Positions 1 to 64,000 of a stretch of 64,000 nt of DNA are shown piece after piece. The stretch comes from Papaver somniferum. Taxonomy: Eukaryota; Streptophyta; Magnoliopsida; Ranunculales; Papaveraceae. Every line of letters starts with the position of its first letter. Within the stretch, counting starts at the first letter, position 1. The position numbers and the translations under genes are program-made. The notes below the pieces were generated by a model. That model was not told where the DNA came from and ran no database searches. It saw only the letters and a program-made list of their open reading frames with translations. The stretch lies in NCBI RefSeq assembly GCF_003573695.1, contig NC_039359.1:74166783-74230782 (forward strand), given 5' to 3'.

Positions 1-1067
1 ATATTGTCTAAAAGAGGGATGTGAATTCCCAGAGTGATGTAGAAGATTGTTGATTCGAAAACAGAAAAGAGAGCTTCAATGGAAGATTAGTATTCAGCTG
101 TTGTTGATTTACAAGGGGAATCTAATGGAATGTAAGTTTGATTTATTTATTTTTTATGGAATTTGTTTGAGGATTGTGGTTTGTTACAGTTTTCCTGATT
201 TCCCTAGGGTTTCTTTGATTTTTTTTCAATTTCTCTAAGTTGTATAGAATTGCCTTATAATGTTACTAATGATTAAGGTTCCGTAGTAACCATGGTTTTT
301 GATGATGATGAGGAAGAGTGTTAGATTTCAGTAGCAGCAGTTTGACGAAATCCTGGTGTATGTCTTGTGTAGGTTGTGGTAGCTCTGGTGTATATATCAA
401 ATGGTCCCCAAGAGTATCCTGAAAGTGTTATTTTACTGTTAATAAGAGGGTCATGACACAAGAAGCTGTTCATGATATCCGGAAGTTGCTAAGGAATTTT
501 TAACCAGTAATTTAACGTTTCAAGAGGCTTACGACATGACGGGTAGAGCCTCCCAGATGTCTTAACTACTTAGCATCTCCCCATGTTGTTAAATGGAGTG
601 TCATGACTGCTTCTTGCGCGTTTCCTGGGTCGTTCGAGGGCTCAAGAATTGATGGCCAGAGATAGAAGTAGTGAAATTGTTCCTTATCATCCTCCTTACA
701 CCTAGGACCCGATGAGCCTTCGAGCCTTACTGTTAGAAAGTGGAGGGATGGTAGTTTGTAAAGCGATTTACCCATGATACAGATCAAGGAATTGTTTAAT
801 GTCAATCATTTCATTGTTAGTCAGGCCAACCCTTCTATTGCACCATTCTTGAGGCTGAAAAGAGATTGTGAGAGCTTATAGAGGAAATTGCGCTGCTAAG
901 GTAAATATTCAGAATTATGTTAAAAACTCTATATCATTACTGATATCAATACCACGTTTTCATTTATTACTTCACATTTTCCTTCATAACTTGGTCAGAA
1001 TATGAAATGGACTGTGTATATACGATGCTTTTTTTTTTTTCCTTTTTTTTTTCTCTATTTAAAGATG
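1..1067. repeat. Copy 1 of a 1,067-bp duplicated segment (second copy 5893-6959)
   Basis: Bases 1-1067 read the same as 5893-6959 (offset 5892) throughout my comparison, including every SDP1 pseudogene stop codon and the long T-runs. The copy stops exactly at the N gap at 1068. The left limit is unknown because the window starts inside the repeat. Identity without visible divergence, in DNA whose other repeats differ by several percent, together with termination at a gap, fits an unmerged contig end better than a biological duplication. Confidence 0.9.
430..900 (+). pseudogene. SDP1: SDP1-type triacylglycerol lipase pseudogene fragment (copy 1)
   Basis: This matches the part of plant SUGAR-DEPENDENT1 (patatin-type oil-body triacylglycerol lipase) downstream of its catalytic serine. 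Recognisable stretches on the plus strand include [39 protein letters not shown] and [15 protein letters not shown], in shifting frames with several stops. The N-terminal region with the GxSxG nucleophile motif is absent. SDP1 starts seed-oil breakdown by hydrolysing storage triacylglycerol at the oil-body surface; this copy cannot encode an enzyme. The gap at 1068 cuts it, and the same pseudogene continues through later exons only in the copy near 6.3-8.4 kb. Confidence 0.8.
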
Positions 1068-1077
1068 NNNNNNNNNN
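1068..1077. other. Assembly gap (10 N)
   Basis: Ten N bases join the end of duplicated segment copy 1 to unrelated AT-rich sequence. At the corresponding point of copy 2 (6960) the sequence continues without a gap and is different, so the join at 1068-1077 is artificial or unresolved. Confidence 0.98.
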
Positions 1078-1670
1078 AAAGACAAGCAAGCAAATAAAAC
1101 ATGGCAAAGGCAAACAGTTAAGTTGTCGACTAACGAGGTACAAAGATTCACTCAAGCAACTCACACTCAACTAGCACATGATGAGGGTCAGCAACCTAAA
1201 ACTACATTTACCCTCATGAAAAATTTGTTTCAATTACATAAAATTTTCAAAAATTGCATAAAATAATTTCTTGTTTTGATAGATCTGCAAGCATATAAGG
1301 AAGTGTGTATAATTCCAATGATGGCAGTATTTTAAAAGACATGAAGATTCAATGAGACCCAATTTCTCCCAAACTGCTTAAAAACAAAAAATAAAAAGAC
1401 ACTAATCAAAACAGGCTGTATCAGTATCTAATCATCATCTCAAAAAAACTACGAGGATTAGAAAATGAATGGAGTACCTATCAATAGAGGAGATCCACCA
1501 AATATATTTTCAAGCTCCTCCCTTCAGTCTTTTTCTATCTTTCTACTGATGAGATAAGAAAAAGAAGAACCAGAATTTCACTTCAGTGGAAGAAAATTTA
1601 AGAACAAAAAAAAACTTATATTACAGCCATTACTTTCCAATTAAAATTAAGCTTTTCATTTTAAATATCT
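1078..1670. other. Intergenic sequence, nothing recognised
   Basis: AT-rich sequence with no coding homology, tRNA or repeat structure that I can support. Confidence 0.5.
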
Positions 1671-2332
1671 GTGTTGCAACGATACGGATACGGTATGCGA
1701 TACAGGATACCAATACGTTACTAGGATACACCAACAAAAAAATGGTAATACGGCGATACAGAATGCCCTCAAAACTATCAGGATCTAGGCCCTCACATAT
1801 CTTAACACCTTGTCCTTCTATACGAAGAAGATGGGCTTTCACCCGAGTATAAGAACCAAAGAATATATAGTTACATATTGTGCACTGGATTTTATTGTTT
1901 CCACCACCTTCGTCACTTTTTCCTTGTTTTTCAACATAATTCCAAAGGGGGTGTTGAGATTTGCGTCTTTTCTTTTCTTGCTCATAGTTGTATATCAGTA
2001 TCTGGGATAAATAGGGTTTGGGTATTCTACTGGTTTTGGAGGAGATAAAACAGAAAGAGTTAGAGGTAATCAGATAAGTGTTGAGATTAAGAGGAGGAGG
2101 AGAAAGTTTGGGATAAGTATTGACTGGAGGGGGTGATGATAGCTGGTGATAAATATCTAACTTTTATTAGTATTAAAGAAATATATGGACAACTGTTGCT
2201 TCTTATCCAACTTTTAGTATTTTAACTGAAAAAAAGGATTATACAGTTGGTATTGGTCGTATTGGATACACGTATCCATACAACACGTATTGATACGCCA
2301 AAAAAAGAAGTTTTGACGCATTGTTGCAACAC
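1671..2332. mobile_element. Small TIR DNA element (candidate, 662 bp)
   Basis: The left end GTGTTGCAAC (1671-1680) is the reverse complement of the right end GTTGCAACAC (2323-2332). Subterminal sequence on both sides is rich in ATACG/CGTAT words (gatacggatacgg on the left, cgtattgg...gatacg on the right), a layout common in hAT and MULE derivatives. I found no clear target-site duplication and no transposase, so it would be a non-autonomous element and its family is undecided. Confidence 0.45.
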
Positions 2333-3210
2333 ATTCTTCAATCATAAATTCCCATTTACACAAACGGTTGGTTTAACAATTTTCTCTTGTTTTTTTTTTC
2401 AGTCAAATTCTCTTGCTGTGGTGACCATTATGTTAAGTAAGAAATTAAGAAGTATTTTGCAGCAGATAAACAAACTGTCATGGGGATAACCGGTAGTTTC
2501 CATAAGAACACCCCATTCAGGAAATGCACCCAATTAAGAGTAGTGCTTGTAAAATTAGGAGACATACATCAAACAATAACCAAAAGATTATGAAGTAGAG
2601 TACTCGAGCTAAACTTAAAAGAAACACCACAAATTCATACTTTCTTGAACTGTTTGCTAAGAATCAATGAGTTTGAGAACCAGTCTTTGTTACCACTCCA
2701 TTAAGATATTCAACTGCGATTTTCTTCGATTTCACACTACACAAATCAAGGTACCAACTGAGATGCCCAAATCAATTGTTTGCATTGGGATATTTTGTCA
2801 AACAGTTGCAGTTCATACAATTGACGTTCAACATACAGCCAAAGTTTCATGAAAGCTTCATTCATGAGAACCATTACATCTAAACCCATTCAAAATGTCA
2901 TGAAAAATCATTCAAATATTGGGACCGTTACCCTCAATGGAATGCTAACTATAAAGGAAAACAAATCAAAAATGTAGCACAACCTGTATTAGCTTGCCAA
3001 CTACTCACAATAAATGAGCATCAAGGAAGCAGAAAATTGTATCTTGGCGACTAAAGCTTTGTGCTTACGGCTAAGCACATATTCGTTGCCAACTCTTATT
3101 TTAGTATGTTGCAATGAAGCTGTGAGAGGATAGAAAAATATAAGGTTCCTACCATCAAGCCAGTTAGATACTAAAACATCGGCACATAGTGGCAGCAAAC
3201 TAAATATTTA
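2333..3210. other. Intergenic sequence upstream of the U2 locus
   Basis: No gene, repeat or RNA recognised. Short ORFs here have no family resemblance. Confidence 0.5.
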
Positions 3211-3262
3211 GTCCCACATAGACTAATCTAGAGCAGAGGAATCGAAACAAGACAATATAAAA
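3211..3262 (+). promoter_or_regulatory. Plant Pol II snRNA promoter (USE + TATA)
   Basis: GTCCCACATAG at 3211-3221 matches the plant snRNA upstream sequence element (RTCCCACATCG) at 10 of 11 positions. TATAAAA lies at 3256-3262. The 34 bases between them equal the spacing known for Pol II-transcribed plant snRNA genes; the shorter U6-type spacing specifies Pol III. The TATA box is about 30 bases upstream of the U2 5' end, so the promoter looks functional. Confidence 0.85.
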
Positions 3263-3287
3263 CCAGAAGCTTAAACTGAGAATAAGC

Positions 3288-3435
3288 GTACCTTTCTCGG
3301 CCTTTTGGCTAAGATCAAGTGTAGTATCCGTTCTTATCTGATATGTATATTAAATTAATTAATTTTTTTCATGGGGGAGTTCTCATCGCACGTCGCCTTT
3401 GCGTTGCACTATTGCAAAGGCCTGGCGCACCCCCA
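3288..3435 (+). ncRNA. U2: U2 spliceosomal snRNA locus with internal deletions (variant or pseudogene)
   Basis: The 5' part is essentially canonical U2: the start, stem-loop I (ctcggccttttggct) and the branch-point recognition stretch containing gtgtagtat. An Sm-like AATTTTTTT follows, and the 3' end keeps the terminal stem-loop ending in ggcctggcgcaccccc. The RNA is only about 148 bases, against about 196 in plants. The 3' half of stem-loop IIa, nearly all of IIb and part of stem-loop III are missing: ttcttatc runs directly into tgatatgt and then the Sm region. It lies at the correct distance from an intact USE/TATA promoter, so it may be transcribed. Loss of IIa/IIb should impair SF3 interactions, so a non-functional deletion copy is most likely. 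Confidence 0.85.
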
Positions 3436-4809
3436 CCAAAACTAAAGAAAAACATCTTGTGCTGTTAAGATTACAGAAGCAACTTTTAACATATCCTGGA
3501 GGCTTTCCAGCAGCAGACTTTGTAAATACTTTGGCCTACATCCTGTCCAATTATCCTGCTATTTGACTACAAAGTGTTATTTGAGTTCTCATCAATAGGT
3601 AATGTTTCGATGTTGCAAGTTTCGAAGTTACATAAAGAACTCAACTCAAAGGTCCCAAACCAGTTATGCTCACAACCCGTCTGTTGAAAACACACGCGTA
3701 TAAAATTCGCTGGTTTGACATGGATTTGGACAGTTCATAGTGCGATACTACATATGAAGAGAACATGTCAGATGGAGTTTGAATAAGAAATTCATGACAT
3801 TCAAAGAGGACTGCACACGAAGCTAATGACATTAGAATTTACAGCTAATGACGTTACTCAAGTGGGTTTATCACAGCTGGGAAAGTTCACATTGCCCAGA
3901 AATGGAGGCCAACCGGCACAAAAGGTTCGCTTCTGAAAAAGTTTGACAGTTGGAGGGGATCACCAAAACAAAAATGATTAATACACCGTGATTTTACACC
4001 ACCGGGCGCACCGGAACATTGCATGTGAGAGGGAATGGTGGGACCATTTCTGCCCGATGCTAAGCACGCGCATCGGGACCGTCCATTGCTCTAGATGTGC
4101 ATTTCACGATGTAAAACCGTTGTGTGTATGACAGCTGTTAACAAAAAAGCCTTAATAGCAGCAGATCAAAACTAAACTGAAGTTCGGGGCTCTTCTTGAG
4201 GCATTATCATGAGCTAAAGAAATAGGTGCAAGTGCTTGCAAAATGAGGGATAAAAAAAAAGTTCATGATCTGCACACTCGATTGGCTGCGGCAACAGGCA
4301 CGCGGGCAGGGGATGAACTAACATCACAGCTCCTGTATATGCGGTTCACAACCAAGGTCTGAACATTGGAGGTTTATAAACGAAACAAAAGTATTCATTT
4401 TCCCGGTGTGGGACAAAATATATTAAGCTAAATTAAAATTTGACCAACCCAACGGCCAACACTATAAGCCTTCTTTTATTCCAGTTCGAATACGCAAGAA
4501 AGACCATTTTCTAAAGAAAAAACAACTCATTCCACTTTTCTTTTTAAGCAACAGAAACTCTCACTCTGTCTGTTTATCTCAAATATTTCAAGTAACCGAG
4601 AAAATGAAACTGGGTCCAACATTACCGCAGCTTCACACAAGACTAATCTTCAGTTATTATCATTCGTTTCTGCAACATCATATAATTGTGAGAAGTTTAA
4701 ATAGAGTAGAAACACAACTGGAGAGTTTTAAAAGCTTGATGATGGTTTGAAATACTTATTCTGTTGATTGGATGTTATTCAGATGGTACATTATGTCAAT
4801 TAGAAAAAG
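3436..4809. other. Intergenic sequence, no supported gene
   Basis: No coding homology seen. A loosely self-complementary stretch around 3980-4130 (ttttacaccaccggg against gatgtaaaaccg) is too imperfect to call. The last few hundred bases are AT-rich flank of a PPR fragment. Confidence 0.5.
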
Positions 4810-5040
4810 TTGATCATGGGTTTTGCTTGCTTGGATAGATTATAAAGAGAGTTTATCACCCTGATTCCGTCACTATCAATACACTGATTAAAGTGTTGTG
4901 TATCAAGGATGAGATTGAAACAGCCTTTCAACTGTTTGCTAAAATGACTCACAAAGGTATTCAACCTACTGCCGTTATTTGAAATACTCTTATACACGGG
5001 CTCTCTAGAATTGGTAAAGTGGGGCGTGCATTTCAACTGT
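4810..5040 (+). pseudogene. PPR protein fragment (P-type, two to three repeats)
   Basis: The plus strand encodes degenerate pentatricopeptide repeats: HPDSVTINTLIKVLC, then ETAFQLFAKMTHKGIQP, then NTLIHGLSRIGKVGRAFQL, spaced about 35 residues as in P-class RNA-binding PPR proteins of organelles. A TGA near 4980 interrupts the third repeat, and no start, transit peptide or further repeats flank it. A second PPR scrap on the same strand lies at 8455-8665, so both may come from one broken gene or a shared donor. Family call is firm; the individual gene is not identifiable. Confidence 0.75.
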
Positions 5041-5892
5041 CATAATCTCCTTGGAATTTGTAATTTGAAATTTTAAACTTGCAGGCGGGTGGAGGACAGA
5101 TGACTGCTGATGGAAAGCATCCTGAAGAAACGTGACCCTTATAGTGTATTTTTTTTCTCCAGGCTTGTACGTGTTTGAAACTTTAGTACGTGTCATGTCT
5201 TTCTCTAATGAGAGGCAATTCAAACAACAAGCGCGAAGGAGTTAAACCCGTCTCTGCAAAAGACTGCGCAACCCTCTCTAAAGAAGCGCGAAGGAATTAA
5301 ACCCGTCTGTTGTAGGTTCCTCTAGCAGAAGCATGTTTTTTCTTTTTCTTTTTGGATGCCACAAATTTGACACTGAAAAAACTAGTAAAGGACCAGTGGT
5401 ATTAGTTTAGATGCATGTGCTTGTCGACGAGGAATCAACAAAAAATGACAAAAAAACACTAAGCAGCTTAAGAGGCAATGAAATAAAAAAAAAACACCAA
5501 AACCAAACCAGGGAAGCAAGCAAGCCGGAAAAGCTACAGCGGCCTGCGCATGCATGGCAGGACAGATTACGTCGAGAGCACTCACCATCTCCTCGAAGAG
5601 GGAGCTACAAAGTTAAACTACAGAGCCTGTACACTAAACCAGATGTTAGTTGGTACGATCTTGGGGTATATATACAAAATCCAGGTATCTATTTTGGCCG
5701 ATATGGGACTAAATGTTTGTAAGCTAAATAAAAGCACACCAAAAAATTTTAAACTTCGTATCTGTCTGTTTTAACTCTCCTCCCGGGTAGGGGATAAGTG
5801 AAATTTTGGAACTCTGAGATTTCTCTTACTCAGATTCGGAAGACGGGAAATGTTTGATCGGAGGGGGGTTTTGTTTCTAGAAAACTTAATTG
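5041..5892. other. Intergenic; short direct repeat aagcgcgaagga at 5229 and 5284
   Basis: A 24-base word beginning aagcgcgaagga and ending aaacccgtct occurs at about 5230-5253 and 5284-5307 with one difference. The rest shows no gene or known repeat. Confidence 0.5.
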
Positions 5893-6321
5893 ATATTGTC
5901 TAAAAGAGGGATGTGAATTCCCAGAGTGATGTAGAAGATTGTTGATTCGAAAACAGAAAAGAGAGCTTCAATGGAAGATTAGTATTCAGCTGTTGTTGAT
6001 TTACAAGGGGAATCTAATGGAATGTAAGTTTGATTTATTTATTTTTTATGGAATTTGTTTGAGGATTGTGGTTTGTTACAGTTTTCCTGATTTCCCTAGG
6101 GTTTCTTTGATTTTTTTTCAATTTCTCTAAGTTGTATAGAATTGCCTTATAATGTTACTAATGATTAAGGTTCCGTAGTAACCATGGTTTTTGATGATGA
6201 TGAGGAAGAGTGTTAGATTTCAGTAGCAGCAGTTTGACGAAATCCTGGTGTATGTCTTGTGTAGGTTGTGGTAGCTCTGGTGTATATATCAAATGGTCCC
6301 CAAGAGTATCCTGAAAGTGTT

Positions 6322-8400
6322 ATTTTACTGTTAATAAGAGGGTCATGACACAAGAAGCTGTTCATGATATCCGGAAGTTGCTAAGGAATTTTTAACCAGT
6401 AATTTAACGTTTCAAGAGGCTTACGACATGACGGGTAGAGCCTCCCAGATGTCTTAACTACTTAGCATCTCCCCATGTTGTTAAATGGAGTGTCATGACT
6501 GCTTCTTGCGCGTTTCCTGGGTCGTTCGAGGGCTCAAGAATTGATGGCCAGAGATAGAAGTAGTGAAATTGTTCCTTATCATCCTCCTTACACCTAGGAC
6601 CCGATGAGCCTTCGAGCCTTACTGTTAGAAAGTGGAGGGATGGTAGTTTGTAAAGCGATTTACCCATGATACAGATCAAGGAATTGTTTAATGTCAATCA
6701 TTTCATTGTTAGTCAGGCCAACCCTTCTATTGCACCATTCTTGAGGCTGAAAAGAGATTGTGAGAGCTTATAGAGGAAATTGCGCTGCTAAGGTAAATAT
6801 TCAGAATTATGTTAAAAACTCTATATCATTACTGATATCAATACCACGTTTTCATTTATTACTTCACATTTTCCTTCATAACTTGGTCAGAATATGAAAT
6901 GGACTGTGTATATACGATGCTTTTTTTTTTTTCCTTTTTTTTTTCTCTATTTAAAGATGTATATTTGAATGAAAGGATTCATACTAAGCTTCAACAACTT
7001 GATTTTGATCTCTCTCAAGTAAAGTGATAGTGTTGAAGGCAAAATTGTTGTTTTGAGAAATCATATTATATTTGATGCTAAGTAAATTCAAATATAATAC
7101 GCTAGAAATCATATTATATTTGTTGTTTCTAAAGCAGTCAGTAGAAAGTGTGGTGTTTTAATCTTTCTTCATATGAATTTGAGTTCTTATTTAAGAAATG
7201 GGTTTGGTTTGAAGGAGAGATGTCTATGTAGTTTGAGGAGGGCTTAATGTCCATAGTAGTAGAAAGTAGAAGACATTCGAGTACAGGTGCCCACGTCTCA
7301 ACCTTTCACTGTATCAGAAGATTATAGTCAAGTCTTAAAGTTAGATGACATAAGAGTAGTATTCCTCATACCCGTCCTGATCAGAAGATTAGTTTCATTT
7401 TTCACCTTTGTTGGCTATTCTCAATCAACTATTAGATTATGCAGGTGTCATAAACAATACTCCCACTGAGTGCATGCAAGTCTCCCTGTTACTAGATCTT
7501 TTCCCTTGCATAAATATATCTTCACATTGGCCCGTATGTGGACTTGTTGCTGTGCATGTTCTAGCTACAAGCATGATAGCATTGTTTTTAATCTTTTAGT
7601 CCTGTATTCTATTGAAATGAACATTAAAGATAATTTGCATCTTTATCGCTGTAGCTTGCTCATCTAGCTGAGATGGAGGTTAAGCATAGTTGTCATCAGC
7701 TATTGGAACTTGGATTTCCTTTGGGTTGCTTGGCTAAAGTTTTTGGGGTTTTCGCACAAGATTGGGAGGGTGATGTCACTGTTGTTATGCCTGCCACACT
7801 TGCTCAGGTAAAGATAGATATTAACCACAGCTTCTAAGTGAAGTGTTAAGTCTTAGTGTTCTGATATTGGGATTTCTCGTGAACCCTTATCGTATCAGAA
7901 TTATCAGTACTTTTTTTTTTTCTTTACAAAACCATACAAATCCCATGTCTTTCATAATAAGTTCTAGTGTTCTATATTTGTTGACTGCAACCCTTGGTTT
8001 GACCCAAAATTCTTTGTCATGATGGATTAACTCTCTTGCTTTTTTATTTTTTGCCTTTTCCCTTCTCACTACTAAAAAGTATACAGAACCCATCTCAGGT
8101 CGAGCTTCAAGAAGCTGCCAACCAAGGCAGGAGATGCACATGAGGGGAACTTTCTGCCATTAGAAGGAACTGCAGTGTTGAGCTTGCTCTAGACGGATCT
8201 GTTGGCCTTCTCAACCACATGTGGAGGCTCAAAAAGAGTGCCAAGAGAACCGCTGCTTAACAAGGACACAGTCTAGAGAGGGTGGTGGGTCCACAGGTAA
8301 GACTATCCGTGTTCACCGAAACATCCATGATGTGAGCGATAGTGATTCAGAGAGCATTGATCTTATTCAAACTTTCCGTGTTCTCATTCTCTACCAAAAG
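6322..8400 (+). pseudogene. SDP1: SDP1-type triacylglycerol lipase pseudogene with introns
   Basis: Three exon remnants are collinear with plant SDP1. Exon A (6322-6792) carries the segment after the patatin nucleophile and ends at a GT donor. Exon B (7655-7807) reads [20 protein letters not shown] ... [19 protein letters not shown] and is open, with an extra three-residue insertion. Exon C (about 8070-8400) reads QNPSQVELQEAANQGRRCT, then a stop where SDP1 has Trp, then ELALD...[14 protein letters not shown]. The acceptor before exon C reads AC instead of AG at 8068-8069. Exon A has several stops. Retained introns show a DNA-level duplication, not a retrocopy. The catalytic N-terminal half is absent. 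PPR debris follows at once. Confidence 0.88.
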
Positions 8401-8454
8401 CAAGCATAAACCATAAAACATAAATGAACCTATGCAGCTATTCAGGAAAATGAA

Positions 8455-8665
8455 TTAAGGGGACTATACTGGGATGGACGAATGGAAAATGCACAAAGGT
8501 TTCTTAATGAGATGCAAACTTTTGGTCCATCTCCAGATGAAGTGACATACACTACCATGTTGGATGATCTCTGCAAGAATTGAAAAATGGAGGCAATAGA
8601 ATTCATGTATAGCATTCTTATTCATGGTCTGTGTCAAGCTGCCCAGTTTGAAGAATTAAAGTTGT
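8455..8665 (+). pseudogene. PPR protein fragment
   Basis: The plus strand reads GRMENAQRFLNEMQTFGPSP, then DEVTYTTMLDDLCKN, a stop, KMEAIEF and later ILIHGLCQAAQFEELK, typical of P-class PPR repeats (xxTYxxLIxGLCKxGK...). It covers about two repeats with one in-frame TGA, so it is non-functional. It abuts the 3' end of the SDP1 pseudogene and is on the same strand as the PPR scrap at 4810. Confidence 0.75.
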
Positions 8666-8925
8666 TGCTTGTTTGATTGATTCATTTCTGTCACGGCTTA
8701 GTATTAGTGGACCAATAAAAGTACAGTGTCTAGGATTTTCTCTTTATCATCTGTGCTTGACTGCTCGTTAATTATGTTTTCCAGCATTTTGGTACATCAC
8801 GTAGTTTTGGATTTCGAGTTTCTTTGTGCAATTTTATGACTTTTTTTGCTTCCATGTTTTAAAGTTATCATATATATGTAAAACCCGTAATTAAGATTTG
8901 CTGTAACTTTTTAGTTATTTAGGTT
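8666..8925. other. AT-rich sequence, nothing recognised
   Basis: Intron-like or intergenic, T-rich, without homology that I recognise. Confidence 0.4.
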
Positions 8926-9512
8926 TCATGGAGGCGAGTGAATTTTTTTTAAAAGTTATCTATGAAGACCAAAGTCTAGAAGATTGTCAAGATACTGACA
9001 TGCTTGATTCAGAGACTTTAGAAGAAGAGGAGTGTAATTGGAAGTTTGCAATTGACCGAAACTAGCAAGTCTGACTCTGAGGAAGGAGAGTGCACAGGGA
9101 AGATTGGATTGGAGACTTAGGATTGACAGAAATGGGAAGCAGGGGTGACGTTACAGTGAATCAAGCATCTAACAGCAAAACCCGCAAGCGCCAGGCAAAG
9201 AAGAAACATAAAAACAAGAAGACTGGTCCTGCCCCAGTTATCAAAAACATGAATAAGTAAGCTTACCATCTATTCTTACTATTTTTCTTTTTCTTAGTAG
9301 ATAAATTGTCTAACGGACAGATAGAGAATACCTATTCTTGCTGTTTGTGTATATATATCTACCGGTTAGAGAGGAAGTTGGTTGTTCTTATTAGACCTAA
9401 CTTTACCTTTTCTACGTAAGGTGTGGGATCATTTAGTTTGGTACAATACTGACTTAGTTCTGATTAGTTTTGGTTTTTCTGTGCTGTAGGTTCGTTATTG
9501 ATACTTGTGAAC
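8926..9512 (+). pseudogene. PHAX-like RNA export adaptor gene remnant (tentative)
   Basis: An acidic stretch with stops (about 8985-9120) is followed by a basic segment containing RKRQAKKKHKNKKTGPAP and KNMNK, ending at a GTAAGC donor near 9257. After a T-rich intron with a TAG acceptor near 9489, the sequence resumes as FVIDTCE. A basic linker leading into (N)(K/R)FVIDTC resembles plant phosphorylated adaptor for RNA export (PHAX/RNA_GG_bind) proteins, which help export U snRNAs. Only the entrance to the RNA-binding domain is present. The frame then runs into viral reverse-transcriptase sequence, so the gene is cut by the pararetroviral insertion. Assignment rests on a short match. Confidence 0.35.
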
Positions 9513-10561
9513 ACTTCTGGATTGCATAATGCTGCCATATTTTCAAAATTTGACTTAAAGTCAGGAAGTTGCCAAATTCAAATCGCCGAAAAAGATAAGT
9601 ATAAAGCTGCATTCACGGTCCCTTTTGGGCATTATGAATGGAATGTCATGTCATGTCAACATATTATGAATAACATATTTAATTCTTATTCAACTTTTAC
9701 AATTGTATAAATTGATGATGTATTAAAGTATTCCGAATCAATTGAGCAACATTTTAAACACTTATCAATTTTCCTCAAAGTAGTAAAACAGGCTGGATTA
9801 GTGGTATCCGCAAAAAAGAACGGGCAATATCTTTTGCTGAAAAATTTCCTGATGAAATCAAGGATAAGAGACAATTACAGAGGTTTTTATGAAGCCTGAA
9901 TTATATAACATATTTTTATAAGGATTTAGCTAAGGATACCAAACCTCTGTATGCAAGATAACGGAAAAACCATGTCAGCTGGAGCAGTGAACTCACAAGT
10001 GCTGTTAGAAATATCGAAGCTAAAGCCAAATAATTGTCATGTCTGACTATAGCCAATCCAACGGCCTACAAAATAGTTGAGACCGATGCTTCAGATGTTG
10101 GATGAATTCCTAAACAAAGGATTCATAGTAAAGAACAATTAGTTAATTAGAGTGGATTGCTAGGCAGCTAAGGAAGTGTTGGACCAATTCTGAGAAATAT
10201 TGTCAATAATTCATTGTGTTACTAAATTTGAAAGTGATTTGGTAAACCAAGAATTTCTTATTAGAGTGGATTGCTAGGCAGCTAAGAAAGTATTTGTAAA
10301 AGATGTTAAGAATTTAGCCTCTGGGCAAAATTTTGCAAGATGACAAGCTTTTTTTATCAGCATTTGATTTCAAAATGGAATATATAAATGGTGAAACTAA
10401 TTCTCTACATGACTTCTTAACTAGTGAATTTTTGCAGGGAAGGCATGGACTGCCAAACATCTAAAGGAAAGCCCCCCTCAAATTTCTTACCCATCTCCTA
10501 ATAAAAGGAATAAAAATAATCCTATTACGATTAAAAGAAACCCAAATAAGGGGAAACAACA
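9513..10561 (+). pseudogene. Endogenous pararetrovirus reverse transcriptase / RNase H relic (Caulimoviridae-like)
   Basis: The first part (about 9519-9710) is an open stretch with reverse-transcriptase motifs: KFDLKSG and, further on, VPFGHYEWNVM. The catalytic box follows near 9711-9722 as *IDD, where the Tyr codon of YIDD has become a stop. Downstream, the RNase H-type region and a C-terminal lysine-rich tail can be followed to about 10560 in at least three frames with many stops and deletions. The order and spacing match plant pararetrovirus polyproteins and not Ty1-copia or gypsy. It is dead. Parts are internally duplicated (10144 and 10261), and a LINE has been inserted at 10562-14648. 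Confidence 0.75.
10144..10290 (+). repeat. Interrupted direct repeat within the pararetroviral relic
   Basis: The sequence beginning ttagagtggattgctaggca occurs at about 10144 and again at about 10261 (RNase H-coding region of the viral relic). Immediately after the first copy comes about 30 bases (ggaagtgttggaccaattct and beyond) nearly identical to the LINE RNase H region at 14157. The arrangement suggests a rearrangement that joined viral and LINE sequence. Confidence 0.6.
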
Positions 10562-10649
10562 TTCTGCATCACAAGAAATTTGTGAAAATAAATATTGATG
10601 GTTCTTATATCTAGAATACAAAGCATAGTTTGGACAACTTAGCCTAGAT

Positions 10650-13600
10650 AAAGAGCAGCCAGGATGCATTCTGGGGAAAGTTAAATCCATGGTTGTGGTT
10701 TGCTCTAATCAAAATTAATCATTATGAGTGCTTTATTAATTAGTGTCTCATTATTCTCTCACAAAAATAATTTATTAAATTTCATCATTGAACATCTTCT
10801 TAATGAATCTAATAAATATGTATTTTTACATTACCAAATAATTTTTAAGAGAATTATTTTATCAATAGAAGTTAGTGGTTAATAGTGGAAGAAGTAGTGG
10901 CTGGTAGAAGTGGTGGTGGTGGAGGCAATAATATCAGTGGTGGTGGAAAAAATAATGCCAATGGATGGTTTTATGATGGTGATGTTGGTGAATAGTCGTG
11001 GACAATATTAGTTTTGTATATTTACAACACAAGCAACATTATATCGTGAAAGATGTAGTTGTTTATCACGATTGACAAAAACAAATGTTATATATTTAGG
11101 ATGATACCATACCATTTAAAAAAAATGATCATAACCGCCGGATCACCTAAACGGCACCCTTGCTACCTTTAGCACCCAGTTGTATAAATCATGGTTCTAA
11201 CCGTTAAAATAAAATTAATTGCAATACAACAGAGTATATAACAATAAAAAATATAATGGAATAAAGTAATTAACGATCTAAGTTTGTTCAACCGTAATTT
11301 TACTCATGATGTTTGTGATTTAATAATTAGAAATACGACAAACGGCCAACGGGAGGTAGGCGGCGATTGTGGTGGAGAAATAAATGATATTATATATGGT
11401 ATTGTAATGGTGGCGACGGTTGGTGAGTAGCAATAGGCTATGTTAATTTTGTATCGCTAAAAAATAGGTATCATTATAGATTAGAAGTTAGTTGATCGTC
11501 TCATTAATAAAATAAAATAAACTCGGTTAATGAAAGATCAAAGAAAAACAAAAAAAACCCACAAAATGTCACGTTATATAATTACTACAAAAAAACGGGC
11601 ACAAGTCAAAATCAATATAAAACAATTTACTTATTATCGAGATGTGTCGTTATGGTAAGAGTTGTACCCTTGCTAGGTATACTTTTCTGCCTATTTCTTT
11701 ATACTGTATTGTAAAATGAAGCTTTGCTAAGTGAGAAAAGATAAAGGACGGTTCTGATTTTTCCTCCCAATTGGTAAATTCATGGTTTCGTTTGATCCCA
11801 TGAATACACACTTTAATTGAGAAAAATTCATTACATATTCTCTTATTCCCATCTCTAAGTCTAAATCAAAATGGAAAAATTTGATCAACTAAAAATTACA
11901 AACCTACCTTCCCATAAAAATGAACAATTGATTCTCTCTCACACATTTCGGTATGATGAGTGGGTTTGAAAACTCTAATTCCTTACTTTGGAGCAAACGA
12001 AAATCAGAAATGAAGTTGGGAAGGAGATAGATTGCAGAAAGGAAAATCCAAGAGTATAGTTCCGCTCAATCTTCTTTCAATTTTCTCTCAATCTTCGTCC
12101 ACCAAAACGTACATCTGTGACCAGTCAAACTACTCTGAGCTAACAACATTTGAGAAAATATTTTCTTTTTTACATTGTTTCATGTATGAATGTTTGGGGT
12201 TTCTATCATTTTCTTGAATATAATTTGTTGTATATTTAGCTGAAGCATACATTTTCAAATATAGCCTTATTGATTACAATAACCTCATGGTTAAATTTAA
12301 GGGTGCATGTATTTTGCGACTAAAATTTGGCTATCACAAGTCGTCGGGGTTTCAATATATTCACAACTTTTTGGTTTAGAAAGGTGATTTTTTCAAGAAT
12401 CAATTTTTCGTTTCTATTTGTTTAGATATTAGTGGAAATAGAATTTTGATTTCATCTTAATAGATAAGCTTACACAGAAACTTATAAGATTATTCAGATT
12501 ACACGTTATAATTTGACAATAAATTGGTATCTGCAAAATGATCTTACATGTATAAAAAAGCCCTGTTCTTCGGGCTTCTGTTTCAAAGTCCAGAATAATT
12601 TGACTAGAAGCTATTTTCAGTAAATAATCTAACATGATTATACGTAATTTATATAACATCCGTGCCATTATGGATTCAATCTTGGAAAAGAAAAATCTAC
12701 GGTTGTAAAATAACCAGTTTAATTAACTTTCAATAATAAACGTTCTATTGATATTTTATAATAAATATTTTTTTAATTAATCAAATAAATATATTTCCAT
12801 TAATACAATACATAATAAATTTATTTTATATTAAATCAGTAGGCGTTAATGGGAGTTGTGATGGTGGGCAAGGCTGGTGGATCGGCGCCGGGGATAATGG
12901 TGGTGGGTGTTGGTGAGAATGGTGGAGTGACGACGTTAATGGTAGTGGTGGTAATGGGATGAAAAAGGTGTCCTAAGGTTATTTAGTTGCCCTTATTAAA
13001 AAAAATTATTTGATATTAGTTTTCAGGAAAAATCCATTGGGAGAGTATCTTTTCAATTTAATAAAAAAATAGTTACACATCAGACAAGAGCAACAAGCTG
13101 CGCCGCGAGCTCTTATTAGTTTTTAAATTTGCTTTTTTTATTTTTATTTTTTTAAATTAAAATAAATATTAAAGGCAAAAATTTTCTGGGGAGAAAATAA
13201 ATCAATAGCTATGGTTTTTAGATTTGTCGGGTCGGGCAGGTAAGAAGATGAAACCTATAAAAAAAGTTTACAAGGCTACATGTGAATCCATTTTAATTGA
13301 TTTATTAGTTTATCATATCTCTCTCTATTCTCATTTTTTGTCATGATCTATGTTTTTTTCCATTTCTCCTCGACTTCATATGATTATGCATGCTTGAGAA
13401 ATAGTTCATGGTAATAGGTAAAGAGAGAATATAAGTAGATAAAAAATGAAATGGATCAAGAATTACAGATTATTAAACTTTAGGAAAACACAAATCTATG
13501 TAAATTTAGAATAATTTATATCACTAAAGGGAGAAAAATAACAGAAATGATATTCACAGCTCCACTTAGAGCTCTATTCACAGCTCAAACGCTAGGTGTT

Positions 13601-14145
13601 GCAAGAGTATTGGTTCATGACTTTCATCCAGGACCCACCGCTGGATAAAAAGGTTCACCATTTTAGAGATGTGGGGTTTAGATGTCCTGAGCTGTGAGTA
13701 GTGTGGTGTTTTTGTGCTGTGAATAGCACCACCGGAAAAATAATCCTTGAAACCAACAGATTTTGCAAGATCAATCTGATTGATTTTGAAGTAATTTTGT
13801 GCTTCAGATTTGTTATAAATTTGGTGAACGACCTTTGATGATTTATTTCTTTTCTAATAAGGGACACTACTTTGTTTTGAAGAAGTTAATGAAATAGTGT
13901 TATATTACCCATAGACCCATAAGATTTTGAAGAATTGGTTAACGTTTAACTATATTTGTCCTAAAGGATTGTATGACTTACATATATAGTATTAAAATAT
14001 TTGAGGCTAATACATGTTTATTAAATAACACCTCAAAAACATTTATACTTGGATCAACTTGATTGATTTTTAGCAAACAGTTATGTTATGTATGAACCGA
14101 TGGATATATTTGAAATACCATTTCCCATGCCGCCCTAGTATCACA
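10650..14145. other. Unidentified DNA inserted within the LINE; GGT-rich patches and a MITE candidate
   Basis: AT-rich non-coding sequence. Three patches rich in GGT/GGTGG (about 10860-11010, 11350-11440, 12840-12960) share a layout: a purine-rich GGTGGTGG run followed by a GTTGGTGA-like word. They may be diverged copies of one unit. No transposase or gene is visible. The only other structure is the foldback candidate at 13549-13730. Confidence 0.45.
13549..13730. mobile_element. Foldback/MITE candidate (about 180 bp)
   Basis: The left arm (13549-13588, containing tattcacagc and ttcacagctca) is the approximate reverse complement of the right arm (13688-13730, containing tgagctgtgagt and gctgtgaata). 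Arms of about 40 bp are imperfect in the middle. There is no coding capacity and no certain target-site duplication, so the class is unassigned. Confidence 0.45.
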
Positions 14146-14149
14146 AACA

Positions 14150-14600
14150 AAGAAAGGAAGTGTTGGACTAATTCTGAGAAATTTTGCAGGCACATGTCTT
14201 GGAGCAAAAGGTGTATGCTGTAGTGAGGAGGTGGAAGAAGAAAATGGGGCTGAGTACTTTGAATGCAAGGCAATGGAAGTAGCTGTGGACTGAATGAAAT
14301 AATTGGGAATTACAAACGCAGTATTTGAAATGGACTGTGAAAATGTAATGAAATCGATCTCTGAAGATGAACTACAGGTTCATTGGTACAATCAAAATTT
14401 AATTCAAGTAATCAAAAATAAATTTAGCAATAGTAAACTTTGGTTCTGTAAGTCTGTCAGCAGACTAGGTAATAATGTAGCTCATGAGCTAGCCCAAAAA
14501 GCTGGACAACATGCAGCAAATTTTCTATATTTAGACAATTGTCCAGATGATATTCTCACTCTGGCAAAAAATGATCTCTGTAATTTGAATTTCCATTAAT
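14150..14600 (+). pseudogene. LINE RNase H domain (RVT_3 type)
   Basis: The plus-strand frames give GSVGLILRNFAGTCLGAKG, a glutamate-containing helix (AEYFECKAMEVA), then ITNAVFEMDCENVMKSI and SVSRLGNNVAHELAQKAG, the order of motifs in the RNase H-like RVT_3 domain at the C-terminus of plant LINE polyproteins. A stop lies near 14290, and the 14303-14599 part is open for 98 codons. The start of the same domain sits at 10581, about 3.5 kb upstream, showing the interruption. Translation ends just before the A-tail, as expected for a LINE 3' end. Confidence 0.75.
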
Positions 14601-14648
14601 GAATTACCTTTTTTAGTATAAAAAAAAAACGTTCTGCATCAGAAGAAA

Positions 14649-15640
14649 AATCGTCATTTTTAATGTCCACATCACTACCTCTTTCGATGGTAGAAACAGA
14701 ACATGCTACCAGAGATCCTGCAGAAGTTGCAAGCATGTACTTAAAAGGTCATATTTACCACATTATGGTAAAAATAGAGAATTTTATGAAACAACACTCA
14801 TAGATACATGATCTATACTTATAACACATAATACAAGAGATGGTAATGGTAATGGTCCTCCTGCTTTCTCCAAGATTGTTATTCTTATGGTATTCATACC
14901 GAGATTGGGGAATGAACCCTCATGGGTTGAGAAAATTCAATGATCACCCCCATATCAAACCTCGATCATATAATTATACTGATTATATAAAGCATTGACG
15001 CATACATTTTGCTGACAAAATCAGAGATTCTCTCATTCCTGGTATATTGGTTTTAAACTACATATAATCAAAGAGTTACCAAATTGGTTTAGAACATGAC
15101 TGAGTATCTGGGGACCGTGCCCGGAGATTTTACCCGCATATATTGTAGATATGTCAAATAAGTTTATCAATGCTAATAGCCAATCATATGATATAAGACG
15201 ATTAATGTTGTGGTTCTTTATACTGTATGAAATCCCATGGATTCTAAGATGGAATTATTCAATTCCACAAGATAATGATCCTGAATGGGATTATATCCCT
15301 TACTTATAAAACACAATCATACATCAAATGGTGGGATAGATATAATGCTGCACATCTACAACCATCTATATTTAACATGCAGTTTGTTGCAGCCCAGCTT
15401 ATGGTATCTGCATCGACCTCCTCAATACCGATGGAATTCTCAACCCACATACTCGCGTTGAAGCATAGGCATGAGGGCTTGTCAAAAGAGGGATTTAAGA
15501 AACCGATTTTGGAGGCACTTGATAACGAAGACTTGGGTTCCCAACCGTCCTCTTCAAAAACTTTGGAGGAAGAAGAAATAAAATCGGAAAGTACAAAGGA
15601 CTTAAGTACAAATGGCGATGGTTTCTTTGGACTCATTTAG
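14649..15640 (+). pseudogene. Pararetroviral coding relic downstream of the LINE insertion
   Basis: The reading continues the basic tail from before the LINE and then shows frame-broken segments: a Tyr-rich entry (NYTDYIKH), PNWF and a W-rich stretch near 15080-15310, and an open 121-codon end (15275-15640) with an acidic Ser/Glu-rich tail. It lies between the reverse-transcriptase relic and the promoter at 15951, where a pararetrovirus has its last ORF. I place it by position and general layout; the family match is weaker than for the reverse transcriptase. Confidence 0.5.
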
Positions 15641-15950
15641 GGTGTGAGTGGAAATTAAGAAAAATTCTAATTAGATAATTTAAGGAAATATCACGGTATA
15701 ATTGCAAAATTATTGGGCAACAATTTATCAATAGGAAGCATGGTCGACTCCACTATTCATCAAGAACACGTATTTGCTTCAAAAAAATAAAAGTGAAAAA
15801 ATAACTATTTCCCAAAAAAAAGTGAAAAAGTAAATCTTATCTAGATTTCCACTTTGAATTATGTCTTCAACTTGTCTACCAATTATAGGTTATTTTAATT
15901 ATAGATAGGATTTCAAAATCTTCTCTCTTTTGTTTTTTCCAAAATTTCCC

Positions 15951-16133
15951 TATATAAATATCCATTAAGTGAAAGGGGAGGGGCAAGTTTTTAATTTTCA
16001 AGAGTGATTGTCTAGGAGTTTGAGAGTGAAAGCTTGTGAGTATTTCCTTCTTTGAGAGTGATAGTTTGTGAGTGTTCTCATGTTCTGAGTGTGAGTTTGA
16101 AGTTTGTTGGTGTGCTATGTATTAAGGAATAAA
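15951..16133 (+). promoter_or_regulatory. Pararetroviral promoter and poly(A) signal region
   Basis: TATATAAATA at 15951-15960 follows an AT/CT-rich intergenic region that starts after the last viral ORF, and AATAAA follows at 16128-16133. A TATA box about 170 bases upstream of a poly(A) signal is the layout of plant pararetroviruses, whose terminally redundant RNA reads the signal twice. A tatcagag word at about 16346-16353 resembles part of the initiator-tRNA-Met primer site (TGGTATCAGAG) and is a possible genome origin. Function today is unknown. Confidence 0.55.
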
Positions 16134-16449
16134 AGACTACTTTATAAGTATCTCTACTCGTTATTTATGTTTTAAGTTTCTTTTAATTATGAAGATTCCT
16201 TTTAAGTTTCTATTTAATAATTTTATAATCCTCTTTCTTTCTCTCTATATATATATATTTATATATGTATGTATATTTTTGTTAATTTGTAAAACAACAC
16301 ATTAACATATTTATATCACTCAAGAGACTTTCATTTCTATTATATCAGAGAGTTCATGTAATTATGATTCTTAGAATCGGTAATCTAGGTTTGATGCATT
16401 AATTAAGATGTAATCCTATTATCTAAGCATGTGATTAGGTTGGGGCGTC
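16134..16449. other. Likely viral leader remnant, AT-rich
   Basis: Non-coding, with TA microsatellite-like runs. It includes the possible primer-binding site near 16346 and otherwise shows nothing recognisable. Confidence 0.4.
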
Positions 16450-16860
16450 ACACAGAATCTCTTTTATGATATCGAAGTTGTGAGGGAAATCAACATTCGC
16501 TCTAGTCATCTCGAAACAAGTAACACAGAATACCTCAAAGTGATGAGATGGTGAACGTTGAGGATGAGCACGACAACGTCCTTCAAGGTTGAAGGAGAAA
16601 CATTAACCAACTATTCACTAAACCCAATCTGTATTGCATACCATTTTCATATACTTAACATTGTTCGGGATAGCAAAGCGAAAACCAACTCGAATCCCCT
16701 CCAAGGTGTGATAGAACTCTGAAAACCCATGAACAGGAGCCCCAGATATAGCAGCAATGGTATGACCATCGTCACACCGCAAGATTTTCCCATACCCATC
16801 ATATCCTCCATTATTCACTAACATGTCAATAACTGCTTGTTTTGATCCTTCGAACAAAAA
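16450..16860 (-). pseudogene. RNase H-like (RVT_3) fragment, LINE-type
   Basis: On the minus strand a 79-codon open stretch (16857-16618) reads NNGGYDGYGKILRCDDG, then GFSEFYHTLEGIRVGFRFA and VKYMKMVCNTDWV, matching the RVT_3 core (G.GkilRdd.G, E-containing helix, v.D.dwV). Frame-broken continuation to about 16450 is consistent with the same domain. It is smaller than a LINE ORF and has no polymerase domain, so it is a fragment. It is opposite in strand to the LINE at 14.2 kb and therefore a separate insertion. Confidence 0.6.
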
Positions 16861-16914
16861 AATGAAAAATAAATTACATAGTTGGAAGGATTATGCTTGT
16901 TTAAAATACCTAGG

Positions 16915-19545
16915 TATCTCTTCCCTTTAAAAAAAGAAAAAAAAAAGAAAAGAAGGAAAACACATTAGCATACGTTACACCAACTAAAACACCTCCCAGT
17001 TCAATAGATTATGCTTGTTTGAAACTAGAAATAATGTTGAAATTAGATCTTGTTCTTTTAATCATCAATAAGATTAGATTCAATCGGCAATAAAACTCAC
17101 AACTAAGTTGGATTAAATTTGATTAACTAAACTTCATAACTTGTTTTAGCCTACATGATGATTTGAACAGAATGTTGATAGATCAACTTCGCCAATATTT
17201 GCTTGAAGTTGTTCGTTATCTTTAACCAAGGTTTTACTTTAGCTTCCAATGAACAATTAAAATGAGTTTGGATATTAGTTAAATTTTTTTATAATCCGAA
17301 TTATTATTACCGTTAACAATGTGTGTGTATACATACATACGTTATGAGTATGGCATATAAACTTTTGTATGTATAATATATATTTTATTTTATAATAGAA
17401 TTTTGGAAATGCGTTTTTGATACATGCTTTCAAACATGTATTTTATAAGACATATATACATATGCTTACAAATAAAAGTATAAAAGTTTCGCTCCAATAA
17501 ATATTTCGACCGAGATAAATAAAGAGAAACAATACCTCTCGGTAATATAAGGAAGGTTAATGTAAAATTTATTAAATAATACTCCCTTCGTCCTATTTTA
17601 GATGAAGGTTTAAGTTTTTTTTCTTCTAGTTTTATAATACTCGAAGGTTTTCATATATTCCCACAAAACTACCGACTACGCCCTTGAATTTTGTCTTGGA
17701 ATTAAGAGTTTTTTCTTTTCTTTTAAATGTTTTAACAACAGTTAAAGTGTGTAGACTTGTATTGGCGTAGTGTTACGATCACGACGCCCCCGAGCTTTGT
17801 TGTGAATGCAAAAGAAAGAGAAGACTGTCGGGACACCAACACCGATTATAAAGAGTTTAGTTATTTATTAAGGAATAAGCATACGAGTCTATTTATTGGT
17901 TATTTGTGTAGGACTCAAGTTATTGGTTATTTTCCTCCTAGTATATGTTTCCTTATTGGATATTTGTAAGTTATGTCCTCTATGTATATTCATAGTTTGT
18001 TCTAGGGTTAATCGGGTGAGTTATTTGGGGCTTACTTAAGTTTGCTGGTGACTTAAGTTCTTTTCTTACTACCCTACCCAAATTATCCATATATTGCATA
18101 ACTTGTAATAATAATTAGATTTGTCCAAACAATGAAAAAAATAATCGTAGCATTAACAAAATAATTTCTTGACCTTTTATGCGACATTACAAACTGAAAA
18201 AAAATTGAGATTCATCGCGAACTAATGTCTACAGATCAAATATTTACATGGAAATTGAAGAGGTGCGAAGTGCGCTTGTATGTTAACATGGAAGGTTAAG
18301 GGATGAGAGAGTTGTAGCTTGGAAAAATTATCCCTGAATCCAAGGAGAACCAAAATTTCGGAGGAGTGAGGATGATTATAAGTATCCAACACAAAAACTT
18401 GGTTCGACTTATGGAGAGAATATAACATAAATTATTCATGTGAGAAGAATTTCAGTCAGTTTGTTTTTGGGTTTCTGATAATTTGATGGTGACATCATCT
18501 GAATTCATACAAAGGGACAATATATGACATCAACTGACATCATATGAATATTTCTCTCTCAAGATAGTTTCCGATAATGCTTAATTTACTTTATTCATCG
18601 CACAAGATTATTGTGTTCCCATACACTTTTATCTCTTTTCAATAGTCCGTTAAAAGCAATAACACGTATCCATGGTAATCTAGATGATGATGATCCGTGA
18701 ACTTATAATGTAAAGTGATTTTGAAACATTGGTGCATTTTCTTTTGTGCTCAGTTCTGTACTTTTTATGATTGTTGACGCTTATGTTTAATGGGAAGATA
18801 AAAATTCTTAGGTACTAGGTATTTCCTTCACGGTAGGCCGAAGTGCATGAGTATGTGATCATTCGGTTCTATTCTAATGTTTGTTGCTGCTTATTATGTC
18901 TCCTTTATCCAAAATGTGAAGATGTGTGGGGTAACTTACATATATCAAGTCAGTGAAAGTTAATTTGTTTAAATGTCACAATATATAAAAACAGAATTAG
19001 TATATGCGCGCATCTGAATGTTCTATAGTCATATGTCGTGTATGGTCCATTATATTATGAACATGCCTAAGGCCAAGCATTATGGTAAGCGATTTCTCTT
19101 CGATATAGCTTAATTGTTTCGAAATTCAACTACCATGGTATTCCATATCGCTTTTGAGTAGCGATATCCCTTAGATACATTTAAAAGTTGATCACATCTG
19201 ATCCACTTTATAACTAAGGGAAATCACACGGATACTCAGTTTCCGTGGGATTTTCAACTTTACGGAAACTGAGTATCCTTACAATATTCAACGGATACTC
19301 AGTATCCGTTTTGCACTATTTGCACGGGAACTACGTTTCCATGTTATTTAGCTAAGGTATGTCTTCTTCCCATAGTGAGATGAGTTTTGGACGCATTTCG
19401 CTACGCTTCAAATAAGGGATATCTAAGGAATATCCATTACCATAGTGCTTGGCCTAAAGGGATGGTGATACTTTGTCTCATATTTAGTTCTTTGTTATTG
19501 TTTGGACTTGATTGGTATAGTCATTTGTCATGTATGGTCCATTAT
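16915..19545. repeat. Left copy of a ~2.63-kb direct repeat flanking the CACTA element
   Basis: From tatctcttccc (16915) to ccattat (19545) the sequence matches 28140-30777 collinearly, at roughly 95% identity by eye with scattered substitutions and small indels. It is non-coding and includes a Stowaway-like start (tactcccttcgtcc at 17580) and a Tourist-type MITE at 19071. It does not begin with TG or end with CA, and the outer flanks show no target duplication, so it is not an LTR. Confidence 0.9.
19071..19454. mobile_element. Tourist-like (PIF/Harbinger) MITE, 384 bp
   Basis: Terminal inverted repeats start GGCCAAGCA and extend through a TATGGTAA-like stretch. The 3-bp target-site duplication TAA lies at 19068-19070 and 19455-19457. 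Inside are a palindromic cggatactcag / ctgagtatcc hairpin and no ORF. Ends and TSD fit PIF/Harbinger MITEs. Confidence 0.85.
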
Positions 19546-20169
19546 CACTACACCATTTTTTAGGGATTAGCAACGGAGCCTGGCCGTTGATGAATGGGGT
19601 CGCAACGACAGATCGACGTTGCAAAACACGGTGTTGCATTTTTTTCGCAACGGCGGAAGCTCCATTGCGACTCTTGGTCAACAACAGAGATTCGCAACGT
19701 ACTGTGCCTTTGCGACGCTGTTTATTCGCAACCAAGGTATGTCGTTGCTAAGCTGTTTCTAATTACAGGAATACCCCTACCCGGAACTAAAATGCTATTG
19801 GTTCCGATTCTAATTTACTGGTTCTGGTTCTAATTTACTGGTTCTAATTTAGCAACAGATTGAAGACGTTGCTAATATTTTGCAACATAAAAAAAAGGTC
19901 AAGTCACGATTGACCTGGTCAAAATTTTCCCCCACATTCCCCCCCTTTTAGTTCCCCATATTCATCATTTCCACATATATACATTCATTCATTCATTCAA
20001 CATACAAAACTATATCATGTTATGAAAAATGGATTCTTCAATTGATTTTAACAAAAAGTATGAGTATTTGATACAAATGTATTCTAAGTATCACAAAAAA
20101 CTAGTGTACACATTAGAAACATACTTGGTTCCTAAGTTCAGTTCATGTAAAGTTACGAAATTCCTAAGT

Positions 20170-21057
20170 TCTTCTATCTTAAATCACTATAAGGAGCTAC
20201 ACTTACAAATCTTGCATCTGCTAAGGGACCTAATGGCTGCTGCTTTGTTCTCCAACCTTAATTTTTGATCTCATAATACAACATCATTCAATCAACCTAC
20301 GAATAAAGCATCACAAATTCTTCCAATCAGATAACCAGTATGCTTATAAAAAGATTGAATCAAAAACTAATAAAGAAATAATATGTCGTGCAAGTACAAG
20401 CAGGCAAAATCTGTGAAAATGATGAATATGGGGAACTGGATAAGTTTGTATTGTCTCTAATCCTCCTTCCAATGACCTAAGTTAAAACAATGATATATCA
20501 AAAGCTTGCGCATATAATTGGTGTTCTGTAAAAACATTGAATCTGCACCAGAATTTGGGGATCATCTTGTATCCAGCTGAAGTCAGCCAAATCCTAAATT
20601 AAGCTAGATTCTGTGATATCGTTTTAGGTCTGCACTAGCGTCTTGTAAGCATAATAAACAAAACTATCCCTAAAATTGTTCTTGTTTTATTTAGTACAAA
20701 ACATTCACCAAAATCTTGAGTCTTGACTATACTAAAAATGAAACTAAGAACTAGTGAACTACTAAATAATTTAAGATATATGACATACCATCAATCATCT
20801 TGGTCTCGATGTTGGAAACATCTTTATCATCATTGACACGATCATAACCATAGTGAAGCTTCCATGAATGAGTCTGCTCAACCGTAGAGAGTTCACAATC
20901 CACTGAAAAAATCCAAGTAAATCACTACAAGGAGATACTACATATAAACTTACAAATCTTGCAACTGCTAAGGGATCTAATGGCTGCGGCTTTTTTCTCC
21001 AACCTTTCTTATCTCACAAGAGAGCATCATTCAATAAACCCGCGAAGAAAGCATCAC
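20170..21057. repeat. Internal ~150-200-bp duplication inside the CACTA element
   Basis: Sequence around 20170-20350 (aatcttgcatctgctaaggg ... aaagcatcac) recurs at 20920-21057 and continues after the nested insert at 23884 (aaattcttccaatcagat). The first copy supplies the empty-site sequence that defines the nested insertion precisely. Confidence 0.75.
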
Positions 21058-23883
21058 TTAAAAAGTGAGGGTACCCAAATATAACTCAAGCTAAAACTTT
21101 TCCTACATATAAGTCCTTTCTCCAAAAGTGATTGTCTATGGACTGAGTCGAGACAATACAACTAATCGGTTCACACTTCGTCTGATCATCTATGGATACG
21201 AGATCGAAACAATACAAAAACGAAGTATGTTTACTTGATACAAAGGTTCAGACTTAACGAAACACAATAGGATTGCTTATTAAGTAAATAGGAATCAACG
21301 TTTGTGTAATTTACTTTAATTATAACAAAACAATTATAATGCGGAATATAAAAGTAAATAACACAACAAGATTTTGTTAACGAGGAAACCTCAAATGCAG
21401 AAAAACCCCGGGACCCAGTCCAGAATTGAATACTCTCAGGATTAAGCCGCTACACAAAATTAAACTAACTTCATATAGTTGAGACCAAGTAACTAACCCT
21501 ATAGTTCACCTAGTTCCTTCTGTATTCTCATGCCTCCAACTTATAAATAAGTCACGTACTTGGAACAATTCCTTTGGTTCATATTCCAAACAGTAAAGGA
21601 ACAACAAATCTGTTTGGTATCAACTCTATTCAACCAAGTGATATGAGTCAGACAAAGGATCTTCCGTTTATCTCAACATAAACTCCTTCGTCAGCTCCTT
21701 AGATCTATCTTATATTCAATCACCCAAAGGTAATCGTTTAAGATTAAGCCAACAACACCTTTAATCCGAAGAATCGTGTTGATGCCGATCTACTCAATTA
21801 ATCAATCCAATCTACCACAAGGATAAACCGATTATTAATTGGATCCTCTTTTAGCGAAACAAGTATTGTGCACACCAAAGATTATAAAACCCAAGTCAGA
21901 TCTTCAATATCTTCTTTGTCTTCACATCTTCTTAAATCTTCAATAAAAACCTGCACACAATCAGTTGAATCTCTTGTGATCAATCACACACATAACGGAG
22001 TCTGTTAACAATGGATTATCACAAGATCGTCTTTAGAACTAACAACAGTCTAAAGATCCTTGTCGAAACTCTGAACTAGTTTGAGTGAATCTTATATCAG
22101 AAGAGAAGATTCTCAAGAATAAACAAACTAGGTGCAATCAGATTTCAACTACCGTTAGTCAATCAAATCAATCAAAAACAAAAGATATACCGCAATTATC
22201 TAGTTTCCCACCAACGGTAAACGCTATAGCTTCTCAATCCAAAAGAAGACTTTAAACTGAGCGGACGTAAGAGATTTCGCCTAATTAGGTTACTCTCCTC
22301 TCCGAATAGGCGGCTACACCAGTAACAACAACAAAAAAGTAAATCTGCTGTTACGAAGGATTAGTTTGCTAGATAGGTAAACTTCGAGTATTTATATACA
22401 AGGAAGTTTGGACACCAAGGAATTTCCAAAACCGAAAATATTCTCAAGATATTCATTAAAGCACAGATTCGGTTTTCATAATTCCTGGAAATGCTTTGTC
22501 CAAAAATAATGACCAAAATCTCTCAGAAAATCTAATTAGTAAATGCACATTACTAATTCTGTAATTTCCCTACAAAATTAAATTAATAACCTTAATTAAA
22601 AGATTCTTAACTTACTTATGTTTAGATCCTGGGATTCTCTTCCCTTAGCCGTTAAGGAATGTCTTTGAACAATTAAAGAAATAAACATTCACAACACGTG
22701 TTCAAAGTTTGTCGACATCTTTACTTTGTAAGTTCTCTTTCACACTTACAACCTTGAAACCGATTTGCCACACTTCCAAACAAGTTTGGAATTGGTTCAT
22801 CTGACTTTCAAGAATTATGTGATTGATCAAACCAACATTCAATCACAACCATGGGTTTACGTAACTACCAAAACATGTTTTGGTTCTACCTCCATGTGAG
22901 TACTGTGCATAGTCACACTAGCTTTCCAAAAATTCGGTTGAGTAGGTACTAGGATCGGTTCCCCCCAAATATATGGTATCTAACTTATATGTGTTGCACA
23001 TGTCCGTAGGATCGGTTCCCCTTTGCCTAAAAACGTGTTGCACATGTCCATAGGATCGGTTCCCCTTTCTGCTATAAACCTTGCTGCACCCCATACAAGG
23101 ATCGGTTACCTTTGATGTATTTCACCCCTTACAAGGATCGGTTCCCCTTTCCTTTTAATTGGTCAGACATACAAAATCTGTTCATACCACAGGTGATTAC
23201 TTAAAATCGGTTTTACTAATAAAAGTTATATCAATACATAAGTCAGGCCTTTGTGAATAGTTCTACCAAGAAAACAACTAGTTGTGAGCGGTTATACTCG
23301 ATCACACATATTGGTTGTTCATAAGATATGCAATGAATAACAAAACCAATAACACTTGGCAATTTCCTTTTCGGTCCACAAACAAGTTTATGAACTTACT
23401 TCCTTAGAACACATGTAAACATTGTTCCCGAGGATGACATCCTCACCTCATACCCATACATAATCACAATAGCATTCAAATGATTATGGCGATGTCTTAT
23501 CTACAAAGTTTAATGGTTAAGCAATAAACCTCGTATTGTATTCCTTAATACTATGTCTATCTAGAGTTCAAATATGCTTCGCAATTATGTTTTCAATATG
23601 CACGACTTGAAAAATACATTAGGGAATGAAACAGTTCAAGTCAAATATCACTAACCTCAACTGGAAGGATGATTGTGGTCATTGTAGCTCCTTGCTTCTT
23701 CACATCTTCAAGACTTCACAATACTTCTAATGTCTCATATCCTAATACTTTCAAGCTAACCTATATGAAGTTGACTCTAGTACATAATCAAACGACTCTT
23801 AACATGAGTTTTGATTCACTAAAATATGACAACCAAACTTGACATACCAACGCTTGGTGGGTTCAACCGAGCAATGGTCTAAC
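21058..23883 (-). mobile_element. LTR-retrotransposon-derived insert (2,826 bp) with 5-bp TSD
   Basis: The insert is flanked by ATCAC at 21053-21057 and 23884-23888; the undisturbed site is present at 20310. On the minus strand it begins TGTTAGACC, a common LTR start, but its other end (..CCCTCACTTTTTAA) does not show the usual CA. It has no long ORF. It contains a conserved block (ttttgttaacgaggaaac at 21374) shared with 63,816, and five copies of a ggatcggttcccc word at 22951-23150. It is a solo LTR or a non-autonomous derivative; the 3' end is uncertain. Confidence 0.6.
22951..23150 (+). repeat. Short interspersed motif ggatcggttcccc (about five copies)
   Basis: The word aggatcggttcccc occurs with small variation about five times within 200 bases at irregular spacing, each followed by pyrimidine-rich sequence, inside the LTR-derived insert. 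Confidence 0.7.
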
Positions 23884-24149
23884 AATCACAAATTCTTCCA
23901 ATCAGATATCGCAGCGAGCGTTTATAGAGCCAATTTAGTGTAATAACTGGATTAACATATTGGATAAGTATATAATAAGACAAATAAGAGAATGGAAAAG
24001 AAGCTTACAACAACTGCGAGGCCCATTTGTACTGAGAGGAAGAGCACCTAACAGTGAACTAAAGATGTCATGAAGTCGTACTTGTTAACCCTGCAGAACC
24101 TGATCCATCAATTTGATAATTTCCTAGTGAAGTAAAAGTCCTTACAACT

Positions 24150-27100
24150 ACAATACCTTCCTATAAATTGAGGTACACATCTTAGAAATTAGCAAACGAA
24201 GCTCGTATAAACTGCGCCGGTTTGTAAACTTACGTAAAATTTTGATCGACAAAATGTTTATTGAGAAAAAAACAACAGAATTGGAGAAGACTGCATACCA
24301 CATATTTAGTAAAGAGCTTATCTTTAAGATCTTTGAGAGCCAGTTCCAGGTCTGAAAAAAGTGTGAACTGCACAAATAGAACAAAGAAGATTAAAACAAT
24401 GACATTAAACTAACAGTTTATCTGTTTTGGCAGGCTGAGTAACAGAAAATAGAGAGAGGGCATGCGAAAATGCTATCAAGTAGGACCAACTCACCATCAA
24501 TGTCCAATTGAAAATGAAAGCAACTACAATGCACGTTTCCCCACCAATTACATAAGCTCTTCCCTCTACATGTAAGTGGCCGGTGTACACTCGACGGTGG
24601 TTCTGCTACCTGTCAAAGGATTTGCAAGAATATAAGTGTTAAAAAGTGTCTTTGAGCATCTTATATTTCGAAAAAAAAAACAATCTGTATGCAAACTTAT
24701 GAGCTATTCAATTTTCTCAAACTCTCTTGCATGATGATATGAGTTTTCAGAATCAACCCCTCGAAATATCAGAAGTATTTGTATCATGCTTGCATTCATA
24801 TAAAATGGACCGTCGGTCCGGGGTAAGACAATACTCATGGAGAGTATGGTCCTGACTCCAAACATTCACCCATTGTCTCAACTCAGACAGGTGTGTCAAC
24901 AACTGAAAATGGGATTTCTAGTAGGCAGTCTTGATGAATACTAACTAGACAATCAATTCGGTCATAGAGAAATACAACCAGGGTCAAGTGAGACATCAAC
25001 CCAGCATTCATTACAATTTCCTAAATCCACATATGTACACACATACACAAGGTATTTAAGGATACTTACCCGACACAACGACTGAGAGTATGAAAAGAAA
25101 ATTTTATCTGCCTTCTTTCTCTCTGGATAATGCAGTGGTCTAATCCCGAGCACCCTACAACACTAAATACTCATAGTTTTAGCACCAAATGAATGAGATA
25201 ATGTACAACCAAAATATTTATAAACAACAAAAGATCGGTGCTAAATGTTATAGTAGCACAGTAAAACTTTCTTAAAATAATACTCGTTAAAATAATAAGA
25301 TCTAATATAATAAAATTCTTTAGTCCCAATTAGGCTTGCACAGGTTAAATTTCTTCTCACTAAAATAATAATCTCTCTAAAATAATAATTATTTTCGGTC
25401 CCAAAGCTATTATTTTAAAGAAGTTTTACTGTAGTCTTATATAGGATAAAGATAACATAACATTTTCAAAACCTACAAATCAACGCAGAAAGGTGATAAG
25501 ATGCAAATCTATGCGACTATTGAGGTAAAAATGACCAAAGAGGCTTTCAATGGCCAGTGAACCCAAAAGATCACCAAGGAATTTGCAGACGACAAGGCTA
25601 GTTAAAAATGTACTTTGGTCAAGGTCCTTGTGGGATATTCCTTCGTCTAACAAAATTTCCACCAAGGTTCCCAGTCAAGATACCCATTAGGTTCACAATA
25701 ACAACAACTGAAGATAACTACATAAAAAATAGACATTTTGTTTGATAAACCCTATAAGCTTGAGCAAATAAAGTTTATTTGCTCACCTCGACCATTGTTT
25801 CATGTACAACATTGTCGAGATACTCTCTAGCTTTCACTGCTGCATAAGGCTGAGAAGATAACCATCAGAAAAATAATGAATGACAAGAAATTTAAGAAAG
25901 AAAATATAAGACAAATTCTCCCGCCTTGTAAATCAACTGAAGAATCACATCTACTGCCACCATGAAGTATTAGAGACCAAAATACTGAACACAAATCTTA
26001 AGGGTGAAATATAGGCGCAGAAAGAAAAATATACACGCACTGTATAAGCAGCAATGTGGGGTATGACATACTGCTTATGCAAACAATCTCTATCATTATC
26101 CACTCTAACCGGCATGGACCAAGATAAAATTTCTCTGCAACAATAGCAGCCTTAAGTGCCTAAAGGCTCATGCATTGTGAAGTCAGCAATACTGAGGTAC
26201 TCAAACACATCACAACTACCAACATGGACAAGCTTCCGTCTTCCTTAACCTGGTGCCTAAAGAGCTCATATAGATGCCCTGGGTTCCTTCACAAACTCTT
26301 GTAACACATGAAGTCCAAAAATAAACAATTTTCAAAAGCCAGAGATTAATTAAGATAGACCTAGGCCAACTTAATGCTTAGTTACAGATCTCATTGAAAC
26401 GGGTTGAGATATTTCAAAACATAACAAATTAACAAAATACCTGGTATTATCCTTTTCTACATTATCCAACTTCAAATATAAAATATTAAAGGACAACCAA
26501 AACAATCAAATCAATTTCATAGAAACATAGACCTTCTTAGTTCTTCATAAACCAACTCTGACCAGTTCTTCTTCAAACTCAGATGAACTGAAATATAAAC
26601 AACAAACCATAAAATCAGTTTATAATCTACAACCCAAAAGTATAAATTAAACCCTAAATTGAAAATAGATTAAAATCCCTAAAACAACCTAACAGAAAAC
26701 AATATACCTTATAACTCAAGAAAACCCATCATTTATAACTCTGTAACTTCAATTATTTCAAATCTCAGTCACAACAAATCATCACCACCAGAACTTCATT
26801 TGCACTGCCTTGAGCCAAGTTATGGTCCCTGATACCAACTACCAGTTTTCCATCTCATTCTGTAGCTCTTTCCCGCCCCATTCTTCTCAGCTCACAGCCA
26901 TTCTGCAGCTTCAAAACTCAACTAATGTTGCACAGTACCAGCTCTTGCAATACCAACCACCTTTGGTTCCCTGTAATACAACAGTCCCAATGCATTGTTC
27001 TTCTTCCATCAACAACCACCTCTCTTGGCAAGCAATTAACTTCTTCAACTCATCCTCAGGCTAGGATAACAACCAAAACCCATCAACACTGCACCCGCAA

Positions 27101-27860
27101 CATCAGCTTACAATTCATTCCACCTGGACATCAATAATCTCTATTTCTCACAGTGCACAAACCCATTATAACCACCAGTGCTTCAGATCTGAACCAATGT
27201 ACAACCAATTCCATTTCCAACTCGAATTCAGCATATAACCCATCTCTTGTATCAAATATAATTCATCAGTTCATCTTCATAGTTATCTCTGCTCAAATCT
27301 CTTCTCTTTACTGAATTTTAGCATAAAATCCATGACAATCACCGGCACAACAAATTCTTCTTCCCTATTGCTTATAATCTTCAAACTCAGAAACCCAATG
27401 TTCTTCAGATCTCCAAAGTACTTCAGTTCTTCAACCTTGACAAACCCTAAAATGAAAAAACTAAAATCGTATTAGCTTCACATATCAAACCCTAAATCGA
27501 AAGAGAGAAGAAATTGAAAAACTAAAATCGAGAAAAACAGATTCACAAATGAAATTGAAAAACTGAAATCAAAGATTAAACCTTAAATTAGATAAACTTA
27601 AATGAAACCCTAGGATTTGATAAACTTAAATCAAAATCTCTAAATCCTAGAAACAAAGTCTCTAAACCCTAAAAATCACAACTGAAACCCTAGATATCAA
27701 AATCTCTAAAGCCTAAAAATTACGTCAAAGATTATACCTGGATGTAGGTTTTAGAGATGAAAGAGAATTGAAGTTGTACACGATGATAGATTTCAGAGAT
27801 TGAGAAGAGAAGAAAGAGTTCATAGATGGAGATCAAGATGGAGAGGAGAGGAGAGGATAG
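24150..27860 (-). pseudogene. Unidentified multi-exon gene-like region carried by the CACTA element
   Basis: On the minus strand several short open segments are bounded by plausible splice sites. A 5' leader-like exon at about 27850-27739 has donor CAG|GTATAA. Others are near 26130-26040 (MPVRVDNDRDCLHKQYVIPH), 25850-25790 (PYAAVKAREYLDNVVHETMV), 25670-25480, 25155-25075 (RPLHYPERKKADKIFF), 24600-24485 (VYTGHLHVEGRAYVIGGET) and 24350-24300 (LELALKDLKDKLFTKY). I do not recognise the family. It could be a captured host gene or the element's own decayed gene; joining of the segments is inferred from splice-like edges only. Confidence 0.4.
25259..25431. mobile_element. Mariner-type MITE, 173 bp
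   Basis: The element starts CAGTAAAACTT with a following aaaataata run and ends in the reverse complement, tattattttaaagaagtttt then ACTG. TA follows the right end and CA the left, compatible with a mutated TA duplication. This end sequence is typical of a widespread plant mariner/Emigrant-like MITE. It sits between two of the gene-like segments of the CACTA element. Confidence 0.65.
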
Positions 27861-28139
27861 GAAAGAGTGAGTCCATGCCTCTGTAGTTTGGGATTAACGG
27901 TGGAAAAAAAAGAAAGAAGGCTTGACCAAAGTTTGACTGGGGCGTATTTACCAGTCCTAGTGTTCCCGACCGCACGCGTACTGCGCATGCTTGAACGAAG
28001 CGCGGTTGCTATTTGCAACCTTCCTGCGGCGGTTGCAAAATTCGCAACAGTTATACGCTGTTGTGAAAAATTAGCAACAGAAAATTCGCAACGACGCTAG
28101 TGCCGTGCGAATCTGAGTTGCTAATCCCTTAAAATGGTG

Positions 28140-30777
28140 TATCTCTTCCCTTTAAAAAAAAGAAAAAAAAAAGAAGAAGAAGGAAAACACATTAGCGTAC
28201 GTTACACCAACTAAAACACCTCCCAGTTCAATAGATTATGCTTGTTTGAAACTAGAAATAATGTTGAAATTAGATCTTATTATTTTAATCATCAATAAGA
28301 TTAGATTCAATCGACAATAAAACCCACAACTAAGTTGGATTAAATTTGATTAACTAAACTTCATAACTTGTTTTAGCCTAAATGATGATTTGAACAGAAT
28401 GTTAATAGATCAACTTCGATAATATTTGCTTGAAGTTGTTCATTATCTTTAAACAAGGTTTTACATTAGCTTCCAATGAACAATTAAACTGAGTTTGTAT
28501 ATTAGTTAAAAAATTATTTATAATCCGAAGTATTATTACCTTTAACAATGTGTGTGTATACGTACATCAGTTATGAGTATGGCATATGAGCTTTTGTATG
28601 TTTAATATATATTTTATTTTATAATAGAATTTTGGAAATGCGTTTTTGTCACATGCTTTCAAACATGTCCTTCTTAAGACATATATACATATGCGTACAA
28701 ATAAAAGTATAAAAGTTTCGCTCCAATAAATATTTCGACCGAGCTAAATAAAGAGAAATACCTCTCGGTAATATAAGGCAGGTTAATGTTAAAGTTATTA
28801 AATAATACTCCCTTCATTATATTTTGCATGAAGGTTTAAGTTTTTTTTCTTATAGTTTTATAATACTTGAAGGTTTTCATATATTCCCACAAAACTACCG
28901 ACTACACCCTTGAATTTTGTCTTGGAATTAAGAGTTTTTTCTTTTCTTTTAAATGTTTTAGCAACAGCTAAAGTGTGAAGACTTGTATTGGCGTAGTGTT
29001 CCGATCACGGCACCCGAGATTTGTTGTGACTGCAAAAGAGAGAGAAGACCGTCGGGACACCAACAACCGATTATAAAGAGTCTAGTTATTTATTAAGGAA
29101 TAAGCATACGAGTCTAGTTATTGGTTATTTGTGTAGGACTCAAGTTATTGGTTATTTGTGTCGTAGTATATGTTTCCTTATTGGTTATTTGTAAGTGATG
29201 TACTCTATGTATATTCATAGTTTGTTCTAGGGTTAATCGGGTGAGTTATTTTGGGCTTACTTAAGTTTGTTGGTGACTGAAACTCTTTTCTTACTACCCT
29301 ACCCACATTATCTATATAATACATAACTTGTAATAATAATTTATAACAATTAGATTTGTCCAAACAATGAAAAAAATAATCGTAGCATTAACAAAATAAT
29401 TTCTTGACCTTTTATGCGATATTACAAACTGAAAAAATCGAGATTCATCGCGAACTAATGTCTACAGATCAAATATTTACCTGGAAATTGAAGAGGTGCG
29501 AAGTGTGTTTGTATGTTAACATGGAAAGTTTAGGGATGAGAGAGTTGTAGCTGGGAAAAATTATCCCTGAGTCCAAGGAGAACCAAAATTTCGGAGGAGT
29601 GAGGATGATTATAATTATCCAACACAAAAACTTGGTTTGACTTATGGATAGAATATAACAGAAATTAATGTGACAAGAATTGCAGTCAGTTTGTTTTTGG
29701 GTTTCTGATAATTTGATGGTGACATCATCTGAATTCATACAAAGGGGCAATATATGACATCAACTGACATCATATGAATATTTCTCTCTCAAGATAGTTT
29801 CCGATAATGCTTAATTTACTTTATTCATCGCACAAGATTATTGTGTTCCCATACACTTTTATCTCTTTTTCAATAGTCCGTTAAAACCAATAACATGTTT
29901 CCATGGTAATCTAGATGATGATGATCCGTGAACTTATAATATAAAGTGATTTTGAAACATTGGTGCATTTTCTTTTGTGCTCAGTTCTGTACTTTTTATG
30001 TTTGTTGACGCTTATGTTTAATGGGAAGATAAATATTCCTAGGTACTAGATATTTCATTCACGGTAGGCCTAAGTGCATGAGTATGTGATCATTCCGTTA
30101 TATTCTAATGTTTGTTGCTGCTTATTATGTCTCCTTTATCCAAAAGTTTGAATATGTGTGGGGTAACTTGCATATATCAAGTCAGTAAAAGTTAATTTGT
30201 TTAAATGTCACAATTATAACAACAGAATTAGTATATGCGCGCATCTGAATGTTCTATAGTCATATGTCATGTATGGTCCATTATATTATGAACATGCCTA
30301 AGGCCAAGCATTATGGTAAGCGATTTCTCTTCGATATAACTTGATTGTTTCGAAATCCAACTACTATGGTCCTCGATATCTCTTTTGAGTAGCGATATCC
30401 CTTAGATACATTTAAAAGTTGATCACATCTGATCCACTTTATAACTAAGAAAAATCACACGGATACTCAGTTTCCGTGGGATTTTCAACTTTACGGAAAC
30501 TGAGTATCCTTACAATATTCAACGGATTCTCAATATCCACTTTGCACTATTTGCACGGAAACTACGTTTCCATGTTGTTTAGCTAAGGGATGTCTTCTTC
30601 CCATAATGAGATGAGTTTTGGACGCATTTCGCTATGCTTCAAATAAGGGATATATAAGGAATATCCCTTACCATAGTGCTTGTCCTAAAGGGATGGTGAT
30701 ACTTTGTCTCATCTTTTAGTTCTTTGTTATTGTTTGGACTTGATTGCTATAGTCATTTGTCATGTATGGTCCATTAT
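28140..30777. repeat. Right copy of the ~2.63-kb direct repeat
   Basis: Collinear with 16915-19545 from tatctcttccc to ccattat. After it, unique sequence (actctgattgggg) begins. It lies in the same orientation as the left copy, directly abutting the right end of the CACTA element. Confidence 0.9.
30302..30685. mobile_element. Tourist-like MITE, second copy
   Basis: Same element as at 19071, duplicated with the flanking repeat. The left TIR GGCCAAGCA is intact, while the right end has TTGTCC in place of TTGGCC. TAA flanks remain on both sides. Confidence 0.8.
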
Positions 30778-32248
30778 ACTCTGATTGGGGTTTGTTTATT
30801 TTTCCAAGTAGGTGCTTTGGATCATTTGTTCACATTTTATGGTACCAGCATGGTAATTTATTTTATTATGTGATTGCGTTTTTTTTTTTGGGTTTTGTAG
30901 GCAGCTTGAGTATCCTGTGATATCTTCGACTTTTAAATGTTACCATTTTTTCCAATCCGTGGGTTGTATTATGAAAAGCTAAAAGCTCGCCTCTTAGTTG
31001 GATTTTATTTTTTACTTTTGGATCTTTGAGCCTGACAAATGCTTCTAGAGTTAGGACTGTTATCTCTAGAGTTATTTTCTATTTTAGCAGACCATAAAAG
31101 TGGACCACACACAGAGTATGAAAGGTGTACCAAATGTGATCTAATGAATCTAATTCATGGATCCCTTAAAAAGTCCATCCTTGTCAATCTTATGGTGGTG
31201 GCGCAATGGTCCACATTTGGTTCACGTATTTGGTCCATCTCTAACAAGGTTGGATCTAGATTTATTTTAGTTCAAAAATGTTTTATACTTTCTACAGTTT
31301 TTCCCCATATTATTTTCTTTATGACGTGTCGCGTCCTTACTTTTGCATAACATTCAGTCCAGAACTCATCGATGGCCCAAATGATCCAAGGTTTCCAAAT
31401 GCGGATTTTAGATGTGAACATGGGGGCCATGGGTGGGGTGTGTGTAACAAAGTTAATTTTAGTTGCATATGTTGAGTGGTTTCTTCTTAAAGATCCTACC
31501 ATGTTCTCATTTTTAAATAGGATGCCTTGGTCACTATATATATATAGTTTTTTTAGTTATCTTTTTCTCTCTACTGGTCAACACTATCGAAAGTGACACA
31601 AGAATTTGTTAATGAAGGGATAAAAACTAGTTCTAACTGGAATGCATTAGTGTTTGTACATCTATTCTTTAGTGCTTTCCGGTAAGATGAATAAAGTGTG
31701 GCCCAATTTCAATTTACAAGAACAAATTACTATTTGCCTCTATGTTGCCAATTTTGGTAAGTTATTCTTACATAACTGGATGATCAACAAGGTGTGCATA
31801 TTGGGTATACGTAACCTTGGTAGTTCACGAAGTCAGGTCCACAATGTGTATAAACTGAATATGTTTAACTTTGGTGGTTTGAGAAGTCAAATGGACATAT
31901 ATGAGTACCCCAAGTAGTTTGTGTACTTTTTAGTTCTCTCATATATAAGTTCAGAAACCTTCTCAATAGTCATAGTATACATACCCCTCAACAATTCGTC
32001 TATTGTTAAGAATATTTTATGTGATGTTTTCTTTAGGAAATTTTCAAAGGTCACTTTTAGACAAAAATAATATGTGAACAATAAATTTTTGTTGATTAAG
32101 ATTGCTATTAACTTATATTACTTAAATCATATTTATAGAGTTCAAACAAAACAAGATTGAACTCGAAATTTATTCTTTGCAATATTAAATCTACTAAAAT
32201 CATACTACATAGTCTCATAAAATATAATGATGTATGAGATGAGTAAAT
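30778..32248. other. Intergenic, no supported gene
   Basis: ORFs of up to 103 codons occur (31039-31350) but resemble no family and lack start context. An acceptor-like ttttgtag at 30900 has no recognisable exon behind it. Confidence 0.45.
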
Positions 32249-32645
32249 TGTTAGAACATTGCTCGGTTGAACCCACCAAGTGTTGGTATGTCAAGGTTGG
32301 TTGTCATATTTTAGTATCAAAACTCATAAATCATCTTCGTTAGGTTAGACTAGGAAGTCTAGAAATGTTGAGACATACAAGTATTAATATGTACACCTAA
32401 AGATTCCGAAGACATATCGACATCAAGTGGAAGGATGATGTCTTCGTTGATGTCAATACGTCTTCGGATTCTTCAGGTCTTCAGAGTAATATTTGTATGT
32501 CTCAACATTTCTAGATTACCTAGTATAACCTAACGAAGTTGACTCTAGTAATCTAATAAGCGACTTATGAGTTTTGATACTAAAATATGACAACCAACCT
32601 TGACATACCAACGCTTGGAGTGTTCAACCAAGTAGTTCTATAACA
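32249..32645. repeat. 397-bp near-palindrome built from an LTR end
   Basis: The left arm starts tgttagaacattgctcgg and the right arm ends in its reverse complement ..ctataaca. Complementarity can be followed through ttggtatgtcaa, atattttagt and aaactcat, and further through tgttgagacatac / gtatgtctcaaca, to a centre near 32447. The arm sequence matches the TGTTAG end of the LTR-derived insert at 23883. It looks like two LTR ends joined head to head and would form a long RNA hairpin if transcribed. Confidence 0.8.
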
Positions 32646-34199
32646 ATCTCCGCCTTTGTCAAATTTGGTGACAAAACTCTATTACATATATGGAGAATAC
32701 ACGAATTAAAAGATAACATAACAATCTCTTAACTCATTCTTCATACGCTAGCTTGATTCCAAGTTTCAACAGCACAATAACCTGCACATATTCAAAGTTA
32801 AATATTGTTGCTGACGCATTTGAATAACACAAGTTTTGCTCCCCATAAAGGAAAGCTAGGTAGATATTAAATCTGAAACTATTTGTTATTCCCTTTTGTA
32901 GTATGTAATACTACACAAAAAGATGATATGTTTCTCCCACTTAGTCAATGCTTTACTCTTTTGTTATATATACATATATATTATTCAGCACATATATCCT
33001 TTCTCAGTGATTGTAAATCTCCTGTATACTCCATATATTTCTCCCCCTTTTGTCACAAAATGACCAAGAAATGAAATAATACAAGATCAATCCGAAAAGA
33101 TCTTACAAGTTCATAAGAACTCATACAACCTATAACAGTTAAGCATGAAGGTTTAACATACCATTTTAGATAAGCAATACTAAAACCGAAACTACCTAAG
33201 TAATTTGTTTTAGCACCTTATCAAAGAAACAATTGCTCGAAGCAATTTTTCCTTTGATTTGATAAGTCAGGCTAATATCGGAATTAACTTAGTTACTTAT
33301 CAAGATCCAATTATTCATAAATAATTGTACCTCATTTAGACAAGAAAAAACTAGGTTAGATAATTAGTTTTTTTTTTTTATCAAGGAACCGGTTAGACTT
33401 GAATAATGGTACCTCGTTTTGATAAGCCTAAACTAAGATCAGAATTAACTTAGTTTTTCTTATCATGAATCAATTGGACTAAAGCAATTGAACCTCCTTT
33501 TCGTTACGCAAAAACAAAAAACAAACTTGACTCGGTTTTTCTTAAACAGAACCAATTGAAATATAAAAATTGTGCCATATTTCGTTAAGCAAAAGCAAGA
33601 ATATGCATTTAAATCAACTTTGCTTAACAAGAAAACGATTAATCAAACAAAAATAAGTCATTACCTTACTCTCGATATGACAAACTAAGATCCGATCACC
33701 GATCAAGTTTTCATATCAGGAAACATAATCAAAATAGTTCTTCCCTCGGTTTCCACAACCACTCTCCCCAGAAAGATATGACCTTTAAGCATCGGTTCAA
33801 AATAAAACTCTCTACCTGTGAGTTGTTATTCCCTGCAAGATAAATGAGTAAAATAAAAGACAACCTTTACCAGAGAAAGACCGAAAAAGACTTATAAGTT
33901 ATTACGTGCCGATGTAAAAAGATAAAACTGAAATTCATATGTATACTAAATACACAACTTTTGAAACATAAATTGATAATGGTATAATTGTGACTTCACT
34001 CCTGAGTTTTAATCAATATCTACTTATGATTTACTTATAAAGCATCCCACAAGGTCAGATCCGAGACCTAATATATCAAAAAGTCACATACATCATAAGA
34101 GATAATCATATTATGAGATTAGAAATTTAGGGTTTGATGAAAACCGAAACTGATTCTCATAAACCGAAAGCAAAGCAAAAGAGATAGTCATTCATATCA
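32646..34199. other. LTR-retrotransposon non-coding debris
   Basis: Contains tctccgcctttgtcaaattt and ctcccccttttgtcac, words typical of the region next to Copia-type LTRs in plants, and otherwise AT-rich sequence without ORFs. Confidence 0.45.
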
Positions 34200-35230
34200 A
34201 GCAATGCAATTGTAACTATCAGAATAATGACACAGGAATTTGAAAATAAAAACTATATCATTCATATTATTGATAGTTTGGATAGACTTTGCACATATAT
34301 TGAAGTGAATCAAAAATTGATTAGTCTATTCATCAACTTGAAGAAGTAGATCACTCCTAATGATAAACCATACTTGACTTTCATGAATTAATCCTGGCCC
34401 TTGATATCATTCGCCTCTCCAAAATCTGTGTCAATATCTAAGATAACTTGAAGATTTTTAGGATGCTTTCAGGTAACAAAGGCTAACTGTTTCTTAATAC
34501 AGTTCAATTTCCTACCAAGACGATGGATGAAAAACAAGATATCCTTGTTTTCTTCATCGGAAGTCTGAGAGGAGACAATAATATGTCATTTATTCTGTCC
34601 TCCAATCATCTGGTTGATGGTTCCATTAGAAACAGATTTAGTATTTTTCTGATCACCGAACATATCTACAATTGAGCTCTCACAGAGTTTGGTCATAAGA
34701 CATGGATAACCAATTTTTTTTTAGATATTAATAGCGTAGGGTACTCATCAATCTTAATCATTTGATTAAGGATGATCCCACAAAGATAATTTGTTTATCA
34801 CATTCCATAAGAAATTAAAAGACAAGCTATGAAAACTCCTTTTCCCAGTATGAGTTGTCTCTTGCGCTTGCAAAAAGAGTGACATTATCAAGCTTTCCAG
34901 AAACCCTTAACTCAAAGTACACTTCTTTAGTTGGAAATCTTCCTTTCTCCCAGTCAACCGTTTCTCTAATAAGACGAGTTGAAATGGTAGCCTGATAAAC
35001 TTCATTATCAGTAATCATATGACTATATTTCTCATTGTACTTGATGATGTTTGAAATCACCTAACGATTGACATGGATAAGATTGCAACCAACAAGCGTG
35101 ACAAAGGTACGTTTTTTATGATTAATATTGTGAATATTATCATAGAAAACTCTTACCATCTTAGGTGAATAATTATCAAAATCGTAAGAGTTTTCCGCAA
35201 TATCAATCTTGAATGATCTTCACATAGCTT
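34200..35230 (-). pseudogene. Retrotransposon-associated 'plant transposon protein' remnant
   Basis: On the minus strand, frame-broken sequence around a 77-codon open stretch (35060-34827) reads EKYSHMITDNEVYQATISTR, LIRETVDWEKGRFPTKEVYF and ELRV, preceded by a VRVFYDNIHNIN / TLVGCNLIHV-like segment. The layout resembles the accessory protein found next to many plant gypsy elements (putative plant transposon protein family, cf. PF20167). Several stops separate the pieces, so it is dead. The family name is from memory of layout and not certain. Confidence 0.4.
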
Positions 35231-35673
35231 ACATCTGACACTTCTGAATCAAATCTATTTTATGGGATAATTCTTATTCCTTTGAGAGGTTGATAACTTT
35301 CAAAACATGAACTGTCCACAAATGAAGCAAAATCATGTTTATCATTGATCGTATTAGGAAAACTAATCTTTTCAATATACCTAAAAGGAATATACGGATT
35401 TAAGAGATCCTCATTGGCTAGATCCGAAGTTTTTCCACTTTTGTTTTTTTCCTTTTCCTATAATTTCCAACAAATTTCCTTGTACCGAAAGTAAACAAGA
35501 CACCCTAGTTTTATTACCGACATTTTTCTCTTAAAGTGTTTGCAAAAACAGTACATGAGCATCTCCTTATATATGAAGAGGAGACATCCTTTTTGGGAAA
35601 TTGCTAGGTTTAGGAAACATAGCCGGATTTGGAAATCGATCTCCTTTAAGAAAGATAGATTTTCCTTTTTGGA

Positions 35674-35976
35674 TTAGGCCTTCGAAAAGATTAATTCTAT
35701 ATCCATTACCAAAGATGTGGTTACTCTCTCATCACCCAAAACTTTCGGTAACATTTTCCAGAACCTCAGGATGAAAAAACACACAATGAATTTTTGACCG
35801 GAAATGATTGAGTAGGAGAAGATAAACCCGATCATGAAAAGATATTTAGAGAGAAGATCCTTAGAGTTTTTAATCCGAAAATCCTTTAGTAGATCACATG
35901 CTTCATGGAAGCATTTGTGAGGAGCATGAAGCAGCCCTTTGTTAACACCACGGTTAACAAACAAATTATCTTTCAC
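35674..35976 (-). pseudogene. 100-codon ORF in retrotransposon debris, unknown
   Basis: Open for 100 codons with KGLLHAPHKCFHEACDLLKD near the start and a hydrophobic stretch in the middle (GFIFSYSIISG). No family is recognised. It lies upstream, on the same strand, of the transposon-protein remnant and may belong to the same decayed element. Confidence 0.3.
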
Positions 35977-36149
35977 AGACTCGGGTAGTTACCAAGAATC
36001 AGGGCTATTTCTAGCCACATTGACAGTTTTAATACTGAATCTGTGCTTATATATTTTTGGATGGATGTCATACCAAAATATATTTATTAAGATTTCTCTT
36101 GTTCCCTTTCCAAGAACAAAAATTTTAAAAAGATAATAGTCATGAGATA

Positions 36150-36620
36150 CACACATCAATTTTAGACATAGTGCATGTCATATAGTTATTTGTACTATCA
36201 TTATGACAAAAATCAAACATAGATTCAGTAGTAAAGAACTTGAAATCTTTAGCTATGGCTTCCTTTGCTAGCTTGTCTCCTAAATGTAGATTGGTATTCT
36301 TTTAAACTTAAACTTAAACAACAAAATTAAAACATTTAAACATATACCGGTAGTATTTGATGTTCACTTGAGCCCCCATGGTCCGTGGATGAATATAGGG
36401 AATTTGTGAGCCATTAACAATATTCACAAGATTTTAAGTTCTGGTCCTTGATAATGCAACAGTTGTTTAGATTTAGAACTTTTGCCCAACATAGAGCCTC
36501 CAATAAAAAGCTTTTTAGGGTAGAAGCCCATCCACTCCCTGCTCTGCAGTTCTTCCACTGACTTGTTGCATTGTTAACAGTGATTGCATATCCCAATTTT
36601 ATAGTCATATTCTAAGAAGG
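36150..36620 (-). pseudogene. LINE RNase H (RVT_3) relic
   Basis: The minus-strand ORF 36608-36414 reads LGYAITVNNATSQWKNCRAG, then SFLLEALCWAKVLNLNNCCI and IKD, matching strand 2, the catalytic-Glu helix and the following Asp strand of RVT_3 domains. After a frame change, LGDKLAKEAIAKDFKFF (about 36290-36240) gives the terminal AN.LA..A helix. The polymerase part is absent. Confidence 0.6.
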
Positions 36621-37308
36621 ATGTATCAAAATGAACAACCCAATCAAATTTGTCTTCTTCATTTTTGTCAAGTAAGTCCCTTATATATATGTTTAGGTCT
36701 AGCACTAGTATTACTAGTTGAAACAGAAAGCTTCAACTTTATTTATTCAACAAGCTTTTCTGGGTCAGGCACAATTCGTTTGATTCAACAAGCTTAAAAT
36801 GATCGTCCATCCTGGATTTAAGAGAAACCCAGGAAGACCTAGACTAGACAATACGTAATTCTACGTCAACTACACGAGAATTATTTTATGGTGGGTTTTT
36901 TTGTAGAATTCACAATTTCGAGGATTTATAATTCAATGGGATTACAAATTCTGGGATTCACGTAAATCCCTTATATGTTTGGTAACTCATTTAAAATTCA
37001 TATTATTCACAGAATTATCTTGTTTAAAGTTCATATATTGTTTGGTATTACCCTCAAAATCTTAAAAGTTGTATATATATGAAATTTAAAGTTCAAAAAA
37101 GTGAGTCCATAAATCCCATGATAAGTTTCCCAACAAATCTTAAGGGCAGGGGTCAGAATCCATATGGAGGATTTGCTGGAAAACTGATTCCCACGGAAAA
37201 CATAATTCTAGGGATTTGGGCAACCAAATATAGCGAAGGAAACGTAATTCCACTAAATCCCATGGACCCATAAATCCCACCTTTAAATCTCTACATCCAA
37301 GCCCACCA
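36621..37308. other. AT-rich sequence with repeated aaatccca/gggatt words
   Basis: Several gggatt / aatccc words in both orientations between 36930 and 37290 (gggattcacgtaaatccc is itself palindromic) hint at a decayed hAT-like element, but I cannot place its ends. Confidence 0.35.
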
Positions 37309-37581
37309 TTAGGCCTATTCCTATGCATATACCAAACATTGATATTTGGCATATATGCACCCACTATGGGTATGCCAAACTGCAAAACTCATATGCCTAT
37401 ATGCCAGGAATAACATATAGGCATACACGACAGAGTTTTCAGCGAATGATAGAGTGTTCATCGCTCGATGGTCAAGCCAGCGCTCGCTGGTCTTTAAGTC
37501 GCCAACACTAGTCAAGCTAACGCTCGCCTCTCTGATCATCGCTTATCAGATCTTCATCCAACAACTATTATTTATTCCCTC

Positions 37582-37589
37582 TATAAATA
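37582..37589 (+). promoter_or_regulatory. TATA box for the Harbinger Myb-like ORF
   Basis: TATAAATA about 100 bases before the ATG at 37692, followed by a CT/AC-rich leader (ctctctagaatttctcaatc). Confidence 0.65.
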
Positions 37590-37691
37590 CTTAATTTCAA
37601 TCTCATTTCAACTCGCACCAGAATTTCTAAACCTCTCTAGAATTTCTCAATCTCCAATTCTTTTTATCACTCTTCCAATTCCTCAGAGAGT

Positions 37692-38249
37692 ATGGCTGAT
37701 AATATGAACATTCCTAAGTTCGCTGAGTTCGTAGCAAACCAACGTGCTGATGCAAATCGAAGAGTTGTTGATTGTGCCAATGTGGATAGTGAAATCAGGA
37801 GAAGTCAAATTAGGCGAAAACCAAAATTCACTGTTGCGAAAGATGAATGTATTTACAAGAATTATATTTCTTCTATTGAGGAGACTGTACTCGGAAATGC
37901 ATTACATCTCGAAATATTATGGCAAATGATTTATGGGAAATTTCAAGAACAAACAACGAATCTCAACAATCGTGATGTTTCAGAGTTGATTCAACGCTTC
38001 AGTATAATCATCAATAAGGAAGTTACTAGGTTTGTTATTTTACTTCATCAAGAAGATCCAAATTTGAGGAATGGTGGATCCGTGATGGAATTTCAACAAA
38101 GGTCTCGTGCGGATGGTGCAACCATGATGGAACTTCGAGGTAGGTGTCGTGCGGAATATCGTCGCATCTACGAAAAAGACTTCCAATTTGAAAATTGTTT
38201 CGAGATTTTAGAATATTTTCCCAAATATTGTCCAATATTTATGTTTTAA
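37692..38249 (+). CDS. Harbinger ORF1-like Myb/NAM-associated protein, 185 aa
   Basis: ATG to TAA is open. Residues 46-120 have the spacing of the Myb/trihelix-like DNA-binding region found in plant PIF/Harbinger ORF1 proteins and annotated as NAM-associated: FTVAKDECIYKNYISSIEET, then LHLEILWQMIYGKF, DVSELIQRFSIII. The C-terminus ends KDFQFENCFEILEYFPKY, matching the usual 'k.F....w.iLr..pKy' end. In active elements this protein binds the ends and helps import or recruit the transposase. Two of the expected Trp positions read Y/F and I, so binding may be weakened. Codons 131-164 contain an imperfect 51-bp tandem duplication. Intact ORF, TATA and element ends suggest recent activity. Confidence 0.7.
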   Translation: MADNMNIPKFAEFVANQRADANRRVVDCANVDSEIRRSQIRRKPKFTVAKDECIYKNYISSIEETVLGNALHLEILWQMIYGKFQEQTTNLNNRDVSELIQRFSIIINKEVTRFVILLHQEDPNLRNGGSVMEFQQRSRADGATMMELRGRCRAEYRRIYEKDFQFENCFEILEYFPKYCPIFMF

Positions 38250-38518
38250 TTTCTCGATTGTCCACTTAAGTATTTAAATTTTCTAAGTATTAGTTTAAGT
38301 TCTTATGTTTTAATTTCATAATTGTCTAAGTATTAGGTTTTAATATTTGTTTAAATGTATCTCTAATTAAAATGTAAGATTGGATTAAGAATATAATTAA
38401 GATTAATTTTCAACATTACTAGTCAAATTTTCAAATTCATTAAACTTCGATATAATCATTAAATAGTCATTTTTTACAAGACATAAAACTAGAGAAATAA
38501 TAATTTGAAATATAGACT

Positions 38519-38851
38519 TTAAAAATAAAAATTTGGGACAATGTTCTTCATCTTGTTAATCTTCTTCATTTCACCAAATTTCCAATCAATGCGCTCATGA
38601 ACGGATTCTCCTTTGTTTATCTTCTTCTTTGGCTTCAAATTTGTTTTGCTTTGATTTTCCTTGCCTTGAACTTTTCTTTGCCTTTTCTTAGTTGCGGTTT
38701 TGACTTGGTTGATATCCAAAACTTGGAGACTTCTTTGCTTCTTACTTATTTCTTTATAACTATCACATATCTTCTTAACGGCACCTTCAAGCACTACTCC
38801 CGAAAAATCAAATTGTGTTGCCGAATCAAGTTGGGTTTGAAATTGTGTCAT
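38519..38851 (-). CDS. Lys-rich 110-aa ORF in the Harbinger element, unknown
   Basis: ATG at 38851; starts MTQFQTQLDSATQFDFSGVV, continues LEGAVKKICDSYKEISKKQR and has a very basic middle (KTATKKRQRKVQGKE). I do not recognise it. It converges on the Myb-like ORF and has its own TATA-type sequence 124 bases upstream, the position of the second gene in Harbinger elements. It could be a truncated transposase start, a second accessory protein or a captured fragment. No DDE motif fits in 110 residues. Confidence 0.5.
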   Translation of the reverse strand: MTQFQTQLDSATQFDFSGVVLEGAVKKICDSYKEISKKQRSLQVLDINQVKTATKKRQRKVQGKENQSKTNLKPKKKINKGESVHERIDWKFGEMKKINKMKNIVPNFYF

Positions 38852-38974
38852 TTGGGAAATTTCAAAAAAATAAATTAGATTGAGAAAGAGAGAAATTTAG
38901 ATTAAGAAAAAGAGAACTAGAGAAAAATTTTGTGTAAAAATTTTTGGGATAAACTTCTGAGTTTGAAAATTACC

Positions 38975-38982
38975 TATTTATA
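38975..38982 (-). promoter_or_regulatory. TATA box for the minus-strand Harbinger ORF
   Basis: tatttata on the plus strand reads TATAAATA on the minus strand, upstream of the ATG at 38851. Confidence 0.55.
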
Positions 38983-39194
38983 GAGATAAAGAACTAGTGT
39001 TGGCGCTAGAATCAACATCGAGCGATATTATGAATATCACCAGCGATAAAAACTTTATCACTGGCGTTATTAAGAATATCGACCACTAGAAACTCTGTAG
39101 CTCAGTGGCTTTCTCATAGTGACGCAACTCGTTTGCCATACTACCTGATATGCCAAACAACATTCTTTCATCATACCCATAGGAATAGGCCTTA

Positions 39195-40203
39195 CCACGT
39201 GCAATGACTTTGAAAACACAACAAAAGAGATAAAACAGCGTACTTGTAAAACTGGAGATATGTAATCTTCAATAACCCATCATTTCAGGACCCCAGCTCC
39301 CCAACCATACAAACTATACATGTAAGCCACTTTTGGTGCTTTTTGAGTCGGATTACTATTTATTTTTTTTATTCTTTTTTTTTTATCTTTGTATTTCAAG
39401 CCGTTCACCGGGTACCAATTTCTTGAGCAGCTGCAGACATATTTTGACAGTTCGCATGGCTTATCACTCTTGAACTTGCTTTTCATCTAGCGACACTGTT
39501 TGCAGCGCGGAGAGCTTCACTGTTCTAAGTAAGTGAAGTTTCACTGGACCAATTGAAATGATGAAACACCTGGTCTCTCTCTTGAACCAACTGCAATTAT
39601 GGGTTCACCGGATCAGATTGAATTGGTGTAATACATTTAGCCATGAATTCCATCTGGGAATGGGAATAATATACAAACAGGAAGAAGAGACAAAACTAGA
39701 AACAAGTCCAGGAATGAAATACTCCCTCCATATAACTGGAGCAAAGTCAGCAACACACCATTACTGGAAACAAACCAACAAGATCCAGCAAAATTAAAAA
39801 TACATTATGGAAGGATTACCATTACTGGAAAAGAATTTTTTTTTTGAAATCTTGGTTGCACAACCACTTGGACCGTTACCCATTTACAGCTTTCTTTAAG
39901 AACTAATGTAGAAAAGAAAATGTAAGATGAACAATCTTAAAATTTCACAAAGAAATGACATGATCAATCATCACAAAATAAACCAGGGAACCCACGATGC
40001 CAGAAGAGATCATAGCAAAGTACCCTCTAGGGTTTAATTAACATACTCATTCCTATGAAAACAAACAACCCGTAACCTGAAGAAACCTCTGGCCGAGTTC
40101 TAATATTCCAGCCCTACAACGTTATTTTTCAAAGCATATAAATTGTAACAGCGATACAAAAGGATTCAGCATAGAAACACGTTGAAAAGCGAGTAAGTGT
40201 TCC
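39195..40203. other. 3' flank of the MRF pseudogene, no gene
   Basis: No coding match. Probably 3' untranslated or downstream sequence of the minus-strand MRF copy. Confidence 0.4.
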
Positions 40204-42107
40204 CTAAGCCGCCACCATATCAGGGGAAGCACATGCTGTGAAGGATGGCAGTAACCATCCGTTGTTTTTTGCATGGTCTACATGGAACCCAAACTTATCT
40301 TCAGCATTGGGTATGTCTAGAACCAGGCCATCCAGTGCATACCTAGTCCTGGTGAATCCTTTGGTCATTTTGTTGGTGGTGATCAGTCCTTCACCAGAGC
40401 ACTCCAGCAGCAGATTAAGCATCCTATCATTCTTCTTCTCCATTGCCGTTATCAGTGCCTTCTTCACAACCTCGTGGTTAAAGAAGGGGATCCCAAGGTC
40501 ACGGATGCACTGGCAAGCTTCTGCCACAACACCCCCACTCTCATACTCCTCGAGAAGTGTCGTTATTTTGTCCTTAGCGTCCTCCACAGCCAAGCCAGTG
40601 CCACCACCCCAGCACCTTAGGAGCCTCTCACCTGCATGTCGTGCACCTATGAGTTAATGAGCCATGTGCACAGTCTCTGCCCCGCTGCAGTTAGGTGGAA
40701 GCTTGCTGCTTATCTCCTCTAAGTTCAATGGAACCAAGACATCATCAATGACTGCCCTAGCCAGGAAGAGTGCAAGCTCATTTGACGCATCTAATACATC
40801 AAGAGCAGTATCTTCTGCAGTTTCAAGAAGCAGAACGAACCCACACACGGTTTCTTCACTTGAGAAAATCTCAGTATGAAGAGCAGAAAGCAGGACAGAT
40901 GCCATCTCCTTTTCTCTGTTTTTTCCTGTCCATCGCAGGAGTTATTAACTTCTTGAGAAAAACTGGATAAAATTCTGGAGCTGCAAGTTCTTCAAGACTA
41001 TGAATGAGTTCTGGTATGTCATCTGAGTGAAAATTCTCATGAATGATCATTACGGCCTCCTCCTTGAAATGCCTCACCTTTGGCATCCCAAAATCACCGA
41101 AGGATATGAGAAAGGAAGAATTCAACCAGCCCCCAGAGATTGCCTTTGGGACCAGAGACTCGAAGAACAAGACTTTGGCAGATGGGATGTCAAGAGACCA
41201 ATCATCAAGGGCCTCACTAAGTCGACCAAACCCTTTAACCATCTGACTGGAACTTACAAGCCATTCCTCTGCTTTCTTCACCTCCTGTACAGTGACATGG
41301 GTGCTGCCACCCCCAGCGTTTCTCCACACTTTCTGCATGATGAGGAGCTGAAAGGTAGCTCTTTCAACAGTCTGAATAAATTGGACCTCTTTGGAGGATT
41401 CTGGGAGAACCTTCTTGGCTCTGCTAAGAAAGGCTGGAGGAAGGATGACATCCACCACTGCTCGAGCAACAAAAAGATCGAGGATGTCCACTGCATCTAG
41501 TATGCCTACCACCAGGTCATCAGCAGCCTCAAGAAGCAAAACAGATCCTTGGCTGATATGCACTGAGCTGATTACATCTGCGTAGAGAACTGACAGCAAA
41601 ACTGAAGCCACCTCCTTTTCCTTATCGTGTCTGTTCATGGCCATGGACACCAATCTCTTAACAAAGTGTGGGTTATATTCGCTTGTGCCAAGGTCTTTCA
41701 CGTCAGTGGCTGCCACTTTACATCACCAGAGCTGAAGTATTATCTATAAGGCCAGCAAGAGCTTTCTAGTAATCATCCAAGGGATCTAATAGGCAGAACC
41801 AACAAGCTGATATGGTTCCTGAAGTTTGAGAAAGGGAATAATACAGTCTAAGATCAGTACACAGTACTAATCCAGATAGATTTAACGTAAAACAGTACTT
41901 GGAGTCGAAATACCATGGCATATGAAACCTTGAAAAGGCTAAATTTTCCATCCTTTGCATGGGAAAAAATGCATAAAAAATACCATATCTTACATAACAA
42001 AATACAGAAGCAGAACTCCTAAGAGGTCAAAAAACCAGAAATGTAAAGCGTGAAAATTAAATTACCTCGCCACTGTCATAGTTCTGATCATTCTTCCTTT
42101 AGAATCT
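40204..42107 (-). pseudogene. MRF: MA3-domain translation regulatory factor (MRF) pseudogene
   Basis: The minus strand is collinear with plant MRF/ECIP1-like proteins, which have four MA3 domains and bind eIF4A to tune translation under energy stress. A small exon (about 42107-42066, KNDQNYDSGE) is followed by an intron with GT-AG ends, then from 41821 PYQLVGSA, a stop, DPLDDY and MA3-1 (VKRLVSMAMNRHDKEKEVAS). MA3-2 lacks about 60 residues of its N-terminal half. MA3-3 has a one-base frameshift at about 40918 in a T-run. A TAA at 40654-40656 interrupts before MA3-4 (LIGARHAGERLLRCWGGG ... NHEVVKKALITAMEKK), which is open to its stop at 40204. The N-terminal exon was not found. Confidence 0.88.
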
Positions 42108-43850
42108 AAGGGAAGAATTAGATGCTAGTCAAGAGTCTCAAAGAGTAATACCGAAATATAAAAACGGCTCTGTGTTTCATCTTGAATTTTAAATTAGGCG
42201 AGAGGACTAAACAAAATTCCTTTAAAGAACCACAGAATCATAAATGACTCCAAGAATTAAAACTAACTGCCTGGAAAGCAATATATTTATGAGAGCTCAG
42301 GCGTTTAGGATGGCAAATGATAACAGGAGTATGAGATGATGCAACAATGACATGATTTGAACACATACTCCAGCTCCTTTATTTGAGTCAGAGTGGTTTA
42401 AGCAGACCCTGTCACCTCTTGAGCTGCACCTATCATAATGTATACTACTATGGCAAGGCTCAAGTTGAACCTATGACACTGAAATTAATATAAACATGCT
42501 AATGAGAAACTAACAAGGACCTACAACAGAAAAGAATCCACAAGACTACTTTTGACCTTAAAACTTAAAATAAACCATTTTAACTTGAACCTTGCTATCT
42601 AACATTAAAGAATTACGGCAAGATGAGCCAACACTTAAACTAGTAGATGAGATCCTAAATACAGTTGTGTGCCGTGAGCCAACACTTAAACTAGTAGATG
42701 AGATCCTAAATACAGTTGTGTGCCGTGGGTGACACCCACAATCCACAGTATCACATGTGGTTCCTCTTGCCGTCAGTCCAAATAACCTTTTCGTTTTCGC
42801 TTGAGAGGAAATAATACAAAACATCATTTCCTAATTAAAGCAAAGCTAAAGTGAGAAGTTCAAACTTATGAGTTTAAATTTTGTGGTTTTGTTTTCTCGT
42901 GCCGCTTATATCCCACTAATTGTTTGTATAAATACAAATGCACATATAAACCATCAAGGACCCTCCGCAGAAAGCATCCACAAATAGCCTAGACAATAAG
43001 ACCTTAACGCCATTTTAGTTTGAACCTTTCTATATAAAAGTCAAATAATTACCACAAGATGAGCTTATATTCAAACCAGAAGCTGAGATCCTAAATGCAC
43101 AGTTGTGTGCCGTGAGTGAGACCCACAATCCACAGTTACGAGGTCTTCAAAGTCCCATTAAACAGGAAGGAAAACACCACCACTACCAACATTCGACGTC
43201 ATTACCACCACAAAAACTGAAAGTTCAATTCAAACTACCTTCACCTGCATTTCTCAATTGACTGGAACACCACCACTGCTACCAATTTCGTGTTCTGCTT
43301 TCTTCTACAAATCATTATCCGCTACCTTCTCAATCTAAATCTCTGTCCATCTTCATCAATTTGCCACTATTTCGACTAATCTTTACTCAATTCGAATAGC
43401 ACACACAAACATTAGCTATAATCCAATCGAATATTCAATCATCATCTAACCTGCAACCCTGAATTTGAAATTGGGTGAATTGATTGGCCAATCCAATTCA
43501 GCAGCACACACAAAAATTAGCTACACAAACCTTAATTTCTAATTTCTAATTCCAATCAAGTAGATTGCACAAGAGACATCATGAGGCTGCTCTATGGTGG
43601 TGTAACGCGGGACCATGCAAGATTTTTTGAAAAACAAAAATTACAAAGAGCAAGATGCAGTTGATCGAGTCACTGAGTCGGAGATAAAGTTAACGGTGGA
43701 GTAGGGATTGATTTGATATCCGTAATAAGAAAGAGAGAGAGATGGTTGTGGTGTGCGGCTGCAAATGTAAAGACAGAGGAAAACGGAATAGGTTAACTAG
43801 AAGTTTACATTTACTTTCAAAATTACAATCATATCCTTTGATTTTTATAC
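42108..43850. other. Upstream region of the MRF pseudogene with a decayed duplication
   Basis: About 200 bases at 42510-42765 recur, diverged, at 42945-43145 (gatcctaaat..cagttgtgtgccgtga). Minus-strand sequence near 43860-43600 (gtataaaaatc followed by a CT-rich leader) could be an old promoter and 5' leader for the MRF copy, but no coding exon links them. Confidence 0.4.
42625..42726. repeat. 51-bp tandem repeat, two identical units
   Basis: The unit starting gagccaacacttaaactagt and ending ttgtgtgccgt is present at 42625-42675 and 42676-42726 without difference. A diverged single unit lies at 43070-43120. Confidence 0.9.
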
Positions 43851-44024
43851 CCACGCGTCCCAGACAACAACACATGTCTGCGTGAACTAAATGGTCTATA
43901 ACACTGCTATATGACGTGACTCTGGAGTAGTAGTAGACTAGATTGTAGTTTAGCGTGTAGGCTCCTCACATGAGTGGTGTCTTGCACATAGGCATCAAAT
44001 AAGCAATGACACGAAGCCAAGCTT

Positions 44025-44185
44025 GGTATTCCATGATTTATAAAGGGGATACCAGTTCTACTAAGTGCTGATACCGTTTCATATAGGATAAAAAAATTCC
44101 ACCGATCCTGATCGTTGGATCGATGAAATGGTATCAGCACTTAGTAGGACTGATATCCCCCTTTATAAATCGTGTGGTATTCGGT
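44025..44185. mobile_element. Hairpin MITE candidate, ~160 bp
   Basis: The left arm (44026-44082: ggtattccatgatttataaa ... ctactaagtgctgatacc) is the reverse complement of the right arm (44125-44183: ggtatcagcacttagtagga ... ttataaatcgtgtggtat), with a loop of about 40 bases. Arms of about 57 bases are more than 85% complementary. No ORF. Confidence 0.75.
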
Positions 44186-44989
44186 TCATTTGGGAAAGTT
44201 CGTTATTCCTTCTTCAAGACAGACAGACGAATATTAGGGGACTCTATGGCTGCTCTATGACGAAAGCATTAGCCATAACACCGGTACCCCTACTGTCCCG
44301 TGCCATAACAATCCACTAGTTAAAAAGAAAAGAAAAACTAATGATGCAATCATCCAATTCATAACAGTTATACAGACATTTCACCGTATCTCAAGTGCTT
44401 TATTCTTTACGATATCCAGTTGTGATGCAACTGGGACAAAGCAGCAAAATTGAAGACGACGGACGGCCACCAACACAACATTAAAGAGCTGACACAGTAT
44501 TCTCAGATATCATGCATTACTTTCACGCAAAACCATATTGACTCTTAGCAGCTTAAACAAATCTTCGGTATTAGGCAGTTTAATTGGAAACCCGGAGGAT
44601 CATTAGCTAATTGGAAAGCCGGCAGAAAGCAAATGGAGCCAAACAGGGACTGACATGATGAAGAGTTGTAACATGAAAGTGCCACAGTGTACATACGAAT
44701 ACCTCCTTCTCCATGTTGAGAGATGGAATTAGACTTCTGTAAGGAGGAATTAGGTGATGCCAAAGTTTGCTAACGTAATTATACAATGATAGGAGCAGTG
44801 GTTCATGTCTGAGTATCAGCATATTCCCTTAATCTAACCTATTTCTACCAATAATTTAACTGCTCTAACTCAACAGAGCAAGAAGCTCATCTGCTTGGTA
44901 CCACGAAAGGTAAACATCATGCAACATTAACAAATTAGAAAAGATATCCAATAAGCATGCACTGTAGATTATAGTCAGGCTACTAGCAT
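44186..44989. other. Intergenic, nothing recognised
   Basis: Short ORFs only, no repeat structure noticed. Confidence 0.4.
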
Positions 44990-44992
44990 ACT

Positions 44993-46116
44993 TCAAACAT
45001 CATATATATCTAAGAGTAGAACAAAAGACACACCTAGAATCGAGGTATTCGCTCTGTGCAGTCCAGCTAGTTGTTGTTGATGATGGTTATGCTGATGGTG
45101 ATGCTGCAGAGGTTTCTTTGGGTGTTGGTGTTGCTGCTGCTGTGGGTATTCGTGATGTTGCCGTGATTGCTGTGGGTATGGGTGATGTTGCTGGAGTTGT
45201 CGTGGGTGTTGGTGATGTGGCTGGGGATGGTGCTGCTGTTGCTGTTGGTCAGTGATGGCCTTACCATTCTTCCTAGCTTCTGACAATTGATTAAGTTCTT
45301 TGGACACAACAGGACCCAACCCAGTGTATATCTCTCGCCATATTTGACGCTGTTGATATGAATTTTCAAACCTCAGCACTTCCATTTCTTCCCGCGAATA
45401 ACTCTTCTAATCTCCGTCCAATTTCTTTTGACAGAAGACATTCCAAGCTTCAACAAACATACTCAACCCATCTTTCTTCGAGTTTGTTTCAGTAAATTTT
45501 TTCCTGGAACATTTCTCAACTTGTTGCCTTATGTTCTCAGAGCAAATATGAGTACTTCCGATTTCCACGGCCGTTCTTTTATTATTATTACTACCTCAGG
45601 CTGACAATTCTCCCCAATTACTCATCGAAACTGAATTAGACTTGATAAAATCATCTTCTGTTGTTTCTAATACAAGAATGATATGTTGATCACCAGTAAT
45701 TACATCTTGCACTTGAAAGACCTCATCTTGCTTGCTTTCTAAAAAAAATTTGTTACTAGTTTCTGAAATTCATCATCTTAACCGGGGCATTTTCATGTGT
45801 GGAAATAGAATCTTTAACTAAGGTAAAAGTATGAACCTGACATACCTCCTCTTTTGTTGAATCTTCAGAATAAATCTCTTCTTGGGTTTCTTTAACCTTC
45901 TTTTTTCTTCATTAATACAGAAGAAGATTCATCATTAGAAATGACTTGTTTCCGCATTTCATTCTTCTGTTCTTCTTCTTGATCTATTCTATACATTGCA
46001 CGGCTTTGATGGACGGAGTTTTGTGAAAGAATAAAACCCAAAACTTCTATCTTTTTCGGTTTCTTTAGAAGCTGAATTAGGGTTTGAAAGAAATCGTTTG
46101 AATCAGTGAGTAACAT
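44993..46116 (-). pseudogene. Unknown plant gene remnant with His/Gln-rich C-terminus
   Basis: The minus strand can be followed from LLTDSNDFFQTLIQLLKKPK (46116, ORF to 45892) through ETQEEIYSEDSTKEE, NIRQQVEKCSRKKF and GLSMFVEAWNVFCQKKLDGD to EVLRFENSYQQRQIWREIYT, GLGPVVSKELNQLSEARKNG and a His/Gln-rich tract (45260-45070). At least two frame changes and one in-frame stop (before KSYSREE) separate these. The even coding character suggests a real gene recently broken, with no visible introns in the last part. I do not recognise the family; nuclear location is only a guess from composition. Confidence 0.45.
45070..45260 (-). repeat. CAN/CCN trinucleotide-rich tract (poly-His/Gln coding)
   Basis: Purine/pyrimidine-biased trinucleotide repeats (ggtgttggtg, gctgctgctg on the plus strand) encode alternating His, Gln and Pro in the minus-strand frame. 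Slippage-prone. Confidence 0.8.
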
Positions 46117-46295
46117 AACACGAACATGAGAAGAAGACCAGAATATTTGGGAGAGAGTGAGGAGAAAGGTATATTACAGGAAAACTGACCCCAGCCCGTG
46201 GGCCAAAAAGAAAAAGAATAAAAAAAGTTCAATTTCTTTTTGAAGCAAAAAAAAAACAAAAGAAAAAGAAAGTTCAATTCTAAAATGATTTCAAT

Positions 46296-46789
46296 TGTTG
46301 AGATCCTGATCCCACATTAGTTAGATGGGGCTTGATTAGTAGTTTATAAGTCACTGGATTCCTTCGTCTAATCAACCGGTTTTCGAGTTGAGTTTTACCC
46401 ATGGGCTTATGACGAGTTTAGGGTCGGTACCCTAACATTTAGTATCATATCAGATCCAACCACCACGACCCATGCCCCCTCTACAGAAGAGGTGATCTAC
46501 AGGCTAGATTAAAGCGTTGGGGCACCTATTTATGGGCGTAGTGGTCACCCACATTGAATATAGATTGATAGGGAGTGAAGCCGCCATAAGAGAAAGAGCT
46601 ACCTTCGGGTCAGTGTCGATAGAGTGGGCCAACGAAGACGTTGGGTGATATTGGGATCCTAATTCCACATTGGTTAGATGGGACTTATTTGGTAGTTTAT
46701 AAGTCAATAAATTCCCTCATCTAATCAACCGATTTTTGAGTGAGTTCTACCCATGAGCTTATGATGAATTTAAGATCGGTACCCTAACA
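46296..46789. mobile_element. TRIM (terminal-repeat retrotransposon in miniature), 494 bp
   Basis: The 5' terminal repeat 46296-46437 (tgttgagatcc ... ggtaccctaaca) and 3' terminal repeat 46649-46789 are about 142 bases and roughly 85% alike. A 5-bp target-site duplication TCAAT lies at 46291-46295 and 46790-46794. A degenerate initiator-tRNA-Met primer site (tagtatcatatcagatcc) follows the 5' repeat. The interior of about 210 bases has no ORF, as in TRIMs. Confidence 0.88.
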
Positions 46790-46942
46790 TCAATCTGATG
46801 AGCACCTCATCCGCACAACTAGCGTTGTGCCATGGCCATGGTGGGCATGGTCTTTAGTTTAGTGAACCTACATCATAGCTTCTGTATATGTGGTCCACAC
46901 AAAGAGTTCCAATGCTGGGACTGGGAGATTATAAGCAGAACA

Positions 46943-47038
46943 AACGTTTTTTGTTTAATATATGGATGCTTCAAACAAAACAAGAAAAAAAACGTTTTTT
47001 GTTTAATATATGGATGCTTTAAACAAAACAAGAAAAAA
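46943..47038. repeat. 48-bp tandem repeat, two units
   Basis: The unit starting aacgttttttgtttaatata and ending acaagaaaaaa occurs at 46943-46990 and 46991-47038 with one substitution. Confidence 0.85.
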
Positions 47039-47098
47039 CTGTGCGATATCTTAATGAAGTAATTTATTTGATTCTTTCTTTAATAAAGTAATTAAATA

Positions 47099-47810
47099 TA
47101 AGAGTGTAAATTGGGCCGGATCGGGCAGCCCGCCCTAATTATTAGATGGGACGGGATAGGGCGGGTAAGTGCATCTCTTTGCCAACAAACTAAAAGGGTC
47201 GGCAGGACAGGGCTATTTATCTTCATAAATTACGCGTGGCCTGTCCAAGCCTGTTATGTTATTTAGGCTCAGGCGGATAAGGCCAAACGGACCTGGAATA
47301 TTACAAATACATAGTATTAAAAAAGAAAAAAACAAATTAATAATACACAAGTCATGAGCAATTCAGTGAGGTTTAGTCATGTTCAAGACATTCCAATCAA
47401 ATTAGTTCACTCAAATAACTAAAACTTTTAAGAAAAAAAACTCCTCATATTTTGTCTAAGATTTTCTCTATATGATTAACATATCTAAATTCTATGAAAT
47501 AGAAAATGAAAAATGAAAAATGAAAATTAGAACAATCGAGATTCACAGTATCAAATGTCTATACCGAGTATGTTCTAGGATGAAAAAAATGAAAACAACC
47601 ATTTAGGCTAGGTAAATGGGTAATATTGACGGGCTAATATGGAGGGTATTGGGTCGGGCAAGGAAATTTTACTTGTGGTCTACGTCCGCCCTCATATTTA
47701 AATGGGCTAGGTCGGGAAAGCCCGTACAGAACAGCGGATACCCATGGGCTGACATTGGACAGGACGGACGGTGCAGGGCCTTGGGCTGCCGGGCAAAATT
47801 TCCACCCCTA
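47099..47810. mobile_element. hAT-type non-autonomous element, 712 bp
   Basis: The left end (taagagtgtaaattgggccg) and the reverse complement of the right end (TAGGGGTGGAAATTTTGCCC) share the TAGGGGTG..AATT..GCC(C)GG pattern of a common plant hAT family, with GC-rich cgggc subterminal words. An 8-bp target-site duplication ATTAAATA/GTTAAATA (one mismatch) lies at 47091-47098 and 47811-47818. No transposase. Confidence 0.82.
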
Positions 47811-48014
47811 GTTAAATATATTATTTCAATGTTCTATTTATTTGTTTAACAAAAAAAAAACAAGAAAACAAAAACGAGGCTTTCGAAAGCATGCGAGTAG
47901 AAAGAGCATGAGTATTTTTCGCAGCCTTATACAATATTGCAGGGCGTATTGTTTATTGCATCATCTTCTAATTCATTTATTTTACGTAGTCATTAATCAA
48001 GTAAATAATTTCAT

Positions 48015-48427
48015 TGTTGCGCCAAAACCTGCGAAAGCGTTTAGGTTTGTACTACTACGAGATAGCTCAATATCGCCAAGAACACAATCACACACACAAG
48101 AAGAACAAGTATTTAACGAGGTTGAATCCTCGGGAAGGAATAACAATTTTATATATCACCGAATAGGTTGGAATATACAAAGCTCAAGCAGAGAAGAAGA
48201 GAACTCTTTCTAGTTCTGGTGTATTTTCTCTAGTTCTCCTATGGCTATTTATACATATCAATAGGAGTGCACACATTCCTTAACAAGGATTACTTTCCTA
48301 CAAGTATATGGTTTCCTAACTTATCTCTAAGAAACAAACCTCTTAAGCTTCTATACTTAGGACACAAGTACTTGGTTTCCTTAACCAACTAGATTCCCTA
48401 ATCTAGTCCTTGGCCGACCTACCAACA
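48015..48427 (-). mobile_element. 3' LTR of a Copia retrotransposon (413 bp)
   Basis: Read on the minus strand, the LTR runs from TGTTGGTAGGTCGGCC (48427) to TTTTGGCGCAACA (48015), with a TGTTG...CAACA inverted end. A purine-rich tract (gatggagaat) precedes it, and a TATAAATAG box lies inside near 48250. It follows the RT/RNase H coding region with the expected orientation. Confidence 0.8.
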
Positions 48428-48559
48428 ATTCTCCATCTCGGATCATGCATTCATGTATGAGACGATCAATAGATAAAATCACCTCCATCTTCCAACGTCG
48501 ATTAAACCATCACGGGCTGCCTATGTATCCTCAATAGGAATCAAACCCGACTATGGTCT

Positions 48560-49690
48560 CTCAAATGGCCTTGCTAGAAGACCTCCACCAGGTTCCTAAG
48601 AACCTCTACCCAAAAAGGGCTTTTCACCAAATCGGAAGGATGTGGATCAATTTCGAACAATGTCGAAATTTAATCCCAGATACTACTTTAGTCAACATAC
48701 CAGCTGGATTGTCTTTGGTATCAATCTTCACTAGTGCAATGTCTTTTTCTTCAAGAATTTCTCTCACAAAGTGAAACCGTACGTCTATATGTTTGGTTCT
48801 AGCATGATGCACTTGATTCTTAGCCAAATAAATTGCACTTAGACTATCACAATGCACAGGCAGTTGGTCTTGCACAACTCCTAAGTCATCTAGCAATTCG
48901 TGTAACCATATAACCTACTTAAATGCCTCAGTCACTGCCATAGACTCCACATCCGTAGTTGAAAGCACCACAGTAAACTGCAAGATTGATTTCCAACTAA
49001 CTGGTGCCCTTGCTACGGTAAATACATACCCTGTAGTTGAACGTCTCTTGTCCAAATCACCAGCATAGTCAAAATCCACATACCCAACACACAACTGATT
49101 GTTACTTATATCATTCACAAACTCCAAAACAACATCAACTGTACCATAAAGATACCTCAAAATCCATTTCACAGCATGCCAATGTCCCTTACCAGGACAA
49201 TTCATATAACGGCTGACCATACTAACTGCATGTGAAATGTCCGGCCTTGTACATACCATCGTATACATCAAGCTACCAACAGCCTCAGCATATGGGACTT
49301 GGGACATATACGTTCTCTCTTCTTCAGTAGTGGGAGACATACGAGCATTCAACTTAAAATGAGCAGCAAGGGGAGTACTTACAGATTTAGTTCCTTCGTA
49401 GATACCAAACTTCTGTAACACTTTCTTCAAATATTCCTTCTGAGACAAACAAACCTTACCCTTCTCTCTGTCACGTTGAACCTCCATACCAAGAATCTTT
49501 TTAGCCTCTTCCAGATCTTTCATCTCAAACTCAGATGACAACTTGCACTTCAAATTATCGATCTCTTTCTTGTTATTCGATGCAATCAGCATATCATCGA
49601 CATACAAGAGCAAATATATGAAAGATCCATCACGTAGGTTCTTGAAGTATACACAATGGTCATAGTTCTCTATATGATTAGCATAACTTT
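48560..49690 (-). pseudogene. Ty1-copia reverse transcriptase / RNase H C-terminal part, truncated
   Basis: The minus strand begins inside the reverse transcriptase (DHCVYFKNLRDGSFIYLLLY, then the catalytic YVDDM at about 49610) and runs without frame breaks through LSSEFEMKDL, ILGMEVQRD, PYAEAVGSLMYTMVCTRPDI and the RNase H strands (GYVDFDYAGDLDKRRSTTGY) to AVTEAFK. A TAG stop at 48913-48915 then interrupts; the frame continues as VIWLHELLDDLG ... QVHHARTKHIDVRFHFVREI to the polyprotein end near the polypurine tract. The catalytic YVDD and RNase H DFDYAGD acidic sites remain. Everything upstream (gag, protease, integrase) is missing, so the copy is 5'-truncated. Confidence 0.9.
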
Positions 49691-50215
49691 AGTAATAAGA
49701 TTTACAGAGGTATGTTCGGTTAGTTCGCAAATTTCAACGCAACCAAGTTCCCAACCGAACTGCAGGTTAAAAGTAACCTAGTATTAGAAGTTCGGTTGGT
49801 TCGCAAACTTCAACATATTTTACAAATCAACCGAACTGGCTTATATATGCATATATGCAATTAGACAAACGTTCGGTTACTACGAAATTTATTTCTTGGC
49901 GAATTAGGTAGAGTTCGGTTACGAAGTTTCAAATATAGAGTTCGGTTACATAGAAAAACATTTTTGCGAACGAACCGAACTTTTGGATTTCTCATTATTT
50001 TCGTAAACTAAAGTTCGGTGATATCCTTATTTTGCGAAGGAACCGAACTTATGGACTTGTGTTGTTCTAATACAAGGATTTATGTTAAAGTATTTTTTGC
50101 GAATCAACCGAACTCTGAGTTCGGTTAAGAAAAAAATAATTCGTGATAACCGAACTTTTTGCGACGAAACCGAACGTTTTGCGACGTAACCGAACTTTTC
50201 TCTGAAAAAAAAACT
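49691..50215. repeat. Dense field of AACCGAACT/AGTTCGGTT words
   Basis: About 15 copies of the 9-base word or close variants in both orientations in about 500 bases (e.g. 49709, 49755, 49788, 49833, 49912, 49940, 49975, 50041, 50108, 50150, 50187), many next to TTCGCAA or TTGCGA. Density and mixed orientation resemble a transposon subterminal region. No TIR located. Confidence 0.75.
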
Positions 50216-50352
50216 CCATTAAACCTCTCTGCAACTTCCATTTTCAACTCATTTTGGTGATTACTTCTCATTTATTCAACCAAAAACGAATGACAAGTAA
50301 TGAGTTTGTGAGAATATCTTTGTTAATGTTTTAAATTAAGTTATATATATAG

Positions 50353-50572
50353 AGGTGGTGGTGGTAATCGGTGGTTGGTGGTGGTGATAATCGGAGGAGG
50401 TGGTGGTGGTAATCGGCGGTGGTGGGCGGTGGTGGTGGGAGGAGGTGGTGGTGGTAATCGGTGGGTGGTGGTGGTGATAATCGGAGGTGGTGGTGGTGGT
50501 GATCGGCGGTGGTGGGTGGTGGTGGTAATCGGCGGTGGTGGGCGGTGGTGGTGGGAGGAGGTGGTGGTTATA
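50353..50572. repeat. GGT-rich minisatellite
   Basis: Imperfect units of ggtggtggtaatcgg / ggtggtgggcggtgg repeat about ten times. A Gly/Trp-rich ORF over it is a composition artefact. Confidence 0.9.
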
Positions 50573-51429
50573 TATATATAGGTGGTTATTAGGTTGATTT
50601 TAAATTAAATTAGGTTAAGGGTAGGTTAGTCATTGGAAATTTTGATAAAGCACTCCCGTTTTTTTAAACCCATAAAATTAATGCCCCCATTTTTTCCAAA
50701 CTTTCTAAAATGCCCTCACCGTTTACTTTCACCACTTGGGCCCGAATAATGGAGTCAATGGGTGTTTATCTAGTCAAAAACTGGGTCAAATTACTAAAAA
50801 CCCATCACTTATCTAAAAGGGTGAGAAATATCTTCACCCGACCCTCTCTTTCTTCCTCTCTTCTGTCTCTCTTTCTTCGTCTCAGAGAAGAAAAAAATAG
50901 TTTGGCGATTCAATTGAATCGATTAGTTAAATCGATAGATGTTTTTGGTTTGATTCATCAGTCTATTGAAGATTAAATTGAATGGTCTGGAAAGAAAAAT
51001 GTGATGTCCAAGTAAGATATTTTGAAATCCTAAGTTTTGATTTTGTTAGGTCTGTGCTTGCATGATTAAATCAAATGATTTGGAAGCTTTTTCGATCAAT
51101 ATAAAGTGAAACCCATAACTTTTTTTTTTGAAACCTTCACTTTTTCGTCATTTTGTATCTGTTTCTTGTGTTTTGTATGTGAAAAACAAAGGGAGTCTTC
51201 CTTTTGTTTTTGTCTGTCACTTAAAATTGAAAACAAATGATGATGTGAGGAATCTGCAGTTGAATCTGATGAAAGTCTTTTTTTTTTCTTCTAATTGTTT
51301 AATTTTGTTAGAATTTCTGTCTGTATTTGTATGTGTATTGGGTTTGTATTTGTATGTGTATTGAGTCTGAATTTGGTTTGTATTTGTATGAATGTCTTAT
51401 AATGTTGTTTTGTATTTATGTATATTTTA

Positions 51430-53090
51430 GTGGCAACATTAATAAGGGAAAAAGCAAATTTAGAGACATAAGTTGTTATTGTACTGACAGTAAGATTCAG
51501 TTTGCTTTCAAAAAGTTACAAAGAGATAAGATGAATCTGAGGATGTTTCAGCAAATGGTTCACATGAAGTTGTGTTTGGAAGATATAGATGAAGTTATTT
51601 TAATGTGGATATCAGACAATGGACATCCATGGACTCTAAAGAATGATCAGTGTTTTTTTTGGTTTTGGGACAATGCTGTGGTAAATGGCAATGGTTTCAT
51701 TCAGTTGGTAGTCAAGATTAAAAATCCAGAATGGGATGTCACACCTAAGAAATCAGTATCAAAGTCACCTCAAGTGATGGTGGTGGCACTGCTAGGAAGT
51801 TGTTTGGGAAGGGCAGTTCATAACCTACTCAAGCAAGTGTTGTTGGTGATAATTTGAGAGAAGGATCAAGTAGTACACCAATTCAAGTAGATGAGGAACC
51901 ACTTTTAGTTGATGATGACTTTTGTTGATGATGAATATTGGTTAAAGAAAATGAAAGAAAAACAACTAGATGAGTCTGTAATTCAACTTGAGAACAAAGA
52001 ACTGGATAAGTGCCATCTTGTAGAAGATCCTGAAGCTGTAGTTGCTTATAATAGTGACGAAGACAATGAAGATTCAAGTGATGCTGAAAGTGAAAATGCA
52101 GTTGAAGGTGCTTATAACCTAAACACTTGAGTTACTGTTTTGTAATTTTGTGAATTTAATATTTACTGATGCATTAGTTATTGTTGTACTAACTGATTCA
52201 AGTTATTCTTATGCAGATAATGATGATGCAAGTGATGATGGTGCAGAAGTAAATGACCAAGGTTGAAGACTGACATGGCACTTTAATGTTCTTGCTTTTA
52301 TGGTTGTAGCATATTATTTTTGGGCTCTCATTATTGTTTTTGTTTTGTTATGGATTGTTTATATGAGTGATGAAGGTGTAGAACTAACTAGAGATTTTTG
52401 TTTTGTACTTGTTTAGGTAAAGAGAGTAAAGAAGACCCACAATATTACAAGGATTTCCAAGATGATAACCCTGTGTTTGAGGGTGAACCTGGTGAGCTTT
52501 TTGATGAGTCAGATTTTGTTAAACCACTAGATCCTTCACAAATGATAGTAGGTACTATCTTTCCTGATAAAGATGCATTCAAAAGACATCTTAAGTTATT
52601 CTGTGTTAAAAATGAATGTGAATTTAAGGCTCGAAAGAGTGACAAGAAAATACTTAGGGTTTGGTGTGAAAATAGGTTTGACCATAGAGGAAAGGTTGAG
52701 TGTGAGTGGTTTGTGTTTTCTTCAATACTACCAAAGCAGTCTACATTTAAGGTTAGGTCTATGAACTTAACCCATACTTGCAAGGGAAGGATTGTAGAAG
52801 ACAAGATTCCCAATAGATCTGCAGACCCTCCATTAGTAGTTGAAGTTATACAAGAGCAGTTGAAGAATGACTCTGGAAAAGTAATTCCAAGACCAAGACA
52901 AATTCAAGAGGATTTCAAGGCTTCTTATCTCATTGATATTACTTATCATACAACATGGAAGGCTAGGAACTTAGTGATGGAAGCTAAGTATTGTGAACTT
53001 GGAAGAAAAGCAGTGCAGTTGTCTACAATGGCAACTCAGAGAGTTTGTTTGTCAACATGCTGTTTGTTGTTTGAAGCCATTAAGACCTGA
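51430..53090 (+). pseudogene. MuDR-type transposase N-terminal half (DNA-binding region)
   Basis: The first segment (51430-51857) reads INKGKSKFRDISCYC, LEDIDEVILMWISDNGHPWT and GFIQLVVKI, the conserved N-terminus of plant MULE proteins. An acidic linker (about 51909-52130, EDNEDSSDAESENA) follows in another frame. Segment 52416-53090 is open and holds the MuDR DNA-binding domain: MIVGTIFPDKDAFKRHLKLF, VWCE...CEWFVFSS and NLTHTC, with its Cys/His metal-binding pattern, then WKARNLVMEAKYCE. It ends in a stop where the DDE catalytic domain should begin. With the missing core it cannot transpose, but the DNA-binding part could still be made. Confidence 0.8.
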
Positions 53091-53802
53091 TTGGACAAAG
53101 TAAGTATATACTTTATCAGAATTTGTTTTTTGCATCTCATCTTTTCTAAGTTTGTATGCTGTCAACTATAACTGCCTTGTTGTTGTTGTTGTTGTTTTTT
53201 TGCAGGTATTTCTCTCATTATTATTTAGTTGCTGCATACAGAGCCACATATGGTCAAGTTGTCTTTCCATTTCCTCCCCAAGAAGATTGTCCTGAGGTAC
53301 TTTCAGTCATTTTTTAGCTCCATTTTGTAACTCAAATGCATGTTATTTAGACCTTGGGCTCCCCTAGATCTTCTTAAATGTAATTCCATTTTGTAACTCA
53401 TTGTTATTTCTATAGTTGGAAGAACATGAAAAGGTTGAATTGGAATCTGCTATCAAGATCAGGAAATCAGGAAGGCCTAGAGTTTAGAGGAGGAGAGCGT
53501 GGGATGAGCCAAAAGTACCTACAAAGGTATATTCATGTTCCAGATGTAAATCAACTGGTCATAACAAAACTACATGTCAAGGTGGTGATGTTGGCAAGAA
53601 TCCAAAAGCTAAGAGGCAGAGAACCCAAGTAGATGGTGCTACCTTCACATCTTTTGACAGACCTGCTCCTCAGAAGAAGCAATCATCTCAACCATCTGGG
53701 ATTAGAAAAACAGCAGCTGCATCTTCTTCTAAAGCTAAGAAAGCTCCTGCTAAAGCTTCTACAACTTCAAAGAAGAAGAACATGAGTCAGAGAAATAAGT
53801 GA
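53055..53802 (+). pseudogene. MuDR-type transposase C-terminal remnant with CCHC knuckle
   Basis: KPLRPDWTK (about 53070) is joined across a GT-AG intron (about 53099-53206) to YFSHYYLVAAYRATYGQVVF, the usual post-catalytic 'Y....Y..tY...i.P' segment. A second intron ends at 53415. Exon 53416-53802 has KIRKSGRPRV, a TAG stop, RRRAWDEPK, the zinc knuckle CSRCKSTGHNKTTC (C-x2-C-x4-H-x4-C) and a Lys/Ser-rich tail ending SQRNK. Everything between the DNA-binding domain and this part (DDE and SWIM regions) is deleted. Confidence 0.8.
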
Positions 53803-54073
53803 ATGACAGTATGTGGTTTGCAGTAGTTAGGGTTATGACTTTTTAGAACAATGTTATTTTGGACCATCTTTATTTTGGACAACAATGTTATTTTGGAACA
53901 ACTTTATGTATGAAATAGTACTTTTTAAATCATGTATTACATATGAAATGAAGCAGGTTTACATGTTAAGACCTTTTCCTAATTTTGTAACTAAATCAAT
54001 CATTTGTTGTGTTGAATCTCTAACTCTCTCCTTTGCAGCAAGGAAGATAGCATCTGTATCCTATCTAAATGCA

Positions 54074-54547
54074 TCACATTTTTGGCAGGTAAGCTATTCC
54101 CTTGTTGTGTTGATTATTGCAAATCTTCATGTACATTCTGGAATTGCAGGCTGAAGAGAAGAAAAGTTGATGGTGCAGTGGAAAACTTTCAAAGCAGTGA
54201 TCATTTACTCCACAAGCTTGGCAGCTTTTATCTGAAGGTAACAACACCAACTTGGATTTACAATGGTTAGAAGCATCTTCAAACCATTCAAAATAATTGC
54301 AGGTAGGTATTGTGCACTTTAAGAACATTTTCCCATAGTTTTCATTTGTTGTAGATTGAAGCAATGCTCTTACACCATTACAGGGAACATGCTTGCACCT
54401 AGAATATAGCCAAGGACACACTTTTGTGTGATGATTACCTTGTTCACACATAGCACAATGAGTGATGATTTTTTTCATTCTCACCTTATGGTTGTTGTTG
54501 CTGATGCTACTACTACTACCTGGAGAGTTTTTTTGCACCTCCACCAT
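54074..54547 (-). CDS. Zinc-knuckle + GRF zinc-finger protein encoded by the MULE, 157 aa
   Basis: ATG at 54547, open to 54074. Residues 31-44 (CAMCEQGNHHTKVC) form a CCHC knuckle (C-x2-C-x4-H-x4-C). Residues about 51-88 (CKHVPCNG ... NYGKMFLKC ... CNYFEWFED) match the GRF-type zinc finger, a single-strand nucleic-acid binding fold. A second C-x2-C...H cluster follows at 109-117. It lies inside the MULE, convergent to the transposase gene, the place where MuDR carries its second gene. The TE-internal position implies an element-encoded accessory protein, but function is inferred only. It is intact while the transposase is not. Confidence 0.7.
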   Translation of the reverse strand: MVEVQKNSPGSSSSISNNNHKVRMKKIITHCAMCEQGNHHTKVCPWLYSRCKHVPCNGVRALLQSTTNENYGKMFLKCTIPTCNYFEWFEDASNHCKSKLVLLPSDKSCQACGVNDHCFESFPLHHQLFFSSACNSRMYMKICNNQHNKGIAYLPKM

Positions 54548-54993
54548 TCATTGTTTCTGAGTTTTCTTAGCTTATAGTGAATTTTTTTGAGTTGCAGAAA
54601 CATATGGAAGATCATCCATATATATACAGGTTGAAGAAGATGGAATTGAGAATAAGACCGTTGGGTGATTAGATCTTATTGTGGGTCGTTGATTTTTCTT
54701 TTACATGGATGGTTAGATGGATGCCACGTGTTTCTTATTGACTCGAGTTGAGTCGGCGTTTCAACTCGGCGATTCAAGTAGATTCAACTCTATTTAGTTC
54801 AAAGGGATTTTTAGACTTTTATTGCGCTGCCACCTAAGCAATAACGGTTGTTAACTGCCGTTTACCATTTTTACCGTTTATTGTATAAAACGGTCAAACC
54901 AAGGGCATTTTAGAAAGTTAAAAAAAAACGGAGACATTTTTTTTAGTGTAAAGTTAAAAGTAGGGGTACTTTATCAAAAAGCTCTTAGTCATT

Positions 54994-55440
54994 TCAACGC
55001 TTTAGGACACCCCTTATAATTATAGGGAGGGTGGCCTAATAAAACCATGGTCCCCTCAAAAAAACCATGGTCTCTAAAAAATCATTCTCTGATATGGAAG
55101 TACTTTGAAAGGCCCACATGTTTAGTAGTAACTATGAAGGGGATTTGGAAAGTTGTCTCTTAGATGGTTGTGTACTCTCGTTAGATCAGCTAAATATTAC
55201 TCCATCCGTTCCGATTTACTTGACATTGTAGAGTTTTTCAGGGAGATTAAAAATTACCAAAGAGAATAAAATCTTTCCAAGTTTCAGACATCAAAATATT
55301 ACACCAAGTATTCGATGTCATTCGAAAGGAAAATAATATTTTTTTGAGTCAAAGACCCAAACTACTTGTGTGTGTTCTACCGTAAATCGGGATCAAAGCT
55401 TTGGACTATGAGAAAGCCAACCAGTCTACTAGTCATGTAA
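54994..55440. other. Intergenic; Stowaway-like end at 55198
   Basis: tactccatccgttcc at 55198 matches the usual Stowaway (mariner) MITE end, but no matching right end was found, so it is a fragment. Duplicated accatggtc words at 55045-55075. Confidence 0.45.
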
Positions 55441-55479
55441 TTTGGTCGGTGTTTTGTTTTCTCGATTTCTACAATCCTG

Positions 55480-55700
55480 GTATTTATGTAGGACGGTGGT
55501 AGTGCCGGCAAGCCGGCCTAAAATCTTCCGTACCTTCATGGTAATGACCCTTGGATAGACTGTATGGGGGGATAGCCCCTGAGATGGGTCTTGCTGAAAG
55601 AGCAGAGGCATGCCGACCTCTTGGTCTATCTTGGATCTCATTTCTAGCCTACCCCAACTTGCTTGGGGCAAAAATGCTCTGTTCTTCATTTCATTACAGT
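55480..55700 (+). mobile_element. RTE-type LINE / Au-SINE-like 3' tail
   Basis: cctaccccaacttgcttggg (about 55647-55666), followed by gcaaaaatgctctgttcttc, is close to the 3' end shared by plant RTE LINEs and Au SINEs. The preceding sequence (gaccc..gggatagcccctgagatggg) lacks a tRNA-type box, so a LINE tail is more likely than a SINE. Confidence 0.5.
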
Positions 55701-55967
55701 GGAGTGCTGCAGTTGAAAGGAAAACAAAAGTACAAGCACATGTCATTTACAGTTATGGCATGGTAATTATAAAATTTTACTGACATGCATTGTGATCAAA
55801 AACTCCAAATCAAAACAGGAGTTGATTAGCATAATTTATAAGATGTAAATGTGGAAAAAAAGAAGAAGCAACTTTTTACTGCTCAAGGCAAAGCACAACC
55901 AACATAAAGGAACTCAAAAGATAATTAGATAAAATGCAGAGTTTCCAATATCTCATATGCTATGGCC

Positions 55968-57035
55968 TTACAACCCAATTGTCTCCTGTACTTTTTGGAA
56001 TTGATTCAAAAATATCCATGTCATCTGTAGAAGAAAGACAAGAAAAAGTTAACTACTAGAGTGCCATCTGATGTACAAGGATATTACAGAGACTGGAAAG
56101 TATACAAATACAGCCCTAATGATAAAAGCTGAAAAGATATTACGAAGTATAACTATTATTAGAGTTTTACCATGACATAAGGAGCTATTCGAATGCAACA
56201 AACAGGAAAATCGGTGTAGAGTTTGAATGGACCCCCAGCTTTCAAAATCTTCATGACACAATTAAGAGAACCGCTATAAGGGTAATTTCCACAGGCATCT
56301 GGTTGCAATTTCTGTATCCGGGTCTTCACATAATCGAAAGGAAGCAAGCAGCTGCAAAGAATCCAGAAACAGCACTTGCTCTTGCAGGAAAAAAGGGATT
56401 TATTAAATTAAAAGTACCTCTTTGAAATAGAAACTTACCAGTCACAGTTATAATTGAACGAGAAAAGAAACCAGGTTAGAAATTTCAAATTCTACATCAT
56501 GAAAGATTATTTGCACAGGTAACCCTTTTTATATGCTAGGGACATAATTTTGCGAGTGACTTTGTAGTCCATAGGAAATTCTGTAGTCATCCAATTTTCA
56601 ATTCCTAACATCTATGTTAATACACTTAAGCCCCAGCTTGTGGATGCAGGGTCCAAACAGATCATATTCAAGTCAACAAGTCAAAGAAAAAAATCAAAGG
56701 GTTGATTGATCTCACAAACTAGAGTGCTAGCCTCAGACAAAACAATGGTATCCCGAAATGGTTGTACACTTTGACATACGAAGCAAGCATGCCCTTGTTC
56801 AAAGCCATTGCTCAGACTGCAGTAGGACCAGCTCCTTTCCATAGTGCAAGAACCCCTTCATTGGCAATGATTCGAGTAAGTGCATGGAATGCATTTGTAT
56901 AGTTCAGACGCTGTACCTGTGGTAATGTATAATCAGCTTGCATACGGGTAAGTGCCTAGTCCACAAAGAGCTATTTGGTAGAGAGGAAGTGGCTTTCCCA
57001 TCATTTGCATTGATTGCTTTGTTTGTTAAAGTCCT
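55968..57035 (-). pseudogene. DTC: Mitochondrial dicarboxylate/tricarboxylate carrier (DTC) pseudogene
   Basis: The minus strand is collinear with plant DTC, an inner-membrane carrier exchanging 2-oxoglutarate, malate and citrate. Exon 57035-56740: LTNKAINANDGKPLPLYQ, a deletion of about 17 residues, RMQADYTLPQVQRLNYTNAF, GVLALWKGAGPTAV, TGA in place of Arg, AMALNKGMLASY. Exon about 56385-56171: SGFFAAAC, a frameshift, LLPFDYVKTRIQKLQPDACG (carrier signature PxDxxKTRIQ), then PVCCIRIAPYVM at a GT donor. Last exon 56024-55968: MTWIFLNQFQKVQETIGL stop. The N-terminal third is missing. Introns are kept, so it is a duplicated, not retroposed, copy. Confidence 0.9.
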
Positions 57036-57646
57036 GACAATTATCCATTTATATTAAAATCATCTCCAATAGAACCATAGAAGATTCATAGCTATAATAT
57101 GGAAAATACAACATACAACAAAGTAAAAAAGTAGTAGATTAACGACTAATCATTTCAGAGGCTAGTATTTTAGATTTGCCGAGAGTACCAAATACTTTAT
57201 TTCCCAACCTAGAAGATGGAATTGAGCTTATTGTAGTAAGAAAATTTGGCAGGGTCTCATCGCAACCTATTCTTGGGAATAGTAAGCAGATTAAGAGCAC
57301 CAATTATCTTGATTCTTGGTATGCATTAATGAATTAGGATGCCGAAGCTAGTCTTTTTGTTTTTCGTTCTGAACAAAAGTACAGTAAGTGAGTGCACTTC
57401 ATCCGTAGTATTTGTAAAGTTGGAACTTGCAAATAACAAGCTTCCATTTCAAATTAGAAAAAGTTAAATTAGTCAAAATTAATGCGGTGAAACTTCACAA
57501 TGGATTATGAGGAAGATTAACATGGAAAGCAGAAAAAAAACATAAGAGAGCTTGTATTTATGAGAAGAACATGCAGGGTAGTCGCATGTCAGTAACAAGA
57601 AAAAAGTATCAAGAGACAGGATACCTGCAGTTTGATTAGGACTTGA
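57036..57646. other. Between the DTC pseudogene and the DUF295 gene
   Basis: No coding match. Likely intron or 5' remnant of the DTC copy plus the 3' flank of the DUF295 gene. Confidence 0.4.
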
Positions 57647-60205
57647 TTAAGACCATCTAGGCTCAATCCAACTGCAGTTTGATCTTTCCTTCGTATTATG
57701 AAAATCTTGAGCAGAATGTTGATTACTCCCTACAAAATGATACCTGCATGTATCAAGAGAATAGTATAAAATGCTTTCGCCACGTAATCTAGGGAAGTAG
57801 ATTTTGTTTTCCATGCAACTACGTGGAGCGGCCGCTGAAAAACTGGATGTATAACTGATGAACAATGCATGCTTTCCCAAACTGTTATGTTTTACCCAGA
57901 CCATCTCCGAATCATCCCATCTATAAATATCTACCCATTTTCCACTCTGTCCTACATTCACTAGTAATAGCTTTTCATCACACTCCACCAAATAACTTGG
58001 ATAAAAACCACTGAAGTGTTTCAACGATTTCGGAAGTACTTTCCAACTGGAATCACCTTTCATGTTAAAAACTCCTAATATTCCGTTATAATCTAAGCAG
58101 TAGAAAGCTCCGTTATAGAAAACTGGGTTGTTAATACATGGCATAAAGTTTTCCATATACAGCATAATGCTGTCCTCAGTCGAGCCTACTTCATAATCGA
58201 ATCTATGAATAGTCCAACCAGTTGCACTCTTTCCCGGTTCAGTGACCAAGAAAGATATCTCATATTCACGACCGAGTCCCCACCAATTGGAGATGGCAAT
58301 CACCACACAATCACGAGAAGTTGGTATCGACGAGAATGACATTCCACTAAGTACATGATCATCTGGTAAATCTGGAAGACGGATCGTCGCTCTTGTGAAA
58401 GGATTGTAGCAGAATACAGATTTTTTTCCCGTTAGACAGTAGAAGCCATCCATCTTTTGAAAAACGAATTGCAGCACCTATAAGCAATTGATCAGATAAT
58501 TGCATGAGATACTTGTCATTATTGTGCATCGGGTCTACGATATTGCAGATGGTTTCTTCATTATCTTCAAAGATAGAAATCAACCATGGAGAAAAATTAG
58601 TAGTTGCTGTGGTCCTTGTAGAAGCTGATATTCGGCTCAACGCTGGGAGAAATATTGAATTTTGTTTACAGGCAAACTGAAATGAACGTAATCCACTGGA
58701 TGAAGAGATCTCGCTATCTCCTCTATACTGTCATAATCATCAAGAAAATCCCACGGTTTCAATTCTTCAAATTCTCCTCTGCTATTATTTACCATGGCCA
58801 TGTTCTCCTCCTCTATGCTGGTTTCAATTGTATTTTGGCTTATTAGAAGATCTGTTATTCGTCTCCTTCTTCCAGCAACTTGACTGCCAACACAAAAAGT
58901 CCATAGTTAGAGAAGCTAACAAATAAGAATTTTCCTTAAACACAACGTAGTTGTGGTTGCTTTGCTGCTGTATTTACCTGTTTTCTGTTGTAGGCATCAT
59001 GATCCAAGTGGGCAGAAACCATGGAGTTGGAAGCTTTAAACAAGGCATGATAACTGTAGTAGCATTATCTTCTACTTCAAATGCGTACAAGGTTTGATCT
59101 TCAGGTAGTGTGTAGAATAAACAACCCCTTTCAAGACCCATATAAGCTGCCGAACAAGACGCATTGGAAGTTGAATAACACTTTCTAGAGGTTGAGCTTA
59201 ACTTGTCCATGTTTGTGCACAAAAAGAGAACATGATCATCCAAAGAATTCAACAAAACCCAAGTCATTGATGAAAAATCCAACTTGAAGATATGTGTCAG
59301 GCAACTTTTCTAAAGCCTCTAAGAGTGCAATTTAAAACAACTTTGAATATTTCATCACCAGATTCAACCCAATCTTCCATGTAAACACCGAACCGCTCAC
59401 CTCCACTTATTAGTGGAAAATCTGCTTCGTCAACTGGGAAATCGACTGCCTCTACCTTGAATTTTCTAAGGAATTGGGCACGTTCATCAACGAGAACATG
59501 ATGCCATAGTTTTTGTATATCGATCTCATTAACCCAATTTTCTGTAGAACAAAATGCATACAACTTACCTTGAAAGCAAAGGAGGGATTCAATGAATTCG
59601 GAAAAATCATCAATGGGGTTAGAACGGCCATCCAATTCCTTTGTTCTCCATTGTTTGTCCCCTGGTCGACAAAAAACTTGAATGTGCGTATCTCTACTAA
59701 CTTCACCTCTATAATTCATACCTCTAAAAATGAGGAATACCGTGCAGTTGGCTTCATTGTCAGAATTACAAGTACTTGGAAGAAGTGGTGAGGATAATAC
59801 CAAGTCGAACATAAAGTATTTTTTCGATTCGGTACTGAAAGACCGGCGATCTAGATTAGGCAATTGAACAATTTCAGAAGATACAGGATTCCACAAAAAA
59901 CAATCATCTAAATTCCTAGCATCAGCCACAGAATACTCAGCATTATCTCCAACATTACCAATAACAATTAGCCATCCTTGATGACAACTTTTATGAAAAG
60001 ATGCTCTACCTTGCATCTCTGGGATAGACTTAATGCAATTTATATAATTAGGTTCACAAGGATTATAAAAACTCTGAAATTTCCTACCTTCTCCATGTGG
60101 AAAAACAAGCCAAGGTGCTGCCATTGGAACCGGTGGACACTGGACTTCACTTCTCTCATCTGATGCCTCTGCTGATGCTGATCCTGATACCAATTGCTTA
60201 TCCAT
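57647..60205 (-). CDS. DUF295 - F-box-like - DUF295 protein, two exons, with three single-base frame breaks
   Basis: Minus-strand start ATG at 60205. Exon 1 (60205-58978) encodes a first DUF295 propeller-type domain (MAAPWLVFPHGEGRKFQSFY ... DDCFLWNPVSSEIVQLPNL). GT-AG intron 58977-58884. Exon 2 (58883-57647) reads in frame from exon 1 (ENSQVAGRRRRITDLL) into an F-box-like helix set (PWDFLDDYDSIEEIARSLHP VDYVHF), then a second DUF295 domain (AIRFSKDGWLLLSNGKK, NPFTRATIRLPDLP ... WIEPRW). The second half resembles Arabidopsis At1g57790-type F-box/DUF295 proteins, putative SCF substrate receptors. One-base breaks lie near 59290-59310, near 58685 and in a T7 run at 58421-58427. Otherwise all codons and splice sites fit, so it is either a very young pseudogene or intact with assembly errors. 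Confidence 0.75.
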
Positions 60206-62035
60206 GGAGAAACTAATGTAGCTACGGGAAGAAGTTTACAGAATTTGAGCAATACGGAATTCTCATAGAGAGGGAAGCATAATGGATCATCAAAATCATA
60301 GCAAAGAAACTATTTTTAGAATTTTTCTTCAGTTTCAGAACAAAGAAGGCAACTGCAAGTGTAATTTGGTTTGGGGAAAACTTTGTGACAGACGGTGTAT
60401 TCGAAGTGTTTTGGTCAAGGGAAGAGTTAAAATTCTGCCTCTGCTGGTCTTGATAATTACCAATTTACCCTTATCCCATCTTAGTTAAGATTTGTGGAAG
60501 TCCGACAAACATTTGAAGATTTGTGGAAGTCCGGCAACTCAAATGCTACAAATGGTTGAGGTTGTCCTACTAGTATTACCAAGGTCCAAGACCTTGTTTA
60601 CGAGCCAAAGCAGCATCATGGACAGATCAATTGGTCCTGAGCTTCAAATACCCGCCTCATCGGTCATTGCCTTTAACATGATTGGATAGTACATCAAAAG
60701 TAACTTTTCGAAAAGTCAGAAATTAATTTGGGTGTCAAATATCAAACGGCTTCTAGACGTCGAATAGTTACAAGAAAAATAGTTTTGCTTCTGACTTTGA
60801 ATTTTGAAGAAGCAGAAATCATAAGCATATTTGTATCCAAACACGCTAGCTATCATTTACTGCTTTATACGACTGCATATTTGTTCCTCTTGCTCGAGTC
60901 ATTACTGGCAAACCAAATGCCATAATTATGCTTCAAAAAATTGGTACTGACATATTTTTCCAGCAACATCCATGGTGATTGCAGCTGCAGTGGTGCATAA
61001 AAGACTTCAAACTGCAATAGTAAATTTGAATTAAATGAGATCTTCTTATTATTCGTGAGAATCATTTTACCACGTTTAATCTGATACTTCTTCCAGAAGA
61101 TGCCTGATCACTATCTAGTGTCGCCTTGTATGATAACGACTCATATTGAAGCAACATCCCTTTTTTATATTGTAATTATATTTCATATATAGGAAATTTG
61201 TTTTTCTGAGGCCATGAATCTAAATCTACAACTCTCTTCATATAAACCATGTTGATTTGAATTGGGAACAAGATCGTTGGTATAAATATGAGCATCCAAA
61301 GGTAGTGTCGGGCCTAAATTTACGTCCAAATCAAATGTCAGTACAATGAAACTGATCTGGATATCACAAATGTAGAGGATGCAATCGGCTCCGGTCCGAG
61401 AAAGTGTGAATAGACATCATTGGCGTAAGTTTAGTTTTATATTCCCTTCATTTTATGAAATTTGAGCTATTTCAAGTTTGCACAATTTTTAAGGAAAAAA
61501 TGATATTTTCTAGTATTGTTTTCTTATTCACCCCTTTCTTTTAGAACTTTCACAAATTTAAAGACGGATATTCGTAAATGTTGTACCATTAGGAATATTT
61601 TTAGTATGGATTTAATTAGAAAATAACAAATGGAAAGTAGCTCTGTTTTGATGGAACAAAAAAAAGAAAAAAGGAAATAGCTCAGCTCAACTTTCATGAA
61701 AGAGATATATGGCAAAAATCACAACACCAAATGTGTGTCTCTACTATTAGAAAGGTGGTGGATTATGACGCATCCATTCAATTTCATAGACCTTGAGACT
61801 TGATGGTATAATAGGGTTCATCCGAGCCACCTTCTTCTGTGAATTCTTCTCCTGAAGCCCTATCTTGATAAGTTTATTAACAAAAAAATTAAATGCTTTT
61901 TTATTTTCGTATATACTTGATGTCCAAAACATTATTATTGTTTTTTTTTTGTTGAAAATGGTTAACTAAACCAAAGTAATTAAATATTATTATTGAAAAA
62001 AAATGATGCCACCGGAGGCTTATTATCGTTGTTAT
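60206..62035. other. Upstream region of the DUF295 gene; otherwise nothing recognised
   Basis: No clear TATA box within 100 bases of the ATG at 60205. The remainder has no coding, RNA or repeat signal that I can support. Confidence 0.4.
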
Positions 62036-62335
62036 TATTATTATTATTTTTTTTTTTAAAAAAAAGGCGTCGCGAAAGCTTTTATTAGCAAAAGAATCAA
62101 ATACAAGGTACACTGTCGATAGAGGGCAACCTAGCAACAAGTTGAGCCCCTACACCTTTTTGAATAGAAATACATAATCTATAAAAAAGAGAATTACCTA
62201 TTTTGTAATTGAGGTCATAGTTAGCTATACAATTTCTCAACCTCTTCAAGAGAATCATCATGTCTTCACTAAATTCACCTAAAGTAGAGAAAGCAAGGAC
62301 GCCAAAACCATACCCATGAGCCGACACCTTATTAT
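62036..62335 (-). pseudogene. LINE-type 3' coding end with A-rich tail (tentative)
   Basis: The minus-strand ORF 62327-62097 reads GYGFGVLAFSTLGEFSEDMM, LLKRLRNCIANYD and QKGVGAQLVARLPS, a segment I associate with the C-terminal ends of plant reverse-transcriptase polyproteins. It is followed by a non-coding stretch and an A/TAA-rich tail at about 62060-62020. No polymerase domain remains. The assignment rests on a remembered pattern. Confidence 0.35.
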
Positions 62336-62368
62336 TATTATTGTTTTATTATTATTTTTTTAAATTTT

Positions 62369-62670
62369 GTATTATTGGATAAAGAGTATTACATTAACTA
62401 GTTGGAAGCCTAACAAGCTAAGCTCCAACAACATACTACTACATTAATTGAACAGGTTGATGTGCTAATCTACCAGCGAGCCTCATAGGTAACCTAGCCA
62501 AGGGATCCGAAGCGGATGGGAGGCTGAGATTGTGTTACAAGGGGGGAAAAATAACTCTACCTTCCATGTCAATTTCTGCAATATTACGCCATTGGAGGCT
62601 CGAACCTGGGACCTCCTGGAACGCATACAACTTTGAGGAACGAGGACGACCAGCTGAGCTAGGACAAGCT
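62369..62670 (-). mobile_element. tRNA-derived SINE, copy 1
   Basis: On the minus strand it starts near 62670 with an A-box-like tagctcagctggt and B-box ggttcgagcc (Pol III internal promoter) and ends in atccaataat plus an AT-rich tail. About 300 bases. Paralogous to the copy at 62703. Confidence 0.8.
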
Positions 62671-62702
62671 AATTATTACTATTATTATAAAGTAGTCTTT
62701 AA

Positions 62703-62998
62703 TATTATTGGATAAAGAGTATTACAAGAAACTAGTTGGAATCTAACAAGCTAAGATCCAACAACGTACTACTACATAAGTTTAATAGGTTGTTGTGCTA
62801 GCCTACCAGCGAGCCTCATGAGGAACCATCCAAAGGAGCCGAAACAGATATATGGTTGATTATGCCGCAAGGGGGGAAAGCTAACTCTACCTTCCATGTA
62901 AAATTCTCAATGTTGCGCCATCCGGGACTCGAACTTGGGACCTCCTAGAGCGCATCAACTTTTGAGGAACATGGATGACTAGCTAAGCTAGCTACCTG
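62703..62998 (-). mobile_element. tRNA-derived SINE, copy 2
   Basis: Same orientation and layout as copy 1: A-box-like tagcttagctagt, B-box agttcgagtcc, shared body (ccttccatgtaaaa, accagcgagcctcatg on the plus strand) and the same atccaataat end, at roughly 80% identity. Confidence 0.8.
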
Positions 62999-63474
62999 TT
63001 TGCATGAATTACCCTATTGATTTGTGGTTCATTTGTGGAATAACAAGTTGTGCGAGAGACGTTGTTCCTTTCAATCAAAAATGAATGGGCGTATGGTAAA
63101 AAATGGGATACAAATATTCCAATATACACGTGGATGGAAAGCATAAGAGAAATATAAAAAAGTTGAAATCTTCAAGATTATTATGTTCATGGTTGAAGTT
63201 ACAGAGAAATAAAGTCTCAACTAATGTAATGAATATGATGAACTCGAAAGAGTATTTATATTATGAATACTCTACCAATTATTCTTTCCTAACTCAACCA
63301 ATGTTTCAAAGAACGGTTGACTTGAAGAGTTACAAGAGCTGCGTGCAACACCATATTATAAATACTCTGTCAATTTGGCAGAAATGTACCTATCCCTTGA
63401 TACAATATGCCTAAAAGATACAAGCTTCAACGAATTCTGGGAAATCATGGAGGTAAGTGAAAATGCGGGGGTCT
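62999..63474. other. No supported gene
   Basis: A 103-codon plus-strand ORF (63103-63414) has no family resemblance, lacks upstream promoter signals and is AT-rich by composition. Confidence 0.4.
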
Positions 63475-64000
63475 AACAACTACACCCAACAATTTGTTTG
63501 GCAATTTGAGAGGACTTACTCCAATATACTTTCTAGAGAATCAACTAGACAGTCAGACTCAATCTAGATAAAAGTATATCAAAGAGTTTAATATCTCTAA
63601 CTCTTAATTCAATCCGCAATCAGCAAATAGAAATATGTGAGCCCGATTGAATATAAGAGAAGTAAACTTGAACAACACAGGGATCAATCAATCTCAATCA
63701 ACAACCAAAGGTTGGATTTCCTAATTGATCGATACAACGCACAATCTGTGATATTTCAATTATATAACAAAATATAATGCGGAAAAGAAATAATACAGAT
63801 ATCAGAATTTTGTTAACGAGGAAACCACAAATGCAGAAAAATCCCGGAACCTAGTCCAGTTTGAACACCACACTGTATTAAGCCGCTACAGACACTAGCC
63901 TACTACCAATGAACTTCGGACTGGACTGTAGTTGAACCCTAATCAATCTCACACTGATTCAAGGTACAGTTGTGCTCCTTACGTCTCTGATCCCAGCATG
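63475..64000. mobile_element. LTR-type repeat running off the window end
   Basis: From gtctaacaactacacc onward the sequence carries a block (ttttgttaacgaggaaacca at 63816, then gcagaaaaatcccggaacc and attaagccgctaca) also found at 21374-21470 inside the LTR-derived insert of the CACTA element. Start and end are undetermined. Confidence 0.5.

What the first reader, a model, noticed from the sequence alone, without database searches (positions are those of the whole stretch)
16915..30777. CACTA transposon sits exactly at the junction of a 2.63-kb tandem duplication
Layout is X - A - CACTA - A - Y. The left copy of A ends at TAT directly before the CACTA end, and the right copy begins with tat directly after it. 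The A/Y border and X/A border also carry TAT. Tandem duplications with the transposon at the junction are the product of alternative (reversed-end) transposition, known for maize Ac/Ds. I know of no equally clear CACTA case, though I cannot search.
Basis: partly seen in the sequence, partly recalled or inferred. Interest (0 to 1): 0.75.

Follow-up and report, generated by a model that had tools for sequence, protein, structure and literature searches.

The report
Jumping gene at a duplication seam
A plant cut-and-paste transposon sits exactly where two copies of a 2.6-kb stretch meet, and the single-copy ancestor survives elsewhere in the same genome, which suggests that one faulty insertion made the duplication, although a later chance insertion at the seam is not excluded.

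Summary
In detail: X - A (16915-19545) - CACTA (19546-28139) - A (28140-30777) - Y. The A copies differ at 133 of 2620 sites, so they are not an assembly echo.

New evidence. (1) A paralogous stretch of the same chromosome carries X-A-Y once, without CACTA; both its borders match the window's outer borders base for base. Single A is ancestral and neither outer border shows a footprint. (2) The right end is damaged: 26 of 28 other right ends that could be read keep the 10-base terminus (21 exact, 5 with one substitution); this copy lacks its last 3 bases. (3) Of 10 other resolved copies, 8 have an exact 3-bp target duplication and none has a kilobase flank duplication. (4) The element's terminal branch (2.7%) matches that of the A copies (2.3%, p = 0.25), but only bounds the insertion age from above.

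Best reading: one insertion whose ends were joined on two chromatids 2.63 kb apart, left cleanly, right by end joining. Strict reversed-end transposition is weakened (no partner end in the window, no footprint). Main rival: a TAT-microhomology tandem duplication, then ordinary insertion exactly at its seam. One natural case; no other accession could be compared.

The parts
16519..16914 (.). X flank, colinear with the paralog up to the X/A border
   Evidence: 10.7% different from the paralog over 394 sites
16915..19545 (+). A-left, first copy of the duplicated segment; begins with the X/A TAT
19546..28139 (+). CACTA-type element, no transposase domain found in the pieces tested; TA at 28140-28141 can be assigned to the element or to A-right
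19546..19559 (+). intact left terminus CACTACACCATTTT, directly after TAT
21058..23880 (.). insertion of about 2.8 kb nested in the element, absent from the C5 relative (possible 5-bp target duplication ATCAC, read by eye)
28117..28141 (-). right terminal inverted repeat, truncated: lacks the last 3 bases of the family terminus (5 if TAT is counted as flank)
28140..30777 (+). A-right, second copy; ends with the A/Y TAT
30778..36444 (.). Y flank, colinear with the paralog from the A/Y border on, with gaps

Best explanation
The duplication and the insertion are one event: an aberrant integration of one CACTA element into X-A-Y after replication (or between homologues). The left end was joined by transposase at the A/Y site (ccatTAT|CACTA) of one chromatid. 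The right end was not joined to the other side of that cut; after losing 3 bases it was joined to the X/A site, 2.63 kb upstream, of the other, empty chromatid, at a 3-bp microhomology (GTA). Reading through gives X-A-CACTA-A-Y with both outer borders untouched, as if the target site duplication were 2.63 kb long. Shown: single-copy ancestor, clean outer borders, intact left and damaged right terminus, matching age bounds. Inferred: that it was one event, on two chromatids, and which end joined first.
For: Paralog with X-A-Y once, no CACTA, and identical borders. A-A divergence (5.1%) is well below A-paralog divergence (10.9 and 11.6%), so the duplication came after the paralogs split. The element lies at the exact seam. 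The damaged right terminus is expected if that side was closed by end joining. Terminal branch of the element 92 of 3387 sites against 120 of 5198 for the A copies, Fisher p 0.25 (0.47 without CpG sites).
Against: TAT on both sides of the element looks like the ordinary 3-bp target duplication that 8 of 10 other copies have; under this model it is partly coincidence (about 0.02). The missing bases can also come from slippage in GTGTAGTGTA at any later time. The closest relative by right end (L014) also has an altered right terminus, of a different kind, so terminal damage is not unique. The age test gives only an upper bound for the insertion. The paralog has an independent partial duplication at the same border, so the place duplicates without this element. 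No reciprocal deletion or second such case was seen.
Confidence: 0.5

Rival explanations
1. Two unrelated events: a tandem duplication by TAT microhomology gave A-A, then CACTA inserted normally into the TAT of the seam (target duplication TAT/TAT), and later a 5-bp slippage damaged the right end.
For: Explains TAT at all four borders; 8 of 10 other resolved copies have exact 3-bp target duplications; the paralog shows that the locus can duplicate by itself; the age bound allows an insertion after the duplication.
Against: Needs 1 of about 5269 positions and a separate terminal deletion, when 26 of 28 other readable right ends keep their terminus without an indel.
Confidence: 0.27
2. Two-step, single-element sister chromatid transposition: CACTA first sat at X/A; after replication the left end of one copy and the right end of the sister copy moved together to A/Y, leaving X-A rejoined.
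For: By my own derivation it gives X-A-CACTA-A-Y with one element and a pristine A/Y border. Sister chromatid transposition is described for Ac/Ds (PMC3744419, passages), where the passage lists inverted duplications and deletions.
Against: Needs a footprint-free excision at X/A (one search shows none; excisions in rice are described as almost always imprecise, PMC4423477 abstract), two target sites that both read TAT, and does not explain the damaged right end.
Confidence: 0.12
3. Two CACTA copies once flanked A; reversed-end transposition or unequal crossing over between them made the duplication, and the outer copy or copies were later lost.
For: Known route for Ac/fAc (PMC3744419, passages).
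Against: No second exact end in the window and no footprint at either outer border; needs one or two precise losses.
Confidence: 0.08
4. The A copies are the LTRs of a retrotransposon.
For: Two direct repeats flank a mobile element.
Against: A starts TATCTC and ends ATTAT, not TG...CA; the enclosed DNA has its own CACTA termini; the paralog has A once between the same X and Y.
Confidence: 0.01

Closest known systems
Tandem direct duplications by reversed-ends transposition of maize Ac/fAc (PMC3744419; abstract and passages seen)
   Same: Direct duplication with a cut-and-paste element at the junction; outer target site intact
   Different: Needs two nearby element ends and gives 8-bp hAT target duplications, with duplications reaching 460 kb and 5.3 Mb away; here one CACTA element, 2.63 kb, no partner seen in the window, one truncated terminus
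VANDAL21 alternative transposition in Arabidopsis met1 (PMC12312487; abstract and passages seen)
   Same: Alternative transposition proposed outside Ac/Ds
   Different: Mutator-type, two head-to-head elements, somatic; that paper reports no further head-to-head cases in its data
Doppia and the maize R-r complex (Walker et al. 1995; not held; known here only through PMC2686159 and PMC4274372, passages)
   Same: A CACTA element tied to gene duplication and rearrangement
   Different: As I recall, a complex and partly inverted rearrangement, not one element at a simple direct seam (recalled, not read)
Ordinary CACTA insertion with 3-bp target duplication
   Same: Family termini and TAT on both sides
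   Different: The flanks are 2.63-kb copies of each other and the right terminus is truncated

Membership tests
CACTA (En/Spm) transposon superfamily | Terminal inverted repeats beginning CACT(A/G) | tested here: inconclusive
   Left end CACTACACC intact; right end is the inverted repeat but without its last 3 bases. 26 of 28 other readable family right ends keep the terminus, so family membership is not in doubt.
CACTA (En/Spm) transposon superfamily | 3-bp target site duplication | tested here: inconclusive
   TAT on both sides if the last 5 bases are taken as lost; 8 of 10 other resolved copies have an exact 3-bp repeat.
CACTA (En/Spm) transposon superfamily | CACTA-type transposase in autonomous members | tested here: not met
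   No Pfam family above its cut-off in 10 stop-free pieces (10 of 65 listed ORFs given); non-autonomous or decayed copies lack it anyway.
Reversed-ends transposition duplication (Ac/Ds type) | Direct duplication with an element at the junction | tested here: met
Reversed-ends transposition duplication (Ac/Ds type) | A second nearby element end taking part | tested here: not met
   No second exact end in the 64-kb window; only the window was tested for distant-looking ends, and the capped genome lists show none within 30 Mb on this chromosome.
Reversed-ends transposition duplication (Ac/Ds type) | Target duplication shared with a reciprocal deletion | not testable with these tools
   The reciprocal chromatid is not available.
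LTR retrotransposon | TG...CA repeat ends, repeats belonging to one element | tested here: not met
   A starts TAT and ends TAT; solitary A in the paralog between the same flanks.

The most novel reading that the evidence does not exclude
A single CACTA integration can make a kilobase-scale direct duplication in one step, without a partner element, when its two ends are joined to two chromatids at different sites: in effect a 2.63-kb target site duplication. CACTA elements would then be duplication makers in ordinary transposition.
Probability: 0.45. Interest if true: 0.62.

Novelty: new variant of a known kind. Interest (0 to 1): 0.42.

Why it matters
Small tandem duplications are raw material for new genes and regulation, and the transposition-made ones that I found in print are Ac/Ds or VANDAL21 cases with element pairs. 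If single CACTA elements, which are common in large plant genomes, can make them alone, long-read genomes can be scanned for the marks used here: direct duplication, element at the seam, one damaged terminus, pristine outer borders. If the seam insertion is coincidence, the case is ordinary.

Tried and rejected
LTR reading of A: rejected on its ends and on the solitary paralogous A. Reversed-end transposition and unequal crossing over between two copies: disfavoured, no second end in the window and no footprint. Dating as a decisive test: failed, because the terminal branch of the element is only an upper bound on insertion age. Transposase search: nothing above a Pfam cut-off in 10 of 65 listed ORFs; two sub-threshold hits, Lin-15B and DUF2652. 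Coding content: no ORF of 120 aa or more in A or in the element. The genome lists score only the best 40 of 436 and 579 candidates, so closer copies with diverged ends may be missed. The middle of the C5 copy (L073) was fetched and not used. Comparison with another accession or species: none is held by the tools used. Literature: searches listed no paper whose title or abstract start describes a CACTA element at the seam of a direct duplication; I opened passages of seven papers only, and the library lacks most subscription journals.

Full report
What is there. The window lies at C2:74166783-74230782 of a 2.7-Gb genome in 34283 contigs, which I take to be a plant's; the species was not tested. 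A-left is 16915-19545 and A-right 28140-30777, in direct orientation, with a CACTA element between them. The copies differ at 133 of 2620 sites, spread along the segment. A has no ORF of 120 aa or more.

Ancestral state. Searching the genome with 601 bp of A gave 7 matches: the two window copies, two near C2:142.24 Mb and three partial ones of 68-83% identity. The stretch C2:142232001-142260000 matches the window's X and Y in order and carries a full A once between them, without CACTA. Around the X/A border (AAATACCTAGGTATCTCTTCCC) and the A/Y border (GGTCCATTATACTCTGA) it is identical to the window's outer borders. The A copies differ from the paralog by 10.9% and 11.6% and from each other by 5.1%; with the paralog as outgroup 52 changes fall on A-left and 68 on A-right, of 2599 sites. 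So the duplication arose in the window's lineage after the paralogs split, and neither outer border shows a footprint.

The element. The left terminus is intact. The right terminus, read inwards, is TACACCATTTTAAGGGATTAGCAAC against CACTACACCATTTTTTAGGGATTAGCAAC on the left. The search with the right 600 bp listed 46 matches, of which 30 were fetched. Of the 29 other right-end loci, 26 keep TGGTGTAGTG without an indel (21 exact, 5 with one substitution), 2 are altered (L014, L041) and 1 (L038) does not reach the end. This copy stops at TGGTGTA, followed by TCTCTTCCC: GTG is missing if TA is assigned to the element, TAGTG if TAT is assigned to the flank. The intact joint would read GTGTAGTGTAT, so later slippage can also give the loss. 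L014, one of the two closest relatives by right end, has its own different damage there. No Pfam family passed its cut-off in 10 of the 65 listed ORFs. A nested insertion of about 2.8 kb (21058-23880) is absent from the C5 relative.

How the family normally inserts. I paired left and right ends of other copies by contig, strand and distance from the two capped match lists. Of 11 pairs tried, 10 were resolved: 8 have an exact adjacent 3-bp repeat (TTG, AGA, TTC, CCA, TAC, TGA, ACC, CAT), one has TCAT on both sides shifted by a base, one matches 2 of 3 (TCA/TCG) (two of the starts, with a mutated first motif, were placed by eye). In 9 of 10 the flanks (about 1.5 kb each) share nothing at E 0.001; in one the element lies in an array of about 70-bp units, an ordinary insertion into a tandem array. 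None has a kilobase duplication with defined outer borders, within the 1.5 kb looked at.

Ages. This copy has 92 private changes in 3387 sites (2.7%: right part 53 of 2064 against L014 and L015, left part 39 of 1323 against L047 and L046); the A copies have 120 in 5198 (2.3%). Fisher p is 0.25, or 0.47 without CpG sites. In two small trees (5 and 9 other copies, chosen for long matches) the terminal branches run from 0.0195 to 0.051; the window copy has 0.029 (right) and 0.037 (left), the A copies 0.023 and 0.030. This fits one event and does not prove it, because the branch bounds the insertion age only from above.

Mechanism. A model must give clean outer borders, a clean left joint, a damaged right joint, TAT on both sides and exact placement at the seam. 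One integration with its ends on two chromatids gives all but TAT directly and leaves TAT partly to chance (about 0.02). A TAT-microhomology duplication followed by an ordinary insertion gives TAT for free but needs 1 of about 5269 positions and a separate terminal deletion. Single-element sister chromatid transposition needs a precise excision and matching targets. Strict reversed-end transposition needs a partner, and no second exact end was found in the window.

In print. Reversed-ends transposition makes direct duplications with Ac at the junction in maize (PMC3744419, passages). VANDAL21 pairs in Arabidopsis are proposed to do alternative transposition (PMC12312487, passages). In rice, DNA transposon insertions are generally precise and excisions are not (PMC4423477, abstract and passages). 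Doppia, listed as a CACTA element in PMC2686159 (passages), is tied to the maize R-r allele in PMC4274372 (passages); the primary paper was not held. Metazoan TIR elements duplicate sequence by gap filling (PMC8277862, passages). PMC10462705 reports large tandem duplications in Arabidopsis ddm1 plants, not tied to CACTA in the passages seen. The listings showed no CACTA element at the seam of a direct duplication; this is a search of listings in a library that lacks most subscription journals.

Against my reading. The paralog has its own extra partial copy of 16808-17487 with an insertion of about 2.3 kb beside the same border, so this place duplicates without this element. One case cannot separate a rare mechanism from a rare coincidence in a genome with many elements and many duplications, and it was picked because it looked striking.

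Noticed in passing
L008-L009 (C2:142239484-142242493), equivalent to window 16808-17487: The paralog carries an extra partial copy of the X/A region, split by an insertion of about 2.3 kb that begins near CACTACTGGAAAA, about 20 bp from the same border where the window's duplication starts; no matching inverted end was found for that insertion.
   Followed up: partly
window 19020-19052 and 19516-19545: The last 30 or so bases of A (tatagtcatttgtcatgtatggtccattat) repeat a stretch about 490 bp upstream inside A, with a hairpin-like insert (AAGGCCAAGCATTATGG ... CCATAGTGCTTGGCCT) between them; read by eye.
   Followed up: no
window 21058-23880: Insertion nested in the CACTA element, containing GGATCGGTTCCCCTTT repeats; its right part (23757-23887) resembles the arms at 32247-32648.
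   Followed up: partly
window 32247-32648: Nested inverted repeats (arms of 86 and 96 nt), MITE-like, related to the right part of the insertion inside the CACTA element.
   Followed up: no
L074 / L018 (C8:153.927-153.934 Mb): Another copy of the family lies inside or at the edge of an array of about 70-bp units, with a CAT target duplication.
   Followed up: partly
window 48915-49688 (-): 257-aa open frame that reads like a Copia-type reverse transcriptase / RNase H (recognised by eye, not searched).
   Followed up: no
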